Translations under genes and position numbers: made by a program
In this document: positions 1-64,000 of the stretch, piece after piece
Layout of the letters: every line of letters begins with the position of its first letter
Numbering within the stretch: the first letter of the stretch is position 1
NCBI RefSeq assembly: GCF_003182275.1
Contig: NZ_QGTR01000002.1
Span: 1-64,000, forward strand
DNA length: 64,000 bases
DNA from: Hoeflea marina
GTDB taxonomy: Bacteria > Pseudomonadota > Alphaproteobacteria > Rhizobiales > Rhizobiaceae
Direction: 5' to 3'
Notes under the pieces: generated by a model
What the model was told of the DNA's origin: nothing
Databases searched by the model: none
Seen by the model: only the letters and a program-made list of their open reading frames with translations

Positions 1-117
1 AGCCGGGGCGGAAATCGCGTCAAGGGATTGAAATTGCTGAATGGGAGTTGTGGAATCGTCCAACAGTTTCGGCCGGATAGGCTCGCCGCTTGCGCGGCGG
101 CCTCCGTTCTGGCAGTC
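1..117. other. Left-edge non-coding tail downstream of aglR
   Basis: No credible gene is visible here. A short GC hairpin (CGCCGC at 84-89 with GCGGCG at 94-99) lies just past the aglR stop on the minus strand. It has no T-run, so it is at best a weak terminator. A gene could lie beyond the left edge. Confidence 0.4.
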
Positions 118-1176
118 CTATGTCGGTGCCTGCGCTCGGGCTTTCGGCCGGCTGGACCCGGGGGCGGGGCCGGTGGAGGCGCGCACGATCAGGTCGGCCT
201 TCCAGATTTCCTGCTGCGGGTCGGCGGCGATTCCCGCCACCTCGCCGATGAGGCGCTCGGCGATGCGGATGCCGGCCTGGCGGATCGATGACCGCGTGGT
301 GGTGAGCGGCGTCGAGAAATTCTCGGCCTTGAGATAGGGAAACACGTCGTCGTGGGCGATCAGCGACAGCTCGCGGCCAAGCCGCAGGCCGCGTTCGTTG
401 ACGGCGCGCACCGCGCCGAGCGACAGGATCACCGACGAGCAGAGCACCGCCGTCGGCGGCTCGGCCTGGTCAAGAAGCCGCATCATCCCCCGGTATCCGT
501 GCTCCTCGGTCATGGGCGAATTCTGAACCAGGGCAGGATCGAGCGCCAGGCCCGCGGCGCTCAGCGCTTCGGCGGCGCCCTGGTGCCTGGCGATGGCGAA
601 GCTGAGGTGATCGGCGGCGTTGAGGAAGGCAAAGCGGCGGTGGCCGAGCTGCAGCAGGAGCCGCGTCGCATCCGCGAAGGCGCCGGCATTGTCGATGTCG
701 AGCAGCGGGTAGTCGAGCACGCCGTCGATCTCCCGGCCATGCACCACAAAGGGCAGCGACAGCGACTTGAGCAGCGCGATCCGCGGGTCCGACCGCCTGA
801 TATAGGACAGATAGACGGCATCGACGCTGCCGCCGGCGGCAAGGCGGCGGAACGTTGCCTCCTCGTCCTCGATGCGGCTCGGATTGATCACCAATTGCAC
901 ATCGTTGCCGACCGCCACCTCGCTCAGTCCGGACAGGAACTCGGCGAAATGCAGGTCGGTGTCCCGCCCCGCCCCGGTGGGCATGACCAGGCCGATGGAA
1001 TTGGTGCGCCCGGTGGCGAGACGCTGGGCGGCACGGTTGGGCCGATAGCCGGTCATCCTCACCGCCTGCAGCACCCGTTGCCGGGTGTCCTCATTGACCT
1101 CGGGATAGCCATTCAGCGCCCGCGAGACCGTGGTCTGGGACAGGTCGAGCAGCCGTGCCAGCTCCCTCAAATTCAC
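118..1176 (-). CDS. aglR: LacI-family repressor of the alpha-glucoside operon (AglR)
   Basis: Cytoplasmic sugar-responsive repressor of 352 aa. The N-terminus has the LacI helix-turn-helix (LARLLDLSQTTVSRALNG) and hinge region (GYRPNRAAQRLATGRT), followed by a type-1 periplasmic-binding-protein-like effector domain to the end. The start is GTG; no better start lies upstream. It is divergent from aglE, and a 12-bp perfect palindrome sits 21 bp before its start codon, so autorepression is likely. Identity as AglR is inferred from its place beside aglEFGAK, which matches the S. meliloti arrangement. The natural effector is probably an alpha-glucoside such as sucrose, maltose or trehalose. Confidence 0.88.
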   Translation of the reverse strand: MNLRELARLLDLSQTTVSRALNGYPEVNEDTRQRVLQAVRMTGYRPNRAAQRLATGRTNSIGLVMPTGAGRDTDLHFAEFLSGLSEVAVGNDVQLVINPSRIEDEEATFRRLAAGGSVDAVYLSYIRRSDPRIALLKSLSLPFVVHGREIDGVLDYPLLDIDNAGAFADATRLLLQLGHRRFAFLNAADHLSFAIARHQGAAEALSAAGLALDPALVQNSPMTEEHGYRGMMRLLDQAEPPTAVLCSSVILSLGAVRAVNERGLRLGRELSLIAHDDVFPYLKAENFSTPLTTTRSSIRQAGIRIAERLIGEVAGIAADPQQEIWKADLIVRASTGPAPGSSRPKARAQAPT

Positions 1177-1196
1177 GTGCCCGACCCCGATCCACT

Positions 1197-1208
1197 CAAA
1201 GCGCTTTG
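1197..1208. promoter_or_regulatory. LacI-type operator next to aglR
   Basis: Perfect palindrome CAAAGCGCTTTG with the central CG typical of LacI-family operators. It lies 21 bp upstream of the aglR start. The same core recurs in front of aglE at 1405-1418, which points to one repressor binding both sites. Confidence 0.75.
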
Positions 1209-1404
1209 GAAGACATCCCGCGCAGGGGCCGCGACCGCGCCCTGGCAGGTTGTACAGTTAAGCCACGCTGTACCGATAAAAAAGCACTAAATACAGAGAG
1301 CGCGTCCGAGAAATATTATGCGGTCCTCCAGTCGCCAGTTTTGCCCTTGCATTCGAAAGCTTTTGGCTTGACTCTGCCGGGCACTCGTAATCCCTTGAAG
1401 CGAG

Positions 1405-1418
1405 CCAAAGCGCTTTGG
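1405..1418. promoter_or_regulatory. LacI-type operator upstream of aglE
   Basis: Perfect 14-bp palindrome CCAAAGCGCTTTGG, about 78 bp before the aglE start codon. It shares its 12-bp core with the site at 1197-1208. A TTGACT element at 1368-1373 lies just upstream, but I see no convincing -10 partner. The likely role is AglR repression of aglEFGAK, possibly with looping between the two sites. Confidence 0.75.
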
Positions 1419-1496
1419 ATTTTCGATGAAGCATGGCTGGGAGAGCCAGCACGGTTTCAGTGCAATGGTCCTGGACCAAACGGGAGGAGACACCGA

Positions 1497-2852
1497 ATGA
1501 AGAAACTGCTTTTGATCAGCGTCGCCGCTGCAGCCCTGACGATGGGCAGCGCGTCGGCCGCGGAACTGAAATTCAAGCCGGGCGAGGGTGCCTTCAGCTG
1601 GGACAGCTTCGAGGCCTTCAAATCCTCGCATGGCGACCTGGCCGGCCAGACGATCTCCATCTTCGGTCCCTGGCGCGGGGAAGACCAGGCGCTGGCGGAA
1701 TCGATGCTGGCCTATTTCTCCGAGGCGACCGGCGTCAACGTCGAATACTCCTCCTCGGAAAACTACGAGCAGCAGATCGTCATCGACACCCAGGCCGGCA
1801 GCCCGCCCAACATCGCCATCCTGCCGCAGCCCGGTCTGATCGCCGGCCTTGCCAGCAAGGGCTACCTGACGCCGCTGGGCGAGGACACCCAGAAGTGGAT
1901 CCTCGACAACTACGCCGCCGGCCAGTCCTGGGTCGACCTCGGCACCTACAAGGACAAGGACGGCAACCCGGCCTTCTTCGCCTTTCCCTACAAGATCGAT
2001 GTGAAGTCGCTGGTCTGGTACGTGCCGGACAATTTCGCCGACGCCGGCTACGAGATTCCGACCTCCATGGAGGAGCTCAAGGCGCTCACCCAGAAGATCG
2101 TCGACGACGGCGGCACGCCGTGGTGCATCGGCCTGGGCTCGGGCGGCGCAACCGGCTGGCCGGCCACCGACTGGGTGGAAGACATGATGCTGCGCACCAC
2201 CACGCCTGAAAACTACGACAAATGGGTGTCCAACGAGCTCAAGTTCGACGACCCGATCGTCGTCGCCGCCATCGAGGAATTCGGCTGGTTCGCCAAGAAC
2301 GACAAGTTCGTCTCCGGCGGCGCCGGCGCGGTTGCTTCGACCGATTTCCGCGACAGCCCGAAGGGTCTCTTCTCGTCGCCGCCGCAGTGCTACATGCACC
2401 ACCAGGCCTCGTTCATTCCGTCCTTCTTCCCGGAAGGCACCAAGCTCGGGACCGATGCCGATTTCTTCTACATGCCCGCCTATGAGGGCAAGGATCTCGG
2501 CAAGCCGGTGCTTGGCGCCGGCACGCTGGCGATGATCACCAAGGATTCGCCGGCGGCGCGCGCCTTTATCGAGTGGCTGGAGACGCCGATCGCGCACGAG
2601 GTCTGGATGGCCCAGTCGGGCTTCCTCACGCCCTTCAAGTCGGCCAATGCGGAAACCTACGGCAATGCGGCGCTCAAGAAGCAGGGCGAGATCCTGCTCA
2701 ACTCGACCACCTTCCGGTTTGACGGGTCCGACCTGATGCCGGGCGCGGTGGGCGCCGGATCGTTCTGGACCGGAATGGTCGACTATGTCGGCGGCAAGCC
2801 GGCGGAGGACGTCGCCAGCCAGATCCAGAAGTCGTGGGACACGATCAAGTAG
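1497..2852 (+). CDS. aglE: Alpha-glucoside ABC transporter substrate-binding protein
   Basis: Periplasmic solute receptor of 451 aa, extracellular-binding-protein family 1 (CUT1 sugar ABC systems). The first ~23 residues (MKKLLLISVAAAALTMGSASAA) form a cleavable signal peptide. The ATG at 1497 is chosen because it starts the signal peptide and follows a GGGAGGAG ribosome site; the open frame upstream has no such features. It is the first gene of aglEFGAK and is followed by a strong intercistronic hairpin, which usually lets the binding protein be made in excess over the permeases. Alpha-glucoside specificity is inferred from the linked AglA hydrolase. Confidence 0.9.
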   Translation: MKKLLLISVAAAALTMGSASAAELKFKPGEGAFSWDSFEAFKSSHGDLAGQTISIFGPWRGEDQALAESMLAYFSEATGVNVEYSSSENYEQQIVIDTQAGSPPNIAILPQPGLIAGLASKGYLTPLGEDTQKWILDNYAAGQSWVDLGTYKDKDGNPAFFAFPYKIDVKSLVWYVPDNFADAGYEIPTSMEELKALTQKIVDDGGTPWCIGLGSGGATGWPATDWVEDMMLRTTTPENYDKWVSNELKFDDPIVVAAIEEFGWFAKNDKFVSGGAGAVASTDFRDSPKGLFSSPPQCYMHHQASFIPSFFPEGTKLGTDADFFYMPAYEGKDLGKPVLGAGTLAMITKDSPAARAFIEWLETPIAHEVWMAQSGFLTPFKSANAETYGNAALKKQGEILLNSTTFRFDGSDLMPGAVGAGSFWTGMVDYVGGKPAEDVASQIQKSWDTIK

Positions 2853-2867
2853 TCGGCTGATCCGAAT

Positions 2868-2898
2868 GCCGTCATCCGGGCGCTGCCCGGGTGACGGC
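2868..2898 (+). promoter_or_regulatory. Intercistronic hairpin between aglE and aglF
   Basis: A 14-bp stem (GCCGTCATCCGGGC with GCCCGGGTGACGGC, one T-G wobble) closes a 3-nt loop. There is no T-run after it, so it is unlikely to be a full terminator. It more probably protects the aglE mRNA 3' end or attenuates read-through into aglF. Confidence 0.7.
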
Positions 2899-2928
2899 TG
2901 GCCCGACACACTCATTGGGGGGGAGCCC

Positions 2929-3933
2929 ATGAATCCGGCGTTGCAGGGATTAATCACCATCATATTGGGCGTCGGCGGTTGTGTCGGCTACTTCTATTTT
3001 TCCAACATCGTTCTTGACCGGTTCATCTTTCCGGCGACCGGCCCGCAGGCCGGGCGCAACATCAACCGCGCCAACCAGGTCCGGCCCTGGCTGTTCCTCG
3101 CCCCGGCAATGCTGGCGCTCGGCATCTATCTCGCCTATCCCGTGGTCGCCACCCTCTGGCTCTCCGTCACCGACCGGGATCTCGGCGGCGCCTTTGTCGG
3201 GCTTGCCAACTACCGGCAGATGGTCTCCGAGCCGAAGTTCTGGGAGGCGCTGCAGAACAACATTCTCTGGCTGATCTTCGTGCCGGCCATGGCGACGGTG
3301 ATGGGGCTGATCATCGCCCAGCTCACCGACCGCATCTGGTGGGGTTCGATCGCCAAGTCGCTGATCTTCATGCCGATGGCCATCTCCTTCGTCGGCGCCT
3401 CGGTGATCTGGAAGCTGATCTACGACACCAGACCGCTGGGCTCCGAGCAGATCGGCGTGCTCAACGCGCTCTATCTCTATTTCGGCGGCGACGCACCGCA
3501 GACCTGGCTGACGATCCCGTTCTGGAATTCCTTTTTCCTGATGATCGTGCTGATCTGGATCCAGACCGGTTTTGCCATGGTGATCCTGTCGGCGGCGCTG
3601 CGCGGCATCCCCGAGGAAACCATCGAGGCGGCGGTGATCGACGGCGCCAATCCGCTGCAGATCTTCTTCAAGATCAAGGTGCCGCAGATCATGGGCACCA
3701 TCGTCGTGGTCTGGACCACCATCACCATCGTGGTGCTCAAGGTCTTCGACATCGTCTACGCCATGACCAACGGCCAGTGGGAGACCCAGGTTCTCGCCAA
3801 CTACATGTACGGCAAGCTGTTCGTCGGCATCGGCGACTGGGGCGTGGGCTCGGCCAGCGCCATCGTCATCCTGCTGCTGGTGTCGCCGATCCTGGTCTGG
3901 AATGTCTACAGCGCCAGCAAAGAAACGAAATAG
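2929..3933 (+). CDS. aglF: Alpha-glucoside ABC transporter permease
   Basis: Inner-membrane permease of 334 aa, MalF-type. It has an N-terminal membrane segment, then a second hydrophobic stretch after the NQVRPWLFLAPAMLALG motif, and about six membrane helices in all. The EAA-loop signature is near the C-terminus (EETIEAAVIDGANPLQIFFK), where it docks on the ATPase. The ATG at 2929 follows a GGGGGGAG ribosome site. It pairs with AglG and AglK. The aglG start follows its stop by 11 nt. Confidence 0.9.
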   Translation: MNPALQGLITIILGVGGCVGYFYFSNIVLDRFIFPATGPQAGRNINRANQVRPWLFLAPAMLALGIYLAYPVVATLWLSVTDRDLGGAFVGLANYRQMVSEPKFWEALQNNILWLIFVPAMATVMGLIIAQLTDRIWWGSIAKSLIFMPMAISFVGASVIWKLIYDTRPLGSEQIGVLNALYLYFGGDAPQTWLTIPFWNSFFLMIVLIWIQTGFAMVILSAALRGIPEETIEAAVIDGANPLQIFFKIKVPQIMGTIVVVWTTITIVVLKVFDIVYAMTNGQWETQVLANYMYGKLFVGIGDWGVGSASAIVILLLVSPILVWNVYSASKETK

Positions 3934-3944
3934 GGGGACGGGCG

Positions 3945-5084
3945 ATGGCTTTGTTTGCGAGCAGAAAGTCGGGCCTGACCTGGGCGGTGCATCTCACGGT
4001 GGTCCTCCTGGTGGCGCTGTGGGTGTTTCCCACCTTCGGCCTGTTGGTGTCCTCCTTCCGCACCTCCGACCAGATCTCGTCGAGCGGCTGGTGGAAGGCG
4101 CTGTCGACCCAGGAGACGCAGAACTCGCCGGTGCGCATCGCCGGCGAGGAAGATGAGGTGGACGGCAAGTTCGTCATCAGGGGCGAGCTGTTCCCGACCT
4201 CCGACACAGAACTGAGCAACTGGGGCACCAGTTCGCTCAAGCCCAACGCCTATGAGCCCGGCGAGGTGGCCGACCTGGGCGACGGCAACACGCTGACGGT
4301 CGACAACCGCGGCGCCTTCGTGCTCTCGGGGCCTGCCAGCTTCGCCGAGCAGCGGTCGCCGCGCGTCTTCACCACGGCGGCGACGCCGCCCGAATTCACC
4401 CTGCAGAACTACGAGACCGTGCTGTTCAGCTCGCGCGGCGGCGAGGGCGTCGGACAGGCCTTCATCAACACGCTGACCGTCTCGATCCCGGCCACCGTCA
4501 TCCCGATCCTGATCGCCGCCTTCGCGGCCTACGCGCTGGCCTGGATGCGCTTTCCGGGCCGCGCGCTGCTGATTGCCGCCGTGGTCGGCCTTCTGGTGGT
4601 GCCGCTGCAATTGGCGCTGATCCCGCTGCTGACGCTGCACAACCAGGTCGGCATCGGCAAGAGCTATCTCGGCATCTGGCTGGCGCATACCGGCTTCGGC
4701 CTGCCGCTGGCGATCTATCTGCTGCGCAACTACATGGTCGGGCTGCCGCGCGACATCATCGAGAATGCCCGCGTCGACGGCGCCACCGACTTCCAGATCT
4801 TCACCCGCATCGTGCTGCCGCTGTCGTTTCCGGCGCTGGCGTCGTTTGCCATCTTCCAGTTTCTCTGGACATGGAACGACCTGCTGGTGGCGCTGGTGTT
4901 CCTGGGCGCGTCCGACGACAAGCTGGTGCTCACCGGCCGGCTGGTCAACCTGATGGGCTCGCGCGGCGGCGACTGGGAGATCCTCGCCACCTCGGCCTTC
5001 GTCTCCATTGCGGTGCCGCTCATGGTGTTTTTCGCCATGCAGCGCTATCTCGTGCGCGGCCTGCTCGCGGGATCCGTCAAATAA
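3945..5084 (+). CDS. aglG: Alpha-glucoside ABC transporter permease with large periplasmic insert
   Basis: Inner-membrane permease of 379 aa, MalG-type, with C-terminal helices and the EAA loop (IIENARVDGATDFQIFTRIVLP). The ATG at 3945 follows AGGGGGA. Typical CUT1 MalG-type subunits are near 280 aa. Here about 100 extra residues lie between the first and second membrane segments (from RTSDQISSSGWW to the PPEFTLQNYETVLF region), acidic and mostly hydrophilic, presumably periplasmic. I believe AglG of S. meliloti has a similar size, so this is probably a family trait and not an error. Confidence 0.88.
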   Translation: MALFASRKSGLTWAVHLTVVLLVALWVFPTFGLLVSSFRTSDQISSSGWWKALSTQETQNSPVRIAGEEDEVDGKFVIRGELFPTSDTELSNWGTSSLKPNAYEPGEVADLGDGNTLTVDNRGAFVLSGPASFAEQRSPRVFTTAATPPEFTLQNYETVLFSSRGGEGVGQAFINTLTVSIPATVIPILIAAFAAYALAWMRFPGRALLIAAVVGLLVVPLQLALIPLLTLHNQVGIGKSYLGIWLAHTGFGLPLAIYLLRNYMVGLPRDIIENARVDGATDFQIFTRIVLPLSFPALASFAIFQFLWTWNDLLVALVFLGASDDKLVLTGRLVNLMGSRGGDWEILATSAFVSIAVPLMVFFAMQRYLVRGLLAGSVK

Positions 5085-5086
5085 TC

Positions 5087-5117
5087 CGGCCCCAGGGCCC
5101 AATGGCCCCAGGGGCCG
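5087..5117 (+). promoter_or_regulatory. GC-rich intercistronic hairpin between aglG and aglA
   Basis: Inverted arms CGGCCCC (5087-5093) and GGGGCCG (5111-5117) with further GC pairing between them. There is no T-run. It fills most of the 51-nt gap between aglG and aglA and may tune mRNA stability. Confidence 0.45.
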
Positions 5118-5135
5118 CACAGAAAGTCACGCTAT

Positions 5136-6803
5136 ATGAGACTGGCATCGTCCGAATCCGCATCCCGCTCCCGGCCGGCAATCGATCCCGACTGGTGGCG
5201 CGGCGCGGTGATCTATCAGGTCTATCCGCGCTCCTACCAGGACACGTCGGGCGACGGCATCGGGGACCTGCGCGGCATTGCCGAGCGGTTGCCGCACATC
5301 GCCTCGCTCGGTGTCGATGCGATCTGGATCTCGCCCTTCTTCACCTCGCCGATGCGGGATTTCGGCTACGACGTCTCCGATTACACCAATGTCGATCCGA
5401 TGTTCGGCACGCTCAACGATTTCGACCATCTGGTCGCCGAGGCGCACGGCCACGGCATCAGGGTGATGATCGACCTGGTGATCTCGCACACCTCCGACCA
5501 GCATCCGTGGTTCATCGAGAGCCGCAGGGACCGCACCAACCCCAGGGCCGACTGGTATGTCTGGGCCGACCCGAAGCCGGACGGCACGCCGCCGACCAAC
5601 TGGCTGTCGATCTTCGGCGGTTCGGCCTGGCAGTGGGACCCGTCGCGCCAGCAGTATTTCATGCACAACTTCCTCACCTCGCAACCGGATCTGAACTTCC
5701 ACAATCCGGAAGTCCAGGAGGCGCTGCTCGCCGCGACGCGGTTCTGGCTCGAGCGCGGCGTCGACGGATTCCGGCTCGACACCATCAATTTCTACTTCCA
5801 CGACAAGGAGCTGCGCGACAATCCGGCGCTGCCGCCCGAACAGCGCAACGCGTCCATCGCGCCCTCGGTCAATCCCTACAACCACCAGAACCACCTCTAC
5901 GACAAGAATCGGCCGGAAAACCTGGCCTTCCTCAAGCGCTTCCGCGCGCTGATGGACGAGTTTCCCGCCATCGCCGCCGTCGGCGAGGTGGGCGATGCCC
6001 AGTACGGCCTGCAGATCGTTGCCGACTACACCTCGGGCAATGACAAGATGCACATGTGCTACGCCTTCGAATTCCTGGCCGCCGATCCCCTGTCGCCGGC
6101 GCGGGTGCGCGCGGTCATGACCGATTTCATGACCGCGGCGCCGGAGGGCTGGGCCTGCTGGGCCTTCTCCAACCACGACGTCGTCCGCCACGCCAGCCGC
6201 TGGGGCGACCATGTCGGCGATCGCGATCGCTACCTGCGCATGCTCGCGGGGCTGCTGCTGTCGCTGCGCGGCTCGGTCTGCCTCTACCAGGGCGAGGAAC
6301 TGGGTCTGACCGAGGCGGAATTGTCCTTCGAGGATCTGCGCGATCCCTACGGCATCCAGTTCTGGCCCGATTTCAAGGGTCGCGACGGCTGCCGCACGCC
6401 GATGGTCTGGTCCGAGCATGCGGCCTCCGCCGGCTTCACCGATGGCCATCCCTGGCTGCCGATCCCGAGCGAGCACCGCCATCTCGCGGTGGACGCGCAG
6501 GAGCATGTGCAGGGCTCGATGCTCAACCACTACCGTCATCTCACCGCCTTCCGCGCCCAGCACCCGGCGCTGGCCAAGGGCGACATGGTGTTTCTCGACA
6601 GCGGCGACGCGGTGCTCAGCTTCACCCGCAGCTTCGGCAACGAGACCGTCTATTGCGCCTTCAACATGTCGGAGGTCGAGCAGGCGATACCGCTGCCCGA
6701 AGGGGTGCTGACGGCGCTGCACGGCCACGGCTTTTCAGGGATGATCCGTCCCGACACGATCGCGATCCCGCCCTACGACGCATTCTTCGCGCGTCTCGGG
6801 TGA
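5136..6803 (+). CDS. aglA: Alpha-glucosidase, glycoside hydrolase family 13
   Basis: Cytoplasmic hydrolase of 555 aa that cleaves imported alpha-glucosides to glucose. The GH13 regions are all present: YQVYPRSYQDTSGDG near residue 26, the nucleophile Asp215 in GFRLDTINF, the acid/base Glu284 in GEVGD, and the transition-state Asp348 in SNHDV. There is no signal peptide, which fits hydrolysis after import by AglEFGK. It lies inside the operon between the permease genes and the ATPase gene. It could have some trehalose or sucrose preference that sequence does not settle. Confidence 0.93.
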   Translation: MRLASSESASRSRPAIDPDWWRGAVIYQVYPRSYQDTSGDGIGDLRGIAERLPHIASLGVDAIWISPFFTSPMRDFGYDVSDYTNVDPMFGTLNDFDHLVAEAHGHGIRVMIDLVISHTSDQHPWFIESRRDRTNPRADWYVWADPKPDGTPPTNWLSIFGGSAWQWDPSRQQYFMHNFLTSQPDLNFHNPEVQEALLAATRFWLERGVDGFRLDTINFYFHDKELRDNPALPPEQRNASIAPSVNPYNHQNHLYDKNRPENLAFLKRFRALMDEFPAIAAVGEVGDAQYGLQIVADYTSGNDKMHMCYAFEFLAADPLSPARVRAVMTDFMTAAPEGWACWAFSNHDVVRHASRWGDHVGDRDRYLRMLAGLLLSLRGSVCLYQGEELGLTEAELSFEDLRDPYGIQFWPDFKGRDGCRTPMVWSEHAASAGFTDGHPWLPIPSEHRHLAVDAQEHVQGSMLNHYRHLTAFRAQHPALAKGDMVFLDSGDAVLSFTRSFGNETVYCAFNMSEVEQAIPLPEGVLTALHGHGFSGMIRPDTIAIPPYDAFFARLG

Positions 6804-6833
6804 GGCAACAATGGGCAGCAGAGGGAGACAGAC

Positions 6834-7922
<1,089 letters not shown>

Positions 7923-8008
7923 GGGGCAGCCGCCAGCCGCGACATGCCGACCGGAGGTCACGCCCGCCGAGGTGAACGTGATGTTGTAGATCGCGGCTCC
8001 GCGCCCCC

Positions 8009-8346
8009 TTACATGGCCAAAAGCGTGGGCGGTTCTTCGACATTTTCCCGATTGGTCAGGTCCCTCAGGGCTTTCACCATCTCGGCGGGGTGGGCGTCGA
8101 TGAGCAGCAGGTAGGCCCGCATGGCCTGCACCGGACGCGAGCGTCCCTGTTCCCACTGCTTGAGCTGATCCAGCCCGAAGGCGAAGGTGGCGGCGAAGTC
8201 CTCTGCGACAGGCCGGTGCGCGCCCGGATCGCCTTGACGTCGATCTCGGACGGGACATGGAGGCGGAAGGGTTCGGCGTCACCGCGGGCAACGGCCAGAG
8301 CCTCCTCCAGGCCCTCCGCGATCTGGTCGAAAGCCTTCCGGGTCAT
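8009..8346 (-). pseudogene. Frameshifted XRE/HigA-like antitoxin
   Basis: The ATG at 8346 follows a strong AAAGGAG site and opens a protein beginning MTRKAFDQIAEGLEEALAVA and reading DVKAIRARTGLSQ, the start of an XRE helix-turn-helix. At about 8202 one base appears missing (CAGAGGAC where CAGGAGGAC would keep frame). In the next frame the protein continues as DFAATFAFGLDQLKQWEQG ... RPVQAMRAYLLLIDAHPAEMV and stops at 8009. The joined product would be about 112 aa, the usual length for antitoxins downstream of RelE/HigB-type toxins. A sequencing error is the alternative explanation. Confidence 0.75.
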
Positions 8347-8510
8347 CGCTGCTCTCCTTTGGGCCGGAGGCCATTTGCGCCTCTCGTGCTCCTTAACATT
8401 CCTGTCAGAAAGTTGCTCCAAACCGTTTCCTTCGGCATTGGTGAGTGTGAGTTTGGATTCCTCGCCAACACCCCGACCAGGCACGCCGGCGGATCCGGCC
8501 CGGAAGAGAG
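8347..8510 (-). pseudogene. Probable remnant of a RelE/HigB-type toxin C-terminus
   Basis: Directly upstream of the broken antitoxin, one frame reads LVGVLARNPNS and an overlapping frame reads KLTLTNAEGNGLEQLSD then RNVKEHERRKW. Together they resemble the C-terminal pattern of RelE-like toxins (a LFAKNEKANLTKAERN-like stretch then a charged helix). No N-terminal toxin part is found before the next gene at 8538. This looks like a truncated, frame-shifted toxin, but the match is from memory of the family and short. Confidence 0.4.
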
Positions 8511-8537
8511 TGTCATCGAACGCACTGCAAACTCGGA

Positions 8538-9158
8538 TTACATCCTGAATTCTAAACGGTATCTGGGCAGGTCGATTGTGGCCCAGCATTTTTGTCGCAG
8601 CAGCATGCCGTGCGGAGGGAAGCCGCCATGTATGACCTTGATTCCCTTGTTTTGAAGATATTCCGCCGCAGGGACAAAATCCTGGTCCGCCGACACGAGG
8701 ACGGCAATATCATATGCCTTCTCCCAGGCCAGGCTGACAAGGTCGGTCGCAATTCGCGTGTCGATCCCCTTTTCTTCCGTGCCGCGCATGTCCGAGCCGC
8801 AATGCGGGCATTTTTCAACGGCGGCATGGCAAGCCGGGCATTTGGGTGCCGACCGCTTCCTGGTGCGCTCTTTGAACAGCGCATTCACGCCCGGAAAGGT
8901 GTCCAGTGTGTTTGTTGCCCAGTGCTTGAGGGCGCCGTCGGTGGCCGGATTGTATGAACCATAGACATTCATTCCCGAGTAGATGGCGAGGGCAGTCGCG
9001 TCAACGACCCTCCCCGCTTCTCTGGTGAGGATCTTCGGAAACGTACGCCAATCGGTCTTGAACGCAGCTTCACATTCCTTCATGGACAGTGTGAAGTTCC
9101 AGAAATCGACAAATATATGAACCCGATATTCAGCCGGCACTTGAAACCTGCTCGTCAT
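8538..9158 (-). CDS. NYN-domain (PIN-like, LabA-type) protein with zinc-ribbon insert
   Basis: Predicted cytoplasmic RNase-like protein of 206 aa. NYN landmarks are the Asp in HIFVDFWNF (residues ~15-23), the acidic KGIDTRIATDL segment, and SADQDFVPAAEYLQNKGIKV near the end. A four-cysteine ribbon (CPACHAAVEKCPHCG) is inserted before the second acidic motif. The ATG at 9158 is chosen because homologs begin close to the first beta-strand; a 48-residue upstream extension has poor composition. It lies alone beside a decayed toxin-antitoxin pair. The substrate is unknown; NYN proteins of this type are often single genes in accessory regions. Confidence 0.75.
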   Translation of the reverse strand: MTSRFQVPAEYRVHIFVDFWNFTLSMKECEAAFKTDWRTFPKILTREAGRVVDATALAIYSGMNVYGSYNPATDGALKHWATNTLDTFPGVNALFKERTRKRSAPKCPACHAAVEKCPHCGSDMRGTEEKGIDTRIATDLVSLAWEKAYDIAVLVSADQDFVPAAEYLQNKGIKVIHGGFPPHGMLLRQKCWATIDLPRYRLEFRM

Positions 9159-9227
9159 TTGCAAGTTATTACATACGCTTTTGTTCCGCGGCCATGCAAC
9201 CGTCTCTTGTTTCGGAGTTGGTGCATA

Positions 9228-9256
9228 TTGACAAACGCAAAATAATTTTGCATATT
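9228..9256 (+). promoter_or_regulatory. Predicted sigma-70 promoter for a short intergenic transcript
   Basis: A perfect -35 TTGACA (9228-9233) is separated by 17 nt from CATATT (9251-9256). A 10-bp direct repeat TGCATATTGA occurs at 9222-9231 and 9249-9258, covering both boxes, so a regulator could bind there. It points away from the NYN gene and has no gene of normal size downstream. Confidence 0.5.
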
Positions 9257-9262
9257 GAGGCC

Positions 9263-9350
9263 AATACAGCGCCTCAGGCATCGCCCGGCAAACGGGAAAC
9301 AACGCATGTCTGAGTATCAGTAAAAGGCCATCCCGCGGATGGCCTTTTTT
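9263..9350 (+). ncRNA. Candidate intergenic small RNA (about 86 nt)
   Basis: A transcript from the promoter at 9228-9256 would begin near 9263 and end at the strong terminator at 9322-9350. Only a five-codon ORF (MSEYQ, ATG at 9306) fits inside, ending at the terminator stem. The function is unknown. The terminator might instead serve antisense transcription, so expression must be shown. Confidence 0.4.
9322..9350 (+). terminator. Strong rho-independent terminator
   Basis: Perfect 12-bp stem AAAAGGCCATCC / GGATGGCCTTTT with a 3-nt loop (9334-9336), followed by T's through 9350. On the minus strand it also has a short T-run, so it may work in both directions. Confidence 0.8.
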
Positions 9351-9405
9351 GTTTCAGGCGATTGCGGGCGGGGACACGGCATTGCCCGACCCGCTCCCTG
9401 CACGC

Positions 9406-9431
9406 AAAAGGCCCGGATCGCTCCGGGCCTT
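9406..9431 (-). terminator. Terminator of the zwf-pgl-edd operon
   Basis: A 10-bp stem (AAGGCCCGGA 9408-9417 with TCCGGGCCTT 9422-9431, loop of 4) is followed on the minus strand by TTTT. It lies 30 nt past the edd stop codon. Confidence 0.8.
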
Positions 9432-9460
9432 GTCGTTTCAGCGTGATCGGGTCGGCAGTC

Positions 9461-11278
9461 TCAGTACAGCACGCTCGCGCCCATGTCGGCTGTGCCGGCG
9501 ACGGCGCGGAACTTGTCGAAGATCTCCCGGCCCATGCCGCTCTCATATTGCGCGAGATCGATCATCACCGGCGTCCGCGCCGCGAACTCGGCGGCGTCGA
9601 CCAGCACTTCCAGCGTGCCCGCCTCGGCGTCGAGCCGGATCATGTCGCCCTCGCGGATGCGGGCGATCGGGCCGCCGTCCTTGGCCTCCGGCGTGACGTG
9701 GATGGCGGCGGGCACCTTGCCCGAAGCGCCCGACATGCGACCGTCGGTGACGAGCGCCACCCGCTGGCCGCGATCCTGCAGTACGCCGAGCGGCGGGGTG
9801 AGCTTGTGCAGTTCCGGCATGCCGTTGGCCTTCGGCCCCTGGAAGCGGACGACGGCGATGAAATCGCCGGTCAGTTCGCCGGCCGAGAAGGCCGTCTGCA
9901 TCTCCGACTGGTCGTGGAAGATCCGCGCCGGCGCCTCGATGACGTGACGGTCGGGCTTGACGGCGGAGATCTTGATCACCGCCTTGCCGAGATTGCCCTT
10001 GAGCATCTTCAGCCCGCCATTGGGCTGGAACGGCGCGTCGGCGCGCGCCAGCACCTTCGGGTCGGCGCTGGTCTCGGGCGAAGGGACGCGCGCCACGCCG
10101 CCATTCTCGCCGAGCCGCGGATCGATGGCGTAGGACGACAGGCCCTTGCCCCAGACCGTGCGCACGTCCTCGTGCACGAGGCCGATCTTGAGCAGCTGGC
10201 TGATCAGGAACCCCATGCCGCCGGCGGCATGGAAATGGTTCACGTCGGCAAGCCCGTTGGGATAGACCCGCGCCAGCAGCGGCACCGCGTCGGAGAGGTC
10301 GGAAATGTCCTCCCAGGTGAGCTGGATGCCGGCCGCCCGCGCCATGGCGACGAGATGGATGGTGTGGTTGGTCGAGCCGCCGGTGGCGTGCAGGCCGACG
10401 ACGCCGTTGACGAAGGAGCGTTCGTCGATCATCTCGCCCACCGGCGTGAACTCGTTGCCGAGCGCGGTGATGGCGAGCGCGCGGCGCGTCGCCTCCACCG
10501 TCAGCGCGTCGCGCAGCGGCGTGTTGGGGTTGATGAAGGAGGCGCCGGGCAGGTGCAGGCCCATGATCTCCATCAGCATCTGGTTGGAATTGGCGGTGCC
10601 GTAGAAGGTGCAGGTGCCCGGGCCGTGGTAGGACTTGGACTCGGCCTCGAGCAGCATGGCGCGGTCGGCCTTGCCCTCGGCATAGAGCTGGCGCACGCGC
10701 GCCTTCTCGTCATTGGGCAGGCCCGTGGTCATCGGTCCGGCGGGGATGAACACCGCCGGCAGGTGACCGAAGGTCAGCGCCGCGATGACGAGGCCCGGCA
10801 CGATCTTGTCGCAGACACCGAGATAGACGGCGGCGTCGAACATGTCGTGCGACAGGCCGACGGCGGTGGCGAGCGCGATGACGTCGCGCGAGAACAGCGA
10901 CAGCTCCATGCCGGGCTGGCCCTGGGTGACCCCGTCGCACATGGCCGGCACGCTGCCCGCCACCTGCGCCACGCCGCCCGCCTCGCGCGCCGCCTTGCGG
11001 ATCAGCTCGGGAAAGGTCTCGAACGGCTGATGCGCCGAGAGCATGTCGTTGTAGGAGGTGATGATGCCGAGATTGGGGACCACGTCGTCGGACAGGTTGG
11101 CCTTGTCGGTCGGACCGCAGGCGGCAAAGCCGTGGGCGAGATTGGAGCAGGACAGCCGCGAGCGGTTGGGCCCCTTCTCGGCGGCCCGCCGGACCCGGTC
11201 GAGATAGACCTCGCGGGTCGGGCGCGAACGTTCGATGATCCTGCCGGTGACGGCAGCAATGCGGGGATCGACGGTCAT
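9461..11278 (-). CDS. edd: Phosphogluconate dehydratase
   Basis: Cytoplasmic Entner-Doudoroff enzyme converting 6-phosphogluconate to 2-keto-3-deoxy-6-phosphogluconate, 605 aa. It is an IlvD/Edd-family protein, with cluster-binding cysteines in [17 protein letters not shown] and [11 protein letters not shown], plus the conserved [10 protein letters not shown] and [15 protein letters not shown] blocks. I chose the ATG at 11278 ([10 protein letters not shown]) because AGAGGT sits at the right distance before it; another ATG 21 nt upstream is possible. It is third in the zwf-pgl-edd operon. No eda gene is in this window. Confidence 0.93.
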
Positions 11279-11326
11279 GTTGGAACCTCTGTCTGGCATT
11301 GGCGGCTCTTCCGAACCGGTTGACGT

Positions 11327-12035
11327 CTATGGCGCCCAGTAGATGTTGACCGGATGTCGCGCATGACGCAGCACCGCGCGCACCGGCAAGGCGGTCTCCG
11401 GTCCCGGCCCGAGCGCCTCGGTGAGGACCTGCAGTTTATCCTTGCCCTCTATATGGAGCACCAGCAGCGGCGCTTCCACCAGCAGCGGCAGGGTCAGCGT
11501 CAGGCGCGGCTCGCCGGCGCCCTCGGCTTCCATCGACATGACAGATCGCGTCGCCGCGGGGTCGGTGGCCTCGGCCAGCGCGGAGCCGCCCGGGAAGAAC
11601 GAGGCGGTGTGGCCGTCGAGCCCCATGCCCAGCACGACGACGTCGAAGGGACGCCCGATCCTGCCGATCGCCGCGTCGGCGAGGTCGACCAGTCTCGCCC
11701 CGTCCATCGGCACGCTCCACAGCGGCACGAAGCCAGCGGCGGCCGCCCGGTTCTGCAGCAGCTGCGTGACCACGAGGCGCTGGTTCGAACGTTCGTGGCT
11801 TGGCGGAACCGCCCGCTCGTCCACCAGCGTTACCGTGACCTTCGACCAGTCGATGTCGGCGGTCGACAGGTTGGCGAAGAACGCCTTCGGCGTCGAGCCG
11901 CCGGAGACGGCGATGCTCGCCGCCCCGCGCGTCCTGATGGCCTCGGCCAGCGCCGCCGCCACCCGTGCCGCCAGCGCCTCGGCAAGCGCCGGACGGCTGG
12001 CGAATTCGTGGCTTTCGCTCACCGCGGTCGTGGCT

Positions 12036-12049
<14 letters not shown>
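11327..12049 (-). CDS. pgl: 6-phosphogluconolactonase
   Basis: Cytoplasmic enzyme of 240 aa that hydrolyses 6-phosphogluconolactone. Family signatures are IAVSGGSTPKAFF near residue 46, LVDERAVPPSHERSNQ near 75, and VLGMGLDGHTASFFPG. Its start overlaps the zwf 3' end by 14 nt, indicating translational coupling. It supplies the substrate for edd downstream. Confidence 0.92.
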
Positions 12050-13511
<1,462 letters not shown>

Positions 13512-13547
13512 GTTCGGATCCTGTCCTGAAACTGCGTCACATGCATA

Positions 13548-13563
13548 ATCTAATCGATTAGAT
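13548..13563. promoter_or_regulatory. 16-bp palindromic operator upstream of zwf
   Basis: Perfect palindrome ATCTAATCGATTAGAT ending 37 bp before the zwf start codon. Position and symmetry suggest a dimeric repressor controlling zwf-pgl-edd. In many proteobacteria this operon is controlled by HexR-type or other sugar-phosphate-sensing regulators, but which one acts here cannot be told, and no such regulator gene adjoins it. Confidence 0.65.
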
Positions 13564-13649
13564 AAAGCCAGACCCTGTCCATCGAAATGCGAAGAGGGCC
13601 TGGCTCGGCGGCCCGCACCATGCCCGCAAGCGGCTGTGCGGGAGGGGTC

Positions 13650-14945
13650 TCAGAGCTTGTCGCGCAGCGAGAACCAGGTCAAAGCCAAAAACAGCAGCGG
13701 CGCGCGAAAGCGGGCGCCGCCCGGGAACGGCGGGATCTGCACCGCGCGCATGGCCTCGAGGTCTTCCGAGCCGCCAAGCACATGATCGGCATAGAGCTTG
13801 CCGCAATAGTTCGACAGCATCACGCCGTGGCCGGAGAAGCCGCCGATCGAGGTGACCTGCGGCATCACCTCGCGCACGAAGGGGCGCCGCGGCAGGGTGA
13901 TGCCCACCGAGCCGCCCCATGCATGGGTGATCTCGACATCGCCGAGCGCCGGATAGATCTCGGCGATCTGCCGCCGGATATGGACGGAGATGTCGGACGG
14001 ATTGTCGGAGGTGTAGGCCTCGCGGCCGCCGAACAGCAACCGTCCGTCGGCACTCTTGCGGAAGTAGCGCACCACGAAGCGCGAATCATCGACCGCCTCG
14101 CCACCCGGCAGCACGGGTGAGTCGGCCGGCAACGGCGCGGTGGCGCCGATGAAGGAGCCGATCGGCATCACATGGGCGGCGGTCACCGGTTCCAGGCCGC
14201 CGATATAGGCGTTGCAGGCAATCAGCGCGCGCCCGGCGGTGATCGTTCCCTGGGCGGTCGTCACGACGACCTTGCCGCCTTCGGACCGGATCGACTGCGC
14301 CGGCGTGGATTCGTGCAGCCGGGCGCCGGCCAGCGCCGCCGCCCGGGCAAGGCCGACAAGATATTTCAGCGGGTTGATGTGTCCGGTGCCGGTGTCGAGG
14401 GTGCCGCCGTGATAGCGTCGCGAGCCGACCTTCTGCGCGATGTCCTCCTTGTCGAGGAAGCGGATATGGCCGTAGCCGTAATGGTCGGCCATGATCCGGG
14501 CATGGTGGCGATAGTCGTTCACATAGGACTGCTTGTGCGCCGCCGAGATCTGTCCCGGCCGGTAGTCGGCGTCGATGCCGTTGGCCCGGGCGAAGTCGTG
14601 AAGATGCGCCTTAGCCCGCTCGGCGACGTGAAACAGCCGCGTCGCCGTCTCGCGCCCGAAATCGGCCTCCAGTTCCTCCACCCAGGCGCGCTGGCCGGTG
14701 CCGAGCTGGCCGCCGTTGCGCCCGGAGGCGCCGTCGCCGAAGCGGGCGGTTTCGATGAGCACCACGTCCTTGCCGCCGGCGGCGAGATGGTGCGCCGCCT
14801 GCAGGCCGGTGTAGCCGCCGCCGATGACGACCACGTCGGCGGTGGCGGAGCCGGCAAGCGCGGCATAGGCCGGACGCTCCGTCTGGATCGCCTCATAGAA
14901 GGAGCGGCCGGGCGCGATCGGGCTTTGGTAAGTCATGGCTTGCAT
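13650..14945 (-). CDS. puuB: FAD-dependent amine oxidase, probable gamma-glutamyl-putrescine oxidase
   Basis: Flavoprotein of 431 aa in the DadA/glycine-oxidase family. The Rossmann motif VVVIGGGYTGLQAAHHL is near residue 40, with the ADP-contacting RNGGQLGTGQR further on. It starts 3 nt after the puuA stop without its own clear ribosome site, so translation is probably coupled (a second ATG is at 14936). Pairing with a PuuA-type ligase suggests oxidation of gamma-glutamyl-putrescine in putrescine catabolism. Other gamma-glutamyl-amines are possible substrates. Confidence 0.78.
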   Translation of the reverse strand: MQAMTYQSPIAPGRSFYEAIQTERPAYAALAGSATADVVVIGGGYTGLQAAHHLAAGGKDVVLIETARFGDGASGRNGGQLGTGQRAWVEELEADFGRETATRLFHVAERAKAHLHDFARANGIDADYRPGQISAAHKQSYVNDYRHHARIMADHYGYGHIRFLDKEDIAQKVGSRRYHGGTLDTGTGHINPLKYLVGLARAAALAGARLHESTPAQSIRSEGGKVVVTTAQGTITAGRALIACNAYIGGLEPVTAAHVMPIGSFIGATAPLPADSPVLPGGEAVDDSRFVVRYFRKSADGRLLFGGREAYTSDNPSDISVHIRRQIAEIYPALGDVEITHAWGGSVGITLPRRPFVREVMPQVTSIGGFSGHGVMLSNYCGKLYADHVLGGSEDLEAMRAVQIPPFPGGARFRAPLLFLALTWFSLRDKL

Positions 14946-14948
14946 ACT

Positions 14949-16388
14949 CTAAACATTGAGGAGGAGAAATTCACGCTCCCAGGGACTGATCACCCGCATG
15001 AAGGTTTCGAATTCGCCGCGCTTGACGCCCGCATAGGTGTGGATGAACTCCTGGCCGAAGATTCGGGCGAAATCGGGTTCGCTTTCCAGCAGCGACACCG
15101 CCTCGAGCAGCCCCCGCGGCAGGTCGATCGTGGTTCCCTCGTTGACCGTCTTGTAGGACGGCTCGCCCGGGGCGATCTTGTTGGTCATGCCGAGCCAGCC
15201 GCAGCCGAGCGAGGCGGCGAGCGCCAGATAGGGATTGGCGTCCGAGGACGGCAGCCGGTTCTCCACCCGCCGCGCCGCCGAGTCGGAGTTCGGGATCCGG
15301 AAGGCGGTGGTGCGGTTGTCATAGCCCCAGGCATTGTTGACCGGGCAGGCCATGCCGGGCGCCAGGCGCCGGTAGGAATTCACATAGGGCGCCATCATCA
15401 CCAGCGCCTTCGGGATCAGCTGCTGCATGCCGCCGATGAAGTGGAAGAACGCCTCGCTCGGCGTGCCGTCCGGATTGGAGAAGACGTTCTTGCCGGTCCT
15501 GGCATCGACCACCGACTGGTGGATGTGCATCGCCGAGCCGGCGGCATCCTGCATCGGCTTGGCCATGAAGGTGGCATAGATGCCGTGCTTGAGCGCGGCC
15601 TCGCGCAGGGTGCGCTTGAACATGAAGACCTGGTCGGCGAGTTCCACCGGATCGCCGTGGCGCAGGTTGATCTCCAGCTGCGCCGGACCCTCCTCGTGGA
15701 TCAGCGTGTCGATTTCCAGTCCCTGCTTCTCGGAGAAGTCATAGATGTCGTCGACGAGTTCGTCGAACTCGTTGACGCCGGCGATCGAGTAGGACTGGCC
15801 GCCGGTGATGGTGCGGCCGGACCGGCCCCGCGGCGGCTTCAGCGGATAATCGGGATCCTCGTGCTGGGCGACGAGGTAGAACTCGATTTCCGGCGCCACC
15901 ACCGGCCGCCAGCCATTGTCGGTGTAGAGCTGCATCACGCGCTTGAGCACGTTGCGCGGCGTGTAGACGACGGGCTCGCCCTTGGTGTTGTGGATGTCGC
16001 AGATCACCTGCGCCGTCGGATCGGATTCCCACGGCACGGCCGAAAGGGTCGACAGGTCGGGCACCAGCTTCAGGTCGCCGTCGAGCGGATCATAGCGGAA
16101 ATCGCCGGTCTCCTCCGGATATTCGCCCGAGATGGTCTGCCGGAACACCGCAGAGGGCAGCGCCAGCGACGTGTTGGAGGTGAATTTCGAACTCGGCATC
16201 ATCTTGCCGCGCGGCACGCCTGAGAGATCCGGGGTGATGCATTCGATGTCTTCGATGCCCCGGTCGCGCAGCCATTCGGTCGCTTCGGCCCAGTTGCCGA
16301 CGCCCCGTTTCGCGTCCAGGAAGGCAGGACGGGTCTTCCGCGCCGCCGTTTTCACAGCAGCCGGGTTTCCAGTTTTTCGAGACGCCAT
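14949..16388 (-). CDS. puuA: Glutamine-synthetase-like ligase, probable gamma-glutamyl-putrescine synthetase
   Basis: Cytoplasmic ATP-dependent ligase of 479 aa. Glutamine synthetase catalytic-domain motifs are present: APEIEFYLV, the metal-binding SAMHIHQSV and NRTTAFRIPNSDSAARRVENRLPSSDANPYLALA. It lacks the adenylylation-site region typical of GlnA and has the shorter C-terminus of the PuuA/GlnA-like group. With puuB it would glutamylate and oxidise putrescine, and potFGHI at 27.5-31.6 kb could import it. The exact amine is inferred from family and context. Confidence 0.8.
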   Translation of the reverse strand: MASRKTGNPAAVKTAARKTRPAFLDAKRGVGNWAEATEWLRDRGIEDIECITPDLSGVPRGKMMPSSKFTSNTSLALPSAVFRQTISGEYPEETGDFRYDPLDGDLKLVPDLSTLSAVPWESDPTAQVICDIHNTKGEPVVYTPRNVLKRVMQLYTDNGWRPVVAPEIEFYLVAQHEDPDYPLKPPRGRSGRTITGGQSYSIAGVNEFDELVDDIYDFSEKQGLEIDTLIHEEGPAQLEINLRHGDPVELADQVFMFKRTLREAALKHGIYATFMAKPMQDAAGSAMHIHQSVVDARTGKNVFSNPDGTPSEAFFHFIGGMQQLIPKALVMMAPYVNSYRRLAPGMACPVNNAWGYDNRTTAFRIPNSDSAARRVENRLPSSDANPYLALAASLGCGWLGMTNKIAPGEPSYKTVNEGTTIDLPRGLLEAVSLLESEPDFARIFGQEFIHTYAGVKRGEFETFMRVISPWEREFLLLNV

Positions 16389-16793
16389 AAATCACCATGG
16401 TTAGATCAACAATGGCGCATCATACCTGCTTTTCGGTCCAAGACCAGTCAAGCACCCGGCTTCATGGCCGCCGCGCCGGCCGGCCCGGGCATCCGAGGGC
16501 CGGCTACGGACCCGGCGGGCGGGACCGCAGGACGGCGTGGCAAGGGGCCCTGCCGGCGGCGGCCGAAGCGCTCCGGCAGCATCGGGACGGGGGCGGAACT
16601 GGCCCGTATTGACGCATCGCTACGAAAAAATGCAGCAACATTCGCGCCGCCCGGTTCAGGCTAAATTAACCTGTGTCGCCCAACTGTTAGCCAGGGGTCG
16701 CGCCTGTCCGGTCATCGGCAGCGCGTTGCATGATGCGCCAGCCCCTTCGCGGCACTCCCGCATGCCTTTGCTCTCCAGGCCTCCGGATTTCCA
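16389..16793. other. Intergenic region between puuA and the chemoreceptor gene
   Basis: About 405 bp with no credible gene. It must hold the divergent promoters of puuA and of the chemoreceptor at 16794. I see no clear palindrome, terminator or ribosome site beyond those starts. Confidence 0.5.
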
Positions 16794-19322
16794 ATGATCA
16801 TCGATCGTTTGCTTGCGCGTTTTTCCATCCAGACCAAGGTGATCGTCTTCATCCTGCCGCTGATCGGGGGCATTGCCGGACTGGCCACCATCAATCTCTA
16901 CACCGGCTCGATGCTGGGCGAGAGGCTCGATGGCACCAGCGCCAGCATTGAATCACTCAGCGGATTCCAGCAGGCCTATCGCGGCATGAACGAATTCCTG
17001 CAGCACGCGACCGAGGCGAAGCGCGACGAGGTGATCGGCCAGCTCGACGCCCAGGTCGACCGCATGCAGCAGATCCTGGCGCTGGCCGGCAATTCCCGGG
17101 AGGAGACGGCCATCACCAACGCCACCGAGATCACCACCGCGCTGCGGGGACAGATGGATGGCCTGTGGGCGCTGCACGACGAGGAAACCGCGATCCGGAC
17201 CCAGTTCGCCGACGCGCTCGCCTCCCTCAACGATGCGCGCAGCCGGCTCATCGAGAAGTCCGATGCCATCGAGGCGGATCTGGTGTCGGCCGAATACGAG
17301 GCCAAGCAGCTGCTGCGCGCCGCCGAAAAGCTCGGCAACGGCGCCGAGGCGGTGGTGCGGGTGTCGAGCGCGCTCTCCCGCGCCGCCACGCCCGAGGAGG
17401 CCTTCACTCTCGCCAATGAGATGCGCAAGGAGATCATGCTGCACAACCGCACGCTGCCGGCCTACATCCCCGGCAGCAAGGCCGAGCTGCGCAGCATCAT
17501 CACCGACAATTTCGACGGCATCCTGGCTGTGCTGAAATCCGACGTGGTCAGCGAACCCGGCATGATCCAGCTGCAGAAGTTCGCCAACGGGCTGCGCCCG
17601 ACCGGCCTGCAGCTGCAGGGGCTGGCCGCCAACACCGCGCGCGACGCCACCATCCGCTTCGCCGAGCTGGACAAGCCGATCATCCGCGGCCAGACCATCA
17701 CCAAGAGCGCGCGGCAGTTCCTGACGATCGCCAACCAGCTCGAGCGCTCGATGATCGAGTTCCTCGCCGAGCCGACCGAGGAGCGGGCGGCGCTGCTCGA
17801 CACCAGGGTCGCCGCCATTGCCCAGAACCTGCAACTGATGCAGCTGACCGACGGCGGCGACGAGCTGTTCGAGACCATCGGCCAGGACGCGGCCGACCGC
17901 GCCCGCGGCCTGCCCCCCATCGCCGCCGAACTGGTGGTGACGGCCGAGAGCCGCCGCGCCGCCTTCGGCGAAGCCTCGTCGCGCATCCACGACGCCTGGA
18001 ACAACGTGCTCACCTTCGCCAGCAGCCAGGAAGCGGGCGCTGCCAGCGTCAAGACCCGCGCCAGCGGCATCACGCTCAGCGCCGCCGTGATCGCCGGACT
18101 GTTCGGCCTGCTTGCCGCGGTGCTGCTGGTGGCTGCGCTGAAGGGGCCGATCCTGCGTCTTGTCAGCTCCATGCGCGATGTCGCCGAAGGCAAGCTCGAC
18201 GCCGAGATCTCCGGCGGCAGCCGGTCCGACGAGATCGGCCAGATGGCCCGCGCGCTCGGCATCTTCAAGGCCAATGCCATCGACAAGATCCGCATCGAGC
18301 AGGAAAGCGAGACCACCCGCCGGCAGGCGGCCGTCGAGCGCCAGCGATCGGACATCGAGAAGGCCCAGGCGGAGGAAGAGCTGCAACTGGTCGTCACCTC
18401 GCTCGGCGAGGCGCTGCGCAACCTGGCGCAGGGCGACCTCGTCGCCACCATCGACACGCCGTTCTCCGGCAGCCTCGACAGCCTGCGGGTGGACTTCAAC
18501 GACTCCGTCGAGCGCATGCGCGATGCGCTGAGCCAGATCCGCGACAACGCCCATTCCATCCAGGGCAACTCCGACCAGATGCGCTCGGCGGCCGACGACC
18601 TGTCGCGCCGCACCGAACAGCAGGCGGCATCGCTGGAGGAGACCGCGGCCGCCGTCGACGAGATCTCGGCCACGGTGCGTGAATCCTCCAACCGCGCCGC
18701 CGACACCAACCGGCTTGCCAGCGAGACCTGCGCCGACGCCGTCAGGACCGGCGAGATCGTCTCGCGCGCCAACGACGCCATGGGCCGCATCGAGCAGGCC
18801 TCGGGCAAGATCAACCAGATCATCGGCGTCATCGACGAGATCGCCTTCCAGACCAATCTGCTGGCGCTCAATGCCGGCGTCGAGGCGGCCCGCGCCGGGG
18901 AGGCGGGACGCGGCTTCGCCGTCGTCGCCCAGGAAGTGCGCGAACTGGCCGGCCGGTCGGCCAAGGCGGCCAAGGAGATCAAGGAACTCATCGCCCAGTC
19001 CGGCACCGAGGTGAAGAGCGGCGTCACGCTGGTCGGCGAGACCGGCGAGGCGATTGCCCGCATCAACGAGCGGATCGAGGAAATCTCGGCCCACATCAAC
19101 TCCATCGCCAAGGGAGCCAGCGAACAGGCCACCGGCCTCAACGAGGTGAATTCGGCCGTCAACCAGATGGACCAGATGACCCAGCAGAATGCGGCCATGG
19201 TGGAGGAGACCAGCGCCGCCAGCCACGAACTGGCCAAGGAGGCCGCGGCCCTGACGCAACTGGTGGCGGCATTCCGCGTCGATCTCGCGGTCGACGGCGA
19301 CCAGCGCTCTTACGCCGCCTGA
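16794..19322 (+). CDS. Methyl-accepting chemotaxis protein with large helical sensor domain
   Basis: Inner-membrane chemoreceptor of 842 aa. The first membrane helix is near residues 15-37 and the second near 428-450 ([20 protein letters not shown]), enclosing a ~390-residue periplasmic, almost all-helical sensor resembling helical-bimodular (HBM) domains. A HAMP domain follows, with a second HAMP-like segment, then the signalling domain with the conserved hairpin tip ([20 protein letters not shown] then [17 protein letters not shown]). No CheR-tethering pentapeptide is seen at the C-terminus. The ligand is unknown. It is a stand-alone gene with its own terminator. Confidence 0.92.
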
Positions 19323-19349
19323 TCGCAGGCGCCACGTTTCAGCATTTTG

Positions 19350-19375
19350 CCCCGGCGCCTGCGCCGGGGTTTTTT
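19350..19375 (+). terminator. Terminator of the chemoreceptor gene
   Basis: GC stem CCCCGGCG / CGCCGGGG with a 4-nt loop, followed by six T's (19370-19375), 27 nt after the stop codon. Confidence 0.85.
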
Positions 19376-20183
19376 CGTTGGGGGGGAGGCCGCATCGGAC
19401 GCGATGCTTTTCCTTCGCCGAACTCGGCGGAGGCGGCGGCGAGATCTCGCCTGGTCCCTCGTGGTTCAAGGCTCGCCAGGCTGAGGGTCATCGCCAAAGC
19501 GCCAACACGACCGCCAAAGCACCCCCACCCCAACCCCTTCCCTCAAGGGCTACGGCATTCACGCATCGTTGTCGTAGACCACCAGCGAGATGAGGAGATG
19601 TAATTCCAACGTGCTGATCCACACTCGCGCGCCAGAAATTGCAGGCGAGAAACGTTGCGGATGCCTCCGACCCCCTCACCAACAAAATCTACAGCTTGGC
19701 CCTGCGGTCCAAGGCTGTGATTTTGTATCCTCTCCCACCAGGGGAGAGGTGGAATCGCGGAACCCGCGGCGCGACCCCCTCTCCCTTGGTGGGAGAGGAA
19801 GCAATTTCAGCGTCTTAACGCAGTTAAGCGCTAGAAATTGCAGGCGAGGGGGTTGTTGCCGCCCGCCGCCTGGCTCTTGTCATTGAGCCCCACGCTGTCA
19901 ACATGCCCAGCCACCTCCGAAATGTGTGAATCACGTAGCCCGCAAGGGGGGAGAATGGGCTCCGCAAGACCCCCGGGCCTATCCGAAATGAGGGGAGGGG
20001 CTAGGGGTGGGGTATCAATGGTTGCGTAAATGGAAATGGACATGGACCTGCATAAAAATTGGAGAGGTTTTTCGAGTTGGAACAAACCGAAATTCCGAAG
20101 CAGCAGAACTGGTTTCCCAACGCCGCCACGGGTCACCAGATGCGGGAAGGCCGCAGCCTGGGGTCGAAAAACCGCTTGCGGTA
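19376..20183. other. Gene-free region with repeats
   Basis: About 800 bp without a credible coding frame. It holds a 16-bp direct repeat and an inverted pair of purine/pyrimidine-rich arms (listed separately), and several C- or G-rich tracts (for example 19976-20005). Such patches are common as repeat mosaics between genes in rhizobia. I see no transposase remnant. Confidence 0.55.
19634..19848. repeat. Direct and inverted short repeats
   Basis: AGAAATTGCAGGCGAG occurs exactly at 19634-19649 and at 19833-19848. Between them CCTCTCCCACCA (19729-19740) is inverted as TGGTGGGAGAGG (19787-19798), and each arm also folds on itself. The layout, an inverted repeat inside a direct repeat, resembles a small intergenic repeat element, but there is no gene in it. 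Confidence 0.55.
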
Positions 20184-20217
20184 TTTAGCGAATGTGTTAA
20201 TTAACATTCACGCTAAA
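20184..20217. promoter_or_regulatory. Palindromic operator upstream of the ArsR-type gene
   Basis: A perfect 12-bp palindrome TGTTAATTAACA (20195-20206) is nested within inverted outer arms TTTAGCG (20184-20190) and CGCTAAA (20211-20217). It ends 16 bp before the start codon at 20234, so a bound dimer would block transcription. Autoregulation by the ArsR protein is the simplest reading. Confidence 0.6.
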
Positions 20218-20233
20218 TGAATCGGAGACCATC

Positions 20234-20587
20234 ATGCAGTCCGCGCAGCTCGACGCCACCTTCTCGGCGCTCGCCGACCCGACCCGCCGGGCGGTGCTGG
20301 CCGAGCTGGCCTCAGGCGCCCGGACGGTCAATGAACTGGCCAAGCCCTTCGACATCAGCCTGCCGGCCTTCTCGCGCCATCTCAAGGTGCTCGAGCAGGC
20401 GGGGCTGATCACCCGCGGCCGCGACCGCCAGTTCCGTCCCTGCACGATCGCCCCCGAGCCGCTGCGCGAGGCCACCGACTGGATGCAGCAGTACCGCAAG
20501 CTCTGGGACGAGCGGCTCGACCGGCTCGACGCCTATCTGGCGCAACTTCAATCCCCGACATCAACAGAGGACCGCGACGATGACTGA
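20234..20587 (+). CDS. ArsR-family transcriptional regulator
   Basis: Cytoplasmic winged-helix repressor of 117 aa. ATFSALADPTRRAVLAEL opens the fold and the recognition helix lies in FDISLPAFSRHLKVLEQAGLI. It has no ELCVCDL-type metal-binding cysteines, so it belongs to the metal-independent group usually paired with AHSA1 proteins. GGAG lies before the ATG. It overlaps the next gene by 8 nt and forms a two-gene operon. Confidence 0.9.
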   Translation: MQSAQLDATFSALADPTRRAVLAELASGARTVNELAKPFDISLPAFSRHLKVLEQAGLITRGRDRQFRPCTIAPEPLREATDWMQQYRKLWDERLDRLDAYLAQLQSPTSTEDRDDD

Positions 20588-21059
20588 GGCATTCCCGGAG
20601 ACCGCCGACCCGGCGCGCATGATCGTCACCGAACGGCTGGTCGCCGCGCCGGTGGAGAAAGTCTGGGCAGCCTGGACCGAGCCCGAGAGCCTGAACAAAT
20701 GGTTCGGCCCGGACGGCTTCCGGCTGACCACCCGGGCCTTCGACTTCCGGGTCGGCGGCGTGTGGGATTTCACCATGCACGGCCCCGACGGCACCGACTA
20801 TCCGAACTGGGTGGTCTTCACGGCCGTCGACAGGCACCGCCGCATCGCCTGGCGCCATTCGGAGGCCGAGCATGACACCAATGTCTTCGTCACTTCCTGC
20901 GACTTCATCGCCGAAGGCGCCGGCACGCGGCTCAGGCTGGTGGCCGAATTTCCAAGCGTCGAGGAGCGCGAGCGCGTCGTCCGCGATCATGGCGCTGTGG
21001 AGGGCGGGGTGCAGACGCTCGGCCGGCTGGCCGCACTCGTCGAAGCGGACGCCGGGTGA
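20580..21059 (+). CDS. SRPBCC-fold (AHSA1 family) protein
   Basis: Predicted cytoplasmic small-molecule-binding protein of 159 aa with the AHSA1 pattern (VAAPVEKVWAAWTEPESLNKWFGP near residues 20-43, FDFRVGGVWDFTMHGPDG, and GTRLRLVAEFPS). It starts within the ArsR gene, so the two are translationally coupled. This ArsR-AHSA1 pairing is common, but its ligand and role are rarely known, and I cannot assign one. Confidence 0.85.
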   Translation: MTEAFPETADPARMIVTERLVAAPVEKVWAAWTEPESLNKWFGPDGFRLTTRAFDFRVGGVWDFTMHGPDGTDYPNWVVFTAVDRHRRIAWRHSEAEHDTNVFVTSCDFIAEGAGTRLRLVAEFPSVEERERVVRDHGAVEGGVQTLGRLAALVEADAG

Positions 21060-21193
21060 CGCAAGGACGGCGCTTTGCAAACCTGCCACACCGGCGCGGA
21101 ATCTTCGCCGCGCCGGCCATGCCGGGGCTTCCCGCTTTCGCCGGGCAGGACTATATCGGTGTTGCAAACGTCCACCTTCAGGGAGCAGGGACG

Positions 21194-21220
21194 ATGAACA
21201 GCATCATCCAGACCCGGTAA
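21194..21220 (+). CDS. Possible leader peptide ORF (MNSIIQTR)
   Basis: An ATG preceded by GGGAGCAGGGACG opens an eight-residue peptide, MNSIIQTR, ending in TAA. It lies 232 bp before the exporter start. Short ORFs with a good ribosome site ahead of drug-resistance genes often act through ribosome stalling. This one could also be chance. Confidence 0.3.
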   Translation: MNSIIQTR

Positions 21221-21303
21221 CCAGCGCCGGACCGGCGAGCCGCCCGACGCGAGCGCGCGTCAGCGGCGCCAGCCCGTCCGGCACGGCCGGACCCAGCCGC
21301 CTG

Positions 21304-21349
21304 CCGTGGCAAGCGGCCGGGAACCGATGCTCCGGTTGCCCTGCCACGG
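21304..21349 (+). promoter_or_regulatory. Two-part hairpin in the exporter leader
   Basis: Outer arms CCGTGGCA (21304-21311) and TGCCACGG (21342-21349) pair exactly. Inside them AACCG and CGGTT form a second stem. No T-run follows, so it is not a standard terminator. It lies between the leader ORF and the exporter. Confidence 0.45.
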
Positions 21350-21452
21350 ACGCTGCAGGCGGTGCCTGCCCCGCAGACCTTCCAGACAGAAACGGCCGCC
21401 GGACCGCGAGGCCCGGACTGCCCGACCCTCGAATTCAGTCGCGAGAATTGCC

Positions 21453-22655
21453 ATGACACCTGGTTTCCTGCGTTCGGCCGTCATTCTGGGACTTCTGTCC
21501 TGTGTCGGCCCCTTCGCCATCGACATGTATCTGCCGGCGCTGCCCAAGGTGGCCACCGAACTCGACGGCACCATCGCCGCCGCGCAGATGACGATCACCT
21601 CCTATTTCATCGCCTTCGGCGTGGTGCAGATCTTCTACGGCCCGCTGTCGGACATGTATGGCCGCAAGCCGCCGCTGCTCGTCGGGCTCGTGCTGTTCAT
21701 CATCGGCTCGCTCGGCTGCGCCTTCGCCCCCGACGTGAGCTGGCTCATCGCCGCCCGCTTCCTTCAGGGACTGGGCGGCGCGGCAGTGATGGTGATCCCG
21801 CGCGCCATCATCCGCGACATGCACACCGGCACCCAGGCGACGCGCCTGATGGCGCTGGTGATGCTGGTCATTTCGGTCTCGCCGATGCTGGCGCCGCTGG
21901 CCGGTTCCGGCCTGATCGCCATCAGCGACTGGCGGCTGATCTTCCTCGTGCTGGCTTTCGTCGCGGTGCTGTCGATCCTGATGACGCTGTTCCTGCAGCC
22001 CGAGACGCTGGCTCCGGAACACCGGGTGCCGGTGAGCCTCAAGGCCATCGGGCGCGGCGCGAAAACCCTGTTCACCGATCCGGTGTTCATGGGCCTGACC
22101 TTTGTCGGCGGTTTCGGCATGGCGAGCTTCTTCGTCTTCCTCGCCAGCGCCTCCTTCGTCTACACCGGCTTCTACGGGCTCACCCCGGTGGGCTTCAGCC
22201 TCGCCTTCGCCATCAATGCGCTGGGCTTCTTCGCCGCCTCGCAGTTCGCCGCCGGCCTCGGCGAGCGCTTCGGGCTCATCCCGATGCTGACCTGGGCGGT
22301 GAGCGGCTTTCTCGGCGCCACGCTGATGCTGCTGGCGCTGGTGCTGGCCGGCTTCGACCAGCTCGGCGTGGTGATCCTGATGCTGATCCTCGCCAATGCC
22401 TGCCTCGGCCTCGTCATCCCCACCACCATGGTGATGGCGCTCGACGATCACGGCGACATCGCCGGCCTGGCCTCCTCGCTCGGCGGCATGCTGCAGATGT
22501 TTTCGGGCGGCCTGATGGTGGCGCTGGTGGGACCGTTCTTTGACGGCACGCCGGTGCCGATGGTGGCGGCCATCGCCATCTGCGCGGTGATCGCCTTCAT
22601 TCTGATGCGGCTCACCATCTCCGCCCGGCTGCGCACGCCGGTGCTGCCTGTCTGA
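21453..22655 (+). CDS. Bcr/CflA-type multidrug efflux MFS transporter
   Basis: Inner-membrane drug:proton antiporter of 400 aa with twelve predicted helices. The DHA1 signatures are GPFAIDMYLPALPKVATEL in helix 1 (residues ~15-33), the loop motif GPLSDMYGRKP after helix 2, and the helix-5-type motif SPMLAPLAGSGLI. The ATG at 21453 is chosen because it begins directly at helix 1; the open frame upstream is non-conserved leader. The substrate cannot be predicted; bicyclomycin, sulfonamides or chloramphenicol are family examples. Confidence 0.88.
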   Translation: MTPGFLRSAVILGLLSCVGPFAIDMYLPALPKVATELDGTIAAAQMTITSYFIAFGVVQIFYGPLSDMYGRKPPLLVGLVLFIIGSLGCAFAPDVSWLIAARFLQGLGGAAVMVIPRAIIRDMHTGTQATRLMALVMLVISVSPMLAPLAGSGLIAISDWRLIFLVLAFVAVLSILMTLFLQPETLAPEHRVPVSLKAIGRGAKTLFTDPVFMGLTFVGGFGMASFFVFLASASFVYTGFYGLTPVGFSLAFAINALGFFAASQFAAGLGERFGLIPMLTWAVSGFLGATLMLLALVLAGFDQLGVVILMLILANACLGLVIPTTMVMALDDHGDIAGLASSLGGMLQMFSGGLMVALVGPFFDGTPVPMVAAIAICAVIAFILMRLTISARLRTPVLPV

Positions 22656-22694
22656 GGCCGCGGCCCTTGCACTGCTGCTTCAACTGAGCAACGA

Positions 22695-22727
22695 CAATCC
22701 CCGCCGCGGTGGCCGCGGCGGGGATTG
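22695..22727. terminator. Hairpin between convergent exporter and 79-aa gene
   Basis: A perfect 15-bp stem (CAATCCCCGCCGCGG with CCGCGGCGGGGATTG) and a 3-nt loop. It lacks T-runs on both strands, so termination may be partial or Rho-assisted, but its position between convergent genes supports a bidirectional role. Confidence 0.6.
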
Positions 22728-22762
22728 CATCTGCCGGAAGCGGATCGAAGGCGGCCTGCGCC

Positions 22763-23002
22763 TCAGCCGCGGCCCTGGGTGACGATGACCGGAATCAGCA
22801 GGTCGCCCCAGTTTCCCTCGCCGGCGTGATGCCGGGCGGAGCGAACCAATTCCACCGACACGCCTGCATCCACGGCCTTCATGACGGAGTGGTTGAGGCG
22901 ATGCAGGTCATTGGCCACCATGCGGATGGCGGCCTGCTGGTCTGCTGACATGGCCGATGACTGCTCCTCGGCCCGTTCCTTCACGCGTGTCTGCGGTGCC
23001 AT
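22763..23002 (-). CDS. Conserved-looking small hypothetical protein
   Basis: A 79-aa soluble protein beginning MAPQTRVKERAEEQSSAMSA, largely helical with a charged N-terminal third and an IPVIVTQGRG tail. The ATG at 23002 follows AAGGAG at ideal spacing. It lies 104 bp downstream of aceA on the same strand, so read-through from aceA is possible. I do not recognise a domain. The strong ribosome site and codon pattern make it a real gene. Confidence 0.75.
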   Translation of the reverse strand: MAPQTRVKERAEEQSSAMSADQQAAIRMVANDLHRLNHSVMKAVDAGVSVELVRSARHHAGEGNWGDLLIPVIVTQGRG

Positions 23003-23068
23003 GGGAATTCTCCTTGTGGTTGGCGTTGCAGGTGACGACTCCCTGACATTCTCGGGCGCCGCCTTGGG

Positions 23069-23100
23069 GACCGGGGGGCATTGGGCCTGTCCCCCCGGTC
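23069..23100 (-). promoter_or_regulatory. Stem-loop between aceA and the 79-aa gene
   Basis: Arms GACCGGGGGG (23069-23078) and CCCCCCGGTC (23091-23100) pair perfectly around a 12-nt loop. No T-run follows. It lies 7 nt past the aceA stop and may end or stabilise the aceA message. Confidence 0.55.
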
Positions 23101-23106
23101 GTATCT

Positions 23107-24396
<1,290 letters not shown>

Positions 24397-24470
24397 GACG
24401 TAAACTCCGCTGTCAAATCCTGTTGTTTCCCGAACCGCGCTTGGGAACGCTCGCTTCGGGTCGATGACGA

Positions 24471-24479
24471 AGATTTACA
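24471..24479 (-). promoter_or_regulatory. 9-bp regulatory half-site on the aceA side
   Basis: AGATTTACA is the exact inverse of TGTAAATCT at 24572-24580 on the other side of this divergent intergenic region. A shared regulator, probably the ScfR/RamB-type protein encoded next door, could bind both. Confidence 0.5.
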
Positions 24480-24548
24480 TTGCACTGCAGAAAGAGCCGA
24501 GAAAATTCAGCAAAAACGGCCGGATATTGAAGTCACGTTGTCTTGCGT

Positions 24549-24586
24549 TTGACAAAAGCCGGCTGTAAAACTGTAAATCTTGTAAA
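24549..24586 (+). promoter_or_regulatory. Promoter and triple TGTAAA repeat upstream of scfR
   Basis: TTGACA (24549-24554), 17-nt spacer, then TGTAAA (24572-24577) as a -10. TGTAAA occurs three times in phase-like spacing (24564, 24572 and 24581), overlapping the -10. The middle copy belongs to the 9-mer inverted with the aceA side. This suggests autoregulation by a protein binding tandem sites. Confidence 0.55.
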
Positions 24587-24635
24587 GAAATGGGGCGCGG
24601 CGGTCATCGCCGATTTGTCAAAGGGGTGACACGAT

Positions 24636-26072
24636 ATGGCGGAGCAGAAGATTTTCGCCGGACCGCGCATCCGCCGCATCCGCAACGCCAAGGAGCTGAC
24701 CCAGACCGCCATGGCCGAGGCGCTGGGCATCTCGCCGTCCTATCTCAACCTGATCGAGCGCAACCAGCGGCCGCTGACCGTGCAGCTGCTGCTCAAGCTG
24801 TCCTCGGTGTTCAGGATCGAGATCGACGAGCTGCAGGGAGAAACCGGCGCCACTCTCGCCTCGCTCAAGGAGGTGTTCGCCGACCCGCTGCTCTCGGGGG
24901 AACTGCCCGGCGACCAGGAGGTGATCGAGATCGCCGACGGGGCTCCCAACGCCTCCGCCGCCATCATCAAGCTCTACCGCGCCTATCGCGAGCAGGCGGG
25001 CCGGCTTTCCGATCTCTCCGCCATGCTGGCCAGCGAGGGCCACAGTCCGGCGCTGGCGGGTGCCCGCCTGCCCATCGACGAGGTCCGCGAAGCCATGGAC
25101 GGCCGCGGCAATCACTATCCGGCGCTCGAGGAGGAGGCCGAAGCCTTCCACGCCCTGCTCAAGCCCGGCGACGACCTGATGGGGTCGCTCAAGGCCTGGC
25201 TGAAGACCGAGCATGGCATTGTCGTGCGCGCATTGCCGGTGGCGACCATGCCGAACTGGCGCCGCCGCTATGACCGCCATTCCCAGCGCCTCTTTCTCTC
25301 CGAGCGGCTGTCCCCCTTCGACCAGTTGCGCGAGGTGGCGATGGAAGCGGCGCAGATCCGCATGAGCGTCGCCATCGCCGCCGGGGTCAACGATCTCAGG
25401 CTGACCAGCGACGAGGCCCGCCGCATTGCCCGTTTCGAGATGGCGCGTTACGCCGCGCACGCCTTGATGATGCCCTACCAGGCCTATCTCGCCGCCGCCC
25501 AGCGCGCCCGCTACGACATCGACGTGCTGCGCTCGCGCTTCGGCGTCTCCTTCGAGCAGGCGGCCAACCGGCTGACGACGCTGGCGCGGCCCGGTGCGCC
25601 GGGCGTGCCCTTCTTCATGCTGGAGGTGGACGTGGCCGGCCACCATTTTCGCCGCGCCGGCGCCCAGGGCTTTCCGCAGCAGCGCTTCGGCGGCCTGTGC
25701 CCCAAGCTGTCGATCCATGCCGCGTTCGGGCAGCCGGGACAGATCCTGGTCGAGGCGGTGCAGATGCCGGGCGGCGCCGAGTTCCTCACGCTTTCGCGCA
25801 CGCTCGAGGGCCCGCAGGGCGCCTATTCCGAGCGGCCGCGCCGCACCGCCATCCTCATCGGCTGCGACATCGGCTTCGCCGACGACACGGTGTATGGCGA
25901 GGCGCTGCCGATGACCGCAGGGCGGCCGCCGCAGCGCTCCGTCATCGCCGTCGGCCCCGCCTGCCGCCTCTGCGAGCGCTCCGGCTGCCTCGCCCGCGCC
26001 GAGCCGCCGATCACCCGGCCGCTCGGGCTCGATGAAATGGTCACCGGCCTGTCGGCATTTGATTTCCAGTAA
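24636..26072 (+). CDS. XRE-family acyl-metabolism regulator (ScfR/RamB type)
   Basis: Cytoplasmic DNA-binding regulator of 478 aa. An XRE helix-turn-helix fills residues ~8-70 (RIRRIRNAKELTQTAMAEAL, then GISPSYLNLIERNQRPLT). An IrrE/ImmA-like (DUF955) domain is near 180-300 (HSQRLFLSERLSPFDQLRE and MARYAAHALMMPY). The C-terminal DUF2083 part has CRLCERSGCLARAEPPI. In actinobacteria the related RamB and in alphaproteobacteria ScfR-type proteins control glyoxylate or short-chain acyl metabolism, so control of the divergent aceA is expected. Its last 39 residues are encoded again at 27162-27281. Confidence 0.87.
   Translation: MAEQKIFAGPRIRRIRNAKELTQTAMAEALGISPSYLNLIERNQRPLTVQLLLKLSSVFRIEIDELQGETGATLASLKEVFADPLLSGELPGDQEVIEIADGAPNASAAIIKLYRAYREQAGRLSDLSAMLASEGHSPALAGARLPIDEVREAMDGRGNHYPALEEEAEAFHALLKPGDDLMGSLKAWLKTEHGIVVRALPVATMPNWRRRYDRHSQRLFLSERLSPFDQLREVAMEAAQIRMSVAIAAGVNDLRLTSDEARRIARFEMARYAAHALMMPYQAYLAAAQRARYDIDVLRSRFGVSFEQAANRLTTLARPGAPGVPFFMLEVDVAGHHFRRAGAQGFPQQRFGGLCPKLSIHAAFGQPGQILVEAVQMPGGAEFLTLSRTLEGPQGAYSERPRRTAILIGCDIGFADDTVYGEALPMTAGRPPQRSVIAVGPACRLCERSGCLARAEPPITRPLGLDEMVTGLSAFDFQ
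25952..26072 (+). repeat. Copy 1 of 121-bp direct repeat (3' end of scfR)
   Basis: This stretch repeats at 27161-27281, 1209 bp further on. The two copies encode the same 39 residues but differ at 13 sense-codon positions, all silent third bases, plus TAA versus TGA stops. Similarity begins abruptly at 25952 and ends at the stop codon. Confidence 0.93.
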
Positions 26073-26087
26073 CGCAGGGTACCGGCT

Positions 26088-26663
26088 TCAACCGCCACCG
26101 AGTATCCGCTGCGCACCTTCGTGTAACAGCACCGGCAGAAGCTCGGGGCCTTCCAGATATCCAATCTCGAGCAATCCGTCAGAGAGGGCGACAAGCAGGC
26201 TTGCGGCAATCGAAGGGCGAGCTATCCCCGCACTGCTTGCCAGATCCCGAATGCGTCCATGATACCAGCGACGACGGGCCGCGATGGCCTGTCGCACTGG
26301 ACTGCCGGGGTCGGCATATTCGGCGGCGGCGTTCAGAAACGGGCAGCCGCGGAAATTCTCCGTCGCCGCCGCGTCCACTATCCGCTCCAGCATCGATATG
26401 ATCAGCTCCCGCGGCGGTTTGTCCGGAAGCTGCGCGACTGCCGCACGCCCGATCTTGTCCTGCTCCTCGATGTAGGTCTTCACCAGATCGTCCTTGGACG
26501 GAAAGTGATTGTAGAAGGTCGCTTTGGCCACCCCGGACTCGGCGATAATCCGGTCGACGCCGATCGAATGGATGCCATTCAAGTAGAACAGGCGGGTTGC
26601 AGTTTCGATCAGCCGCTGCCGGGGAGGGCTTGCAGGTAAGGTTTTTGCACTCTGGTTCTTCAT
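26088..26663 (-). CDS. TetR/AcrR-family transcriptional regulator
   Basis: Cytoplasmic repressor of 191 aa. The TetR helix-turn-helix is near residues 16-62 (LFYLNGIHSIGVDRIIAESG then VAKATFYNHFPSKDDLV), followed by a helical ligand domain with a FRGCPFLNAAAEYADP stretch typical of TetR_C proteins. It is divergent from a SnoaL-like gene with two dyads between them, and convergent with scfR. Base composition looks lower in GC than its neighbours. The pair sits within a direct repeat and probably arrived by transfer. Confidence 0.88.
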   Translation of the reverse strand: MKNQSAKTLPASPPRQRLIETATRLFYLNGIHSIGVDRIIAESGVAKATFYNHFPSKDDLVKTYIEEQDKIGRAAVAQLPDKPPRELIISMLERIVDAAATENFRGCPFLNAAAEYADPGSPVRQAIAARRRWYHGRIRDLASSAGIARPSIAASLLVALSDGLLEIGYLEGPELLPVLLHEGAQRILGGG

Positions 26664-26677
26664 CGCTTGACACTAGC

Positions 26678-26722
26678 AGACAGATTAGTCTACTTCAACA
26701 GCCATACAGACAGGTCTGTATG
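26678..26722. promoter_or_regulatory. TetR-type operator dyads between tetR and the SnoaL-like gene
   Basis: CATACAGAC (26703-26711) and GTCTGTATG (26714-26722) form a 9-bp-arm palindrome with a 2-bp centre. A related sequence, CAGACAGATTAGTCTA, lies at about 26677-26692. The downstream dyad ends 16 bp before the ATG at 26738, so the TetR protein probably represses both directions. Confidence 0.65.
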
Positions 26723-26737
26723 AAGAGGGAGTTGAAC

Positions 26738-27127
26738 ATGAAGCACTTGACTACCGACGAAGTGATGAAGCTTTTCAATCAGGCGTTTCTGGAGCACCGG
26801 CCATCGCTGCTGGCGGATTTGGTCGCCCCCGACTGCGTCATGGAATCAATCCAGCCGGCGCCGAACGGCACCCGATACGAAGGCGGTAAGGTGTGTGCCG
26901 CGTTCTGGGAGGAACTCGCGGCTGACCGCCTTTCGCAATTCGAGTTGGAGGACACTGTCGTCACGAATGACCGGGCGGTTATTCGCTGGCGGTTCAACTT
27001 TGGAGACGGCCAATCGGTGCGAGGCGTCAATCTGATGCAGGTGCGCAATGGTCAGATCGTGGAGGCGCTTGGCTATTCCAAGTCTCCCGGACAGTCCGCT
27101 CCTCTGCCGGAGACGACCGGAAATTAG
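26738..27127 (+). CDS. SnoaL-like (NTF2-fold) protein
   Basis: Predicted cytoplasmic protein of 129 aa with the cone-shaped NTF2/SnoaL fold (VMKLFNQAFLEHRPSLLADL, then APDCVMES and VRGVNLMQVRNGQIVEALGY). The ATG at 26738 follows AGGGAG at good spacing; an ATG 18 nt upstream overlaps the operator. It is divergent from a TetR gene that probably represses it. Family members are small-molecule isomerases, hydrolases or binding proteins, and the substrate cannot be inferred here. Confidence 0.8.
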   Translation: MKHLTTDEVMKLFNQAFLEHRPSLLADLVAPDCVMESIQPAPNGTRYEGGKVCAAFWEELAADRLSQFELEDTVVTNDRAVIRWRFNFGDGQSVRGVNLMQVRNGQIVEALGYSKSPGQSAPLPETTGN

Positions 27128-27160
27128 TGGCGTCGAAGCAGGCGGGGACGGTCCGGATGC

Positions 27161-27281
27161 CGGCCCCGCCTGCCGGCTGTGCGAGCGCTCCGGCTGCCTG
27201 GCCCGCGCCGAGCCGCCGATCACCCGGCCCCTGGGCCTCGACGAGATGGTGACCGGACTTTCGGCCTTCGATTTCCAGTGA
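27161..27281 (+). repeat. Copy 2 of 121-bp direct repeat
   Basis: Matches 25952-26072 at an offset of 1209 bp with identical translation and only silent differences. It marks the right end of the tetR-SnoaL insertion. Confidence 0.93.
27162..27281 (+). pseudogene. Orphan 3' fragment of an scfR-type gene
   Basis: Codes the last 39 residues (GPACRLCERSGCLARAEPPI through SAFDFQ) identically to ScfR, but has no promoter, start or upstream domain. It is left behind by, or delivered with, the event that placed tetR and the SnoaL-like gene after scfR. All differences from the intact gene are synonymous, so each copy evolved under selection in an intact gene before they were brought together. Confidence 0.85.
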
Positions 27282-27521
27282 ACGGCCCCGGATTGGCACC
27301 TTCCGGTGCGGCCGGCCTGCCACAGCCCGGAGCTGCAGGTGCGGTGCGGTATCCCGCGACCGGGCGCGGCCAGGAAATGGCCGACTTGCTCTTGTGCAAC
27401 GTGAGATTCGTCTTAAGGTTACCCATCCGCCGCACCCGGCAGCAAGCCTGGGACGCGGACACTCTTCCCGGTGCGGCCCTGCGCGGCCCGGGTGACAGAT
27501 CAGAGAACGAGAGGAACAGGC

Positions 27522-28616
27522 ATGAACCTGAAGACCCGCCTTCTAACCGCCGCCGCCCTGCTGGCGGCCACGACCATGATGGCTTCCGCCCAGGAGCGAG
27601 TCGTCAATGTCTACAACTGGTCCGACTACATCGACGAGAGCATCCTCGAGGAGTTCACCAAGGAGACCGGCATCAAGGTGGTCTACGACGTCTATGATTC
27701 CAACGAGGTGCTGGAAACCAAGCTGCTGGCCGGCTCGACGGGCTACGATCTCGTGGTGCCGACGGGCACCTTCCTCGCCCGCCAGATCCAGGCCGGCGTG
27801 TATCAGAAGCTCGACAAGTCGAAACTGCCCAACCTGAGCAACATGGACCCGAAGATCAGCGAGCGGCTTGCCAAATACGATCCCGGCAACGAGCACGCCA
27901 TCAACTACATGTGGGGCACCACCGGCCTCGGCATCAATGTCGACATGGTCAAGGAGCGCCTCGGCGATCAGCCGCTCAACACCTGGGATATCGTCTTCAA
28001 GCCCGAGCTGATTTCCAAGCTCGCCGATTGCGGCGTCTACATGCTCGACACCTCCGAGGAGATCATTCCCGCCGCGCTCAACTATCTCGGTCTCGATCCC
28101 GATTCCAACAGCCCCGACGACATCGCCAAGGCCGAGGAGCTGCTGCAGACCATCCGCCCGAGCGTCAAGAAATTCCACTCCTCGGAATACATCAACGCGC
28201 TCGCCAACGGCGACATCTGCCTGGCCGTCGGCTGGTCGGGCGACATCCTGCAGGCGCGCGACCGGGCCGCGGAAGCCGATCAGGGCGTCAAGGTCGAATA
28301 TGTCATTCCGAAGGAAGGCGCGCTGATGTGGTTCGACAGCTTTGCCATTCCCGCCGATGCAAAGCATGTGGAAGAGGCACATGAGTTCCTCAACTACATG
28401 ATGAAGCCGGAGGTGGCGGCCAAGGCGTCGAACTATGTCTATTACGCCAACGGCAACCTCGCCTCGAAGGAATTCCTCAACGAGGATGTCATCGGCGATG
28501 CTGCGATCTATCCCGACGAGGCCACTTTCGGCCGCCTCTACTCCACGTCGCCGAAGGACCAGCGCACCCAGCGGGTGCTGACAAGAGCCTGGACGAAAAT
28601 CGTCACCGGCCAGTGA
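27522..28616 (+). CDS. potF: Putrescine ABC transporter substrate-binding protein
   Basis: Periplasmic polyamine receptor of 364 aa. A signal peptide (MNLKTRLLTAAALLAATTMMASA) is followed by the PotD/PotF family start VVNVYNWSDYIDESILEEFTKE; aspartates and aromatics in MWGTTGLGIN and VGWSGDILQARDRA line the binding cleft in the family. The ATG at 27522 follows GAGGAACAGG. First gene of potFGHI. It is followed by an attenuating terminator that would allow surplus receptor. Putrescine specificity is inferred from overall resemblance to PotF. Confidence 0.88.
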   Translation: MNLKTRLLTAAALLAATTMMASAQERVVNVYNWSDYIDESILEEFTKETGIKVVYDVYDSNEVLETKLLAGSTGYDLVVPTGTFLARQIQAGVYQKLDKSKLPNLSNMDPKISERLAKYDPGNEHAINYMWGTTGLGINVDMVKERLGDQPLNTWDIVFKPELISKLADCGVYMLDTSEEIIPAALNYLGLDPDSNSPDDIAKAEELLQTIRPSVKKFHSSEYINALANGDICLAVGWSGDILQARDRAAEADQGVKVEYVIPKEGALMWFDSFAIPADAKHVEEAHEFLNYMMKPEVAAKASNYVYYANGNLASKEFLNEDVIGDAAIYPDEATFGRLYSTSPKDQRTQRVLTRAWTKIVTGQ

Positions 28617-28626
28617 CCTGACACAG

Positions 28627-28654
28627 CCCCGGTCCCGCAAGGGGCCGGGGTTTT
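28627..28654 (+). terminator. Intercistronic terminator between potF and potG
   Basis: A 10-bp stem (CCCCGGTCCC / GGGGCCGGGG, one wobble) with a 4-nt GCAA loop followed by TTTT. It lies within the operon, so it probably works as a partial terminator that reduces expression of the permease genes relative to potF. Confidence 0.7.
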
Positions 28655-28687
28655 CATTTCCACTCCAAGCAGAACGGGCAGGTCCGC

Positions 28688-29830
28688 ATGAAATCCCTGG
28701 GCAGCATTCGCCGCAGCTTCGAACCCTGGAATGACCCCGACGCCAAGCCCTATATCCGCTTTGACGGCGTGACCAAGAAATTCGGCGATTTCGTCGCCGT
28801 CGATGACCTGACGCTGCACATCTACCACCGCGAGTTCTTCGCGCTGCTCGGCGGTTCGGGCTGCGGCAAGTCCACGCTGCTGCGCATGCTGGCGGGCTTC
28901 GAGAGCACCAGCGAGGGCTCGATCACCCTCGACGGCGAGAACATGGCCGGCATTCCGCCCTACCGGCGGCCGGTCAACATGATGTTCCAGTCCTACGCGC
29001 TGTTCCCGCACATGAGCGTGGAGAAGAACATCGCCTTCGGCCTCAAGCAGGACGGCATGGCCAGGTCCGAGATCGACGACCGCGTCCAGTCGATGCTGAA
29101 GCTCGTCAAGCTCGAGCAGTTCGGCAAGCGCAAGCCGCACCAGCTCTCCGGCGGCCAGCGCCAGCGCGTGGCCCTCGCCCGCTCCATCGCCAAGCGCCCC
29201 AAGGTGCTGCTGCTCGACGAGCCGCTCGGCGCGCTCGACAAGAAGCTGCGCGAGGAGACCCAGTTCGAGCTCATGGACCTGCAGCAGGACCTGGGCCTCA
29301 CCTTCGTCGTCGTCACCCATGACCAGGAGGAGGCGATGACCATGGCCGACCGGATCGCGGTCATGAACTACGGCCGCATCATCCAGATCGCCACGCCGGC
29401 GGAAATCTACGAGGCGCCCAATTCGCGCTTCGTCGCCGACTTCATCGGCGACGTCAACATCTTCGACGGCACCGTCGTCTCCGCCGACCCGACGGGGACC
29501 GAACTCGACATCGGCGGCGGCATCGCGCTGCGCTCGGACAACCAGACGAATGTGAAGGCCGGCGGAAAGGCGAGCCTGGTGATCCGCCCCGAAAAGATCC
29601 GCGTCTCGCGCGAAAAGCCCGCCGACACCGCCAACGCCATGTCCGGGGAAATGTGGGACATCGCCTATCTCGGCGACATGACCGTCTATCACATCAAGCT
29701 CGAGAGCGGCCAGATCGTCAAGGCGTCCTCGCTCAACGCCGTGCGCATCGTCGCCGACCCCTTCACCTACGACGACCGGATGTGGGTCAGCTTCGACACC
29801 GACGGCGGCGTCATCCTCGGGGAGGAATGA
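28688..29830 (+). CDS. potG: Putrescine ABC transporter ATPase
   Basis: Cytoplasmic nucleotide-binding subunit of 380 aa. Walker A GGSGCGKST is near residues 56-64, signature LSGGQRQRV near 154, Walker B VLLLDEPLGALD, H-loop VVVTHDQEEAMTM, and a C-terminal TOBE domain (from SLVIRPEKIRVS). The ~25-residue N-terminal extension before the first strand (EPWNDPDAKPYIRFD) is typical of PotG. It overlaps potH by four bases. Confidence 0.92.
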   Translation: MKSLGSIRRSFEPWNDPDAKPYIRFDGVTKKFGDFVAVDDLTLHIYHREFFALLGGSGCGKSTLLRMLAGFESTSEGSITLDGENMAGIPPYRRPVNMMFQSYALFPHMSVEKNIAFGLKQDGMARSEIDDRVQSMLKLVKLEQFGKRKPHQLSGGQRQRVALARSIAKRPKVLLLDEPLGALDKKLREETQFELMDLQQDLGLTFVVVTHDQEEAMTMADRIAVMNYGRIIQIATPAEIYEAPNSRFVADFIGDVNIFDGTVVSADPTGTELDIGGGIALRSDNQTNVKAGGKASLVIRPEKIRVSREKPADTANAMSGEMWDIAYLGDMTVYHIKLESGQIVKASSLNAVRIVADPFTYDDRMWVSFDTDGGVILGEE

Positions 29831-30744
29831 GCATGCGACGCTTCGCCTCCGCCGTCGTCTCCCGGCTGGTCATCATCGTTCCCTATCTCTGGCTGTTCGT
29901 CTTCTTCCTGGTGCCCTTCGGCATCGTGGTGAAGATCTCGCTGTCGGCGCCGGCCATGTCGATGCCGCCCTACACGCCCGCCTTCGACCTTGCCAACGGC
30001 ATCGGCGGCCTGATCGACGCCGTCAGGCAACTGAGCTTCGACAACTACGTCTGGCTGACCGAGGACGCGCTCTACATCAACGCCTATGTCTCCAGCCTGA
30101 CCATCGCCTTCATCTCGACTTTGTTCACGCTGCTCATCGGCTTTCCGCTGGCCTACGGCATGGCGCGGGCCCCGGACTCGGTGCGGCCGACACTGCTGAT
30201 GCTGGTGATCCTGCCGTTCTGGACCAGCTTTCTCATCCGCGTCTATGCCTGGATCGGCATTCTCAAGCCGGAGGGCCTGCTCAACCAGATGCTCATCTGG
30301 CTCGGCGTCATCGACACGCCGCTGATCATCCTCAACACCAACACCGCCGTCTATATCGGCATCGTCTATTCCTATCTGCCGTTCATGGTGCTGCCGATCT
30401 ATTCGGCGCTCGAGAAGATGGACTACACGCTGATCGAGGCGGCGCAGGATCTCGGCTGCCCGCCGATCACCGCGTTCTGGAAAATCACCTTTCCGCTCGC
30501 CATCCCCGGCATCATCGCCGGCTGCCTGCTGGTGTTCATTCCGGCCGTGGGCGAGTTCGTCATCCCGGACCTGCTCGGCGGCTCGAAGACGCTGATGATC
30601 GGCAAGACGCTGTGGAGCGAGTTCTTCAACAACCGCGACTGGCCGGTATCCTCGGCCGTGGCGGTGCTGCTGCTGCTGATCCTGGTGGTGCCAATCATGT
30701 TCTTCCAGCAGGCGCAGGCGAAAGCCCAGGAGAGCGGCCGATGA
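29827..30744 (+). CDS. potH: Putrescine ABC transporter permease
   Basis: Inner-membrane permease of 305 aa with six predicted helices. The first runs through IVPYLWLFVFFLVPFGIVVKI. The EAA loop is LIEAAQDLGCPPITAFWKI. The ATG at 29827 overlaps the potG stop (ATGA) and follows GGGGAGG; a second ATG at 29833 is possible. Its stop overlaps the potI start in the same way. It forms the channel with PotI. Confidence 0.9.
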   Translation: MSMRRFASAVVSRLVIIVPYLWLFVFFLVPFGIVVKISLSAPAMSMPPYTPAFDLANGIGGLIDAVRQLSFDNYVWLTEDALYINAYVSSLTIAFISTLFTLLIGFPLAYGMARAPDSVRPTLLMLVILPFWTSFLIRVYAWIGILKPEGLLNQMLIWLGVIDTPLIILNTNTAVYIGIVYSYLPFMVLPIYSALEKMDYTLIEAAQDLGCPPITAFWKITFPLAIPGIIAGCLLVFIPAVGEFVIPDLLGGSKTLMIGKTLWSEFFNNRDWPVSSAVAVLLLLILVVPIMFFQQAQAKAQESGR

Positions 30745-31562
30745 ACAGCAACTGGTCCCGATTCAACATCGCCTCGGTGATCCTCGGCTTTGCCTTTCTC
30801 TATCTGCCGATCGCCATACTGGTCATCTATTCGTTCAACGAGTCGCGACTGGTGACGGTCTGGGCCGGGTTCTCGACCAAATGGTACGGCGAACTGTTCC
30901 GCAACCAGGGACTGATGGACGCCGCCTGGGTCACCGCCCGCGTCGGTCTCGTCTCCGCCACCTTCGCCACCATCCTCGGCACCACCGCGGCGCTGGCGCT
31001 GACCCGCTACACCCGCTTCCACGGCCGCATTCTCTTTTCGGGCATGGTCTATGCGCCGCTGGTGATGCCCGAGGTGATCACCGGCCTGTCGTTGCTGCTT
31101 CTGTTCGTCTCGATCGATTTCGGCCGCGGCTTCTGGACGGTGACGCTCGCCCACATCACCTTCTCCATGTGCTTTGTCGCCGTCGTCGTGCAGTCGCGGC
31201 TGGTGAGCTTCGACCGGTCGCTCGAGGAGGCTGCGCAGGATCTCGGCGCGAGCCCGGTGACGACCTTCTTCCAGATCACCCTGCCGGTGATCCTTCCCGC
31301 GGTGATTTCCGGCTGGATGCTCGCCTTCACCCTGTCGCTCGACGATCTGGTGATCGCCAGCTTCACCTCCGGGCCGGGGGCGACGACGCTGCCGATGAAG
31401 ATCTACAGCCAGGTCCGGCTCGGCGTGACTCCCGAGATCAACGCGGTGTGCACCCTGCTGATCGCCGCCGTCACCATCGGCGTCATCATCACCTCGGTGC
31501 TCAACAAGAGCCGGGAAGTGCGCCGCCGGCGCGACGAGCAGGCGGCCTACGCCGGGCGCTGA
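30741..31562 (+). CDS. potI: Putrescine ABC transporter permease
   Basis: Inner-membrane permease of 273 aa with six predicted helices, the first at SVILGFAFLYLPIAILVIYSF. The EAA loop is LEEAAQDLGASPVTTFFQI. The ATG at 30741 overlaps the potH stop. It is the last gene of the operon. Together with PotF, G and H it imports putrescine, which the PuuA/PuuB pair at 13.6-16.4 kb could then degrade. Confidence 0.9.
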   Translation: MNSNWSRFNIASVILGFAFLYLPIAILVIYSFNESRLVTVWAGFSTKWYGELFRNQGLMDAAWVTARVGLVSATFATILGTTAALALTRYTRFHGRILFSGMVYAPLVMPEVITGLSLLLLFVSIDFGRGFWTVTLAHITFSMCFVAVVVQSRLVSFDRSLEEAAQDLGASPVTTFFQITLPVILPAVISGWMLAFTLSLDDLVIASFTSGPGATTLPMKIYSQVRLGVTPEINAVCTLLIAAVTIGVIITSVLNKSREVRRRRDEQAAYAGR

Positions 31563-31616
31563 GGCAGCGCTCCCCCCAGCCGGCGCCGCGCGTCACGGCG
31601 GTCCGGCCGGCGCCTG

Positions 31617-31859
31617 TCAGTTCCTGGGCGGCCGCAGCAGCATCGTGACCAGCCAGATCGGCACGATGACCAGAGATCCGAGCACCAGATTGGGGATCGC
31701 CCATTCGGCTCCCGTCCGCAGCATGGCGAAGACGGCTTCGGGCGTAAGCCCGATTTCCGACAGGATCTCGGCCGCTGAAATGTTGAGCGCCGACAGCACG
31801 GCGCCGGCCATCAGCGAAGCGATCACGATCTTGACGACAGCCGCCAGCACTCTGCCCAT
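31617..31859 (-). CDS. Small membrane protein, DUF6460-like
   Basis: An 80-aa protein with two hydrophobic helices (VLAAVVKIVIASLMAGAVLS at the N-terminus and LVLGSLVIVPIWLVTMLL at the C-terminus) separated by an amphipathic linker, ending RPPRN. It resembles small rhizobial inner-membrane proteins that I recall as DUF6460. It is convergent with potI. No function is known. Confidence 0.7.
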   Translation of the reverse strand: MGRVLAAVVKIVIASLMAGAVLSALNISAAEILSEIGLTPEAVFAMLRTGAEWAIPNLVLGSLVIVPIWLVTMLLRPPRN

Positions 31860-31954
31860 ATGCGCCCGATCCCGTTGCCCGAACCCACCACGGTCCGGAC
31901 GCCATTGTCGTCAAATCCGTCCCGATCCGCAAGCGCGCGCCGACACAGGCTGAC

Positions 31955-32052
31955 GAGCATCGCGTGGATCCGGATTCTCGCGATGTGCCTGGCCTTCTGC
32001 AGATATGCATGTGGTGATCCGTAACCGCGCCGCGCGGTCGCGCGACATGCAT
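31955..32052. repeat. RIME-like element, degenerate, reverse orientation
   Basis: Two adjacent imperfect palindromes: one centred on GGATCCGGATTC (about 31955-31990) and one with arms ATGCATGT (32005-32012) and ACATGCAT (32045-32052). Read in reverse they match the order and core motifs of the element at 42769-42871 (GCACATCGCG in both). This two-palindrome layout and the CGACATGCA motif are those of the Rhizobium intergenic mosaic element RIME1. Confidence 0.55.
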
Positions 32053-32067
32053 CGGGGCGCGCGGATC

Positions 32068-33945
32068 TCAGTTTGCGACGGGTGAAAACACCGGTTGCGG
32101 CCAGGAGCCGCCGACGAAGAACCTGAGCGGCGGCTCCGCCTGCGTGACGGCCGGCGCCGCTTCGGCTTCGCCCCGCTTGGACCTTCCGATCACCCCCGCG
32201 ATGGCGAGGCTGCCGCGCGAATAGGGAACCACGCCGGACAGGGTGATGGTTTCGGTCGTCCCGATCAGGTCGCCCCTGGTCAGTTCGGCCTGTCCGCCGG
32301 CAATGTCGACCTCGAACTCGGCCGCGTTGAACGTGAAGGGGCTGCCGGTGGCCGTGTCGGCAATGCCGAAGAAGCGTTCGGTCCGGGCGAGCTGCTTGAA
32401 GCGGGCAAGATCAAATCCGGGTGTCACGCCCTTGCCCAGCGTCAGCTTGATCTTTCCTGTCAGGTCGGCCAGCGATGTGGCCCAGGTCGGGTAGGGGGAG
32501 GCGACCTCCAGGTCGAGCGTGCCGATGCCCCGCGGCAGCGGTCCGGTCATGTCCATGGCGTCGAACAGCTTGCCGAAATCGGTGTTGCGCGCCGAGATTC
32601 TCAGCTTGGCGCCGCCGTCGACGCCTTTCTCAGAGATGGCGATCCGCCCGGTGAGATTGCCGCCATAGGCCGTGGCGTCGCCGATGTCGAACATCGCCCG
32701 GCCTTCCTCGACGCGGGCCGCGGCTGCGAGATTGGACATCACCACCGGGCCGAAGCGGGCGGTCTGGGCCGACAGCCTGAGATCAAGGCCGATCTCGCGC
32801 AGGAAGCGGGTGTCGATGGTCGAGGCGATGTCGTCGCCCGCCTTCGGCAACGGCGTGAACGCCTTCAGGAACGAGGTGATGTCGAGCGTGTTGAAGGCCA
32901 GCGTTCCGCCGACAGTCGGCGGCGCTTCCGCCGGCAGCTCCACGTCGAGCACGCCGGTGCCCCTGTTCTGGTCGATCATGATCGTCAGATTGTCGAGCTT
33001 CGCCGCAAGTCCTCCGGCGGAAATGTCGGCCGTCATCTCGAGCGCGCCCAGCGCGTCGCCCGGCTTGATCTCGGTGCCGGACCACTCCAGCGCCCTGCGC
33101 ACGGAGGGGCTCTTGAGCTTCAGCGAACCGTTGAAATAGCCTTCGGGGGCCAGATTGAGGGTCCCGTTGAACGACAGGTTGAGCGGCGCCGAGGCGAGCG
33201 TGGCTTCCAGGCTCGTGGCGCGCTGGCCGAGCAGCAGCAGCGGCGACCCGATGGTGGTGGTGATCGCCACCTGCTCGCCGCGGATGATCGCCGACAGGTT
33301 GACCCGTGCCGCCGCGGTGGGAGAGGTCCAGGAGACGGTGCCGTTGACGGCGGTGAGCTTTTCGGCCGGCGCGCCCGGGTCGCGGATCCACTGCACGGTT
33401 CCGTCCTCGATCTCGACGGTGCCGAGGGCTGCGGACGCGGGCACGCTTGCCCCTTCGGGCGCCGGCTGTCCCGATTGAGCCGCCACATCCAGCGCGACGG
33501 CGCTCTTGATGCCACGGGACAGTTCACCGTCGAGCGACGCCCAGTTCGAGGTGCCGTCGGGATAGATTTCGAGGCTGAAGGTCGGGCGCACCAGTTTGAA
33601 CTCGGAGAAGCTCGGGGCGCCGAGAATGGCGGAGAACAGGTTGAAATTTGCAACGATGCTGTCGGCGCGCATGATCGGGTCGCCGTCGGCGAAGCTTGAC
33701 GGACTGATCTCGACATTGTCGAGCTTGATCGTCGGCAGCGGCCAGAAGCTCATGGAGGGCGCATTGCCGAGCGACACCGGATGTCCGGCCCAGGCGCCGA
33801 TGTCGCGCTCGAGGCGATCGCGGACCAGGTCGCTCGAGACCGCGAGCGGCAGCGAGACCGCAATGGCGATGAGGGCAAGCGCCATGGCGAGGGCGATCAG
33901 CGACGCCGTTCGTCGCAGTGGCCATCGCCTGATCAACTCATTCAC
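32068..33945 (-). CDS. AsmA-family inner-membrane-anchored protein
   Basis: A 625-aa protein with one N-terminal membrane helix ([19 protein letters not shown], residues ~15-33) followed by a long periplasmic beta-rich region. AsmA signatures are the N-terminal [20 protein letters not shown] segment and the C-terminal AsmA_2 part with [20 protein letters not shown] and [19 protein letters not shown]. AsmA-like proteins are thought to help move phospholipids or assemble the outer membrane. The gene stands alone on its strand. Confidence 0.87.
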
Positions 33946-34119
33946 GGCTCCACCCCCGGGATTGCGCCATCATGCTCGGGTTTCTGGTTAATGGCTGGCG
34001 CGGGCGAAAGCAATCGCCACTGCCCAATGCGTTGGGGATGCAGTGTTCTTCCGCCCAAAACAGGCGTTTTTTTTCGGACGGAGCAATGGTATCAACCGCG
34101 CACCAGCAAGGAGAGACCC

Positions 34120-36072
34120 ATGACCGACCAGCCGCTCTGGACACCGAACCCTGAAGCGCTCGCCTCCAGCCCATGGATGGCGTTCGCCGGATTTGCCGGC
34201 AAGCGCGCGGGCATCGACCTGAGCGACCCGCGCGAGCTGCAGGCCTGGTCGATCGAAGACCGCGAGGGTTTCTGGTCGGCGGTCTGGGATTTCTGCGGCA
34301 TACGCGGCGACAAGGGCGCGGTGGTGATCGAGAATGCCGACGCCATGCCCGGGGCGCGCTTCTTCCCGGAGGCCCGCCTGAATTTCGCCGAGAACCTGCT
34401 GTCGCGCACGGGCGGCGAGCCTGCGATCCTGTTTCGGGCGGAGGATGCGCACAAGTCCTCCCTGAGCTGGGACGAACTGCATGCCATGGTCTCGAAGCTG
34501 CAGCAGGCGTTTCGCGCCCATGGAGTGGGCGAGGGAGACCGCATCGCCGCCATGATGCCCAACATGCCCGAGACCATCGCCTTCATGCTCGCGGCGGCCT
34601 CGATCGGCGCCATCTGGTCGTCCTGCTCTCCGGATTTCGGCGTCCAGGGCGTGCTCGACCGCTTCGGCCAGATCGAGCCGAAGCTGTTCGTGTCCTGCGA
34701 CGGCTACTGGTACAACGGCAAGCGCCAGGAGATCGGCGAGAAGCTGCAGGCGATCGCCGAGACCCTCAAGCCGCAGGCTGCCATCATCGTGCCGCTGTTG
34801 GGCGATGCCGAGGGCGTGGCGGCGCGGGTGCCGGGCGGGGTGACGCATTCGGCCTTTGTCGACGGGCTTGCCGCCCGGCCGGTCGAATTCGTCCGGCTGC
34901 CTTTCGGACATCCGCTGTACATCCTGTTCTCATCGGGCACCACCGGCATTCCGAAGTGCATCGTGCACTCGGCCGGCGGAACGCTGATCCAGCATCTCAA
35001 GGAGCACCGCCTGCACTGCGGCATCGAGGCGGCCGACAGGCTGTTCTACTTCACCACCTGTGGCTGGATGATGTGGAACTGGCTGGTCTCGGGCCTGGCC
35101 GCCGGCGCCACCCTGTGCCTCTATGACGGCTCGCCGTTTTACCCCGACGGCAATGTGCTCTTCGATTACGCCGCCGATGAAGGCTTTGCGGTCTTCGGCA
35201 CCTCGGCCAAGTTCATCGATGCCGTGCGCAAGGCCGGCCTGACGCCGGGCAAGGACCATGACCTGTCATCGCTCCGGCTGCTGACCTCGACGGGCTCGCC
35301 GCTGTCGCCGGAGGGATTCTCCTTCGTCTATGAGGAGATCAAGCCGGACGTGCAACTGGCCTCCATCTCCGGCGGCACCGACATCGCCGCCTGCTTTGTC
35401 CTCGGCATTCCGGCGCTGCCGGTGTGGAAGGGCGAGATCCAGGGTCCGGGCCTCGGCATGGCGGTGGATGTCTGGGACGAGGACGGCCAGCCGATCCGGG
35501 GTGAAAAGGGCGAACTCGTCTGTACCAAGGCCTTTCCGTCGATGCCGACCGGCTTCTGGAACGACGACGACGGCAGCCGCTATCACGCTGCCTATTTCGA
35601 CCGCTTCGCCGATGTCTGGTGCCATGGCGACTTCGCCGAATGGACGCCGCATGGCGGCATGATCATCCACGGCCGCTCCGATGCCACGCTCAATCCCGGC
35701 GGCGTCCGCATCGGCACGGCGGAAATCTACAACCAGGTCGAGCGGCTCGACGAGATCCTCGAGTCGATCTGCATCGGCCAGACGTGGGACGACGATGTGC
35801 GCGTTGTGCTGTTCGTCCGGCTCGCCGACGGCGTCGTGCTCGACGAGGCTCTGAAGGCGAAGATCCGCGGCGTCATCCGGTCGGGAGCCTCGCCGCGCCA
35901 CGTGCCGGCTCGCATTGTCGCCGTCAGCGACATCCCCCGCACCAAGTCGGGCAAGATCACCGAGCTGGCGGTCCGCGACGTCGTGCATGGCCGCCAGGTC
36001 AGGAACCAGGAGGCGCTGGCCAATCCGGAGGCGCTCGGACTGTATGAAAACATTGCCGAACTGCAGGACTGA
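34120..36072 (+). CDS. acsA2: Acetoacetyl-CoA synthetase
   Basis: Cytoplasmic AMP-forming ligase of 650 aa. The ATP-binding motif is [17 protein letters not shown] near residue 275, with [11 protein letters not shown] later and the catalytic lysine in the C-terminal [13 protein letters not shown]. AcsF-type N-terminus with NFAENLL distinguishes acetoacetate ligases from acetyl-CoA synthetases. The ATG at 34120 follows AAGGAGAG. It returns acetoacetate from polyhydroxybutyrate breakdown to central metabolism, matching the phasin nearby. The symbol follows S. meliloti, from memory of the same gene order. Confidence 0.88.
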
Positions 36073-36157
36073 CCGCCCGCTGGGCAACGGCAGGTGTTAA
36101 CAAATCCTTACCGCGAAAGTTAACCACAGGACAGGAAGGCCGGCCGATCCGTTGCAT

Positions 36158-36186
36158 TTGACCGATTCCGGCAAGCTGCGGTTAAT
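36158..36186 (+). promoter_or_regulatory. Predicted sigma-70 promoter downstream of acsA2
   Basis: TTGACC (36158-36163), a 17-nt spacer and GTTAAT (36181-36186). It has no protein-coding gene downstream before the terminator at 36261-36287, so it may drive a small RNA. Confidence 0.45.
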
Positions 36187-36192
36187 CCGACC

Positions 36193-36287
36193 CTCGCATA
36201 ACGGAGAGGAACATTCGGGGCACCTGGTTGCCGCGTGTTGGTCAGCTTGTCATCAAACTCAAAGGGGCTTTCACAGCCCCTTTTTTT
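36193..36287 (+). ncRNA. Candidate intergenic small RNA (about 95 nt)
   Basis: Bounded by the promoter at 36158-36186 and the strong terminator at 36261-36287. There is no start codon with a plausible frame after the GGAGAGG at 36193-36199. It lies between acsA2 (same strand) and the CbrA-like kinase gene (convergent). It might alternatively be just the acsA2 3' UTR. No known RNA family was recognised. Confidence 0.4.
36261..36287 (+). terminator. Rho-independent terminator
   Basis: A 9-bp stem AAAGGGGCT / AGCCCCTTT with a 5-nt loop, followed by a run of seven T's (36281-36287). Confidence 0.85.
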
Positions 36288-36323
36288 GTGTCTTCCGGCC
36301 GCGCCGCAAGCCGGCGGCTTGCT

Positions 36324-39300
36324 TCAATCGGCCAGCACGCGCTGCGGCGGGAAGGTGATCGTCACCAGCGTCCCTTCGCCCGGCGCCGAGACGATGTCGA
36401 ACTGCGCCCGGTTGGATTCCACCATTGCCTTGGTCAGCGGCAGCCCCAGCCCGGTGCCGTCGCCGCGCTGGCGCGGGCCGGGTCCGACCTGGCCGAACGG
36501 CTTCATCGCCTGCTCCAGCTCCTTGCGGCCCATGCCGATGCCGGTGTCGCGGATGCGCAGCACGACGCTGCCGGACTGCTCATAGCCGGTCGAGACCACG
36601 ATCTGGCCGCCCGATGGCGTGTAGCGGATGGCGTTGGAGACCAGATTGAGCGCGATCTGCTTGATCGAGCGCTGGTCCGCAACCACCTCCGGCACCGTCG
36701 CCGAGAGGCTGGTGCGGATGATCACCCGCTGGCTGTTGGCCATCGGCTGCAGCATCGAGACGCATTCGGCCAGATGATCGTTGAGGGCCACGGCGGTGAA
36801 TTCGAGCTCCACCTGGCCGGCCTCGATCTTGGAGATGTCGAGGAGGTCATTGACGATGTCGAGCACATGCTTGCCCGAATTGCCGATGTCGTGGGCATAT
36901 TCGAGATAGCGCGGGCTGCCGATCGGGCCGAAGCGCTCCTCCGCCATCATTTCGGAGAAGCCGATGATGGCGTTGAGCGGCGTGCGGATTTCGTGGCTGA
37001 CGCGGGCCAGGAAGTCGCTCTTGTGCGAGTTCGCCGTCTCGGCGGCGCGCTTGGCGTTGCGCAGTTCCTCCTCCGAGCGCTTCCACTGGGTGATGTCGCG
37101 CAGCACGGCGCAATAGCCCTTCGAGCCGGTCAGATGCCCCATGGTCATGAACAGCGGCAGGAAGCCGCCAGCGGCCTCGCGGCCGATGACCTCGCGCCCG
37201 TCATTGAGCACACTGGAGACACCGTGATTGGCAAGCCCGCTGACATAGTCCATCACAGCGCGCTGGCTCTCATGGGCAAACAGCATGGCGAAGGGCTTGC
37301 CGCGGGTTTCCTGCTCATCATAGTTGAACAGGGCGCAGGCGGAGCGGTTCATGGAGCGGATGCTGCCGTCGGCGCGCAGGATGATGACGCCGTCGGTGGC
37401 GGTCTCCAGGATCGAGCGGAGTTCGGAGGCCTCGATCTCCAGCATGCCGACGCGGGCGTCATCCTCGCTGTCCGCGACGGGGTCCGTCATGGGGCCGGCC
37501 GGATCTTCCGCCTCGCTGCCGGCAAAGGCAGAGGGATCGCCGGTGGCCGCGTCGGGCAGCACCGATGCCGGCGACAGCGCCAGCATCAGCGCCTGCGTGT
37601 CATGCCAGTTGACCGAGCGCAGCCGTGCGGAGACCGGCACCTGTTCGCCATCGGCCCGAAGCATCAGCATGATGCCGTCCTTGATCCGGTCGTCGGCTTC
37701 GGGCTGATCGAGCAGCCGGTCAAGCCCGCCATGCGCGGAGAGATCCTCCGTCGAGCGATAACCGGTGAGAGCCAGGAATTCCGGATTGGCGTGCAGCAGG
37801 CCTTCTCCGGCATAAAACAGCAGCGCCGCGGGAATGGCGTCCACCAGCTGCTCGGTCAGGCCCGCGGGCATCTGCTGCCTCGGGGGAAGCGCAAAGGCGG
37901 ATGGGGTCGGGGACGCGGACGCGGCCAGGGGAAGGGCGGCGGCCTCAATGGGCGTTTCGGCGGCATCGTCGCCGTCGGCCGGCGGCAACTGTCCGCTCAC
38001 GACTTCATCCGCCGCGCCGGCAGTGGCTGGCGCATGGTCATCGTTGGCCGCGTGGTGGTCTTCGGTCCGCACCGGGTCGGCGGCGGTGGCCTGTGCCGAC
38101 GGCTCGCCTGGTTCCGCATCGGCGCTTGCGGCCATTGCATCTGTCGCGGGTGTGTCGGCGTCATGGATCACAGGCCGGGCGGCCTCGGGTTCGGCCTGGT
38201 CGCGCGTCTCGCCGGACGCAGCGATGCCGGGCGGAAGGGCGCCGGGGTCCATCGCGGGCCAGGGCTCGGCCACCTCCTCGCCGCTCACTTCGGCGGAGGG
38301 CTCTTCATGTTCGGACTCGTCCTGTTCGGCCGCGTCTTGCACGGAAAAGAGATCGCGCTCGCCGGCGTCGGCAGCGCTTGGGTCTGTGGGGGCGCTGTCC
38401 GCCGCGACGGTGTCGCGGTCGGGGTGGGATTCGATCTCCACCTCCGCCGCGGCAGGGGAAACTTCACCGGCGTCCGCGGTGGCGGCGATGCCATCCTGCT
38501 CGGTACCGGACTCGGCGGCGGCATCGATGGCTTCGTCCGGCCGATCGTCCGCGCCACTGTCTTCCTCGGCGCTGTCGCCGTCGGATCGGGCTTCGGTCTC
38601 CGCCTCCGCCGCATCTCGGGGAAGATCCTCGGCTTCCGGGGCGGTGGCGCCGACATCCGCCGCAGCGAAGTCGGCGTCCGGCAGAACGGCGAGGCCATTC
38701 TGCTCGGTGCCGGACGCGGCGCCGGTATCGATGGAGTCGATCGGATGATCGTCTTCCACGGCGGTGGTGCTGTCCTGGCCGGCGGCCTCGGCTTCCGCCG
38801 CCCTGGCCGCGTCCGCCCTGGCCGCGTCCGCCCTGGCAACGTCCGTCAGGCGCACGCCGATCTCCTGGAAGGCGGCCTGCTCCTGCGGCGACAGCGCGTC
38901 ACGGGCCCGTGCCCGGCGCTCCCCGAGATCGATGATCTTGTCGCTTTCGCGTCGTCCGAGATTGGATCCCATATGAAGCGCCGGCACCTCGCCGCGGAAC
39001 TGGTCGGCGGGCTGGACCGGCGTCTCCATCATCTCGGGCTCGGGCTCGGGCTCGGGCTCGGCCGTCGTGTCGTCGTCCTCGCCGCCGGTCAGATCCTCGT
39101 CATCGACGGCGTCCGTCATCACCTCTTCCGCCGTCATGTTGGCGTCGAACACCGATACCGGCTCATAGGTCACCTCCGGCTCGCCGGCAGCCGCTGGGTT
39201 GTCCTCCGGCGCCGCGGCCCTGGTGGTCACGTCCTCGATCCGTGCGGCCAGCCGGGCATAGGCATCCGGGGCGTCGGCGGACAGTTCGTCGATCTCGATC

Positions 39301-41030
39301 GCTTCGTCGGCCGCCGGCTCGATCCGGGCGCCCGGCACCAGCGCCAGGCCGAGCGCTTCCGGGTCCAGGCGCGCTTCGGAGGGACGGACAATGCCGAAAC
39401 CGCGGAAGCCGTCGAACTGGCGATCGCGCGTGTAGGTGGGCAGCGCGGCCAGGTCCACCGGTGCGGCCAGATCGGTGCCCTGGATCGGCCAGTGCACGGT
39501 CTTGCCGGACCATGTGTCGCGGCGGCTCAACAGATCGGTGATGACATGGTCGCGGTCGATGTTGAAGACCCGCGCGATGTCGGGAAACTTGCGGCCTATG
39601 ATGTCGGCTGCATTGGGGCCGACGGCGGCGGCAAAGTCCGGCGAGACTTCGCTGAAGGCGCCATGGCGGTCGATCTTCCAGACGAAGCGCACCGGACGGC
39701 CGCCGGGATCGAAGCGGAACTCCGGCCCCTCGGGCACGGCGGCTGCGGATGTGTCCGCGCGGCTCTCGTCTGGGGCTTCCAGTTCGCCGGCGCCAACGAG
39801 CCGGTCGGTGGCCGAGTCGGGTTCATCGGCGGACAGTGGCGTATCGCGATAGGGCTCGGTGCTATCGCCGGCTTCGACTTCGGCTTCGGTTTCGGAGAGG
39901 AGCGCATCCTGAGTGTCCGACAGCAGAGCCGCGACTTCCGTTCCGGTCGGCTCGGCGTCCTTCTGCGCGCCCGGCAGGGCGTCATCGTGATCCTGTTCGG
40001 TGTCGGTCTGGGCTACGCGGTCCGGATCCGCGTCGGTCCAGACCTGCGATGCCAGGCCGGTGGCATCGAGCGGCGGCACGGAGCCTGCGGCCTCCACCGG
40101 GGCGGGGCCGTCCGGATCGAGAGTTGTGTCCGGCGCGCCGGCCACCAGATCCCGGGCCTGGGCGAACTCGAACGGAATTGCCGCCTCCTCCGGTGCGCGC
40201 GGTGCGCCAGCCTCCAGTTCGCTGCGCAGGCGGTCGACATCGAGACCGCCTTCGGTCGGTGCGGTTTCCGGCGTGGCCGGGGCGGGCGCGCTCGTCACCG
40301 CGTCGGCAAGGGGGGGCGATGCTGCGGCCCCTTCTGTCGCAGCTTCGCCCGCACCGGCCTCCTCGCTTGCAGCCGGTTCGACCACAAACAGCAGGTGCAG
40401 CGCCGGAGCGTCGGTCAGCCGGCCGATGGCGGCGGGCAAAGGGCCACGCGCCGAGCCGATCATCCGCTTGACCATGCGGTCGCGGTCGGCGGCGACATCG
40501 GCGACCATGCGCCGGGTCTCTTCGGTCGAAAGGCCGACCGCCGTGAAGGACGGGGAGGCGGCCAGGACTGTGCCCTCGGCGTCGAGCACCGCCACATGGG
40601 TGTCCGTGTCGTTGAAGCCGCTGATGATGCTGCGCGCCCGCGCGGCATCGTCCTGCGCCGCGTCGGCCTGCCCGCCCGAGAGCAGGATCAGAGTCTCGTC
40701 ACCGCCCAGATCCAGGAATTCGACCCGGGCAGGCAGGGCTATGCGCCTGAATCCCGAGGCCACCCGCATCATGAAATTGGTCGCGGGCTGTCGCGCCAGT
40801 CCGCCCACGGCGCTCTCGACCTGTCGCGCCAGCGCCGGCTGGCCATTGATCCCGCCTTCCAGCAGTTCGTAGATGCTGGAATAGCCGAACAGCCGCGCCG
40901 CCGCGCCGTTGGCCCACAGCACGTCGCCGAGATCCGCGGTGAGCACCGCCACCGCTTCGCCTGCGGCAAAACGGTCGCGGATGGCCGCATGGACTGCCAG
41001 ATCGATGAACGGGTAGCGGGCTTGCTGCAT
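36324..41030 (-). CDS. cbrA: Large PAS sensor histidine kinase, CbrA/PdhS-like
   Basis: Sensor kinase of 1568 aa with no clear membrane helix. PAS-like segments occur at the N-terminus (~15-60), near 445-490 (DRHGAFSEVSPDF), near 1058-1100 and near 1205-1250. A ~500-residue Glu/Asp/Ala/Pro-rich linker spans about 510-1040. The C-terminus has the H-box SHEIRTPLNAIIGFSEMM with His1346, then N-, G1- (DTGIGM) and G2-boxes (GDGTGLGLPL). This DivJ/PleC-type H-box is found in kinases acting on DivK. The symbol rests on remembered synteny with S. meliloti cbrA (acsA2-cbrA-phasin); the long linker makes it larger than I would expect. Confidence 0.72.
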   Translation of the reverse strand: MQQARYPFIDLAVHAAIRDRFAAGEAVAVLTADLGDVLWANGAAARLFGYSSIYELLEGGINGQPALARQVESAVGGLARQPATNFMMRVASGFRRIALPARVEFLDLGGDETLILLSGGQADAAQDDAARARSIISGFNDTDTHVAVLDAEGTVLAASPSFTAVGLSTEETRRMVADVAADRDRMVKRMIGSARGPLPAAIGRLTDAPALHLLFVVEPAASEEAGAGEAATEGAAASPPLADAVTSAPAPATPETAPTEGGLDVDRLRSELEAGAPRAPEEAAIPFEFAQARDLVAGAPDTTLDPDGPAPVEAAGSVPPLDATGLASQVWTDADPDRVAQTDTEQDHDDALPGAQKDAEPTGTEVAALLSDTQDALLSETEAEVEAGDSTEPYRDTPLSADEPDSATDRLVGAGELEAPDESRADTSAAAVPEGPEFRFDPGGRPVRFVWKIDRHGAFSEVSPDFAAAVGPNAADIIGRKFPDIARVFNIDRDHVITDLLSRRDTWSGKTVHWPIQGTDLAAPVDLAALPTYTRDRQFDGFRGFGIVRPSEARLDPEALGLALVPGARIEPAADEAIEIDELSADAPDAYARLAARIEDVTTRAAAPEDNPAAAGEPEVTYEPVSVFDANMTAEEVMTDAVDDEDLTGGEDDDTTAEPEPEPEPEMMETPVQPADQFRGEVPALHMGSNLGRRESDKIIDLGERRARARDALSPQEQAAFQEIGVRLTDVARADAARADAARAAEAEAAGQDSTTAVEDDHPIDSIDTGAASGTEQNGLAVLPDADFAAADVGATAPEAEDLPRDAAEAETEARSDGDSAEEDSGADDRPDEAIDAAAESGTEQDGIAATADAGEVSPAAAEVEIESHPDRDTVAADSAPTDPSAADAGERDLFSVQDAAEQDESEHEEPSAEVSGEEVAEPWPAMDPGALPPGIAASGETRDQAEPEAARPVIHDADTPATDAMAASADAEPGEPSAQATAADPVRTEDHHAANDDHAPATAGAADEVVSGQLPPADGDDAAETPIEAAALPLAASASPTPSAFALPPRQQMPAGLTEQLVDAIPAALLFYAGEGLLHANPEFLALTGYRSTEDLSAHGGLDRLLDQPEADDRIKDGIMLMLRADGEQVPVSARLRSVNWHDTQALMLALSPASVLPDAATGDPSAFAGSEAEDPAGPMTDPVADSEDDARVGMLEIEASELRSILETATDGVIILRADGSIRSMNRSACALFNYDEQETRGKPFAMLFAHESQRAVMDYVSGLANHGVSSVLNDGREVIGREAAGGFLPLFMTMGHLTGSKGYCAVLRDITQWKRSEEELRNAKRAAETANSHKSDFLARVSHEIRTPLNAIIGFSEMMAEERFGPIGSPRYLEYAHDIGNSGKHVLDIVNDLLDISKIEAGQVELEFTAVALNDHLAECVSMLQPMANSQRVIIRTSLSATVPEVVADQRSIKQIALNLVSNAIRYTPSGGQIVVSTGYEQSGSVVLRIRDTGIGMGRKELEQAMKPFGQVGPGPRQRGDGTGLGLPLTKAMVESNRAQFDIVSAPGEGTLVTITFPPQRVLAD
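38799..38842 (-). repeat. In-gene tandem repeat encoding ARADA units
   Basis: A 15-bp unit (GCGTCCGCCCTGGCC-like on the plus strand) repeats about three times inside the kinase gene and codes ADAARADAARADAARA. A second short array, six-base GGGCTC units at 39039-39060, codes Pro-Glu repeats. Both lie in the low-complexity linker and could vary in copy number between strains. Confidence 0.6.
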
Positions 41031-41169
41031 GGTGTCGGTATCCGGTTGGATCGGCCAGAGGGGCGAGAGGCCCCGTTAAGACAATATTAATAGCTTTCCC
41101 GCCGGTTTCGGTCCAGCATTGCCGCATCCGGCTGCCGGAATTGTCATGAAACGGTTAATGCTGAAGTGC

Positions 41170-41199
41170 GTTGCATCAAAAATGTTGCATTGCACAATA
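41170..41199 (+). promoter_or_regulatory. Phasin promoter with TGCA-rich repeats
   Basis: GTTGCAT occurs at 41170-41176 and 41184-41190, the second running into TGCACAATAA, which could hold the -10. TGCA-rich sites in phasin promoters are bound by the polyhydroxybutyrate-responsive repressor PhaR in related bacteria, so PhaR control is likely by analogy. The site lies about 90 bp before the start codon. Confidence 0.5.
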
Positions 41200-41280
41200 A
41201 ATGATGCTAGGTTTTCTGCATCCGATACAGAGCCACGGGCGGTTCCCTGGCCTGGCTGCAAACCGTCAAGGAGAAGCATC

Positions 41281-41772
41281 ATGGCATCGAAGAAATCCAC
41301 CACCTCCGCGGAAATGTTCGAGTTCCCCAAGTTCGACATGAACAAGATGGCTGATTCCTACCGCGAACTGGCCGAGAAATCGGCGGCGCAGGGCAAGGAA
41401 GTCTACGCCAAGGCCAAGACCGCCGCCGAAGACTCCACCAAGGCGCTCGAGAGCACGCTGGAAAGCGCCCAGGCCGGCACAGTCGAACTGAGCCTCAAGG
41501 CCATCGAGGCCATGCGCGTCAACAGCGATCTCTCCCTGTCGCACATGGAAGCCATGCTCGGCGTCAAGTCGGTCGCCCAGATGATCGAACTGCAGACCGG
41601 CTTTTTCCGCAAGCAGGCCGAAGTGATGGCCGACCAGGCCAAGATGATGCAGGAGACCGCGCGCAAGGTCGCCGAGAACGTCTCCAGGCCGGTCAAGGCC
41701 GTCAGCGAGAAGAATATGGCCGAGTTGAAGTCCGTCGGCGAAAAGGCCATGGACGATTTCCAGGCAGCCTGA
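41281..41772 (+). CDS. phaP: Phasin
   Basis: Small polyhydroxyalkanoate granule-coating protein of 163 aa, almost wholly amphipathic helix. The phasin_2 pattern is visible in FPKFDMNKMADSYRELAEKS at the N-terminus and MEAMLGVKSVAQMIELQTGF near residue 90, with TARKVAENVSRPVKA later. The ATG at 41281 follows AAGGAGAAGC. It fits with acsA2 and aceA in stored-carbon metabolism. A terminator follows. Confidence 0.9.
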   Translation: MASKKSTTSAEMFEFPKFDMNKMADSYRELAEKSAAQGKEVYAKAKTAAEDSTKALESTLESAQAGTVELSLKAIEAMRVNSDLSLSHMEAMLGVKSVAQMIELQTGFFRKQAEVMADQAKMMQETARKVAENVSRPVKAVSEKNMAELKSVGEKAMDDFQAA

Positions 41773-41797
41773 GCGCGCCGGGGAAAGTGACATCAAG

Positions 41798-41823
41798 GGC
41801 CGGGCCTCAGCGCCCGGCCTTTT
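41798..41823 (+). terminator. Terminator of the phasin gene
   Basis: GGCCGGGC / GCCCGGCC 8-bp stem, 6-nt loop, then TTTT (41820-41823). Confidence 0.75.
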
Positions 41824-41876
41824 CACGTTCCGCCTCATTTTGGTCGGCACAAACGGGAAAAGCAGGCCCAAAGGTC

Positions 41877-41905
41877 TTGCAAATTTTTCGCCTTGCCCGT
41901 ATGTG
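41877..41905 (+). promoter_or_regulatory. Predicted tRNA-His promoter
   Basis: TTGCAA (41877-41882) and TATGTG (41900-41905) with 17-nt spacing, about 30 bp before the tRNA. The -10 match is moderate. Confidence 0.4.
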
Positions 41906-41935
41906 AGCGGCGTTGCGCCTCGAACGGGCGCTCGT

Positions 41936-42012
41936 GCGGTTGTAGCTCAGTTGGTTAGAGCGCCGGATTGTGGATCCGGAGGTCGCTGGTTCAACCCCAG
42001 CCAACCGTACCA
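41936..42012 (+). tRNA. tRNA-His (anticodon GTG)
   Basis: A 77-nt cloverleaf with a genome-encoded CCA. Acceptor GCGGTTG pairs with CAACCGT, the D-arm holds GCTCAGTTGGTTAGAGC, the anticodon loop reads GATTGTGGA, and the T-arm holds GGTTCAACCCC. The discriminator is A and there is no extra 5' G (G-1). This is the known alphaproteobacterial form, recognised by a modified histidyl-tRNA synthetase. A T-run follows the CCA. Confidence 0.97.
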
Positions 42013-42139
42013 TTTTTTCCTACCTGAAACTGTCGGCCGGAGTGCCCTGTGTGCGACGGGACGGATGCGCGCACCGACGGGTGGGGGCGCTGTCTGCTTC
42101 GTGCAAACTGCAAGCGAATCCAGATCACTCCCTTGAAAT

Positions 42140-42160
42140 ATGTATCATGTTGCGATACAT
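42140..42160. promoter_or_regulatory. Palindromic operator at the higBA start
   Basis: Inverted arms ATGTATC (42140-42146) and GATACAT (42154-42160) with a 7-bp centre. It lies 7 bp before the probable toxin start codon, so binding by HigA would block transcription. Confidence 0.6.
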
Positions 42161-42167
42161 GTTTGCC

Positions 42168-42449
42168 ATGATCCTGAGCACGAAAGGCAGGCTGGCTGCA
42201 AGCGCCGTCAACGATGTCTACGGCAAGGGCTTTCCGGCTGAGCTGGTGAAGCGGACACGCGTCATGCTCTCCGCCATGGACGCCGCAACAGCGCTTGAGG
42301 ATCTGAGATTCCCGCCTGGCAATGGCCTCGAGGCCTTGTCCGGCAATCGGGCAGGCCAGCATTCGGTGCGTATCAACAAGCAGTGGCGCATCTGTTTTGT
42401 CTGGACCGATCAGGGACCGGAAGACGTGGAAATTGTGGACTACCATTGA
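42168..42449 (+). CDS. higB: HigB-type toxin (RelE superfamily)
   Basis: Predicted ribosome-dependent mRNA interferase of 93 aa. Family motifs are KGFPAELVKRTRVMLSAMDA, LEDLRFPPGNGLEAL, then the conserved GQHSVRINKQWRICFVW and the C-terminal VEIVDYH. The ATG at 42168 gives the usual 92-93 aa length; in-frame ATGs at 42147 and 42159 lie inside the operator. There is no good ribosome site, so the mRNA may be nearly leaderless. It is followed after 9 nt by higA. Confidence 0.88.
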   Translation: MILSTKGRLAASAVNDVYGKGFPAELVKRTRVMLSAMDAATALEDLRFPPGNGLEALSGNRAGQHSVRINKQWRICFVWTDQGPEDVEIVDYH

Positions 42450-42458
42450 GGTGAACCG

Positions 42459-42749
42459 ATGAGCATGATCAGAAATCCCGCACATCCAGGCGAGGTGCTG
42501 AGCGAATTGTTCCTGGAACCGCTGGGCATGAGCGCCGGCGCGCTTTCGAAGCGCATCCATGTCCCGCGCACCCGCATCGAACGGCTGGTCAAGGGTGAGA
42601 CGGCCCTGACGGCCGACACCGCCTTGCGGCTCTCCGCCTTTTTCGGAAACACTGCCGAGTTCTGGTTGAACCTTCAGCGCGCCCATGATCTGGCGATGGC
42701 GAGATTGGTCATTGATGTGTCACACATCAGGCCCATGGCAGCCGCCTGA
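42459..42749 (+). CDS. higA: HigA-type antitoxin
   Basis: XRE-family antitoxin of 96 aa with the HigA start RNPAHPGEVLSELFLEPLGM and helix-turn-helix (ALSKRIHVPRTRIERLVKGE), then FFGNTAEFWLNLQRAHDL. It neutralises HigB and probably represses the operon through the dyad at 42140-42160. The toxin-first gene order is normal for higBA. The module lies directly downstream of tRNA-His, a common landing place for accessory DNA. Confidence 0.9.
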   Translation: MSMIRNPAHPGEVLSELFLEPLGMSAGALSKRIHVPRTRIERLVKGETALTADTALRLSAFFGNTAEFWLNLQRAHDLAMARLVIDVSHIRPMAAA

Positions 42750-42768
42750 GGCGCGCCGCGCGGCCTTA

Positions 42769-42871
42769 TGCATGTCGCCCGAAAGTGTGCAGCGGTTTCG
42801 GGATCACGACATGCATAATCAAAAAAGCTAAAGCACATCGCGCGGATCTGAATTCACGCCATGTGCTTTAG
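42769..42871. repeat. RIME-like intergenic mosaic element
   Basis: Two palindromes in tandem: arms TGCATGTCG (42769-42777) and CGACATGCA (42807-42815), then arms CTAAAGCACAT (42828-42838) and ATGTGCTTTAG (42861-42871). The sequence and two-palindrome layout match my memory of the RIME1 element of rhizobia. A degenerate relative is at 31955-32052. Confidence 0.65.
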
Positions 42872-43027
42872 TGACGGGCGGTCGAATGCGGCGCTCTCCG
42901 CCTGTCCAGACTGCGTGGTGCCAGGCGTCGGCGGTCGGTCGATTCTGTCCCGATTTCGTCCCTCTTAAGGATTTGTTGCGACACTGCGCTGGTGCAGGCG
43001 ACAGGACGTGAAAGCGAGGCAGCAGCA

Positions 43028-43372
43028 ATGGTGACGGACTGGAGGGCGGCCATCGTCGACAGCGCGGACATGGCAAGGCAGATCGCGTCCGAAATCCCCG
43101 CGGTCGTGGGCAGCACCAGCATCACCGTCGATCAGGCGGCCCTGCTCTATGAGGGCATCGAGCGCTGCGCCCGGGCGCTCGACCGCATTCTAGAGGACAT
43201 GCCGCAGGATGAGGTGGATCCGGCGCTCGGCGAGGCGGCCGAGACGCTGGCCGACCTCTGGGCGGTGCTGTCGGTTGCAGCCGCCAACAAGATCCGCACG
43301 CTGCGCGGATTGAAGCCGATGACGAGTCCGGGCGACGAATACCGGGGCGACGACGACGCCGGCGACGCCTGA
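43028..43372 (+). CDS. Hypothetical protein, 114 aa
   Basis: A small acidic, helical protein (MVTDWRAAIVDSADMARQIA, then a VDPALGEAAETLADLWAVLS helix, and a GDEYRGDDDAGDA tail). The ATG at 43028 has a GAGGCAGC purine stretch 5' of it; a GTG at 42992 would add 12 residues. I do not recognise a domain. Codon pattern resembles the neighbours, so it is probably real. It stands alone. Confidence 0.6.
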   Translation: MVTDWRAAIVDSADMARQIASEIPAVVGSTSITVDQAALLYEGIERCARALDRILEDMPQDEVDPALGEAAETLADLWAVLSVAAANKIRTLRGLKPMTSPGDEYRGDDDAGDA

Positions 43373-43411
43373 GCGGTCGCCGCTCGGCCATTGCAGGCTC
43401 GCGACGATTTG

Positions 43412-44335
43412 TCAGCCCGCGATGGCGACAGCCTCCGCGACCGCAAGTTCGGCCATGGCCATGGCGGCCTCGCGGGTTTTGGCGGCGGCAATGAAGCGGC
43501 CATTGTGGCAGAAACTCGCGCCTTCGACGCCGCAGACAGCCTCCAGATCCGCATCGGTCAGGCCGGCCCAGCCCGCCGGCAGATCCGCCCGCAGCTCGAA
43601 GCCCTCCTCGGCGCGCCTTATGCCGGTCAGGCACCAGTCATGGCCGCGCGGGTGCACGACGAACAGCAGGTGGTCGGCGCCCGCCCTGACCACGGCCGGG
43701 CGGAACGGCATTCCCATCGGCAGTTCCAGAATGCGCTGCTCGCCCGCCTCGGCAATCGCCCGCTGCACGAGTGCCTCCGCCCGGAGTTTGGCGGCACTCT
43801 TGCCCACCCGCGCCTCGACAAAGCTTCGGGCGATGGCCAGCGCGGTGTGAAAGCCGCGATCCTCCGCCTCCGGATCGGTCTCGTCGAAGACCGGCTTCAG
43901 CGTTTCCAAAAGCGCCGGCAGCGTCAGGATCGCCAGCGGCCCGGTCGGGCTGAGCGCCCCGTTGTCCGTCAGGTCGACAGGCAGCACGAAGCTGGCGTCG
44001 AAGGAGGCATGGACGGCCTCGACATGCGCGTCCGGCACATTCGAGGCAGCCAGATAGGCATGGCCGAAATGCTTCCAGATCAGGCCGAACGAGCTGTAGG
44101 GCTGGCCGTCCTCGCGCAGCGGCGCGCCGCGCTGGTGGTGGTCGAAGATGCGCGCCTCGGCGTCGTAGATGCCGCCAACGTCGTAGATGATGCGGTTCGC
44201 GCCTGGCGTGATCCATTCGGGCGACCTGCTGCGGACGATGCCTGCCTGAGGGTAAAGCCGGGTCAGGATGACGCTGGAGAGCAGTTCATCGGCATGGAAG
44301 CCACCGGAATGGGTGACGAGGAAGTCTGGATTCAT
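43412..44335 (-). CDS. MYG1/UPF0160-family putative metal-dependent phosphoesterase
   Basis: A 307-aa protein with MYG1 signatures: THSGGFHADELLSSVILTR at the N-terminus, IYDVGGIYDAEARIFDHHQRG near residue 55 (DHH-like metal site), and YSSFGLIWKHFG. The eukaryotic MYG1 is a 3'-5' RNA exonuclease; bacterial members share the DHH-like fold but are little studied. The ATG at 44335 begins exactly at the conserved domain. Single gene. Confidence 0.85.
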   Translation of the reverse strand: MNPDFLVTHSGGFHADELLSSVILTRLYPQAGIVRSRSPEWITPGANRIIYDVGGIYDAEARIFDHHQRGAPLREDGQPYSSFGLIWKHFGHAYLAASNVPDAHVEAVHASFDASFVLPVDLTDNGALSPTGPLAILTLPALLETLKPVFDETDPEAEDRGFHTALAIARSFVEARVGKSAAKLRAEALVQRAIAEAGEQRILELPMGMPFRPAVVRAGADHLLFVVHPRGHDWCLTGIRRAEEGFELRADLPAGWAGLTDADLEAVCGVEGASFCHNGRFIAAAKTREAAMAMAELAVAEAVAIAG

Positions 44336-44670
44336 GCCGGGATACGCCTTGTTGTTGGCAGGATGCTTGCGGTTGCATGAAATAGCCGTTGATGCACGGC
44401 ATCGCAAACCGTTTTCGCACAACCGCTTCCGGCAGCAGCGCCCGGTCGGACTGTTTCCCGCCGGACTGCCGATCGCCGGCCGCTTGCCGGCAGGCAGCCA
44501 ACACGTCAGAGATGACATCGGAGATACGCTGATCGGCAAGGCGGCCACCTGCGACCGTTCCACAATGCGGTCGCAAAGTCCGTGGCGGAAGCCTACAGTC
44601 GGTGCCTTATCTGCCGTCGAAGTGCCGCCCGGCTGATCGGGATGTTCGCCCATGACACGAGGAGCATGCC
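44336..44670. other. Intergenic region before the P-type ATPase
   Basis: About 335 bp between divergent genes with no credible coding frame. No palindrome strong enough to call an operator was seen. Confidence 0.45.
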
Positions 44671-46542
44671 ATGCAACCGGATAAGCCCGACGATCGCGCC
44701 AAATGGCTGTTGCTGGGGCTGGCGGGACTTGGGCTGACCGCGGGCGTCGGCATGTGGCTGCTGGGCCGGGCCGACATCGCCCGGCTGGTATGGATCGCCG
44801 GTACGCTGCCGGTGCTGGTGGCGCTCTATGTCGAGATCGTCCGCAGCCTGATGCGCGGCGAATTCGGCCTCGACATCGTCGCGGCGCTGTCCATGACCGC
44901 GGCTCTTATCTTCGACGAAACGCTTGCCGCTGCCGTGGTGGCGCTGATGTATTCAGGCGGCACCTTCCTCGAGAGCTTTGCGGAGGGCAGGGCGCGGCGT
45001 GACATGGAAGAACTCCTGTCCAAGGTGCCGCGCACTGCGGTTCGCCACGAGGACGGCCAACTCGTCGAGGTTCTGCTCGATGTGCTCGAGCCCGGCGACC
45101 TGCTGCTGATCCGGCAGGGCGACGTCGTGCCGGTCGACGGCACGCTGGCGGGCAGTGGCGCCATGCTCGACCAGTCTGCGCTGACCGGGGAATCCATGCC
45201 GGTGCGGATTGCGACAAACGAGCCGGTGATGAGCGGCTCGACCAATGCCGGGGAGGCGTTCGATCTCCTTGCCACCCACCGGGCCGCCGAAAGCACCTAT
45301 GCCGGTATCGTCCGGCTGGTAGAGGAGGCGCAGAAATCCAAGGCGCCGATCTCGCGGATGGCCGACCGCTACTCGGTCATCTTCCTGTTTCTCACGGTCG
45401 GCATCGCCACGGCTGCCTGGTGGTTCACCGGCGATCCGATCCGCGCCGTGGCCGTGCTGGTGGTCGCCACACCGTGCCCGCTGATCCTCGCCGTGCCGGT
45501 GGCGCTGGTGGCGGGTCTGTCGCGAGCGGCGCGCTTCGGCGTGCTGATCAAGGGCGGCAGGCCGCTCGAGGCGCTGGCACGGGTCAAGACGCTCATTCTC
45601 GACAAGACCGGAACGCTCACCGACGGGCGTCCGGGCATCATCTCGATCGAGACCGCCAACGGCTTTTCCGAGGACGACGTGCTGCGCTTTGCTGCCTCTC
45701 TCGACCAGGTCTCCAAGCATCCGATCGCCCAGGCAATCCTCGCCGCAGCCGCTGAGGCCGGGCAGCGGCTCGCCGTTCCGCAATCGTCCGCGGAGACGCC
45801 GGGAGAAGGGGTCAATGGCGTCATCGACGGCCGCAAGGTCTGCGTCGGCGGCGCCGACTTTGTCGCCCGCCAGATCGGCTCGGATCCGGCTCCCGACAGC
45901 GCGCGCAGCGCGGGGTCGGTGCTCGTCGCCGTCTCGGTCGACGGCAGGCTGGCGGGCCGGATCCTGATGGCGGACGCGCTTCGGCCCGGCACCGCGGGTT
46001 TCCTGAAGACCGCGCGGTCGCTCGGCGTCGAGCGCATCCTGCTTGCCACCGGCGACCGCCAGGCGGTGGCCGCGGCCGTCACCGAGGGGCTCGACCTCGA
46101 CGCGGTGCGCTCCGAGCTGACGCCGGACCAGAAGGTGCTGCTTGTGCTGACCGAGCGCAAGAACGGCGCGGTGCTGATGGTCGGCGACGGCGTCAATGAT
46201 GCTCCGGCGCTGGCCGCGGCCGATGTCGGCGTCGCCATGGGCGCGCGCGGGGCGGCGGCGTCGGCCGAAGCCGCCGACGTGGTGCTGCTCGTCGACCATC
46301 TCGACCGCCTGCTGCCCGGTCTCGAGATCGCCCGCAAGTCGGTCGCCATTGCGATGCAGAGTGTCTTCATCGGCATCGGGCTCTCGGTGGCCGGGATGAT
46401 CGCCGCGGCGCTGGGCTATCTCACCCCGGTCGAGGGGGCGCTGCTGCAGGAGGCGATCGACGTCGCCGTCATCCTCAATGCACTCAGGGCCTTGCGCATC
46501 AACCCGCGCTCCGTTGCCAGCTCAGCGGCAGCTGCCGCATAG
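44671..46542 (+). CDS. Heavy-metal P1B-type ATPase with TPC motif
   Basis: Inner-membrane metal exporter of 623 aa. It has the phosphorylation motif DKTGTLT (Asp311), the actuator TGES (in LTGESMPVRI), the P1B-specific Ser-Lys-His-Pro (SKHPIA) and GDGVNDAPALAAADVG. The membrane metal site reads ATPCPLILA with Cys269, i.e. Thr-Pro-Cys rather than CPC, as in the P1B-5 (Ni/Fe-type) class known from S. meliloti Nia. It lacks an N-terminal metal-binding domain and the C-terminal hemerythrin domain of Nia. Metal specificity is therefore uncertain. No metal regulator gene is adjacent. Confidence 0.85.
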   Translation: MQPDKPDDRAKWLLLGLAGLGLTAGVGMWLLGRADIARLVWIAGTLPVLVALYVEIVRSLMRGEFGLDIVAALSMTAALIFDETLAAAVVALMYSGGTFLESFAEGRARRDMEELLSKVPRTAVRHEDGQLVEVLLDVLEPGDLLLIRQGDVVPVDGTLAGSGAMLDQSALTGESMPVRIATNEPVMSGSTNAGEAFDLLATHRAAESTYAGIVRLVEEAQKSKAPISRMADRYSVIFLFLTVGIATAAWWFTGDPIRAVAVLVVATPCPLILAVPVALVAGLSRAARFGVLIKGGRPLEALARVKTLILDKTGTLTDGRPGIISIETANGFSEDDVLRFAASLDQVSKHPIAQAILAAAAEAGQRLAVPQSSAETPGEGVNGVIDGRKVCVGGADFVARQIGSDPAPDSARSAGSVLVAVSVDGRLAGRILMADALRPGTAGFLKTARSLGVERILLATGDRQAVAAAVTEGLDLDAVRSELTPDQKVLLVLTERKNGAVLMVGDGVNDAPALAAADVGVAMGARGAAASAEAADVVLLVDHLDRLLPGLEIARKSVAIAMQSVFIGIGLSVAGMIAAALGYLTPVEGALLQEAIDVAVILNALRALRINPRSVASSAAAAA

Positions 46543-46564
46543 GGGCGCCGCCCGTCCGGCCCGG

Positions 46565-46801
46565 TCAGAAAGCCTTGAAGGTCAGGATCGTGTGGGTGCG
46601 CTCGATGCCGTCGATGGTGTGGATGTTGTTGGCGACGAAATGGCCGATGTCGACGTCATCCTCGACGTAGAATTTTGCCAGCAGGTCGAACTTGCCGCTG
46701 ACGGAGTAGATCTCCGAGGCGATCTCGCGATTGGCGATCTCGTCGGCCACGTCATAGGCCTGCCCGAGCTTGCACTGGAACTCCACAAAAAAGCACTGCA
46801 T
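46565..46801 (-). CDS. Stand-alone Lrp/AsnC ligand-binding (RAM) domain protein
   Basis: A 78-aa protein equal to the C-terminal effector domain of Lrp-family regulators (FFVEFQCKLGQAYDVADEIA then GKFDLLAKFYVEDDVDIGHF and GIERTHTILTFKAF), without a DNA-binding half. The ATG at 46801 follows GAGGAG. Such stand-alone domains bind amino acids and may modulate full-length Lrp proteins. It is divergent from the amino-acid importer operon, which fits a sensing role, but this is inference. Confidence 0.85.
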   Translation of the reverse strand: MQCFFVEFQCKLGQAYDVADEIANREIASEIYSVSGKFDLLAKFYVEDDVDIGHFVANNIHTIDGIERTHTILTFKAF

Positions 46802-47051
46802 CCGGGTCTCCTCTGGCTTTTCGGCCGCCTGGGCCGTTCGTGACCCTTCGAACCACGCTTTGCCGCCGCCATGCAAGCCTGAATTCCGCCCGGCATGGCC
46901 GGGAGCCAAGAAAAAGGACTCGCCCATCCGTTTTCCGCTGATATGGTTCCCGCCGGGGCGGGACCGCGGATGCGCCTGCCAGTGGGAACCAATTGCGCAC
47001 GGGGAGGGGTTCGCCCCCGCCTTGTGAAGCCAAGTGAGTAGGGAGAGTCTG

Positions 47052-48194
47052 ATGAAGAACACAGTTATCGCGGCCGCGACCATCGCGGCATTTGCGGCAG
47101 GCATGGCTTCGGCCCATGCCGATCCTGTCAAGGTCGGCATGATCACCACGCTGTCGGGCGGCGGCGCCTCGCTGGGGATCGATTCCCGCGACGGCTTCCT
47201 GCTGGCGGTCAAGCAGTCCGGCACCAAGGACATCGAGGTCATCGTCGAGGACGACGCGCAGAAGCCGGACCTCGCCGTGCAACTCGCCGACAAGCTGATC
47301 CAGTCCGACAAGGTCGACGTGCTCACCGGCATCGTCTGGTCCAACCTCGCCATGGCCGTGGTGCCGTCGGCCGTGGCGCAGGGCAAGCTCTACCTCTCCA
47401 CCAACGCCGCGCCCTCGCAGCTCGCGGGCGCCGGCTGCAACGCCAATTACTACTCGGTCTCCTACCAGAACGACAATCTGCATGAAGCCGCCGGCGAATA
47501 CGCCAACACCGCGGGCATGAAGAAGGTCTTCATCATGGCCCCCAACTACCCGGCGGGCAAGGATTCGCTGGCCGGCTTCAAGCGCTTCTACAAGGGCGAG
47601 GTGGTCTCCGAAATCTACACCGAACTCGGCGCCAAGGACTATGCCGGCGAAATCGCCCAGATCCGCGCCTCGGGCGCCGACGGCGTGTTCTTCTTCCTGC
47701 CCGGCGGCATGGGCATCTCCTTCATGAAGCAGTATGCCGGCGCCGGCGTCGACGTGCCGCTGATCGGTCCCGCCTTCTCGTTCGACCAGAACATCCTGCA
47801 GGCGGTCGGCGACGCGGCGCTTGGCGTCAAGAACACCTCGACCTGGTCGAAGGATCTCGACAACCAGGCCAACAAGGATTTCGTTGCCGCCTATCAGGCC
47901 GAATACAACCGGCTTCCGTCGATCTACGCGGCGCAGGGCTATGACACCGCCAACCTGCTGATCTCGGCGATGGCCAAGGCGGCGGTCTCCGACCAGGCCG
48001 GCTTCCGCACGGCGCTGGAAGCGGCCAATTTCAAATCGGTACGCGGCAAGTTCAGCTTCGGCCCCAATCATCATCCGATCCAGGACATCTATGTCCGCGA
48101 AGTGGTCAAGGAAGGCGACATCTACACCAACAAGATCGTCGCCACCGCGATGACGGATCATGCCGACGCCTACGCGGCCGATTGCAAAATGTAA
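47052..48194 (+). CDS. Branched-chain-amino-acid-type ABC transporter substrate-binding protein
   Basis: Periplasmic receptor of 380 aa with a signal peptide (MKNTVIAAATIAAFAAGMAS AHA). It belongs to the Leu/Ile/Val-binding-like (Peripla_BP_6) family: VKVGMITTLSGGGASLGIDSRDG, then DVLTGIVWSNLAMAVVPSA. The ATG at 47052 follows GGGAGAG. First gene of a five-gene livJHMGF-like operon. The real ligand may be an aromatic acid, amide or other amino acid; sequence alone does not decide. Confidence 0.86.
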   Translation: MKNTVIAAATIAAFAAGMASAHADPVKVGMITTLSGGGASLGIDSRDGFLLAVKQSGTKDIEVIVEDDAQKPDLAVQLADKLIQSDKVDVLTGIVWSNLAMAVVPSAVAQGKLYLSTNAAPSQLAGAGCNANYYSVSYQNDNLHEAAGEYANTAGMKKVFIMAPNYPAGKDSLAGFKRFYKGEVVSEIYTELGAKDYAGEIAQIRASGADGVFFFLPGGMGISFMKQYAGAGVDVPLIGPAFSFDQNILQAVGDAALGVKNTSTWSKDLDNQANKDFVAAYQAEYNRLPSIYAAQGYDTANLLISAMAKAAVSDQAGFRTALEAANFKSVRGKFSFGPNHHPIQDIYVREVVKEGDIYTNKIVATAMTDHADAYAADCKM

Positions 48195-48257
48195 CATTCC
48201 GCATGCCGGGCGGGCCTGATCGGCCCGCCCGGCCTTGCATCACGGGCTCTTCCTTCC

Positions 48258-49178
48258 ATGACATTCGCCCTCTTCACGGAGCAGATCCTCAACGGTCTCC
48301 AGCTCGGCGTCATGCTGTTCCTGATGGCGGCCGGGCTGACGCTGATCTTCGGCGTGATGGGGCTGATCAATCTCGCCCATGGCTCGCTGTTCATGGTCGG
48401 CGGGTTCGTCTGCGCCGCGGTCGCCGTGTGGAGCGGCTCGTTCTGGCTCGGCCTGGCTGCGAGCCTGGTGGCCTCGGCCGCCGCCGGCGCCCTGGTCGAG
48501 ATCGCCGTCATCCGCAGGCTCTATGACCGCGACCATCTCGACCAGGTGCTCGCCACCTTCGCGCTGGTGCTGATGTTCTCGGAGGCCACCCGCTTCGTCT
48601 TCGGCTCCTCGCCGCTCTACCTCAATCCGCCCGCCATGCTCTCCGGTCCGGTGATGCTGCCCGGCGGCATTGCCTATCCGGCCTACCGGCTGGCGATCAT
48701 CGTCGCCGGCCTCCTGGTTGCCGGCGGGCTGGGGCTGCTCATCAACCGCACGCGGCTCGGGGTGCGCATCCGCGCCGGAGAGGCCGACCGCGAGATGATC
48801 TCGGCGCTCGGCATCGACATCCGCACCCTCTACACGATCGTCTTCGCGCTCGGCGCGGCGCTGGCCGGGTTCGCCGGCGCGCTTGTCGGCGCCATCCAGT
48901 CGGTGGAGGTGGGCATGGGCGAACCGGTGCTGATCCTCGCCTTCGTCGTCATCGTCATCGGCGGCATCGGTTCGATCCGCGGCGCGTTGATCGCCTCCGT
49001 CATCGTCGGCGTCGTCGACACGATGGGCCGCTTTCTCCTGCCCGACCTGCTTTCCGGCATGATGGATGCCGCCTCGGCGCGCGGCACGGGCGCGGCAATC
49101 GCCTCGATGCTCATCTATGTGCTGATGGCGCTGGTGCTGATCGTCAAGCCGAGGGGGTTGTTTCCCGCCCATGGCTGA
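48258..49178 (+). CDS. Branched-chain-amino-acid-type ABC transporter permease (LivH-like)
   Basis: Inner-membrane permease of 306 aa with about eight helices. LivH features are FTEQILNGLQLGVMLFLMAAG at the N-terminus, GLINLAHGSLFMVGGF, and RAGEADREMISALGID before the late helices (VVIVIGGIGSIRGALIASVI). It overlaps the LivM-like gene by 8 nt and pairs with it in the transmembrane channel. Confidence 0.9.
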   Translation: MTFALFTEQILNGLQLGVMLFLMAAGLTLIFGVMGLINLAHGSLFMVGGFVCAAVAVWSGSFWLGLAASLVASAAAGALVEIAVIRRLYDRDHLDQVLATFALVLMFSEATRFVFGSSPLYLNPPAMLSGPVMLPGGIAYPAYRLAIIVAGLLVAGGLGLLINRTRLGVRIRAGEADREMISALGIDIRTLYTIVFALGAALAGFAGALVGAIQSVEVGMGEPVLILAFVVIVIGGIGSIRGALIASVIVGVVDTMGRFLLPDLLSGMMDAASARGTGAAIASMLIYVLMALVLIVKPRGLFPAHG

Positions 49179-50160
49179 ATTTCTCAACGAGCGGCGCATG
49201 TCGCTGGCCATCGCGCTGGCCCTGCTCGCCGTGCCGCTCATGGCCGAGTGGCTGGGCAACTCCTTCTACACCACGCTCGCCACCCGCGCCGCGATTCTGG
49301 CGCTGGCCGGCGTCGGCCTCAACATCGCGTTGGGCTCGGGCGGGCTGATCTCGCTTGGCCATGCCGCCTTCTTCGGCATCGGCGGCTATGCGGTTGGCAT
49401 CATCGCCAGCCACCACCAGGCCTATGAGCCGCTGATGACCTGGCCGCTGACCATCGCCGCCACCAACCAGATGCCGGTGCTGTGGCTCGTGGCCATCCTG
49501 GCGAGCGGCCTGGCGGCGCTCATGATCGGGGCGCTCAGCCTGCGCACGTCGGGCGTCTATTTCATCATGATCACACTGGCGTTTGCGCAGATGATCTACT
49601 ACTTCGCCGTCTCCTGGCCGGCCTATGGCGGACAGGACGGGCTGTCGATCTATGTCCGCGACGGCTTCCCCGGCCTCAACACGCTCCGGCCGCTCGACTT
49701 CTTCCTGCTCTGCTATGCGGTGCTGATGGTGGTGCTGGCGCTGGTGCGGATGATCTCGGGCGCACGCTTCGGCGCGATGCTCGAGGCGGTCCGGCAGAAT
49801 CCGGCCCGCGTGGCGGCGCTCGGCCTGTCGCCCTTCCGCATCCGGCTTGTCGCCTTCGTGCTCTCCGGCATGGTCACCGGGCTTGCCGGCGCGCTCTATG
49901 CCGATCTCAACCGCTTCGTCAGTCCGTCGATGCTGTCCTGGCACATGTCGGGCGAGATCATGGTCTTCGTCATCCTCGGCGGCGCCGGGCGGCTGTTCGG
50001 GCCGGTGGCGGGCGCCTGCATCTATGTGCTCTTCGAGCATGTCTTCGGTGGCGTGAGCGACTACTGGCAGTTCTTTCTGGGGGCGCTGCTGCTCGGCGTG
50101 GTGCTGTTTGCGCGTGGCGGCCTTATCGGCCTGGCGGCGGGGAGGGCGCGGCATGACTGA
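49171..50160 (+). CDS. Branched-chain-amino-acid-type ABC transporter permease (LivM-like)
   Basis: Inner-membrane permease of 329 aa. LivM features are LALAGVGLNIALGSGGLISL then GHAAFFGIGGYAVG near residues 43-75, ALSLRTSGVYFIMITLAFAQ, and VRQNPARVAALGLSPFRIRL. It overlaps both neighbours by 8 nt (ATG inside the LivH-like gene; its own stop inside the LivG-like start), so translation is tightly coupled. Confidence 0.9.
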   Translation: MAEFLNERRMSLAIALALLAVPLMAEWLGNSFYTTLATRAAILALAGVGLNIALGSGGLISLGHAAFFGIGGYAVGIIASHHQAYEPLMTWPLTIAATNQMPVLWLVAILASGLAALMIGALSLRTSGVYFIMITLAFAQMIYYFAVSWPAYGGQDGLSIYVRDGFPGLNTLRPLDFFLLCYAVLMVVLALVRMISGARFGAMLEAVRQNPARVAALGLSPFRIRLVAFVLSGMVTGLAGALYADLNRFVSPSMLSWHMSGEIMVFVILGGAGRLFGPVAGACIYVLFEHVFGGVSDYWQFFLGALLLGVVLFARGGLIGLAAGRARHD

Positions 50161-50899
50161 ACCGGTTCTCTCGCTGTCCGGCGTGACGCGGAGCTTCGGC
50201 GCGCTGAAGGTGTCCGACGCGGTCGATCTCGACCTGCGCGCCGGAGAGATCCATGCGCTGATCGGTCCCAACGGCGCCGGAAAGTCGACGCTGATCAAGC
50301 TGATATCGGGCGAGATCGAGCCCGACGCCGGCCGCATCCGCTTTGCCGGCCGCGATCTCCAGGGTCTCGACCAGGCGGCCCGGGCCCGTCTCGGGCTGGC
50401 GCGGACCTTTCAGGTCTCCTCGCTGATCCCGGATTTCTCGGTGCGCCGCAATGTCATGCTGGCGGTTCAGGCCCGCGAGGGATCTGGCTTCGGCTTCGTC
50501 CGCCAGGTCTCGGGCGACAGCCGGCTTGGCGATGCGGCGATGACGGCGCTCGGTCGCGTCGGGCTGCAGGACCGGGCGCAGGTGCCGGCGGCCGAGCTCT
50601 CGCACGGCGAACGCCGCCTGCTCGAGATCGCCATGGCGCTGGCGCTCAGGCCCAGGGCCTTCCTGATGGACGAGCCGATGGCGGGACTCGGCAGCGAGGG
50701 ATCGGGCGCGCTGATCGGCTTTCTCGATTCGCTCCGCGGCGAGGCGCCGATCCTGCTCGTCGAGCACGACATGGACGCCGTCTTCGCGCTCGCCGACCGC
50801 ATTTCCGTGCTGGTCGGCGGCCGGGTCATCGCCCATGGCAGCCCGGACGACATCCGCGCCGATGCGGATGTCCGCGCCGCCTATCTCGGGGAGGAGTGA
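50153..50899 (+). CDS. Branched-chain-amino-acid-type ABC transporter ATPase (LivG-like)
   Basis: Cytoplasmic ATPase of 248 aa. Walker A GPNGAGKST is near residues 39-47, signature LSHGERRLLEIAMAL (LSHGE variant usual in LivG), Walker B FLMDEPMAGL, then ILLVEHDMDAVFALADRI. The ATG at 50153 overlaps the permease stop. It partners with the LivF-like protein. Confidence 0.9.
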   Translation: MTEPVLSLSGVTRSFGALKVSDAVDLDLRAGEIHALIGPNGAGKSTLIKLISGEIEPDAGRIRFAGRDLQGLDQAARARLGLARTFQVSSLIPDFSVRRNVMLAVQAREGSGFGFVRQVSGDSRLGDAAMTALGRVGLQDRAQVPAAELSHGERRLLEIAMALALRPRAFLMDEPMAGLGSEGSGALIGFLDSLRGEAPILLVEHDMDAVFALADRISVLVGGRVIAHGSPDDIRADADVRAAYLGEE

Positions 50900-50901
50900 G
50901 C

Positions 50902-51588
50902 ATGGCGCTGCTCAGGGTCCGCAATCTCGAAGCCTTCTACGGCGCCTCGCAGGCGCTGTTCGGTGTCGATCTCGAGGTCGGCGAGGGCGAGGTGGTGGCG
51001 CTGATGGGCCGCAACGGCATGGGCAAGACCACCACGATCCGGGCGATCACCCGCATGCTGCGCTCGAGCCGCGGCGAGGTGCGTTTCGCAGGCCGCGACC
51101 TGGCGCCGCTGCCGTCCTTCCGCGCCGCCCGTCTCGGCATCGGCCTGGTGCCGGAAGGCCGGCGCTGCTTCGGGCCGCTGAATGTCAGGGAAAACCTGAC
51201 TGCCGCCGCGCGCCCGGGCGCCTGGACGCTTAATCGGGTCGTCGGCCTGTTTCCGCGGCTGGGCGAGCGCATGGGCCAGCAGGCCCTGACGCTGTCGGGC
51301 GGCGAGCAGCAGATGCTTGCCATCGGCCGGGCGCTGATGACCAATCCCCGGCTGCTCATTCTCGACGAAGCCACCGAGGGGCTGGCGCCGGTGGTGCGGC
51401 GGGAAATCTGGGCGGCCATCGGCGAGCTCAAGCGCGACGGCCAGTCCATCCTCGTCGTCGACAAGGCCTTCCGGGAGCTGCGCGACCTGGCCGACCGCTG
51501 CGTCATCCTCGCCCGCGGCCGCAGCGAGTGGACCGGCCGCCCCGGCGATATCACCGAGGCGATCGAAACCAGCCTGCTCGGCGTCTGA
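50902..51588 (+). CDS. Branched-chain-amino-acid-type ABC transporter ATPase (LivF-like)
   Basis: Cytoplasmic ATPase of 228 aa. Walker A GRNGMGKTT, signature LSGGEQQMLAIGRALMTNP and Walker B LLILDEATEGLAP identify LivF. The ATG at 50902 is preferred over an overlapping GTG at 50896 because GGGGAGGAG then has normal spacing. Last gene of the importer operon; convergent with the RND pump. Confidence 0.9.
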   Translation: MALLRVRNLEAFYGASQALFGVDLEVGEGEVVALMGRNGMGKTTTIRAITRMLRSSRGEVRFAGRDLAPLPSFRAARLGIGLVPEGRRCFGPLNVRENLTAAARPGAWTLNRVVGLFPRLGERMGQQALTLSGGEQQMLAIGRALMTNPRLLILDEATEGLAPVVRREIWAAIGELKRDGQSILVVDKAFRELRDLADRCVILARGRSEWTGRPGDITEAIETSLLGV

Positions 51589-51602
51589 GCACGGCTGCGC
51601 CG

Positions 51603-54600
51603 CTACTCGGCCGCCTCGCGCGGCATCACCAGTTTTGGTGCCGGGCGGACACCCGATTCGAGCCGTGCGAGCCGTTCGCGCAGGGACGTGATCTCCTCGG
51701 CATTGGCCTGCAGGCCGGCCGTCAGCGCCTCCGGCTCCAGCACCGCGGGGTCCGCTTCCTTCGGGCCGATGAAGCGGCTGAAGATGCGCCCGAGCAGGCG
51801 CGAGAAGTCGTCCATGATCAGGAAGAAGGAGGGCACGACCACGAGGCTGAGCACGGTCGAGACGATGATGCCGCCCATCACCGCCACCGCCATCGGCGCG
51901 CGGAACGAGCCGCCCTCGCCCACGCCCATGGCCGACGGCAGCATGCCGGCCGACATGGCGATCGAGGTCATGACGATCGGCCGCGCGCGCTTCTTGCCCG
52001 ATTCGATCATTGCCTCCACCCGGTCGGTTCCGGACCGGACCAGCTCGACGGCGAAGTCGACCAGCAGGATGGCGTTCTTGGTGACGATCCCCATCAGCAT
52101 CAGGATGCCGATCAGCACCGGCATCGACACTGCATAGCCGGTGAGGATCAGGCCGGCGGCCACTCCGCCGATCGCCAGAGGCAGCGAGAACAGGATGGTG
52201 AAGGGCTGGATGACGTCCTTGAACAGGAGGATCAGCACGGTCAGCACCAGCAGCAGGCCCAGCAGCATGGCGTTCTGGAAGCTGACGAGCAGTTCGTTCT
52301 GCACCTCGGCATCTCCGGATTCCCGGACCTCGACCGAGGCCGGCAGCCTGGTGTCGGCGATGACCTTGGCGAAGGCCTGCTTGGCGGTGTCGAGCGCCAC
52401 GCCGATCGGCAGGCTGGCGCCGATGGTGGCGAGCCGTTCACGGTCGAAGCGGTTGATGGTGCTCGGGCCCTGGGTGATGAGGATGTCGGCCACCGATTTC
52501 AGCGGCACCTGGCCGCCGCCGGCCGTCGCCACCTGCAGATTGCCGATGCGGTCGATATCTGTGCGGTAGAGCGGCGCCAGCTGCACCCGGATCGGAATCT
52601 GCCGGTCATCGAGCGAGATCTTGGCGAGCGCCGCGCTGTTTTCGCCGATGGTGGCCACGCGCACCGTCTCGGCGATCTGCGAGGTGGTGACGCCAAGCCG
52701 CGCGGCCTCGTCGGCGCGTGGACGGATCTGCACCTCCGGACGCGGCAGGGCGCCCGAGACGCTGACGCTGGACAGGTCCGGCTGCTGCTTGAGTTTCGGC
52801 TCGAGGGCCGCCACCGCCTCGTTGATGTCGGCTTCGCTCACCGAGATCACGTTGTAGGACAGGTCGCGGTCACCGCGGTCGTTGAGCTTGTAGGCGCGGA
52901 TGTCGGGCACGGCGGCAAGCTTGTCGAAGATTTCCGCCTCGATTTCCGCCTGCGACCGTGTGCGGCCGTTGACCTGCATCGTCGGCATGAAATCGCCGGG
53001 CACGGCATGGGCCAGGCCGTTGACCACCTTCTTGAGCATCGAGTGCTCGATCCTGGTCAGGAGAACGGCGACCGATGCGCGGCGAATGTCCATTTCGCCC
53101 TTCGGCGAGGTGCCGCCGAGAATGAAGACATTCTCCACTCCGTCGATCGGCGCGATGATGGCGCGCATGGCCTCGGTGGTCCTGTCGGTGTCGGCGAGCG
53201 TGGCGCCCGGGGGCAGCTCGGCGCTGATGCTGACGCGCGAGACGTCCTCCGGCGGCAGGAACGAGCCCGGCACCTGGGCCATGAAATGCACGGCCACCAC
53301 CAGCGAGGCTATGGCCGCCAGCAGCGTCGTGTAGCGCCAGCGCAGCGTCCGGGAGATGAGGCCGGTATAGGCCCGCATGATCCAGCCGTCTGCGGTGCCC
53401 TCGTCATGGGCGTCGCCCGGGCGCATCAGATAGGCGGCCATCATCGGCGTGATCAGGCGGGCGACGAGCAGCGAGAACATGACCGCCACGGCGACCGTCA
53501 TGCCGAACTGGCGGAAATACTGCCCCGGGATGCCCGGCATGAACGAGACCGGCACGAAGACGGCAATGATGGTGAAGGTGGTGGCGATGACGGCGAGGCC
53601 GATTTCGTCCGCCGCCTCGATCGAGGCGCGATAAGGCGTCTTGCCCATCTTGATGTGGCGCGAGATGTTCTCCACCTCGACGATGGCGTCATCGACCAGG
53701 ATCCCGGTCGCCAGCGTGATGGCGAGCAGGCTGACCAGGTTGAGCGAGAAGCCGAGCAGGTCCATGACATAGAAGGTCGGGATCGCCGACAGCGGCAGCG
53801 CGATGGCCGCAATCAGCGTGGCGCGCCAGTTGCGCAGGAACAGGAACACCACGAGCACCGCGAGAAGCGAACCTTCGGTCAGCGTGTGCAGCGCCGATTC
53901 GTAGTTGCCGTAGGTGTAGAACACCGTGTCGTCGACCGGCACCAGCTTGACGCCGGGATTCCTGGCGCGGATGTCGTCGAGCGTTTCGGTGACGACCTCG
54001 GCGACCGAGACCTCGCTGGCTCCCTTTGCCCGGAAGACGGCGAAGGACACCACCTGGCCGCCATTGTAGCGCGAGAAGGACCTGAGTTCCTCGTAGGTGT
54101 CGCGGATCTGGCCCAGTTCGCCCAGCCGGACAAAGCGGCCGTTGGGAAGCGCGATCGTCGTCTTTTCCAGCGTCTCGACGCTCTGGGCACTGCCCAGCGT
54201 GCGGATCGCCTGCTCCCGATCGCCGATTTCGCCGCGGCCGCCGCCGAGATCGGCATTTGTCGCGCGCAGCTGACGGTTCACGTCGGCGGCCGTGATCCCG
54301 TAGGAGGCCAGCCGCGCCGGATCGAGCTCGACCCGGATCTCGCGGTCGGCGCCGCCGTAGCGGTCGACGCGGCCGACGCCGCGCTGGCCCTGCAGCGCGC
54401 GCTTGACGGTGTCGTCGACGAACCAGGAGGCTTCCTCAAGCGTCATGTTGGGAGCATCGACCGCGAAGGTCATGATCGCCTGTCCCTCGACATCGATGCG
54501 CGTGACGATCGGGGCCTCGATGGAGGCGGGCAGGTCGCCGCGGATCCGGTCGATGGCGTCCTTGACGTCCTGGACGGCCTTGTCGGTGGGCACTTCCATG

Positions 54601-54887
54601 CGGAACTTGACCACCGTGCTCGACTGGCCGTCGGAGACGGTCGAGGAGATGTCGTCGACCCCGGTGATGCCGGCGACGGCATCCTCGATCTCCTTCGTCA
54701 CCTGGCTCTCGAGTTCGGAGGGCGCGGCACCCGGCTGCGAGATGGCGACGGAAACCAGCGGCACGTCGATGTTCGGGAACCGGGTGATGGGCAGGCTGTA
54801 GAAGGACTGCACGCCGACGATGACCAGCAGCGCGAAGGCCAGCAGCGGCGCGATCGGATTTCGGATGGCCCAGGCTGAGAAATTCAT
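51603..54887 (-). CDS. RND-family efflux pump inner-membrane transporter (AcrB/MexF-like)
   Basis: Inner-membrane proton antiporter of 1094 aa, longer than the usual ~1030-1050 because of a C-terminal cytoplasmic tail. AcrB features include the N-terminal MNFSAWAIRNPIAPLLAFAL helix, the proton-relay Asp pair in ATGILVDDAIVEVENISRH (TM4), the PTFYVMDLLGFSLN turn, and VRIGVTKNAILL-like LMGIVTKNAILLVDF near TM11. It is operonic with the adaptor gene (9-nt gap) and the TetR gene. No outer-membrane channel gene is linked, so it must borrow one. Confidence 0.9.
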   Translation of the reverse strand: MNFSAWAIRNPIAPLLAFALLVIVGVQSFYSLPITRFPNIDVPLVSVAISQPGAAPSELESQVTKEIEDAVAGITGVDDISSTVSDGQSSTVVKFRMEVPTDKAVQDVKDAIDRIRGDLPASIEAPIVTRIDVEGQAIMTFAVDAPNMTLEEASWFVDDTVKRALQGQRGVGRVDRYGGADREIRVELDPARLASYGITAADVNRQLRATNADLGGGRGEIGDREQAIRTLGSAQSVETLEKTTIALPNGRFVRLGELGQIRDTYEELRSFSRYNGGQVVSFAVFRAKGASEVSVAEVVTETLDDIRARNPGVKLVPVDDTVFYTYGNYESALHTLTEGSLLAVLVVFLFLRNWRATLIAAIALPLSAIPTFYVMDLLGFSLNLVSLLAITLATGILVDDAIVEVENISRHIKMGKTPYRASIEAADEIGLAVIATTFTIIAVFVPVSFMPGIPGQYFRQFGMTVAVAVMFSLLVARLITPMMAAYLMRPGDAHDEGTADGWIMRAYTGLISRTLRWRYTTLLAAIASLVVAVHFMAQVPGSFLPPEDVSRVSISAELPPGATLADTDRTTEAMRAIIAPIDGVENVFILGGTSPKGEMDIRRASVAVLLTRIEHSMLKKVVNGLAHAVPGDFMPTMQVNGRTRSQAEIEAEIFDKLAAVPDIRAYKLNDRGDRDLSYNVISVSEADINEAVAALEPKLKQQPDLSSVSVSGALPRPEVQIRPRADEAARLGVTTSQIAETVRVATIGENSAALAKISLDDRQIPIRVQLAPLYRTDIDRIGNLQVATAGGGQVPLKSVADILITQGPSTINRFDRERLATIGASLPIGVALDTAKQAFAKVIADTRLPASVEVRESGDAEVQNELLVSFQNAMLLGLLLVLTVLILLFKDVIQPFTILFSLPLAIGGVAAGLILTGYAVSMPVLIGILMLMGIVTKNAILLVDFAVELVRSGTDRVEAMIESGKKRARPIVMTSIAMSAGMLPSAMGVGEGGSFRAPMAVAVMGGIIVSTVLSLVVVPSFFLIMDDFSRLLGRIFSRFIGPKEADPAVLEPEALTAGLQANAEEITSLRERLARLESGVRPAPKLVMPREAAE

Positions 54888-54896
54888 GGCGAACCC

Positions 54897-56111
54897 CTAT
54901 TCCGTTGCGACGGCGGCGCGGCCGCTTTCGGTTTCGACCGCCGGATTGACCCGGTCCCCGTCGCGCACGAAGGCGCCTGCCTTGGCGACGATCAGGTCGC
55001 CGGCCTTCAGCCCGTCGAGGATTTCCACCCGGCTGCCATTGCGGATGCCGGTGGTGATCGGCGTGTTGCGGGCGCGGCCCTCGGCGAGCTTGAGCACCAT
55101 CGCGCCCTTGGCCGTGATGTTGACCGAGTTGACCGGCACCACCACGCCGCTGCGGTCGGCGACGATGATGGCAGCCTCGGCGAACATGCCCGAGCGCAGG
55201 CCTTCGGGATCCGGCAGTTCGATGCGCACCAGCCCAAGCCGGGTCGAGGTGTCGAGCGCCGGCTCGATCAGCCTGACCGTGCCCAGGCGCGGCTCCGGCG
55301 AACCGGCGACGGTGACGTCCACCGTCTGGCCCTGCCGGATCTTCAGCATGTCGGTCTCGGCCACGTCGGCGCGCACTTCCAGCGCGCCGTCGCGGATCAG
55401 CGTGAACATCGGATTGCCCGAGGCGCTGGCGATGGCCCCGACGCGGGCGGCGCGCGCGCTGACGATGCCGGCGACCGGCGCCTTGACCTCGGTGCGGGCG
55501 AGCCTGAGGTCGATGTCCTCCATCTGAGCGTCGACCACGGCCACGTCGGCCTGGGCCACCTTGATGGATTCCTCCACCGAGAGCAGTCGCGCATTCGCCG
55601 TCGTCAGCGCCGCCTCGGCCTGATCGGCCTGGACGGAGGAGAAGGCGCCGCTCTTGGCGAGCGTCGCGGCGCGGTCGCGCGCTTTCAGCGCCTCGCTGGC
55701 ATTCGACCGGACTTCGGCCAGCTGCGCGTTCAGCTGGGCGATGCCGGCAAGCGCCTTGGCGCGGCTGGCGTTCATCTGGCTGCGCTGCAGGATCAGCTGG
55801 TCGTCGGCGAGCTTGGCCAGCACCTGGCCGGCCTCGACCAGGTCGCCGACATTGGCGGAAAGCGTCTGGATCGCCAGCCCCTCGAGCTGCGGCTGCACCA
55901 GGACTTCCTCGACCGGCTGCACGGTGCCGTTGGCGAGCACCTTGTCGACGATCCGCTCGTTGACGGCGGCGACGGCGATGATCGTCGGCGCGATGGCCTC
56001 CGTCGTGGCCGGGGCGGCGGCATCGGCGGCATGGCCCTGCAGCGGCGGGAAGGCGAGGCTGGCAAGCAGAAGGGCGAGGGGTGCGTGAGAGCGCATGGCA
56101 AAGGGTTCCAT
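54897..56111 (-). CDS. RND efflux pump periplasmic adaptor (membrane fusion protein)
   Basis: Periplasmic adaptor of 404 aa. A signal peptide (MRSHAPLALLLASLAFPPLQ) follows a five-residue start. It has a biotinyl-lipoyl half (VLVQPQLEGLAIQTLSANVG ... VEAGQVLAKL), an alpha-hairpin with coiled coil at ~100-170, then LARTEVKAPVAGIVSARAAR and a beta-barrel. The ATG at 56111 overlaps the TetR stop (ATGA); ATG at 56096 is an alternative. Confidence 0.88.
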   Translation of the reverse strand: MEPFAMRSHAPLALLLASLAFPPLQGHAADAAAPATTEAIAPTIIAVAAVNERIVDKVLANGTVQPVEEVLVQPQLEGLAIQTLSANVGDLVEAGQVLAKLADDQLILQRSQMNASRAKALAGIAQLNAQLAEVRSNASEALKARDRAATLAKSGAFSSVQADQAEAALTTANARLLSVEESIKVAQADVAVVDAQMEDIDLRLARTEVKAPVAGIVSARAARVGAIASASGNPMFTLIRDGALEVRADVAETDMLKIRQGQTVDVTVAGSPEPRLGTVRLIEPALDTSTRLGLVRIELPDPEGLRSGMFAEAAIIVADRSGVVVPVNSVNITAKGAMVLKLAEGRARNTPITTGIRNGSRVEILDGLKAGDLIVAKAGAFVRDGDRVNPAVETESGRAAVATE

Positions 56112-56734
56112 CAGGCGTTCGGATCGGCGACGGGCGCCAGGAGTGTCTTGTCGATCGTGTCGAGTACCATCCGCCCGAGCGCGGCGGTGGCAGCATCGTC
56201 GGTGTAGTCGCGGGTGCAGTATTTCCGCTGCGCGAAGCCGTGGATCATCAGCATCATGAAATGAGCCTGGGTTTCGTAGCGCGCCATCTCCGCGGGGCTC
56301 TGGCTGCCGTGGATGCGCACGAGCGTGGCGACGATGTAGCGCCGCACGGTCTCTTCCATGTTGCGCTTGAGCTGGGCGATCTCGGGCAGCCGGAAGGAGG
56401 CCGACTGGATCTCTGTCCACAGCGCGGCGTCCTCGATGGGCAGGTTCTCGATCCGCTCCCTGAGGCAGGCGATGAAGATGGCCCTCGGATCGTCGGAGGT
56501 CTTGACCATCTCGAAGGTGGCCTCGATGTCCTGCAGGTCGCGCTCGACCAGCGCGGTGATGATGGCATTCTTGGAGGGAAAATAGCGGTAGAAGTTGCCC
56601 ACGCTCATCTGCGCCGCCTGCGCGAGATCCTGCATCGAGGCACCGTCGAAGCCCTTGCTGGCGAAGACGGATTTCACCCGCTCCAGGATATCGAGCACTT
56701 TCAGCTGGGCTGCGTCGGCGGCTGTGATGTCCAT
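56111..56734 (-). CDS. TetR-family regulator of the RND pump
   Basis: Cytoplasmic repressor of 207 aa with the TetR helix-turn-helix near residues 20-66 (VFASKGFDGASMQDLAQAAQ then MSVGNFYRYFPSKNAIITAL) and a helical effector domain. It is the first gene of tetR-adaptor-RND, so it probably represses its own operon. TGAATGAATATTCATTCCCA at 56785-56804, with the palindrome GAATGAATATTCATTC just upstream of the gene, is a strong operator candidate. Confidence 0.9.
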   Translation of the reverse strand: MDITAADAAQLKVLDILERVKSVFASKGFDGASMQDLAQAAQMSVGNFYRYFPSKNAIITALVERDLQDIEATFEMVKTSDDPRAIFIACLRERIENLPIEDAALWTEIQSASFRLPEIAQLKRNMEETVRRYIVATLVRIHGSQSPAEMARYETQAHFMMLMIHGFAQRKYCTRDYTDDAATAALGRMVLDTIDKTLLAPVADPNA

Positions 56735-56785
56735 ATGGCTGCGTTTCCCCGGGGCCTGTGGGTGGCCTCACGTTTGCACATGTAG

Positions 56786-56801
56786 TGAATGAATATTCAT
56801 T
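56786..56801. promoter_or_regulatory. Palindromic operator upstream of the RND pump operon
   Basis: GAATGAATATTCATTC is a perfect 16-bp palindrome about 50 bp upstream of the TetR start codon. TetR-type AATGAATATTCATT sites are typical autoregulatory operators of efflux regulators. AT-richness here contrasts with the surrounding DNA and fits a promoter. Confidence 0.7.
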
Positions 56802-56862
56802 CCCAATAGCACAATGCGGAAAACCTTGAAAGGGGTGGGCGCATTTTCGCGGACCGGACGGC

Positions 56863-56900
56863 AAAAGGCCGCAGTCACGGTTAATTTGTGACTACGGCCT
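56863..56900 (-). terminator. Terminator of the gcvTHP operon
   Basis: A 13-bp stem with one mismatch (AGGCCGCAGTCAC 56866-56878 with GTGACTACGGCCT 56888-56900), followed on the minus strand by TTTT. It lies 56 nt past the gcvP stop. Confidence 0.75.
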
Positions 56901-56956
56901 CACATTTGGGAGAAGTGCCGGAAGACCGGCCGGCGCGCCTGCCCCGGCAGCAGCAG

Positions 56957-59812
56957 CTACTCGGCCGCCTCCGCGTAGTCGCTCATCGGCGGGCAGGAGC
57001 AGACCAGGTTGCGGTCGCCATAGACATTGTCGACCCGGTTGACCGGCGCGAAATACTTCGTCGTCCGGAAGCTCCCCGGCGGGAAGCAGCCGGTCTCGCG
57101 GTCATAGGGACGGTCCCAGGCACCCACCAGATCCTCGACGGTGTGGGGCGCGTTCCTGAGCGGGTTGTTGAGAGGATCCATGTGCCCGTCCTCGATCGCC
57201 TGCGCCTCGGCGCGAATGGCGAGCATGGCGGAGCAGAAACGGTCGATCTCCCCCTTGGATTCCGATTCCGTCGGCTCGATCATCAGCGTGCCCGCCACCG
57301 GCCAGCTCATCGTCGGCGCATGGAAGCCGCAGTCGATCAGCCGCTTGGCGATGTCGTCGACGCTGACGCCGGCGCTCTCGGCCAGCGGCCGTGTGTCGAG
57401 GATGCACTCATGCGCCACCCGGCCCGATGCCGACGTGTAGAGGACGTCGTAGGCGTCCTTCAGCCTGACCGCGATGTAGTTGGCATTGAGGATGGCGATC
57501 TTCGTCGCCTGGGTCAGGCCCTCGCCGCCCATCATCAGGCAGTAGGCCCAGGAGATCGGCAGGATCGAGGCCGAACCGTAAGGCGCGGCTGACACGGCGC
57601 CGGGACGGCCGTCGGTGGCGAAGTGGCCGGGGAGGAAGGGAGCGAGATGCGCCTTCACCCCGATCGGCCCCATGCCGGGACCGCCGCCGCCATGGGGAAT
57701 GCAGAACGTCTTGTGCAGGTTGAGGTGGCTCACATCGGCGCCGATGTCGCCCGGCCGGGCGATGCCGACGAGCGCATTGAGATTGGCGCCGTCGAGATAG
57801 ACCTGGCCGCCATGCTCGTGGGTGATGCGGCAGACCTCGGTCGCCGTCTCCTCGAACACGCCGTGGGTGGAGGGATAGGTGATCATGCAGGCGGCGAGCC
57901 GGGCCGAGTGCGTTTCCGCCTTGGCGCGGAAGTCATCGAGGTCGACGTCGCCGTTCGGCCGGGTGCCGACCGGCACCACCGTCATCCCGGCCATCTGCGC
58001 GGACGCCGGATTGGTGCCGTGCGCCGATGTCGGGATCAGGCAGACGGTGCGCTGCGTGTCGCCGCGCGCGAGGTGCCAGGCGCGGATCGTGAGCAGTCCC
58101 GCATATTCGCCCTGGGCGCCGGAATTGGGCTGCATCGAGATCGAGTCGTAGCCGGTGACCTGGCAGAGCTTGTCCGACAGGTCGTCGATCATCAGCTTGT
58201 AGCCAAGCGCCTGGTCGGCCGGCGCGAAGGGATGGATGTCGGCATATTCCGGCCAGCTGATCGCCAGCATCTCGGCGGTGGCGTTGAGCTTCATGGTGCA
58301 GGAGCCGAGCGGGATCATCGCCCGGTCCAGCGCCAGGTCCTTGTCCGAGAGCCGGCGGATGTAGCGCGTCATCTCGGTCTCGGCGCGGTTCATGTGGAAG
58401 ATCGGGTGCTCGAGGAACGGCGTCGTGCGGGCGAGCGCCTCGGGAATGGCGGGCTCGGCGCCATCCGTGCTGTCGTAGTGGAGGGTGCCGCCGAAAGCGC
58501 GCCAGACGGCTTCCAGGTTTGCCTGCCGGGTCAGTTCGTCGACGGTGATGCCGATGCGGTCGTCGCCGACGCGGCGCAGGTTGATGCCTTCGCCGAGTGC
58601 CGCGCCGATGATGGCGTTCTGCCGCTCCCCGACCGCCACGGTGATGGTGTCGAAAAACGCCTCGGGCTCGACGGCGAAGCCGAGCGTCTTCAGGCCGGAG
58701 GCCAGGCGCGACGCCTTCATGTGCACCCGGCCGGCGATGGCGCGCAGGCCTTCGGGGCCGTGAAAGACGGCGTACATCGAGGCGATGACGGCCAGCAGCA
58801 CCTGCGCGGTGCAGATGTTGGACGTCGCCTTCTCGCGCCGGATATGCTGTTCGCGGGTCTGCAGCGCCAGACGGTAGGCGCGGTTGCCGCGCGCATCCAC
58901 GGTGACTCCGACCAGCCGGCCCGGCATCGAGCGCTTCCAGGCGTCGCGCACCGCCATGTAGGCGGCGTGCGGGCCGCCGTAGCCGACCGGAACGCCGAAA
59001 CGCTGCGTCGTGCCGACGGCAATGTCGGCGCCCATCTCGCCGGGCGACTTGAGAAGCGTCAGCGCCAGCGGATCGGCGGCGACGATGGCGATGGCCTGGG
59101 CTGCGTGCAGACCGGCGATGACATCGGTGAAGTCATGCACATGGCCGTTGGTGCCGGGATACTGCAGCACCGCGCCGAACACCGATGCGGGATCGAGATC
59201 GGCAAACGGGTCCCCCACCACCAGGCTCCAGCCCAGCGGCTCGGCGCGGGTGCGGATGACGTCGATGGTCTGGCGATGGCAGGCCCGGTCGACGAAGAAG
59301 GTGGTGCTTTTCGACTTCGACACCCGGTGCGCCATCGCCATGGCCTCCGCCGCCGCTGTCGCCTCGTCGAGCAGCGAGGCATTGGCGATGTCGAGCCCGG
59401 TGAGGTCGGCGACCATGGTCTGGTAGTTGATCAGAGCTTCCAGCCGGCCCTGGCTGATCTCGGGCTGATAGGGCGTGTAGGCGGTGTACCAGGCCGGGTT
59501 CTCGAGGATCGTGCGCTGGATCACCGGCGGCATGATGGTGCCGTGGTAGCCCTGGCCGAGCAGCGAGACCATCACCTTGTTCTGCCTGGCCGTCTGCCTG
59601 AGATGGTCCAGAACCTCGCGTTCGCTCATCGGCTTGCCCCAGGCGAGCGGTGCTTTCTGGCGGATCGCGCCGGGCACCGTGTCGTCGATCAGCGCGTCGA
59701 GAGAGGCGGCGCCGACGGTGTCGAGCATCGCGGCGATTTCCGAGGGCGAGGGGCCGATGTGGCGTCGGTTGGCAAAGTCGTAGGGGTCGTAGGCGGAGAA
59801 CTTGACGGACAT
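56957..59812 (-). CDS. gcvP: Glycine dehydrogenase (decarboxylating), P-protein
   Basis: Cytoplasmic PLP enzyme of the glycine cleavage system, 951 aa, the fused single-chain form. The PLP lysine is about Lys701 in [18 protein letters not shown]. Other blocks are [14 protein letters not shown] at the N-terminus, [19 protein letters not shown] and [21 protein letters not shown] chose ATG at 59812 (AGGTG 5' of it); a GTG six bases upstream is possible. Last gene of gcvTHP, 7 nt after gcvH. Confidence 0.95.
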
Positions 59813-59819
59813 GGGCACC

Positions 59820-60188
59820 TCAGCCGATCAGGGAATTGTAGGCGGCTTCATCAAGCAGCGCGTCGGCATCGGACGGATCGGCCAGCTTGAGCTTGAAGAA
59901 CCAGCCGGCGCCGGTCGGGTCGGTGTTGACCAGCGACGGATCGCCGACGATGTCCTCGTTGACGGCGACGATCTCGCCGGCGAGAGGGCAATAGACATCC
60001 GAGGCGGCCTTGACCGACTCGACCGTCGAGGCCTCGCCGCCCTTCTCGAACCTGCTGCCCACATCCGGCAGTTCGACGAACACCAGGTCGCCGAGCTGTT
60101 CGGCCGCATGCGCGGTGATGCCGACGGTGGCGACGTCTCCGTCGATCTTGAGCCATTCGTGGTCTTCGGTGAATTTCAGCATGGTCAT
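59820..60188 (-). CDS. gcvH: Glycine cleavage system H-protein
   Basis: Lipoyl carrier of 122 aa that shuttles the aminomethyl group between P-, T- and L-proteins. The lipoylated lysine is about Lys60 in [38 protein letters not shown] is the family N-terminus. The ATG at 60188 has AGGA before it; ATG at 60182 is the alternative. It lies 14 nt after gcvT. Confidence 0.95.
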
Positions 60189-60202
60189 GATCCTGTCCGC
60201 TG

Positions 60203-61342
60203 TCAGCGTTTGTAGGTGTTGGGAACGAAGGGGAGGGTGGCGACGACGACCGGCAGCCGCTTGCCGCGCACATCGGCGTAGAGGCGGGTTCCGGGTTCGG
60301 AAAGCGCTGCAGGCACGTAGCCCATGGCCACCGGCGCCTCGAGGCTTGGGCCGAAGCCGCCCGAGGTGACCGCGCCGACCGGCTCGCCCCCCTCGGCCCC
60401 GGCGAACAGCCGCGCGCCGCCGCGCACCGGCGCCTTGCCTTCCGGCGAGAGCCCGACGCGCTTGCGGTCGGCGCCGCGGGCCAGCTGGCCGAGGATGACG
60501 CGGTCGCCGGGAAATCCGCCCTCCCGCTCGCCGTCGCCGCGGCGCGCCTTCTGGATCGCCCAGGTCAGCGCCGCCTCGGCCGGGGTGGTGTCGGGACCGA
60601 TGTCGTTGCCGTAGAGACAGAGGCCGGCCTCGAGCCGGAGTGAATCGCGCGCGCCCAGCCCGATCGCCTCCACCCGCTCGTCATCGAGCAGGAGCCGCGC
60701 CAGCCGGTCGGCGTCTTCGGCGGCCACCGAGATCTCGTAGCCGTCCTCGCCGGTGTAGCCGGAGCGGGAGACCACGGTCTCCATGCCCTTGATGTCGATG
60801 AGGCGCACGTCCATGAAGCGCATGTCGGCGGCCTCGGGCGCGATCGCCGAAAGCGCGTCCTCGGCCATCGGACCCTGAAGCGCCAGCAGGCCGCGATCGA
60901 ACCGCGCCTCGACGTCGCACGCATCGGAGACGGCGACCTCGATCAGGGCGAGGTCCTGATGCTTGCAGGCGGCGTTGACCACCAGGTAGAGATGGTCGCC
61001 GCGGTTGGCGACCATGAAGTCGTCCTTCAGTCCGCCGGTCTCGTTGGTGAAGAGTCCGTAGCGCTGACGTCCTTCGCCAAGCCCCGCGACATCGACGGGG
61101 GTGATCGTCTCCAGCGCCAGCGCCGCGTCCCGGACATCGCCGCTCTTCGGCCTGAGGAGGATCTGGCCCATATGCGAGACGTCGAACAGGCCGGCATGGC
61201 TGCGGGTGTGAAGGTGTTCCTTCATCACGCCGAGCGGATACTGCACCGGCATGTCATAGCCGGCGAATGGCACCATGCGGGCGCCGAGTTCGAGATGCAG
61301 GGCATGAAGCGGGGTCTTGAGAAGCTCTTCCGTGTGGGTCAC
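60203..61342 (-). CDS. gcvT: Aminomethyltransferase, glycine cleavage T-protein
   Basis: Cytoplasmic folate-dependent transferase of 379 aa. Family blocks are [36 protein letters not shown] and [13 protein letters not shown], with [11 protein letters not shown] later. Start is a GTG at 61342, which has GGAGA at normal spacing; another GTG six bases upstream is too close to it. First gene of gcvTHP, controlled by the glycine riboswitch just upstream. Confidence 0.93.
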
Positions 61343-61416
61343 ACGCACTCTCCATCAGGGTGCCGGCGGATGCCGCGCACGGGTCAATCGCAAGGGCGTG
61401 CTGGCGCCCTGATCAA

Positions 61417-61568
61417 TTGCCCCCTCTGTCCTTTGGCCTGAGATTGCTATCCCTTCGGCGGGCGCTATATGCGCCACTCTCCAGAGTCCTGTTCCCTGCT
61501 GGTCCTTTTGCCTGAGAGTTTCCGGGGCGGTTGCTCCTTCGGCACCGGACGGATCCGGTTTCTCCCAA
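61417..61568 (-). promoter_or_regulatory. Tandem glycine riboswitch
   Basis: Two aptamers in a row on the minus strand. The first runs from GGGAGAAACC through CCGAAGGAGCAA to CTCTCAGGCAAAAGGAC; the second from CTCTGGAGAG through CCGAAGGGATAGCAA to TCTCAGGCCAAAGGACAGA. These are the canonical glycine-aptamer cores. The switch lies 75-225 nt upstream of gcvT and should turn on glycine cleavage when glycine is abundant. Confidence 0.95.
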
Positions 61569-61745
61569 CGGGGAAGCTCAACTATCCCCATTCAAGCAGC
61601 CGATGCAAGTCAAATCCAGTCAGGCCGGATCAAAACCGGCGGGATTTTGCTGTGCAATGCGCGACGCCCAGTGTCCCGTTTCGGCCATTGCCGCCCTTGT
61701 TGCGCCAAACCGGCGGACGGCGCCGGGTCCGGAGAGATCCGGGAG

Positions 61746-62969
61746 TCAGGATTCGCCCAGCAGCATGTTGCGGTCGATGAGGTACTTGTCGAACAGCGGC
61801 AGGCTGGCCGCGCCCAGCGAACGGGCCAGCGGGCCGATCGTGCCCGGCAGGATCGCGGGCAGCACCAGTCCCTGCAGATCGAACCCCGCCGCTTCGCGCC
61901 GCGTCTCCTCGACGATCCGGTCGCGGATGCCGGCGGGCAGACCGCCATCGATGATGGCCTGCTCGAAATCGATCACGGCGCTGGCCGAGACGATGGCATG
62001 GGCAAGGCCGCGCGCCACCACGCGGATCCATTCGGTGGCCAGATCCTCGAAGCCGCTCCAGTGCTCGGGACTGTTCCACAGCGGCGAGGGATCGAGGTTT
62101 CGGGCGCGGATCATCCGCTCCAGCGTCATGATCGAGGCGCGCTCGATGAGCTGCACCGGCTTGCCCTCCGGTCCGATCACCGGCAGCGGCCCGATGGCGC
62201 CCGCATTGCCGGAGCGGCCCGAGTAGACGCTGCCGTTGAGCACGACGCCGCCGCCGACAAAGGTGCCGATGTAGAAATACAAAAAGTCGCGCAGCCCCTG
62301 GTGCCTGCCGAACACCAGTTCGGCCGAACAGGCCGCCGTGGCGTCATTCTGCAGATAGACCGGGAATTCGCACAGTTGCGCGATCATCGCCCGAAGGTCG
62401 ACGTCGCGCCACTTGTCCATTTCCTCGCGCGGCGCGTCGGCCTGCTCGGTCCAGTTCCAGAGCTGGAACGGTGCCGCTATGCCGAAGCCGGCGACGCGGT
62501 CGCGCAACTCCGGCGCCAGCGCCCCGGTCATGCTCTGCAGACCGCCGCGGACGAAATCGATGATCTGCTCGGGCACCGGCCAGGGGTAGCTCACCCGCAG
62601 GGTGGATTTCGGCTCCCCCAGAAAGTCGAGCAGGATCAGTTCCGCGCTGCGGCGGCCCACCTTCAGTCCGATGAAGTAGGCGCCGTCGGGATTGATCGAC
62701 ATCGGCACCGAGGGCTGCCCGACCTTGCCGCGCACCGGCTTGCCCCTGACGATGAGATCCTCGGCCTCGAGCGCCCGCATGATCACCGACACGGTCTGCG
62801 CCGACAGCCCGGTCATCCGGGCAATGTCGGATTTCGCCAGATTGCCATGGCCGTAGACGAGGCTCAGCACCAGTCGCTCGTTGTAGGCGCGCATGCCGCT
62901 CTGGTTCGAGCCGCGCAACGACGGGTTGGCCGCTTCGATCCGTCCTGCCTGACCTGCATCAACGACCAC
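61746..62969 (-). CDS. frcR: ROK-family repressor, probable fructose-uptake regulator
   Basis: Cytoplasmic regulator of 407 aa: an N-terminal winged helix (RLVLSLVYGHGNLAKSDIAR then MTGLSAQTVSVIMRALEAED) followed by a ROK sugar-kinase-like domain ([50 protein letters not shown]). It lacks the ROK zinc-finger cysteines (CXCGXXGC), as many such regulators do. It is divergent from frcB, matching the S. meliloti frc locus, and should repress it in the absence of fructose. Confidence 0.82.
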   Translation of the reverse strand: MVVDAGQAGRIEAANPSLRGSNQSGMRAYNERLVLSLVYGHGNLAKSDIARMTGLSAQTVSVIMRALEAEDLIVRGKPVRGKVGQPSVPMSINPDGAYFIGLKVGRRSAELILLDFLGEPKSTLRVSYPWPVPEQIIDFVRGGLQSMTGALAPELRDRVAGFGIAAPFQLWNWTEQADAPREEMDKWRDVDLRAMIAQLCEFPVYLQNDATAACSAELVFGRHQGLRDFLYFYIGTFVGGGVVLNGSVYSGRSGNAGAIGPLPVIGPEGKPVQLIERASIMTLERMIRARNLDPSPLWNSPEHWSGFEDLATEWIRVVARGLAHAIVSASAVIDFEQAIIDGGLPAGIRDRIVEETRREAAGFDLQGLVLPAILPGTIGPLARSLGAASLPLFDKYLIDRNMLLGES

Positions 62970-63044
62970 GTCCGCTCCTCCCGGCGCTGTCTGCCATCAG
63001 ACCTGCGCTCTGCGAAGCCGAGAATGGCGCAAACGACCGACAGG

Positions 63045-63080
63045 GTCAATTATTAAATAAGAATGAATTATTTATTGACA
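63045..63080 (+). promoter_or_regulatory. Operator and -35 region of frcB
   Basis: Inverted arms TAAATAA (63054-63060) and TTATTTA (63068-63074), similar to NagC/Mlc-type ROK operators, are nested in GTCAAT (63045) and ATTGAC (63074-63079). TTGACA at 63075-63080 is a perfect -35 overlapping the right arm. The -10 is unclear. Repression by FrcR is the likely purpose. Confidence 0.6.
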
Positions 63081-63186
63081 GGTTCGGCGGCGCGTGTTTG
63101 CATAGGACAACACGAAGCCCGGGAATGAGGATTTCCGGAAGCTGCGTGGACGCAGGATCGTCTGCAAATTCATCTGGGAGGAAGAC

Positions 63187-64000
63187 ATGAAGCGAATTTC
63201 CGCAGTCAAGACGGCGCTGTTCTGCGCCACCGCGCTGGGCCTCATGGCCGCAGCACCGGCCCATGCCGCCGACACAGGCGCGTGCCTGATCACCAAGACC
63301 GACACCAATCCCTTCTTCGTCAAGATGAAGGAAGGCGCCGAAGCCAAGGCCAAGGAACTGGGCATCGCGCTCAAGACCTTCGCCGGCAAGGTGGATGGCG
63401 ACCATGAAACCCAGGTCGCCGCCATCGAAACCTGCATCGCTGACGGGGCCAAGGGCATCCTGCTCACCGCCTCGGACACCTCGTCCATCGTCACCGCCGT
63501 CAAGCAGGCCCGCGACGCCGGCATTCTGGTGATCGCGCTCGACACCCCGCTCGAACCGGCTGACGCCGCCGACGCCACCTTTGCCACCGACAACTTCCTC
63601 GCCGGCGAACTGATCGGCAAGTGGGCCAAGGCAACGCTCGGCGACAAGGCCGCCGACGCCAGGATCGCCATGCTCGATCTCGCCATCAGCCAGCCGACCG
63701 TCGGCGTGCTCAGGGACCAGGGCTTCCTGCAGGGCTTCGGCATCGATCTCGGCAATCCCGACAAGTGGGGCGACGAAACCGATCCGCGCGTCGTCGGCCA
63801 CGACGTGACCGCCGGCAATGAAGAGGGCGGTCGCAAGGCGATGGAGAATCTCCTCGCCAAGGATCCCGCCATCAATGTCGTCTACACCATCAACGAACCC
63901 GCCGCCGCCGGCGCCTATGAGGCGCTCAAGTCGATCGGCCGCGAGAACGACGTGCTGATCGTGTCCGTCGACGGCGGCTGCCCGGGCGTCGCCAACGTCA
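63187..64000 (+). CDS. frcB: Fructose ABC transporter substrate-binding protein (partial, runs off right edge)
   Basis: Periplasmic sugar receptor, first ~271 codons present. A signal peptide ([20 protein letters not shown] then AAAPAHA) leads into a ribose/LacI-type periplasmic-binding domain ([20 protein letters not shown], then [20 protein letters not shown]). GGAGGAAG precedes the ATG at 63187. Divergent from a ROK regulator, as in S. meliloti frcBCAK. The stop codon and any following permease and ATPase genes lie beyond the window. Confidence 0.85.

Follow-up and report, generated by a model that had tools for sequence, protein, structure and literature searches.

Silently diverged copies of the scfR 3' end flank a tetR-SnoaL pair in Hoeflea marina: a candidate scar of one-sided recombination

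The window analyzed here is the whole 64,000-nucleotide stretch of Hoeflea marina DNA. Within it, the scfR gene (24636 to 26072, plus strand) is intact and encodes a protein of 478 amino acids in which all features of the ScfR family are present, namely, an HTH_3 domain (PF01381), an IrrE-like Peptidase_M78 domain (PF06114), the ScfRs C-terminal domain (PF09856), and a C-X2-C-X4-C motif. The gene is divergent from aceA, identified by Pfam and NCBIfam as the gene for isocitrate lyase (23107 to 24396, minus strand), and the same arrangement was found in 15 of 17 genus relatives, i.e., in those whose fetched stretch reaches aceA; the contigs of G007 and G008 start inside scfR and give no view of aceA. 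In Paracoccus, the glyoxylate cycle is under the control of a RamB that belongs to the ScfR family (PMC10370305). The best NCBIfam model for the H. marina scfR was RamB (NF038139), but its score of 307 bits is below the cut-off of 700, and scfR was therefore not filed as a RamB equivalog. Adjacency to aceA is only suggestive of a RamB role.

Downstream of the scfR stop codon lies an interior of 1,088 bp (26073 to 27160) that encodes a TetR-family regulator, a SnoaL-like protein, and nothing else. The tetR gene (26088 to 26663, minus strand; 191 amino acids; Pfam TetR_N and TetR_C_13) is convergent with scfR and ends 15 bp from the scfR stop, and the gene for the SnoaL-like protein (26738 to 27127, plus strand; 129 amino acids; Pfam SnoaL_2) is divergent from tetR. 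The GC content of the interior was 59.7%, compared to 66.1% for the window, and fell within the lowest 1.9% of 315 windows of the same size. The tetR/SnoaL promoter region contains a perfect 9+9 dyad in a 20-mer, CATACAGAC-AG-GTCTGTATG (26703 to 26722), which is likely the TetR operator, as well as a degenerate operator-like dyad recognized by eye (26673 to 26692), whose position is that of the first dyad of relatives. TetR may repress both itself and SnoaL through these dyads. The sequence-only reading of this DNA had described an interior of about 1.09 kb with a divergent tetR/SnoaL pair, dyads, and lower GC, all of which was borne out. That the interior might be an autonomous mobile element was rejected, since the open reading frame list and Pfam revealed no integrase in it and no inverted repeats pair both ends of the 1,088 bp. 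A search of 23 to 32 kb against Rfam at gathering thresholds gave no matches.

When the window was considered together with 63 fetched loci that contain SnoaL, tetR and SnoaL occurred together in 38 of the 64, and 27 of these 38 were distinct; a pair was counted if more than 150 residues of tetR aligned and SnoaL was at least 55% identical over more than 90. The aligned starts of the two genes were no more than 116 bp apart in 25 of the 27 distinct pairs, and ACAGAC half-sites were present between the genes in all 27, mostly as two dyads by eye. Judged from these alignments, the divergent tetR/SnoaL pair with ACAGAC/GTCTGT dyads is a recurrent unit to which the window pair belongs.

The end of scfR (25952 to 26072, plus strand; copy 1, within the intact gene and detected by a repeat search) recurs beyond the interior at 27161 to 27281 on the plus strand (copy 2), where it forms an orphan tail with its own stop codon, TGA, and with no scfR body ahead of it. 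The two copies are identical at 107 of 121 bases, and the longest direct repeat reported by the search in 22 to 32 kb was 119 nt at 89%. Both encode the same 39 residues from 39 sense codons (25953 to 26069 in copy 1); 13 of the 117 sense bases differ, every one at codon position 3 and silent, and the 14th and last difference is in the stop codon, which is TAA in copy 1. The join has an identical run of 15 nt, compared to 29 nt for the longest one within the repeat. The repeat observation is real and exactly placed; each of its elements that had been read from the letters (the 121-bp repeat of the scfR end, the 39 shared residues, the 13 silent differences, and the TAA and TGA stops) was confirmed. 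Upstream of the repeat, comparison by eye showed no relatedness of the two flanking sequences, and the sequence before 27161 was, again by eye, unlike the scfR linkers of H. marina or of other species. Copy 2 is therefore a bare tail, and by the same comparison the join on the cassette/copy 2 side is non-homologous.

Among random changes, 27% would be expected to be silent, and the probability of 13 silent changes out of 13 is 3.9e-8, or 9.1e-8 with a transition weight of 2. The dS between the copies was approximately 0.60, and there were no amino acid differences in approximately 85 sites, which limits the period of copy 2 as an orphan free of selection to at most about 12% of the time elapsed since the split of the tails. 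Copies 1 and 2 match at 104 of 117 bases, the pairwise mean among 16 genus species being 99.4 (range, 94 to 109), and the divergence between the copies is about that between the tails of different genus species. Together, the all-silent pattern and the species-level divergence indicate that the divergence of the tails took place while each was part of an intact gene, prior to their joining. The earlier claim that the copies had been selected in separate intact genes thus stands, with P values of about 4e-8 to 9e-8.

Both copies encode C-R-L-C-E-R-S-G-C, a pattern that matches 447-C-X2-C-X4-C-455 of Mycobacterium tuberculosis PrpR, in which, according to PMC6765138, C-X2-C-X4-C binds a [4Fe4S] cluster. 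By analogy, the C-X2-C-X4-C of the scfR tail is probably a [4Fe4S] ligand motif. The last 38 scfR residues were 92 to 100% identical among 16 genus loci, and a motif of the [4Fe4S] type would explain why this end hardly varies. Moreover, the duplicated appearance of the tail, with silent differences only, follows from both versions coding for one and the same strongly conserved C-X2-C-X4-C segment.

Copy 2 is followed by an scfR-potF spacer of ancestral type (27282 to 27521, plus strand) and then by a gene identified by Pfam and NCBIfam as encoding a potF-like polyamine-binding protein, the first of potFGHI (27522 to 28616, plus strand). In an alignment of the spacer with 16 genus relatives, a conserved potF upstream block was located at approximately 27388 to 27437. 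By eye, the block after copy 2 is close to that of 7 of these 16 (G003, G007, G008, G010, G011, G013, and G016), and a second type of block is present in the other 9. Genomes that lack tetR-SnoaL and have a single scfR 3' end had been predicted. In 16 of 17 genus relatives the distance from tail to potF, with the stop counted, was 217 to 253 bp, compared to 243 bp downstream of copy 2. A search of these 17 genomes for SnoaL relatives at E values of ≤1e-10 gave no hit, with two of the 17 being incomplete (G007, 77% complete; G008, 75% complete). The usual spacer length and the matching potF block (7 of 16) indicate that copy 2 is in the ancestral context, and copy 1 together with tetR/SnoaL looks like the added part. 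The exception among the 17 relatives was G015, in which 4,585 bp separate the scfR tail from potF and the insert includes an alcohol dehydrogenase, an Xre/MbcA antitoxin with a RES-domain protein, and an MFS transporter. Since other open frames occupy the interval elsewhere, the scfR-potF interval tolerates cargo. Sinorhizobium meliloti had been described as having scfR beside potFGHI without an insert, and this holds for pSymB of strain Ak57, in which the scfR match and a potF-like gene are separated by approximately 345 bp, not enough to accommodate the pair; the gene table of that replicon is incomplete and lacks scfR itself.

A homologous tetR/SnoaL pair between scfR and potF was found in 3 of 34 named SnoaL loci, all from Mesorhizobium (L070, L077, and L080). 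In these loci the interval also holds an EamA-like transporter and, in two of the three, an S41-like protein (Pfam was run on L070, and the products of L077 and L080 were likened to these by sequence), and the pair is set apart from scfR by other open frames. The Mesorhizobium tails matched copy 2 at 95, 97, and 93 of 114 bases and copy 1 at 91 of 114, and none of the three loci contains an orphan tail. The prediction that some genomes would have tetR-SnoaL after an scfR end closer to copy 1 therefore succeeded in part: three species have the pair in this interval, but with tails that resemble copy 2 more than copy 1. The pairs of L070, L077, and L080 grouped with Devosia, the window pair grouped weakly with that of Mesorhizobium Root554 on a long branch, and a single clade of the window and the three Mesorhizobium pairs was neither recovered nor rejected (p-AU = 0.241). 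This points either to repeated arrival of such a pair in the interval or to an old location.

SnoaL relatives were detected in 31 of 394 family genomes at E values of ≤1e-12, including H. marina itself, and the best other match was 72%. Among named genome contigs, from which near records may be absent, the best of the 34 loci was at 75% (Mesorhizobium Root554), and the best among 35 plasmid records was at 69.6%. The best TetR match in the 63 fetched SnoaL loci was approximately 65%, and all tetR matches in 32 phage records were below 60%. The interior DNA was found in 0 of 20 relatives, and the family genomes, named contigs, and plasmid records yielded no close donor. The scfR tail itself was matched in 359 of the 394 family genomes at E values of ≤1e-4, and the 78 genomes besides H. 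marina with at least two tail matches were searched again at E values of ≤1e-6. Two neighboring tails were present only in G127 among these 78, and scfR is decayed there. Weak second matches in G138 and G211 lie inside full-length frames, and three short-frame tails among the matches listed are explained by contig ends (G239 and G129) and by in-frame stops (G106).

Separate trees for the two copies had been proposed as a means of distinguishing their origins; the tail tree that was obtained does not separate them and leaves the copies either apart or as sisters (p-AU = 0.496 for sisterhood). In raw identity, the closest tail to copy 1 is copy 2 (104, with the next at 103), and the closest to copy 2 is that of G012 (107); the mean match to the genus tails, out of 117, was 102.4 for copy 2 and 99.7 for copy 1. 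Codon usage, referred to seven of nine window genes with 2,480 codons, marks neither copy as foreign (log likelihoods of -29.8 and -26.2, against -28.1 with a standard deviation of 4.5 for scfR windows). The scfR reading frame continues without interruption through copy 1, and a sliding comparison gave no clear mosaic breakpoint within the gene. The idea that the cassette was imported by recombination in a shared scfR 3' end thus agrees with the empty sites in relatives and with the ancestral context of copy 2, but the breakpoint that it implies is not visible. H. marina was the most divergent genus member for MFS, aceA, scfR, and asmA. The distance ratio to the genus was 2.42 for aceA, 2.26 for potG, 2.18 for scfR, 1.72 for asmA, and 1.40 for potF, the last being the lowest, with the seven other genes at 1.69 to 2.42. 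In gene trees that were midpoint rooted without an outgroup, so that a position outside the genus rests on branch length, the window lay outside the rest for scfR and asmA; for potG and potI it was external to the main class, for aceA and MFS it clustered with some of the genus members, and for potF it was placed among genus members, with weak support (69 and 81).

We consider it somewhat better than an even chance that the locus is a recombination scar, in which a foreign scfR 3' end and tetR-SnoaL were joined homologously on the left and illegitimately on the right. The ancestral state would have been scfR, a 0.24-kb spacer, and potF, and the incoming DNA fragment would have carried the 3' part of the scfR of another lineage, followed directly by the divergent tetR/SnoaL pair. 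On the left side, homologous recombination would have taken place somewhere in scfR, and on the right side, an illegitimate join would have been made at the start of the native scfR tail. The product would be an intact scfR with foreign last 39 codons (copy 1), the cassette, and a stranded native tail (copy 2) that stays attached to the potF promoter region; copy 1 would thus be the foreign one. The donor, the direction, and the crossover point are those that we infer. Against this reading count the lack of a close donor in the collections searched, the absence of a visible breakpoint in scfR, the tail tree that leaves the copies together or apart, the position of copy 2 as the nearest match to copy 1, and the neutral codon usage.

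The same end product would arise in two steps if a second whole scfR from another lineage, with tetR-SnoaL, had been added beside the native gene, the two had coexisted for a period, and the native gene had later been deleted except for its tail. G269 does have two whole scfR genes (on different contigs, with a contamination estimate of 9), but tandem whole scfR genes were absent from the 78 re-searched family genomes and an extra event is required, and we regard this course as unlikely. Slightly less credit is given to a reversed order, in which tetR-SnoaL is older and the tail, the spacer, and the 5' part of potF came from another genus member, with an anchor in potF on one side and an illegitimate join after SnoaL on the other. 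The three Mesorhizobium species with a pair in the same interval, the slightly closer match of copy 2 to the genus, the lowest distance ratio of potF, and the placement of the window in the potF tree are in its favor; it is weakened by the low support for that placement, by the failure to recover sisterhood with the Mesorhizobium pair and the other frames that separate that pair from scfR, and by the low GC of the interior.

Prophage e14 in icd is an element that carries a replacement gene tail, and the order observed here (gene body, replacement tail, cargo, old tail) is that expected of an element that inserts in the scfR 3' end and has since lost its integrase. It is nevertheless quite improbable that the locus is such a remnant: tetR and SnoaL fill the interior, whose ends are not paired by an inverted repeat; no integrase was found there or among seven open reading frames scanned in the inserts of G015 (four) and L070 (three); and among the 63 other SnoaL loci (flanks of 1.5 to 6 kb) the scfR tail occurs only with scfR itself, which is cut by the locus end in L039 but whole in L122. 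A simple tandem duplication followed by drift would account for direct repeats in one genome, and the tail tree allows sister copies, but an orphan would gain amino acid changes, and the finding that 13 of 13 differences are silent (P < 1e-7) makes this explanation very hard to credit unless the orphan tail is under selection at the protein level. An assembly chimera of two species is just as implausible; although the structure was seen in the H. marina genome alone, the contig is 1.03 Mb with a contamination estimate of 0, the genes on either side are outliers with respect to the genus (aceA, scfR, potG, asmA, and potF), and the identical runs are those of 15 nt at the join and 29 nt in the repeat.

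The recombination scar reading has counterparts among known systems, and its mechanism appears to resemble homology-facilitated illegitimate recombination. PMC3240628 describes events with one homologous and one illegitimate end in naturally competent bacteria (Acinetobacter, Pseudomonas stutzeri, and Streptococcus pneumoniae) and during conjugation of E. coli, in which inserts and deletions measure ~1 kb and microhomology spans 3 to 10 bp. An insert of about 1 kb is shared with the scfR locus, whose right join is non-homologous by eye and whose left end would have been joined by homology. However, the events described there usually lose about 1 kb of recipient DNA, the deletion usually being about equal to the insertion, whereas no large loss of recipient DNA is evident at the scfR locus, which speaks against the import reading; here the native tail survives, and the event is a natural one. 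Both PMC3240628 and PMC5361080 call the process rare, and the latter puts a one-sided event forward as the source of orphan ends in T6SS and Rhs loci. There, an incoming 3' module displaces the resident one, so that immunity genes or 3' ends are left as orphans downstream (PMC5361080), and the native scfR tail would have been displaced in the same way. Unlike those loci, the old and new scfR ends encode the same residues, so that this part of the product is unchanged, and the target is a metabolic regulator and the cargo is tetR-SnoaL. An import of the one-sided kind described in these texts would give the present layout in one event. The locus is a further instance of an already known type of event, and an unusually legible one. 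Scars of this kind at gene ends are expected to fade as soon as the orphan copy can mutate freely. Where the protein end is strongly conserved, as here, silent differences can be used to date the join and to tell it from a tandem duplication. A test for paired tails with all-silent differences and an orphan in the ancestral context could be used to count natural one-sided imports across genomes.

The right junction is straddled by a 14-nt inverted repeat (93%; 27138 to 27173, plus strand), with the left arm (27138 to 27151) in the cassette and the right arm (27160 to 27173) at the start of copy 2. An equal or better inverted repeat occurred in 16 of 5,000 shuffles and at 17 of 9,133 places in the window (approximately 0.2 to 0.3%), figures for a feature noticed post hoc. 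The RNA fold of 27118 to 27200 was ordinary (z = -0.88), and the junction inverted repeat was not among the reports of a terminator scan. It was rejected as a fold-back scar, given the post hoc find and the ordinary fold; it is possibly the SnoaL terminator instead.

The scfR-potF interval may also be viewed more broadly. A minimal mobile element consists of variable genes between two conserved genes, exchanged via homology in the flanks, and the interval similarly contains different genes in different genomes; a clean exchange, however, gives no orphan tail, and the scfR locus has one. It is conceivable, though rather doubtful, that the interval is a recurrent cassette-exchange site of the family, with the near-invariant Fe-S-motif tail as the recombination anchor, such that cargo is swapped and the protein end is left unchanged. 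Cargo of that kind would be tetR-SnoaL in H. marina, perhaps separately in Mesorhizobium, and the toxin-antitoxin/MFS set in G015.

Among the family genomes compared, two neighboring scfR tails (E ≤ 1e-6) were found outside the genome of the window in G127 alone, at 319 to 432 and 1476 to 1589 of locus L125 (G127:C180). There, an orphan scfR tail is followed by a decayed scfR 3' piece containing an in-frame stop, then by an EamA-like frame (assigned by eye), and finally by potF. In the window, a near-perfect 14-nt hairpin occupies positions 27138 to 27173, with its right arm formed by the first bases of the orphan scfR tail; this hairpin could be either a terminator or a scar of the join.

In G015, a relative from the same genus, the scfR-potF interval holds different cargo of 4.6 kb (L112, 10924 to 15509), namely, a zinc alcohol dehydrogenase, an Xre/MbcA antitoxin with a RES-domain protein, and an MFS transporter. 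The potFGHI genes of the genus fall into two allele classes (L099, L107, L110, and L112 versus the other genus loci), between which the potF proteins are approximately 78% identical. The conserved block upstream of potF also occurs as two types in the genus and, since these do not match the potF classes, the sequences suggest recombination around potF.

Elsewhere in the family, scfR is present as two complete genes in G269 (G269:C11:755965 and C16:418131), and their tails score the same; this possibly reflects a mixed assembly, given the contamination estimate of 9 for this genome. The scfR gene of G106 (L117, 3025 to 4437) has in-frame stops shortly upstream of an intact tail, indicating either a pseudogene or sequencing error.
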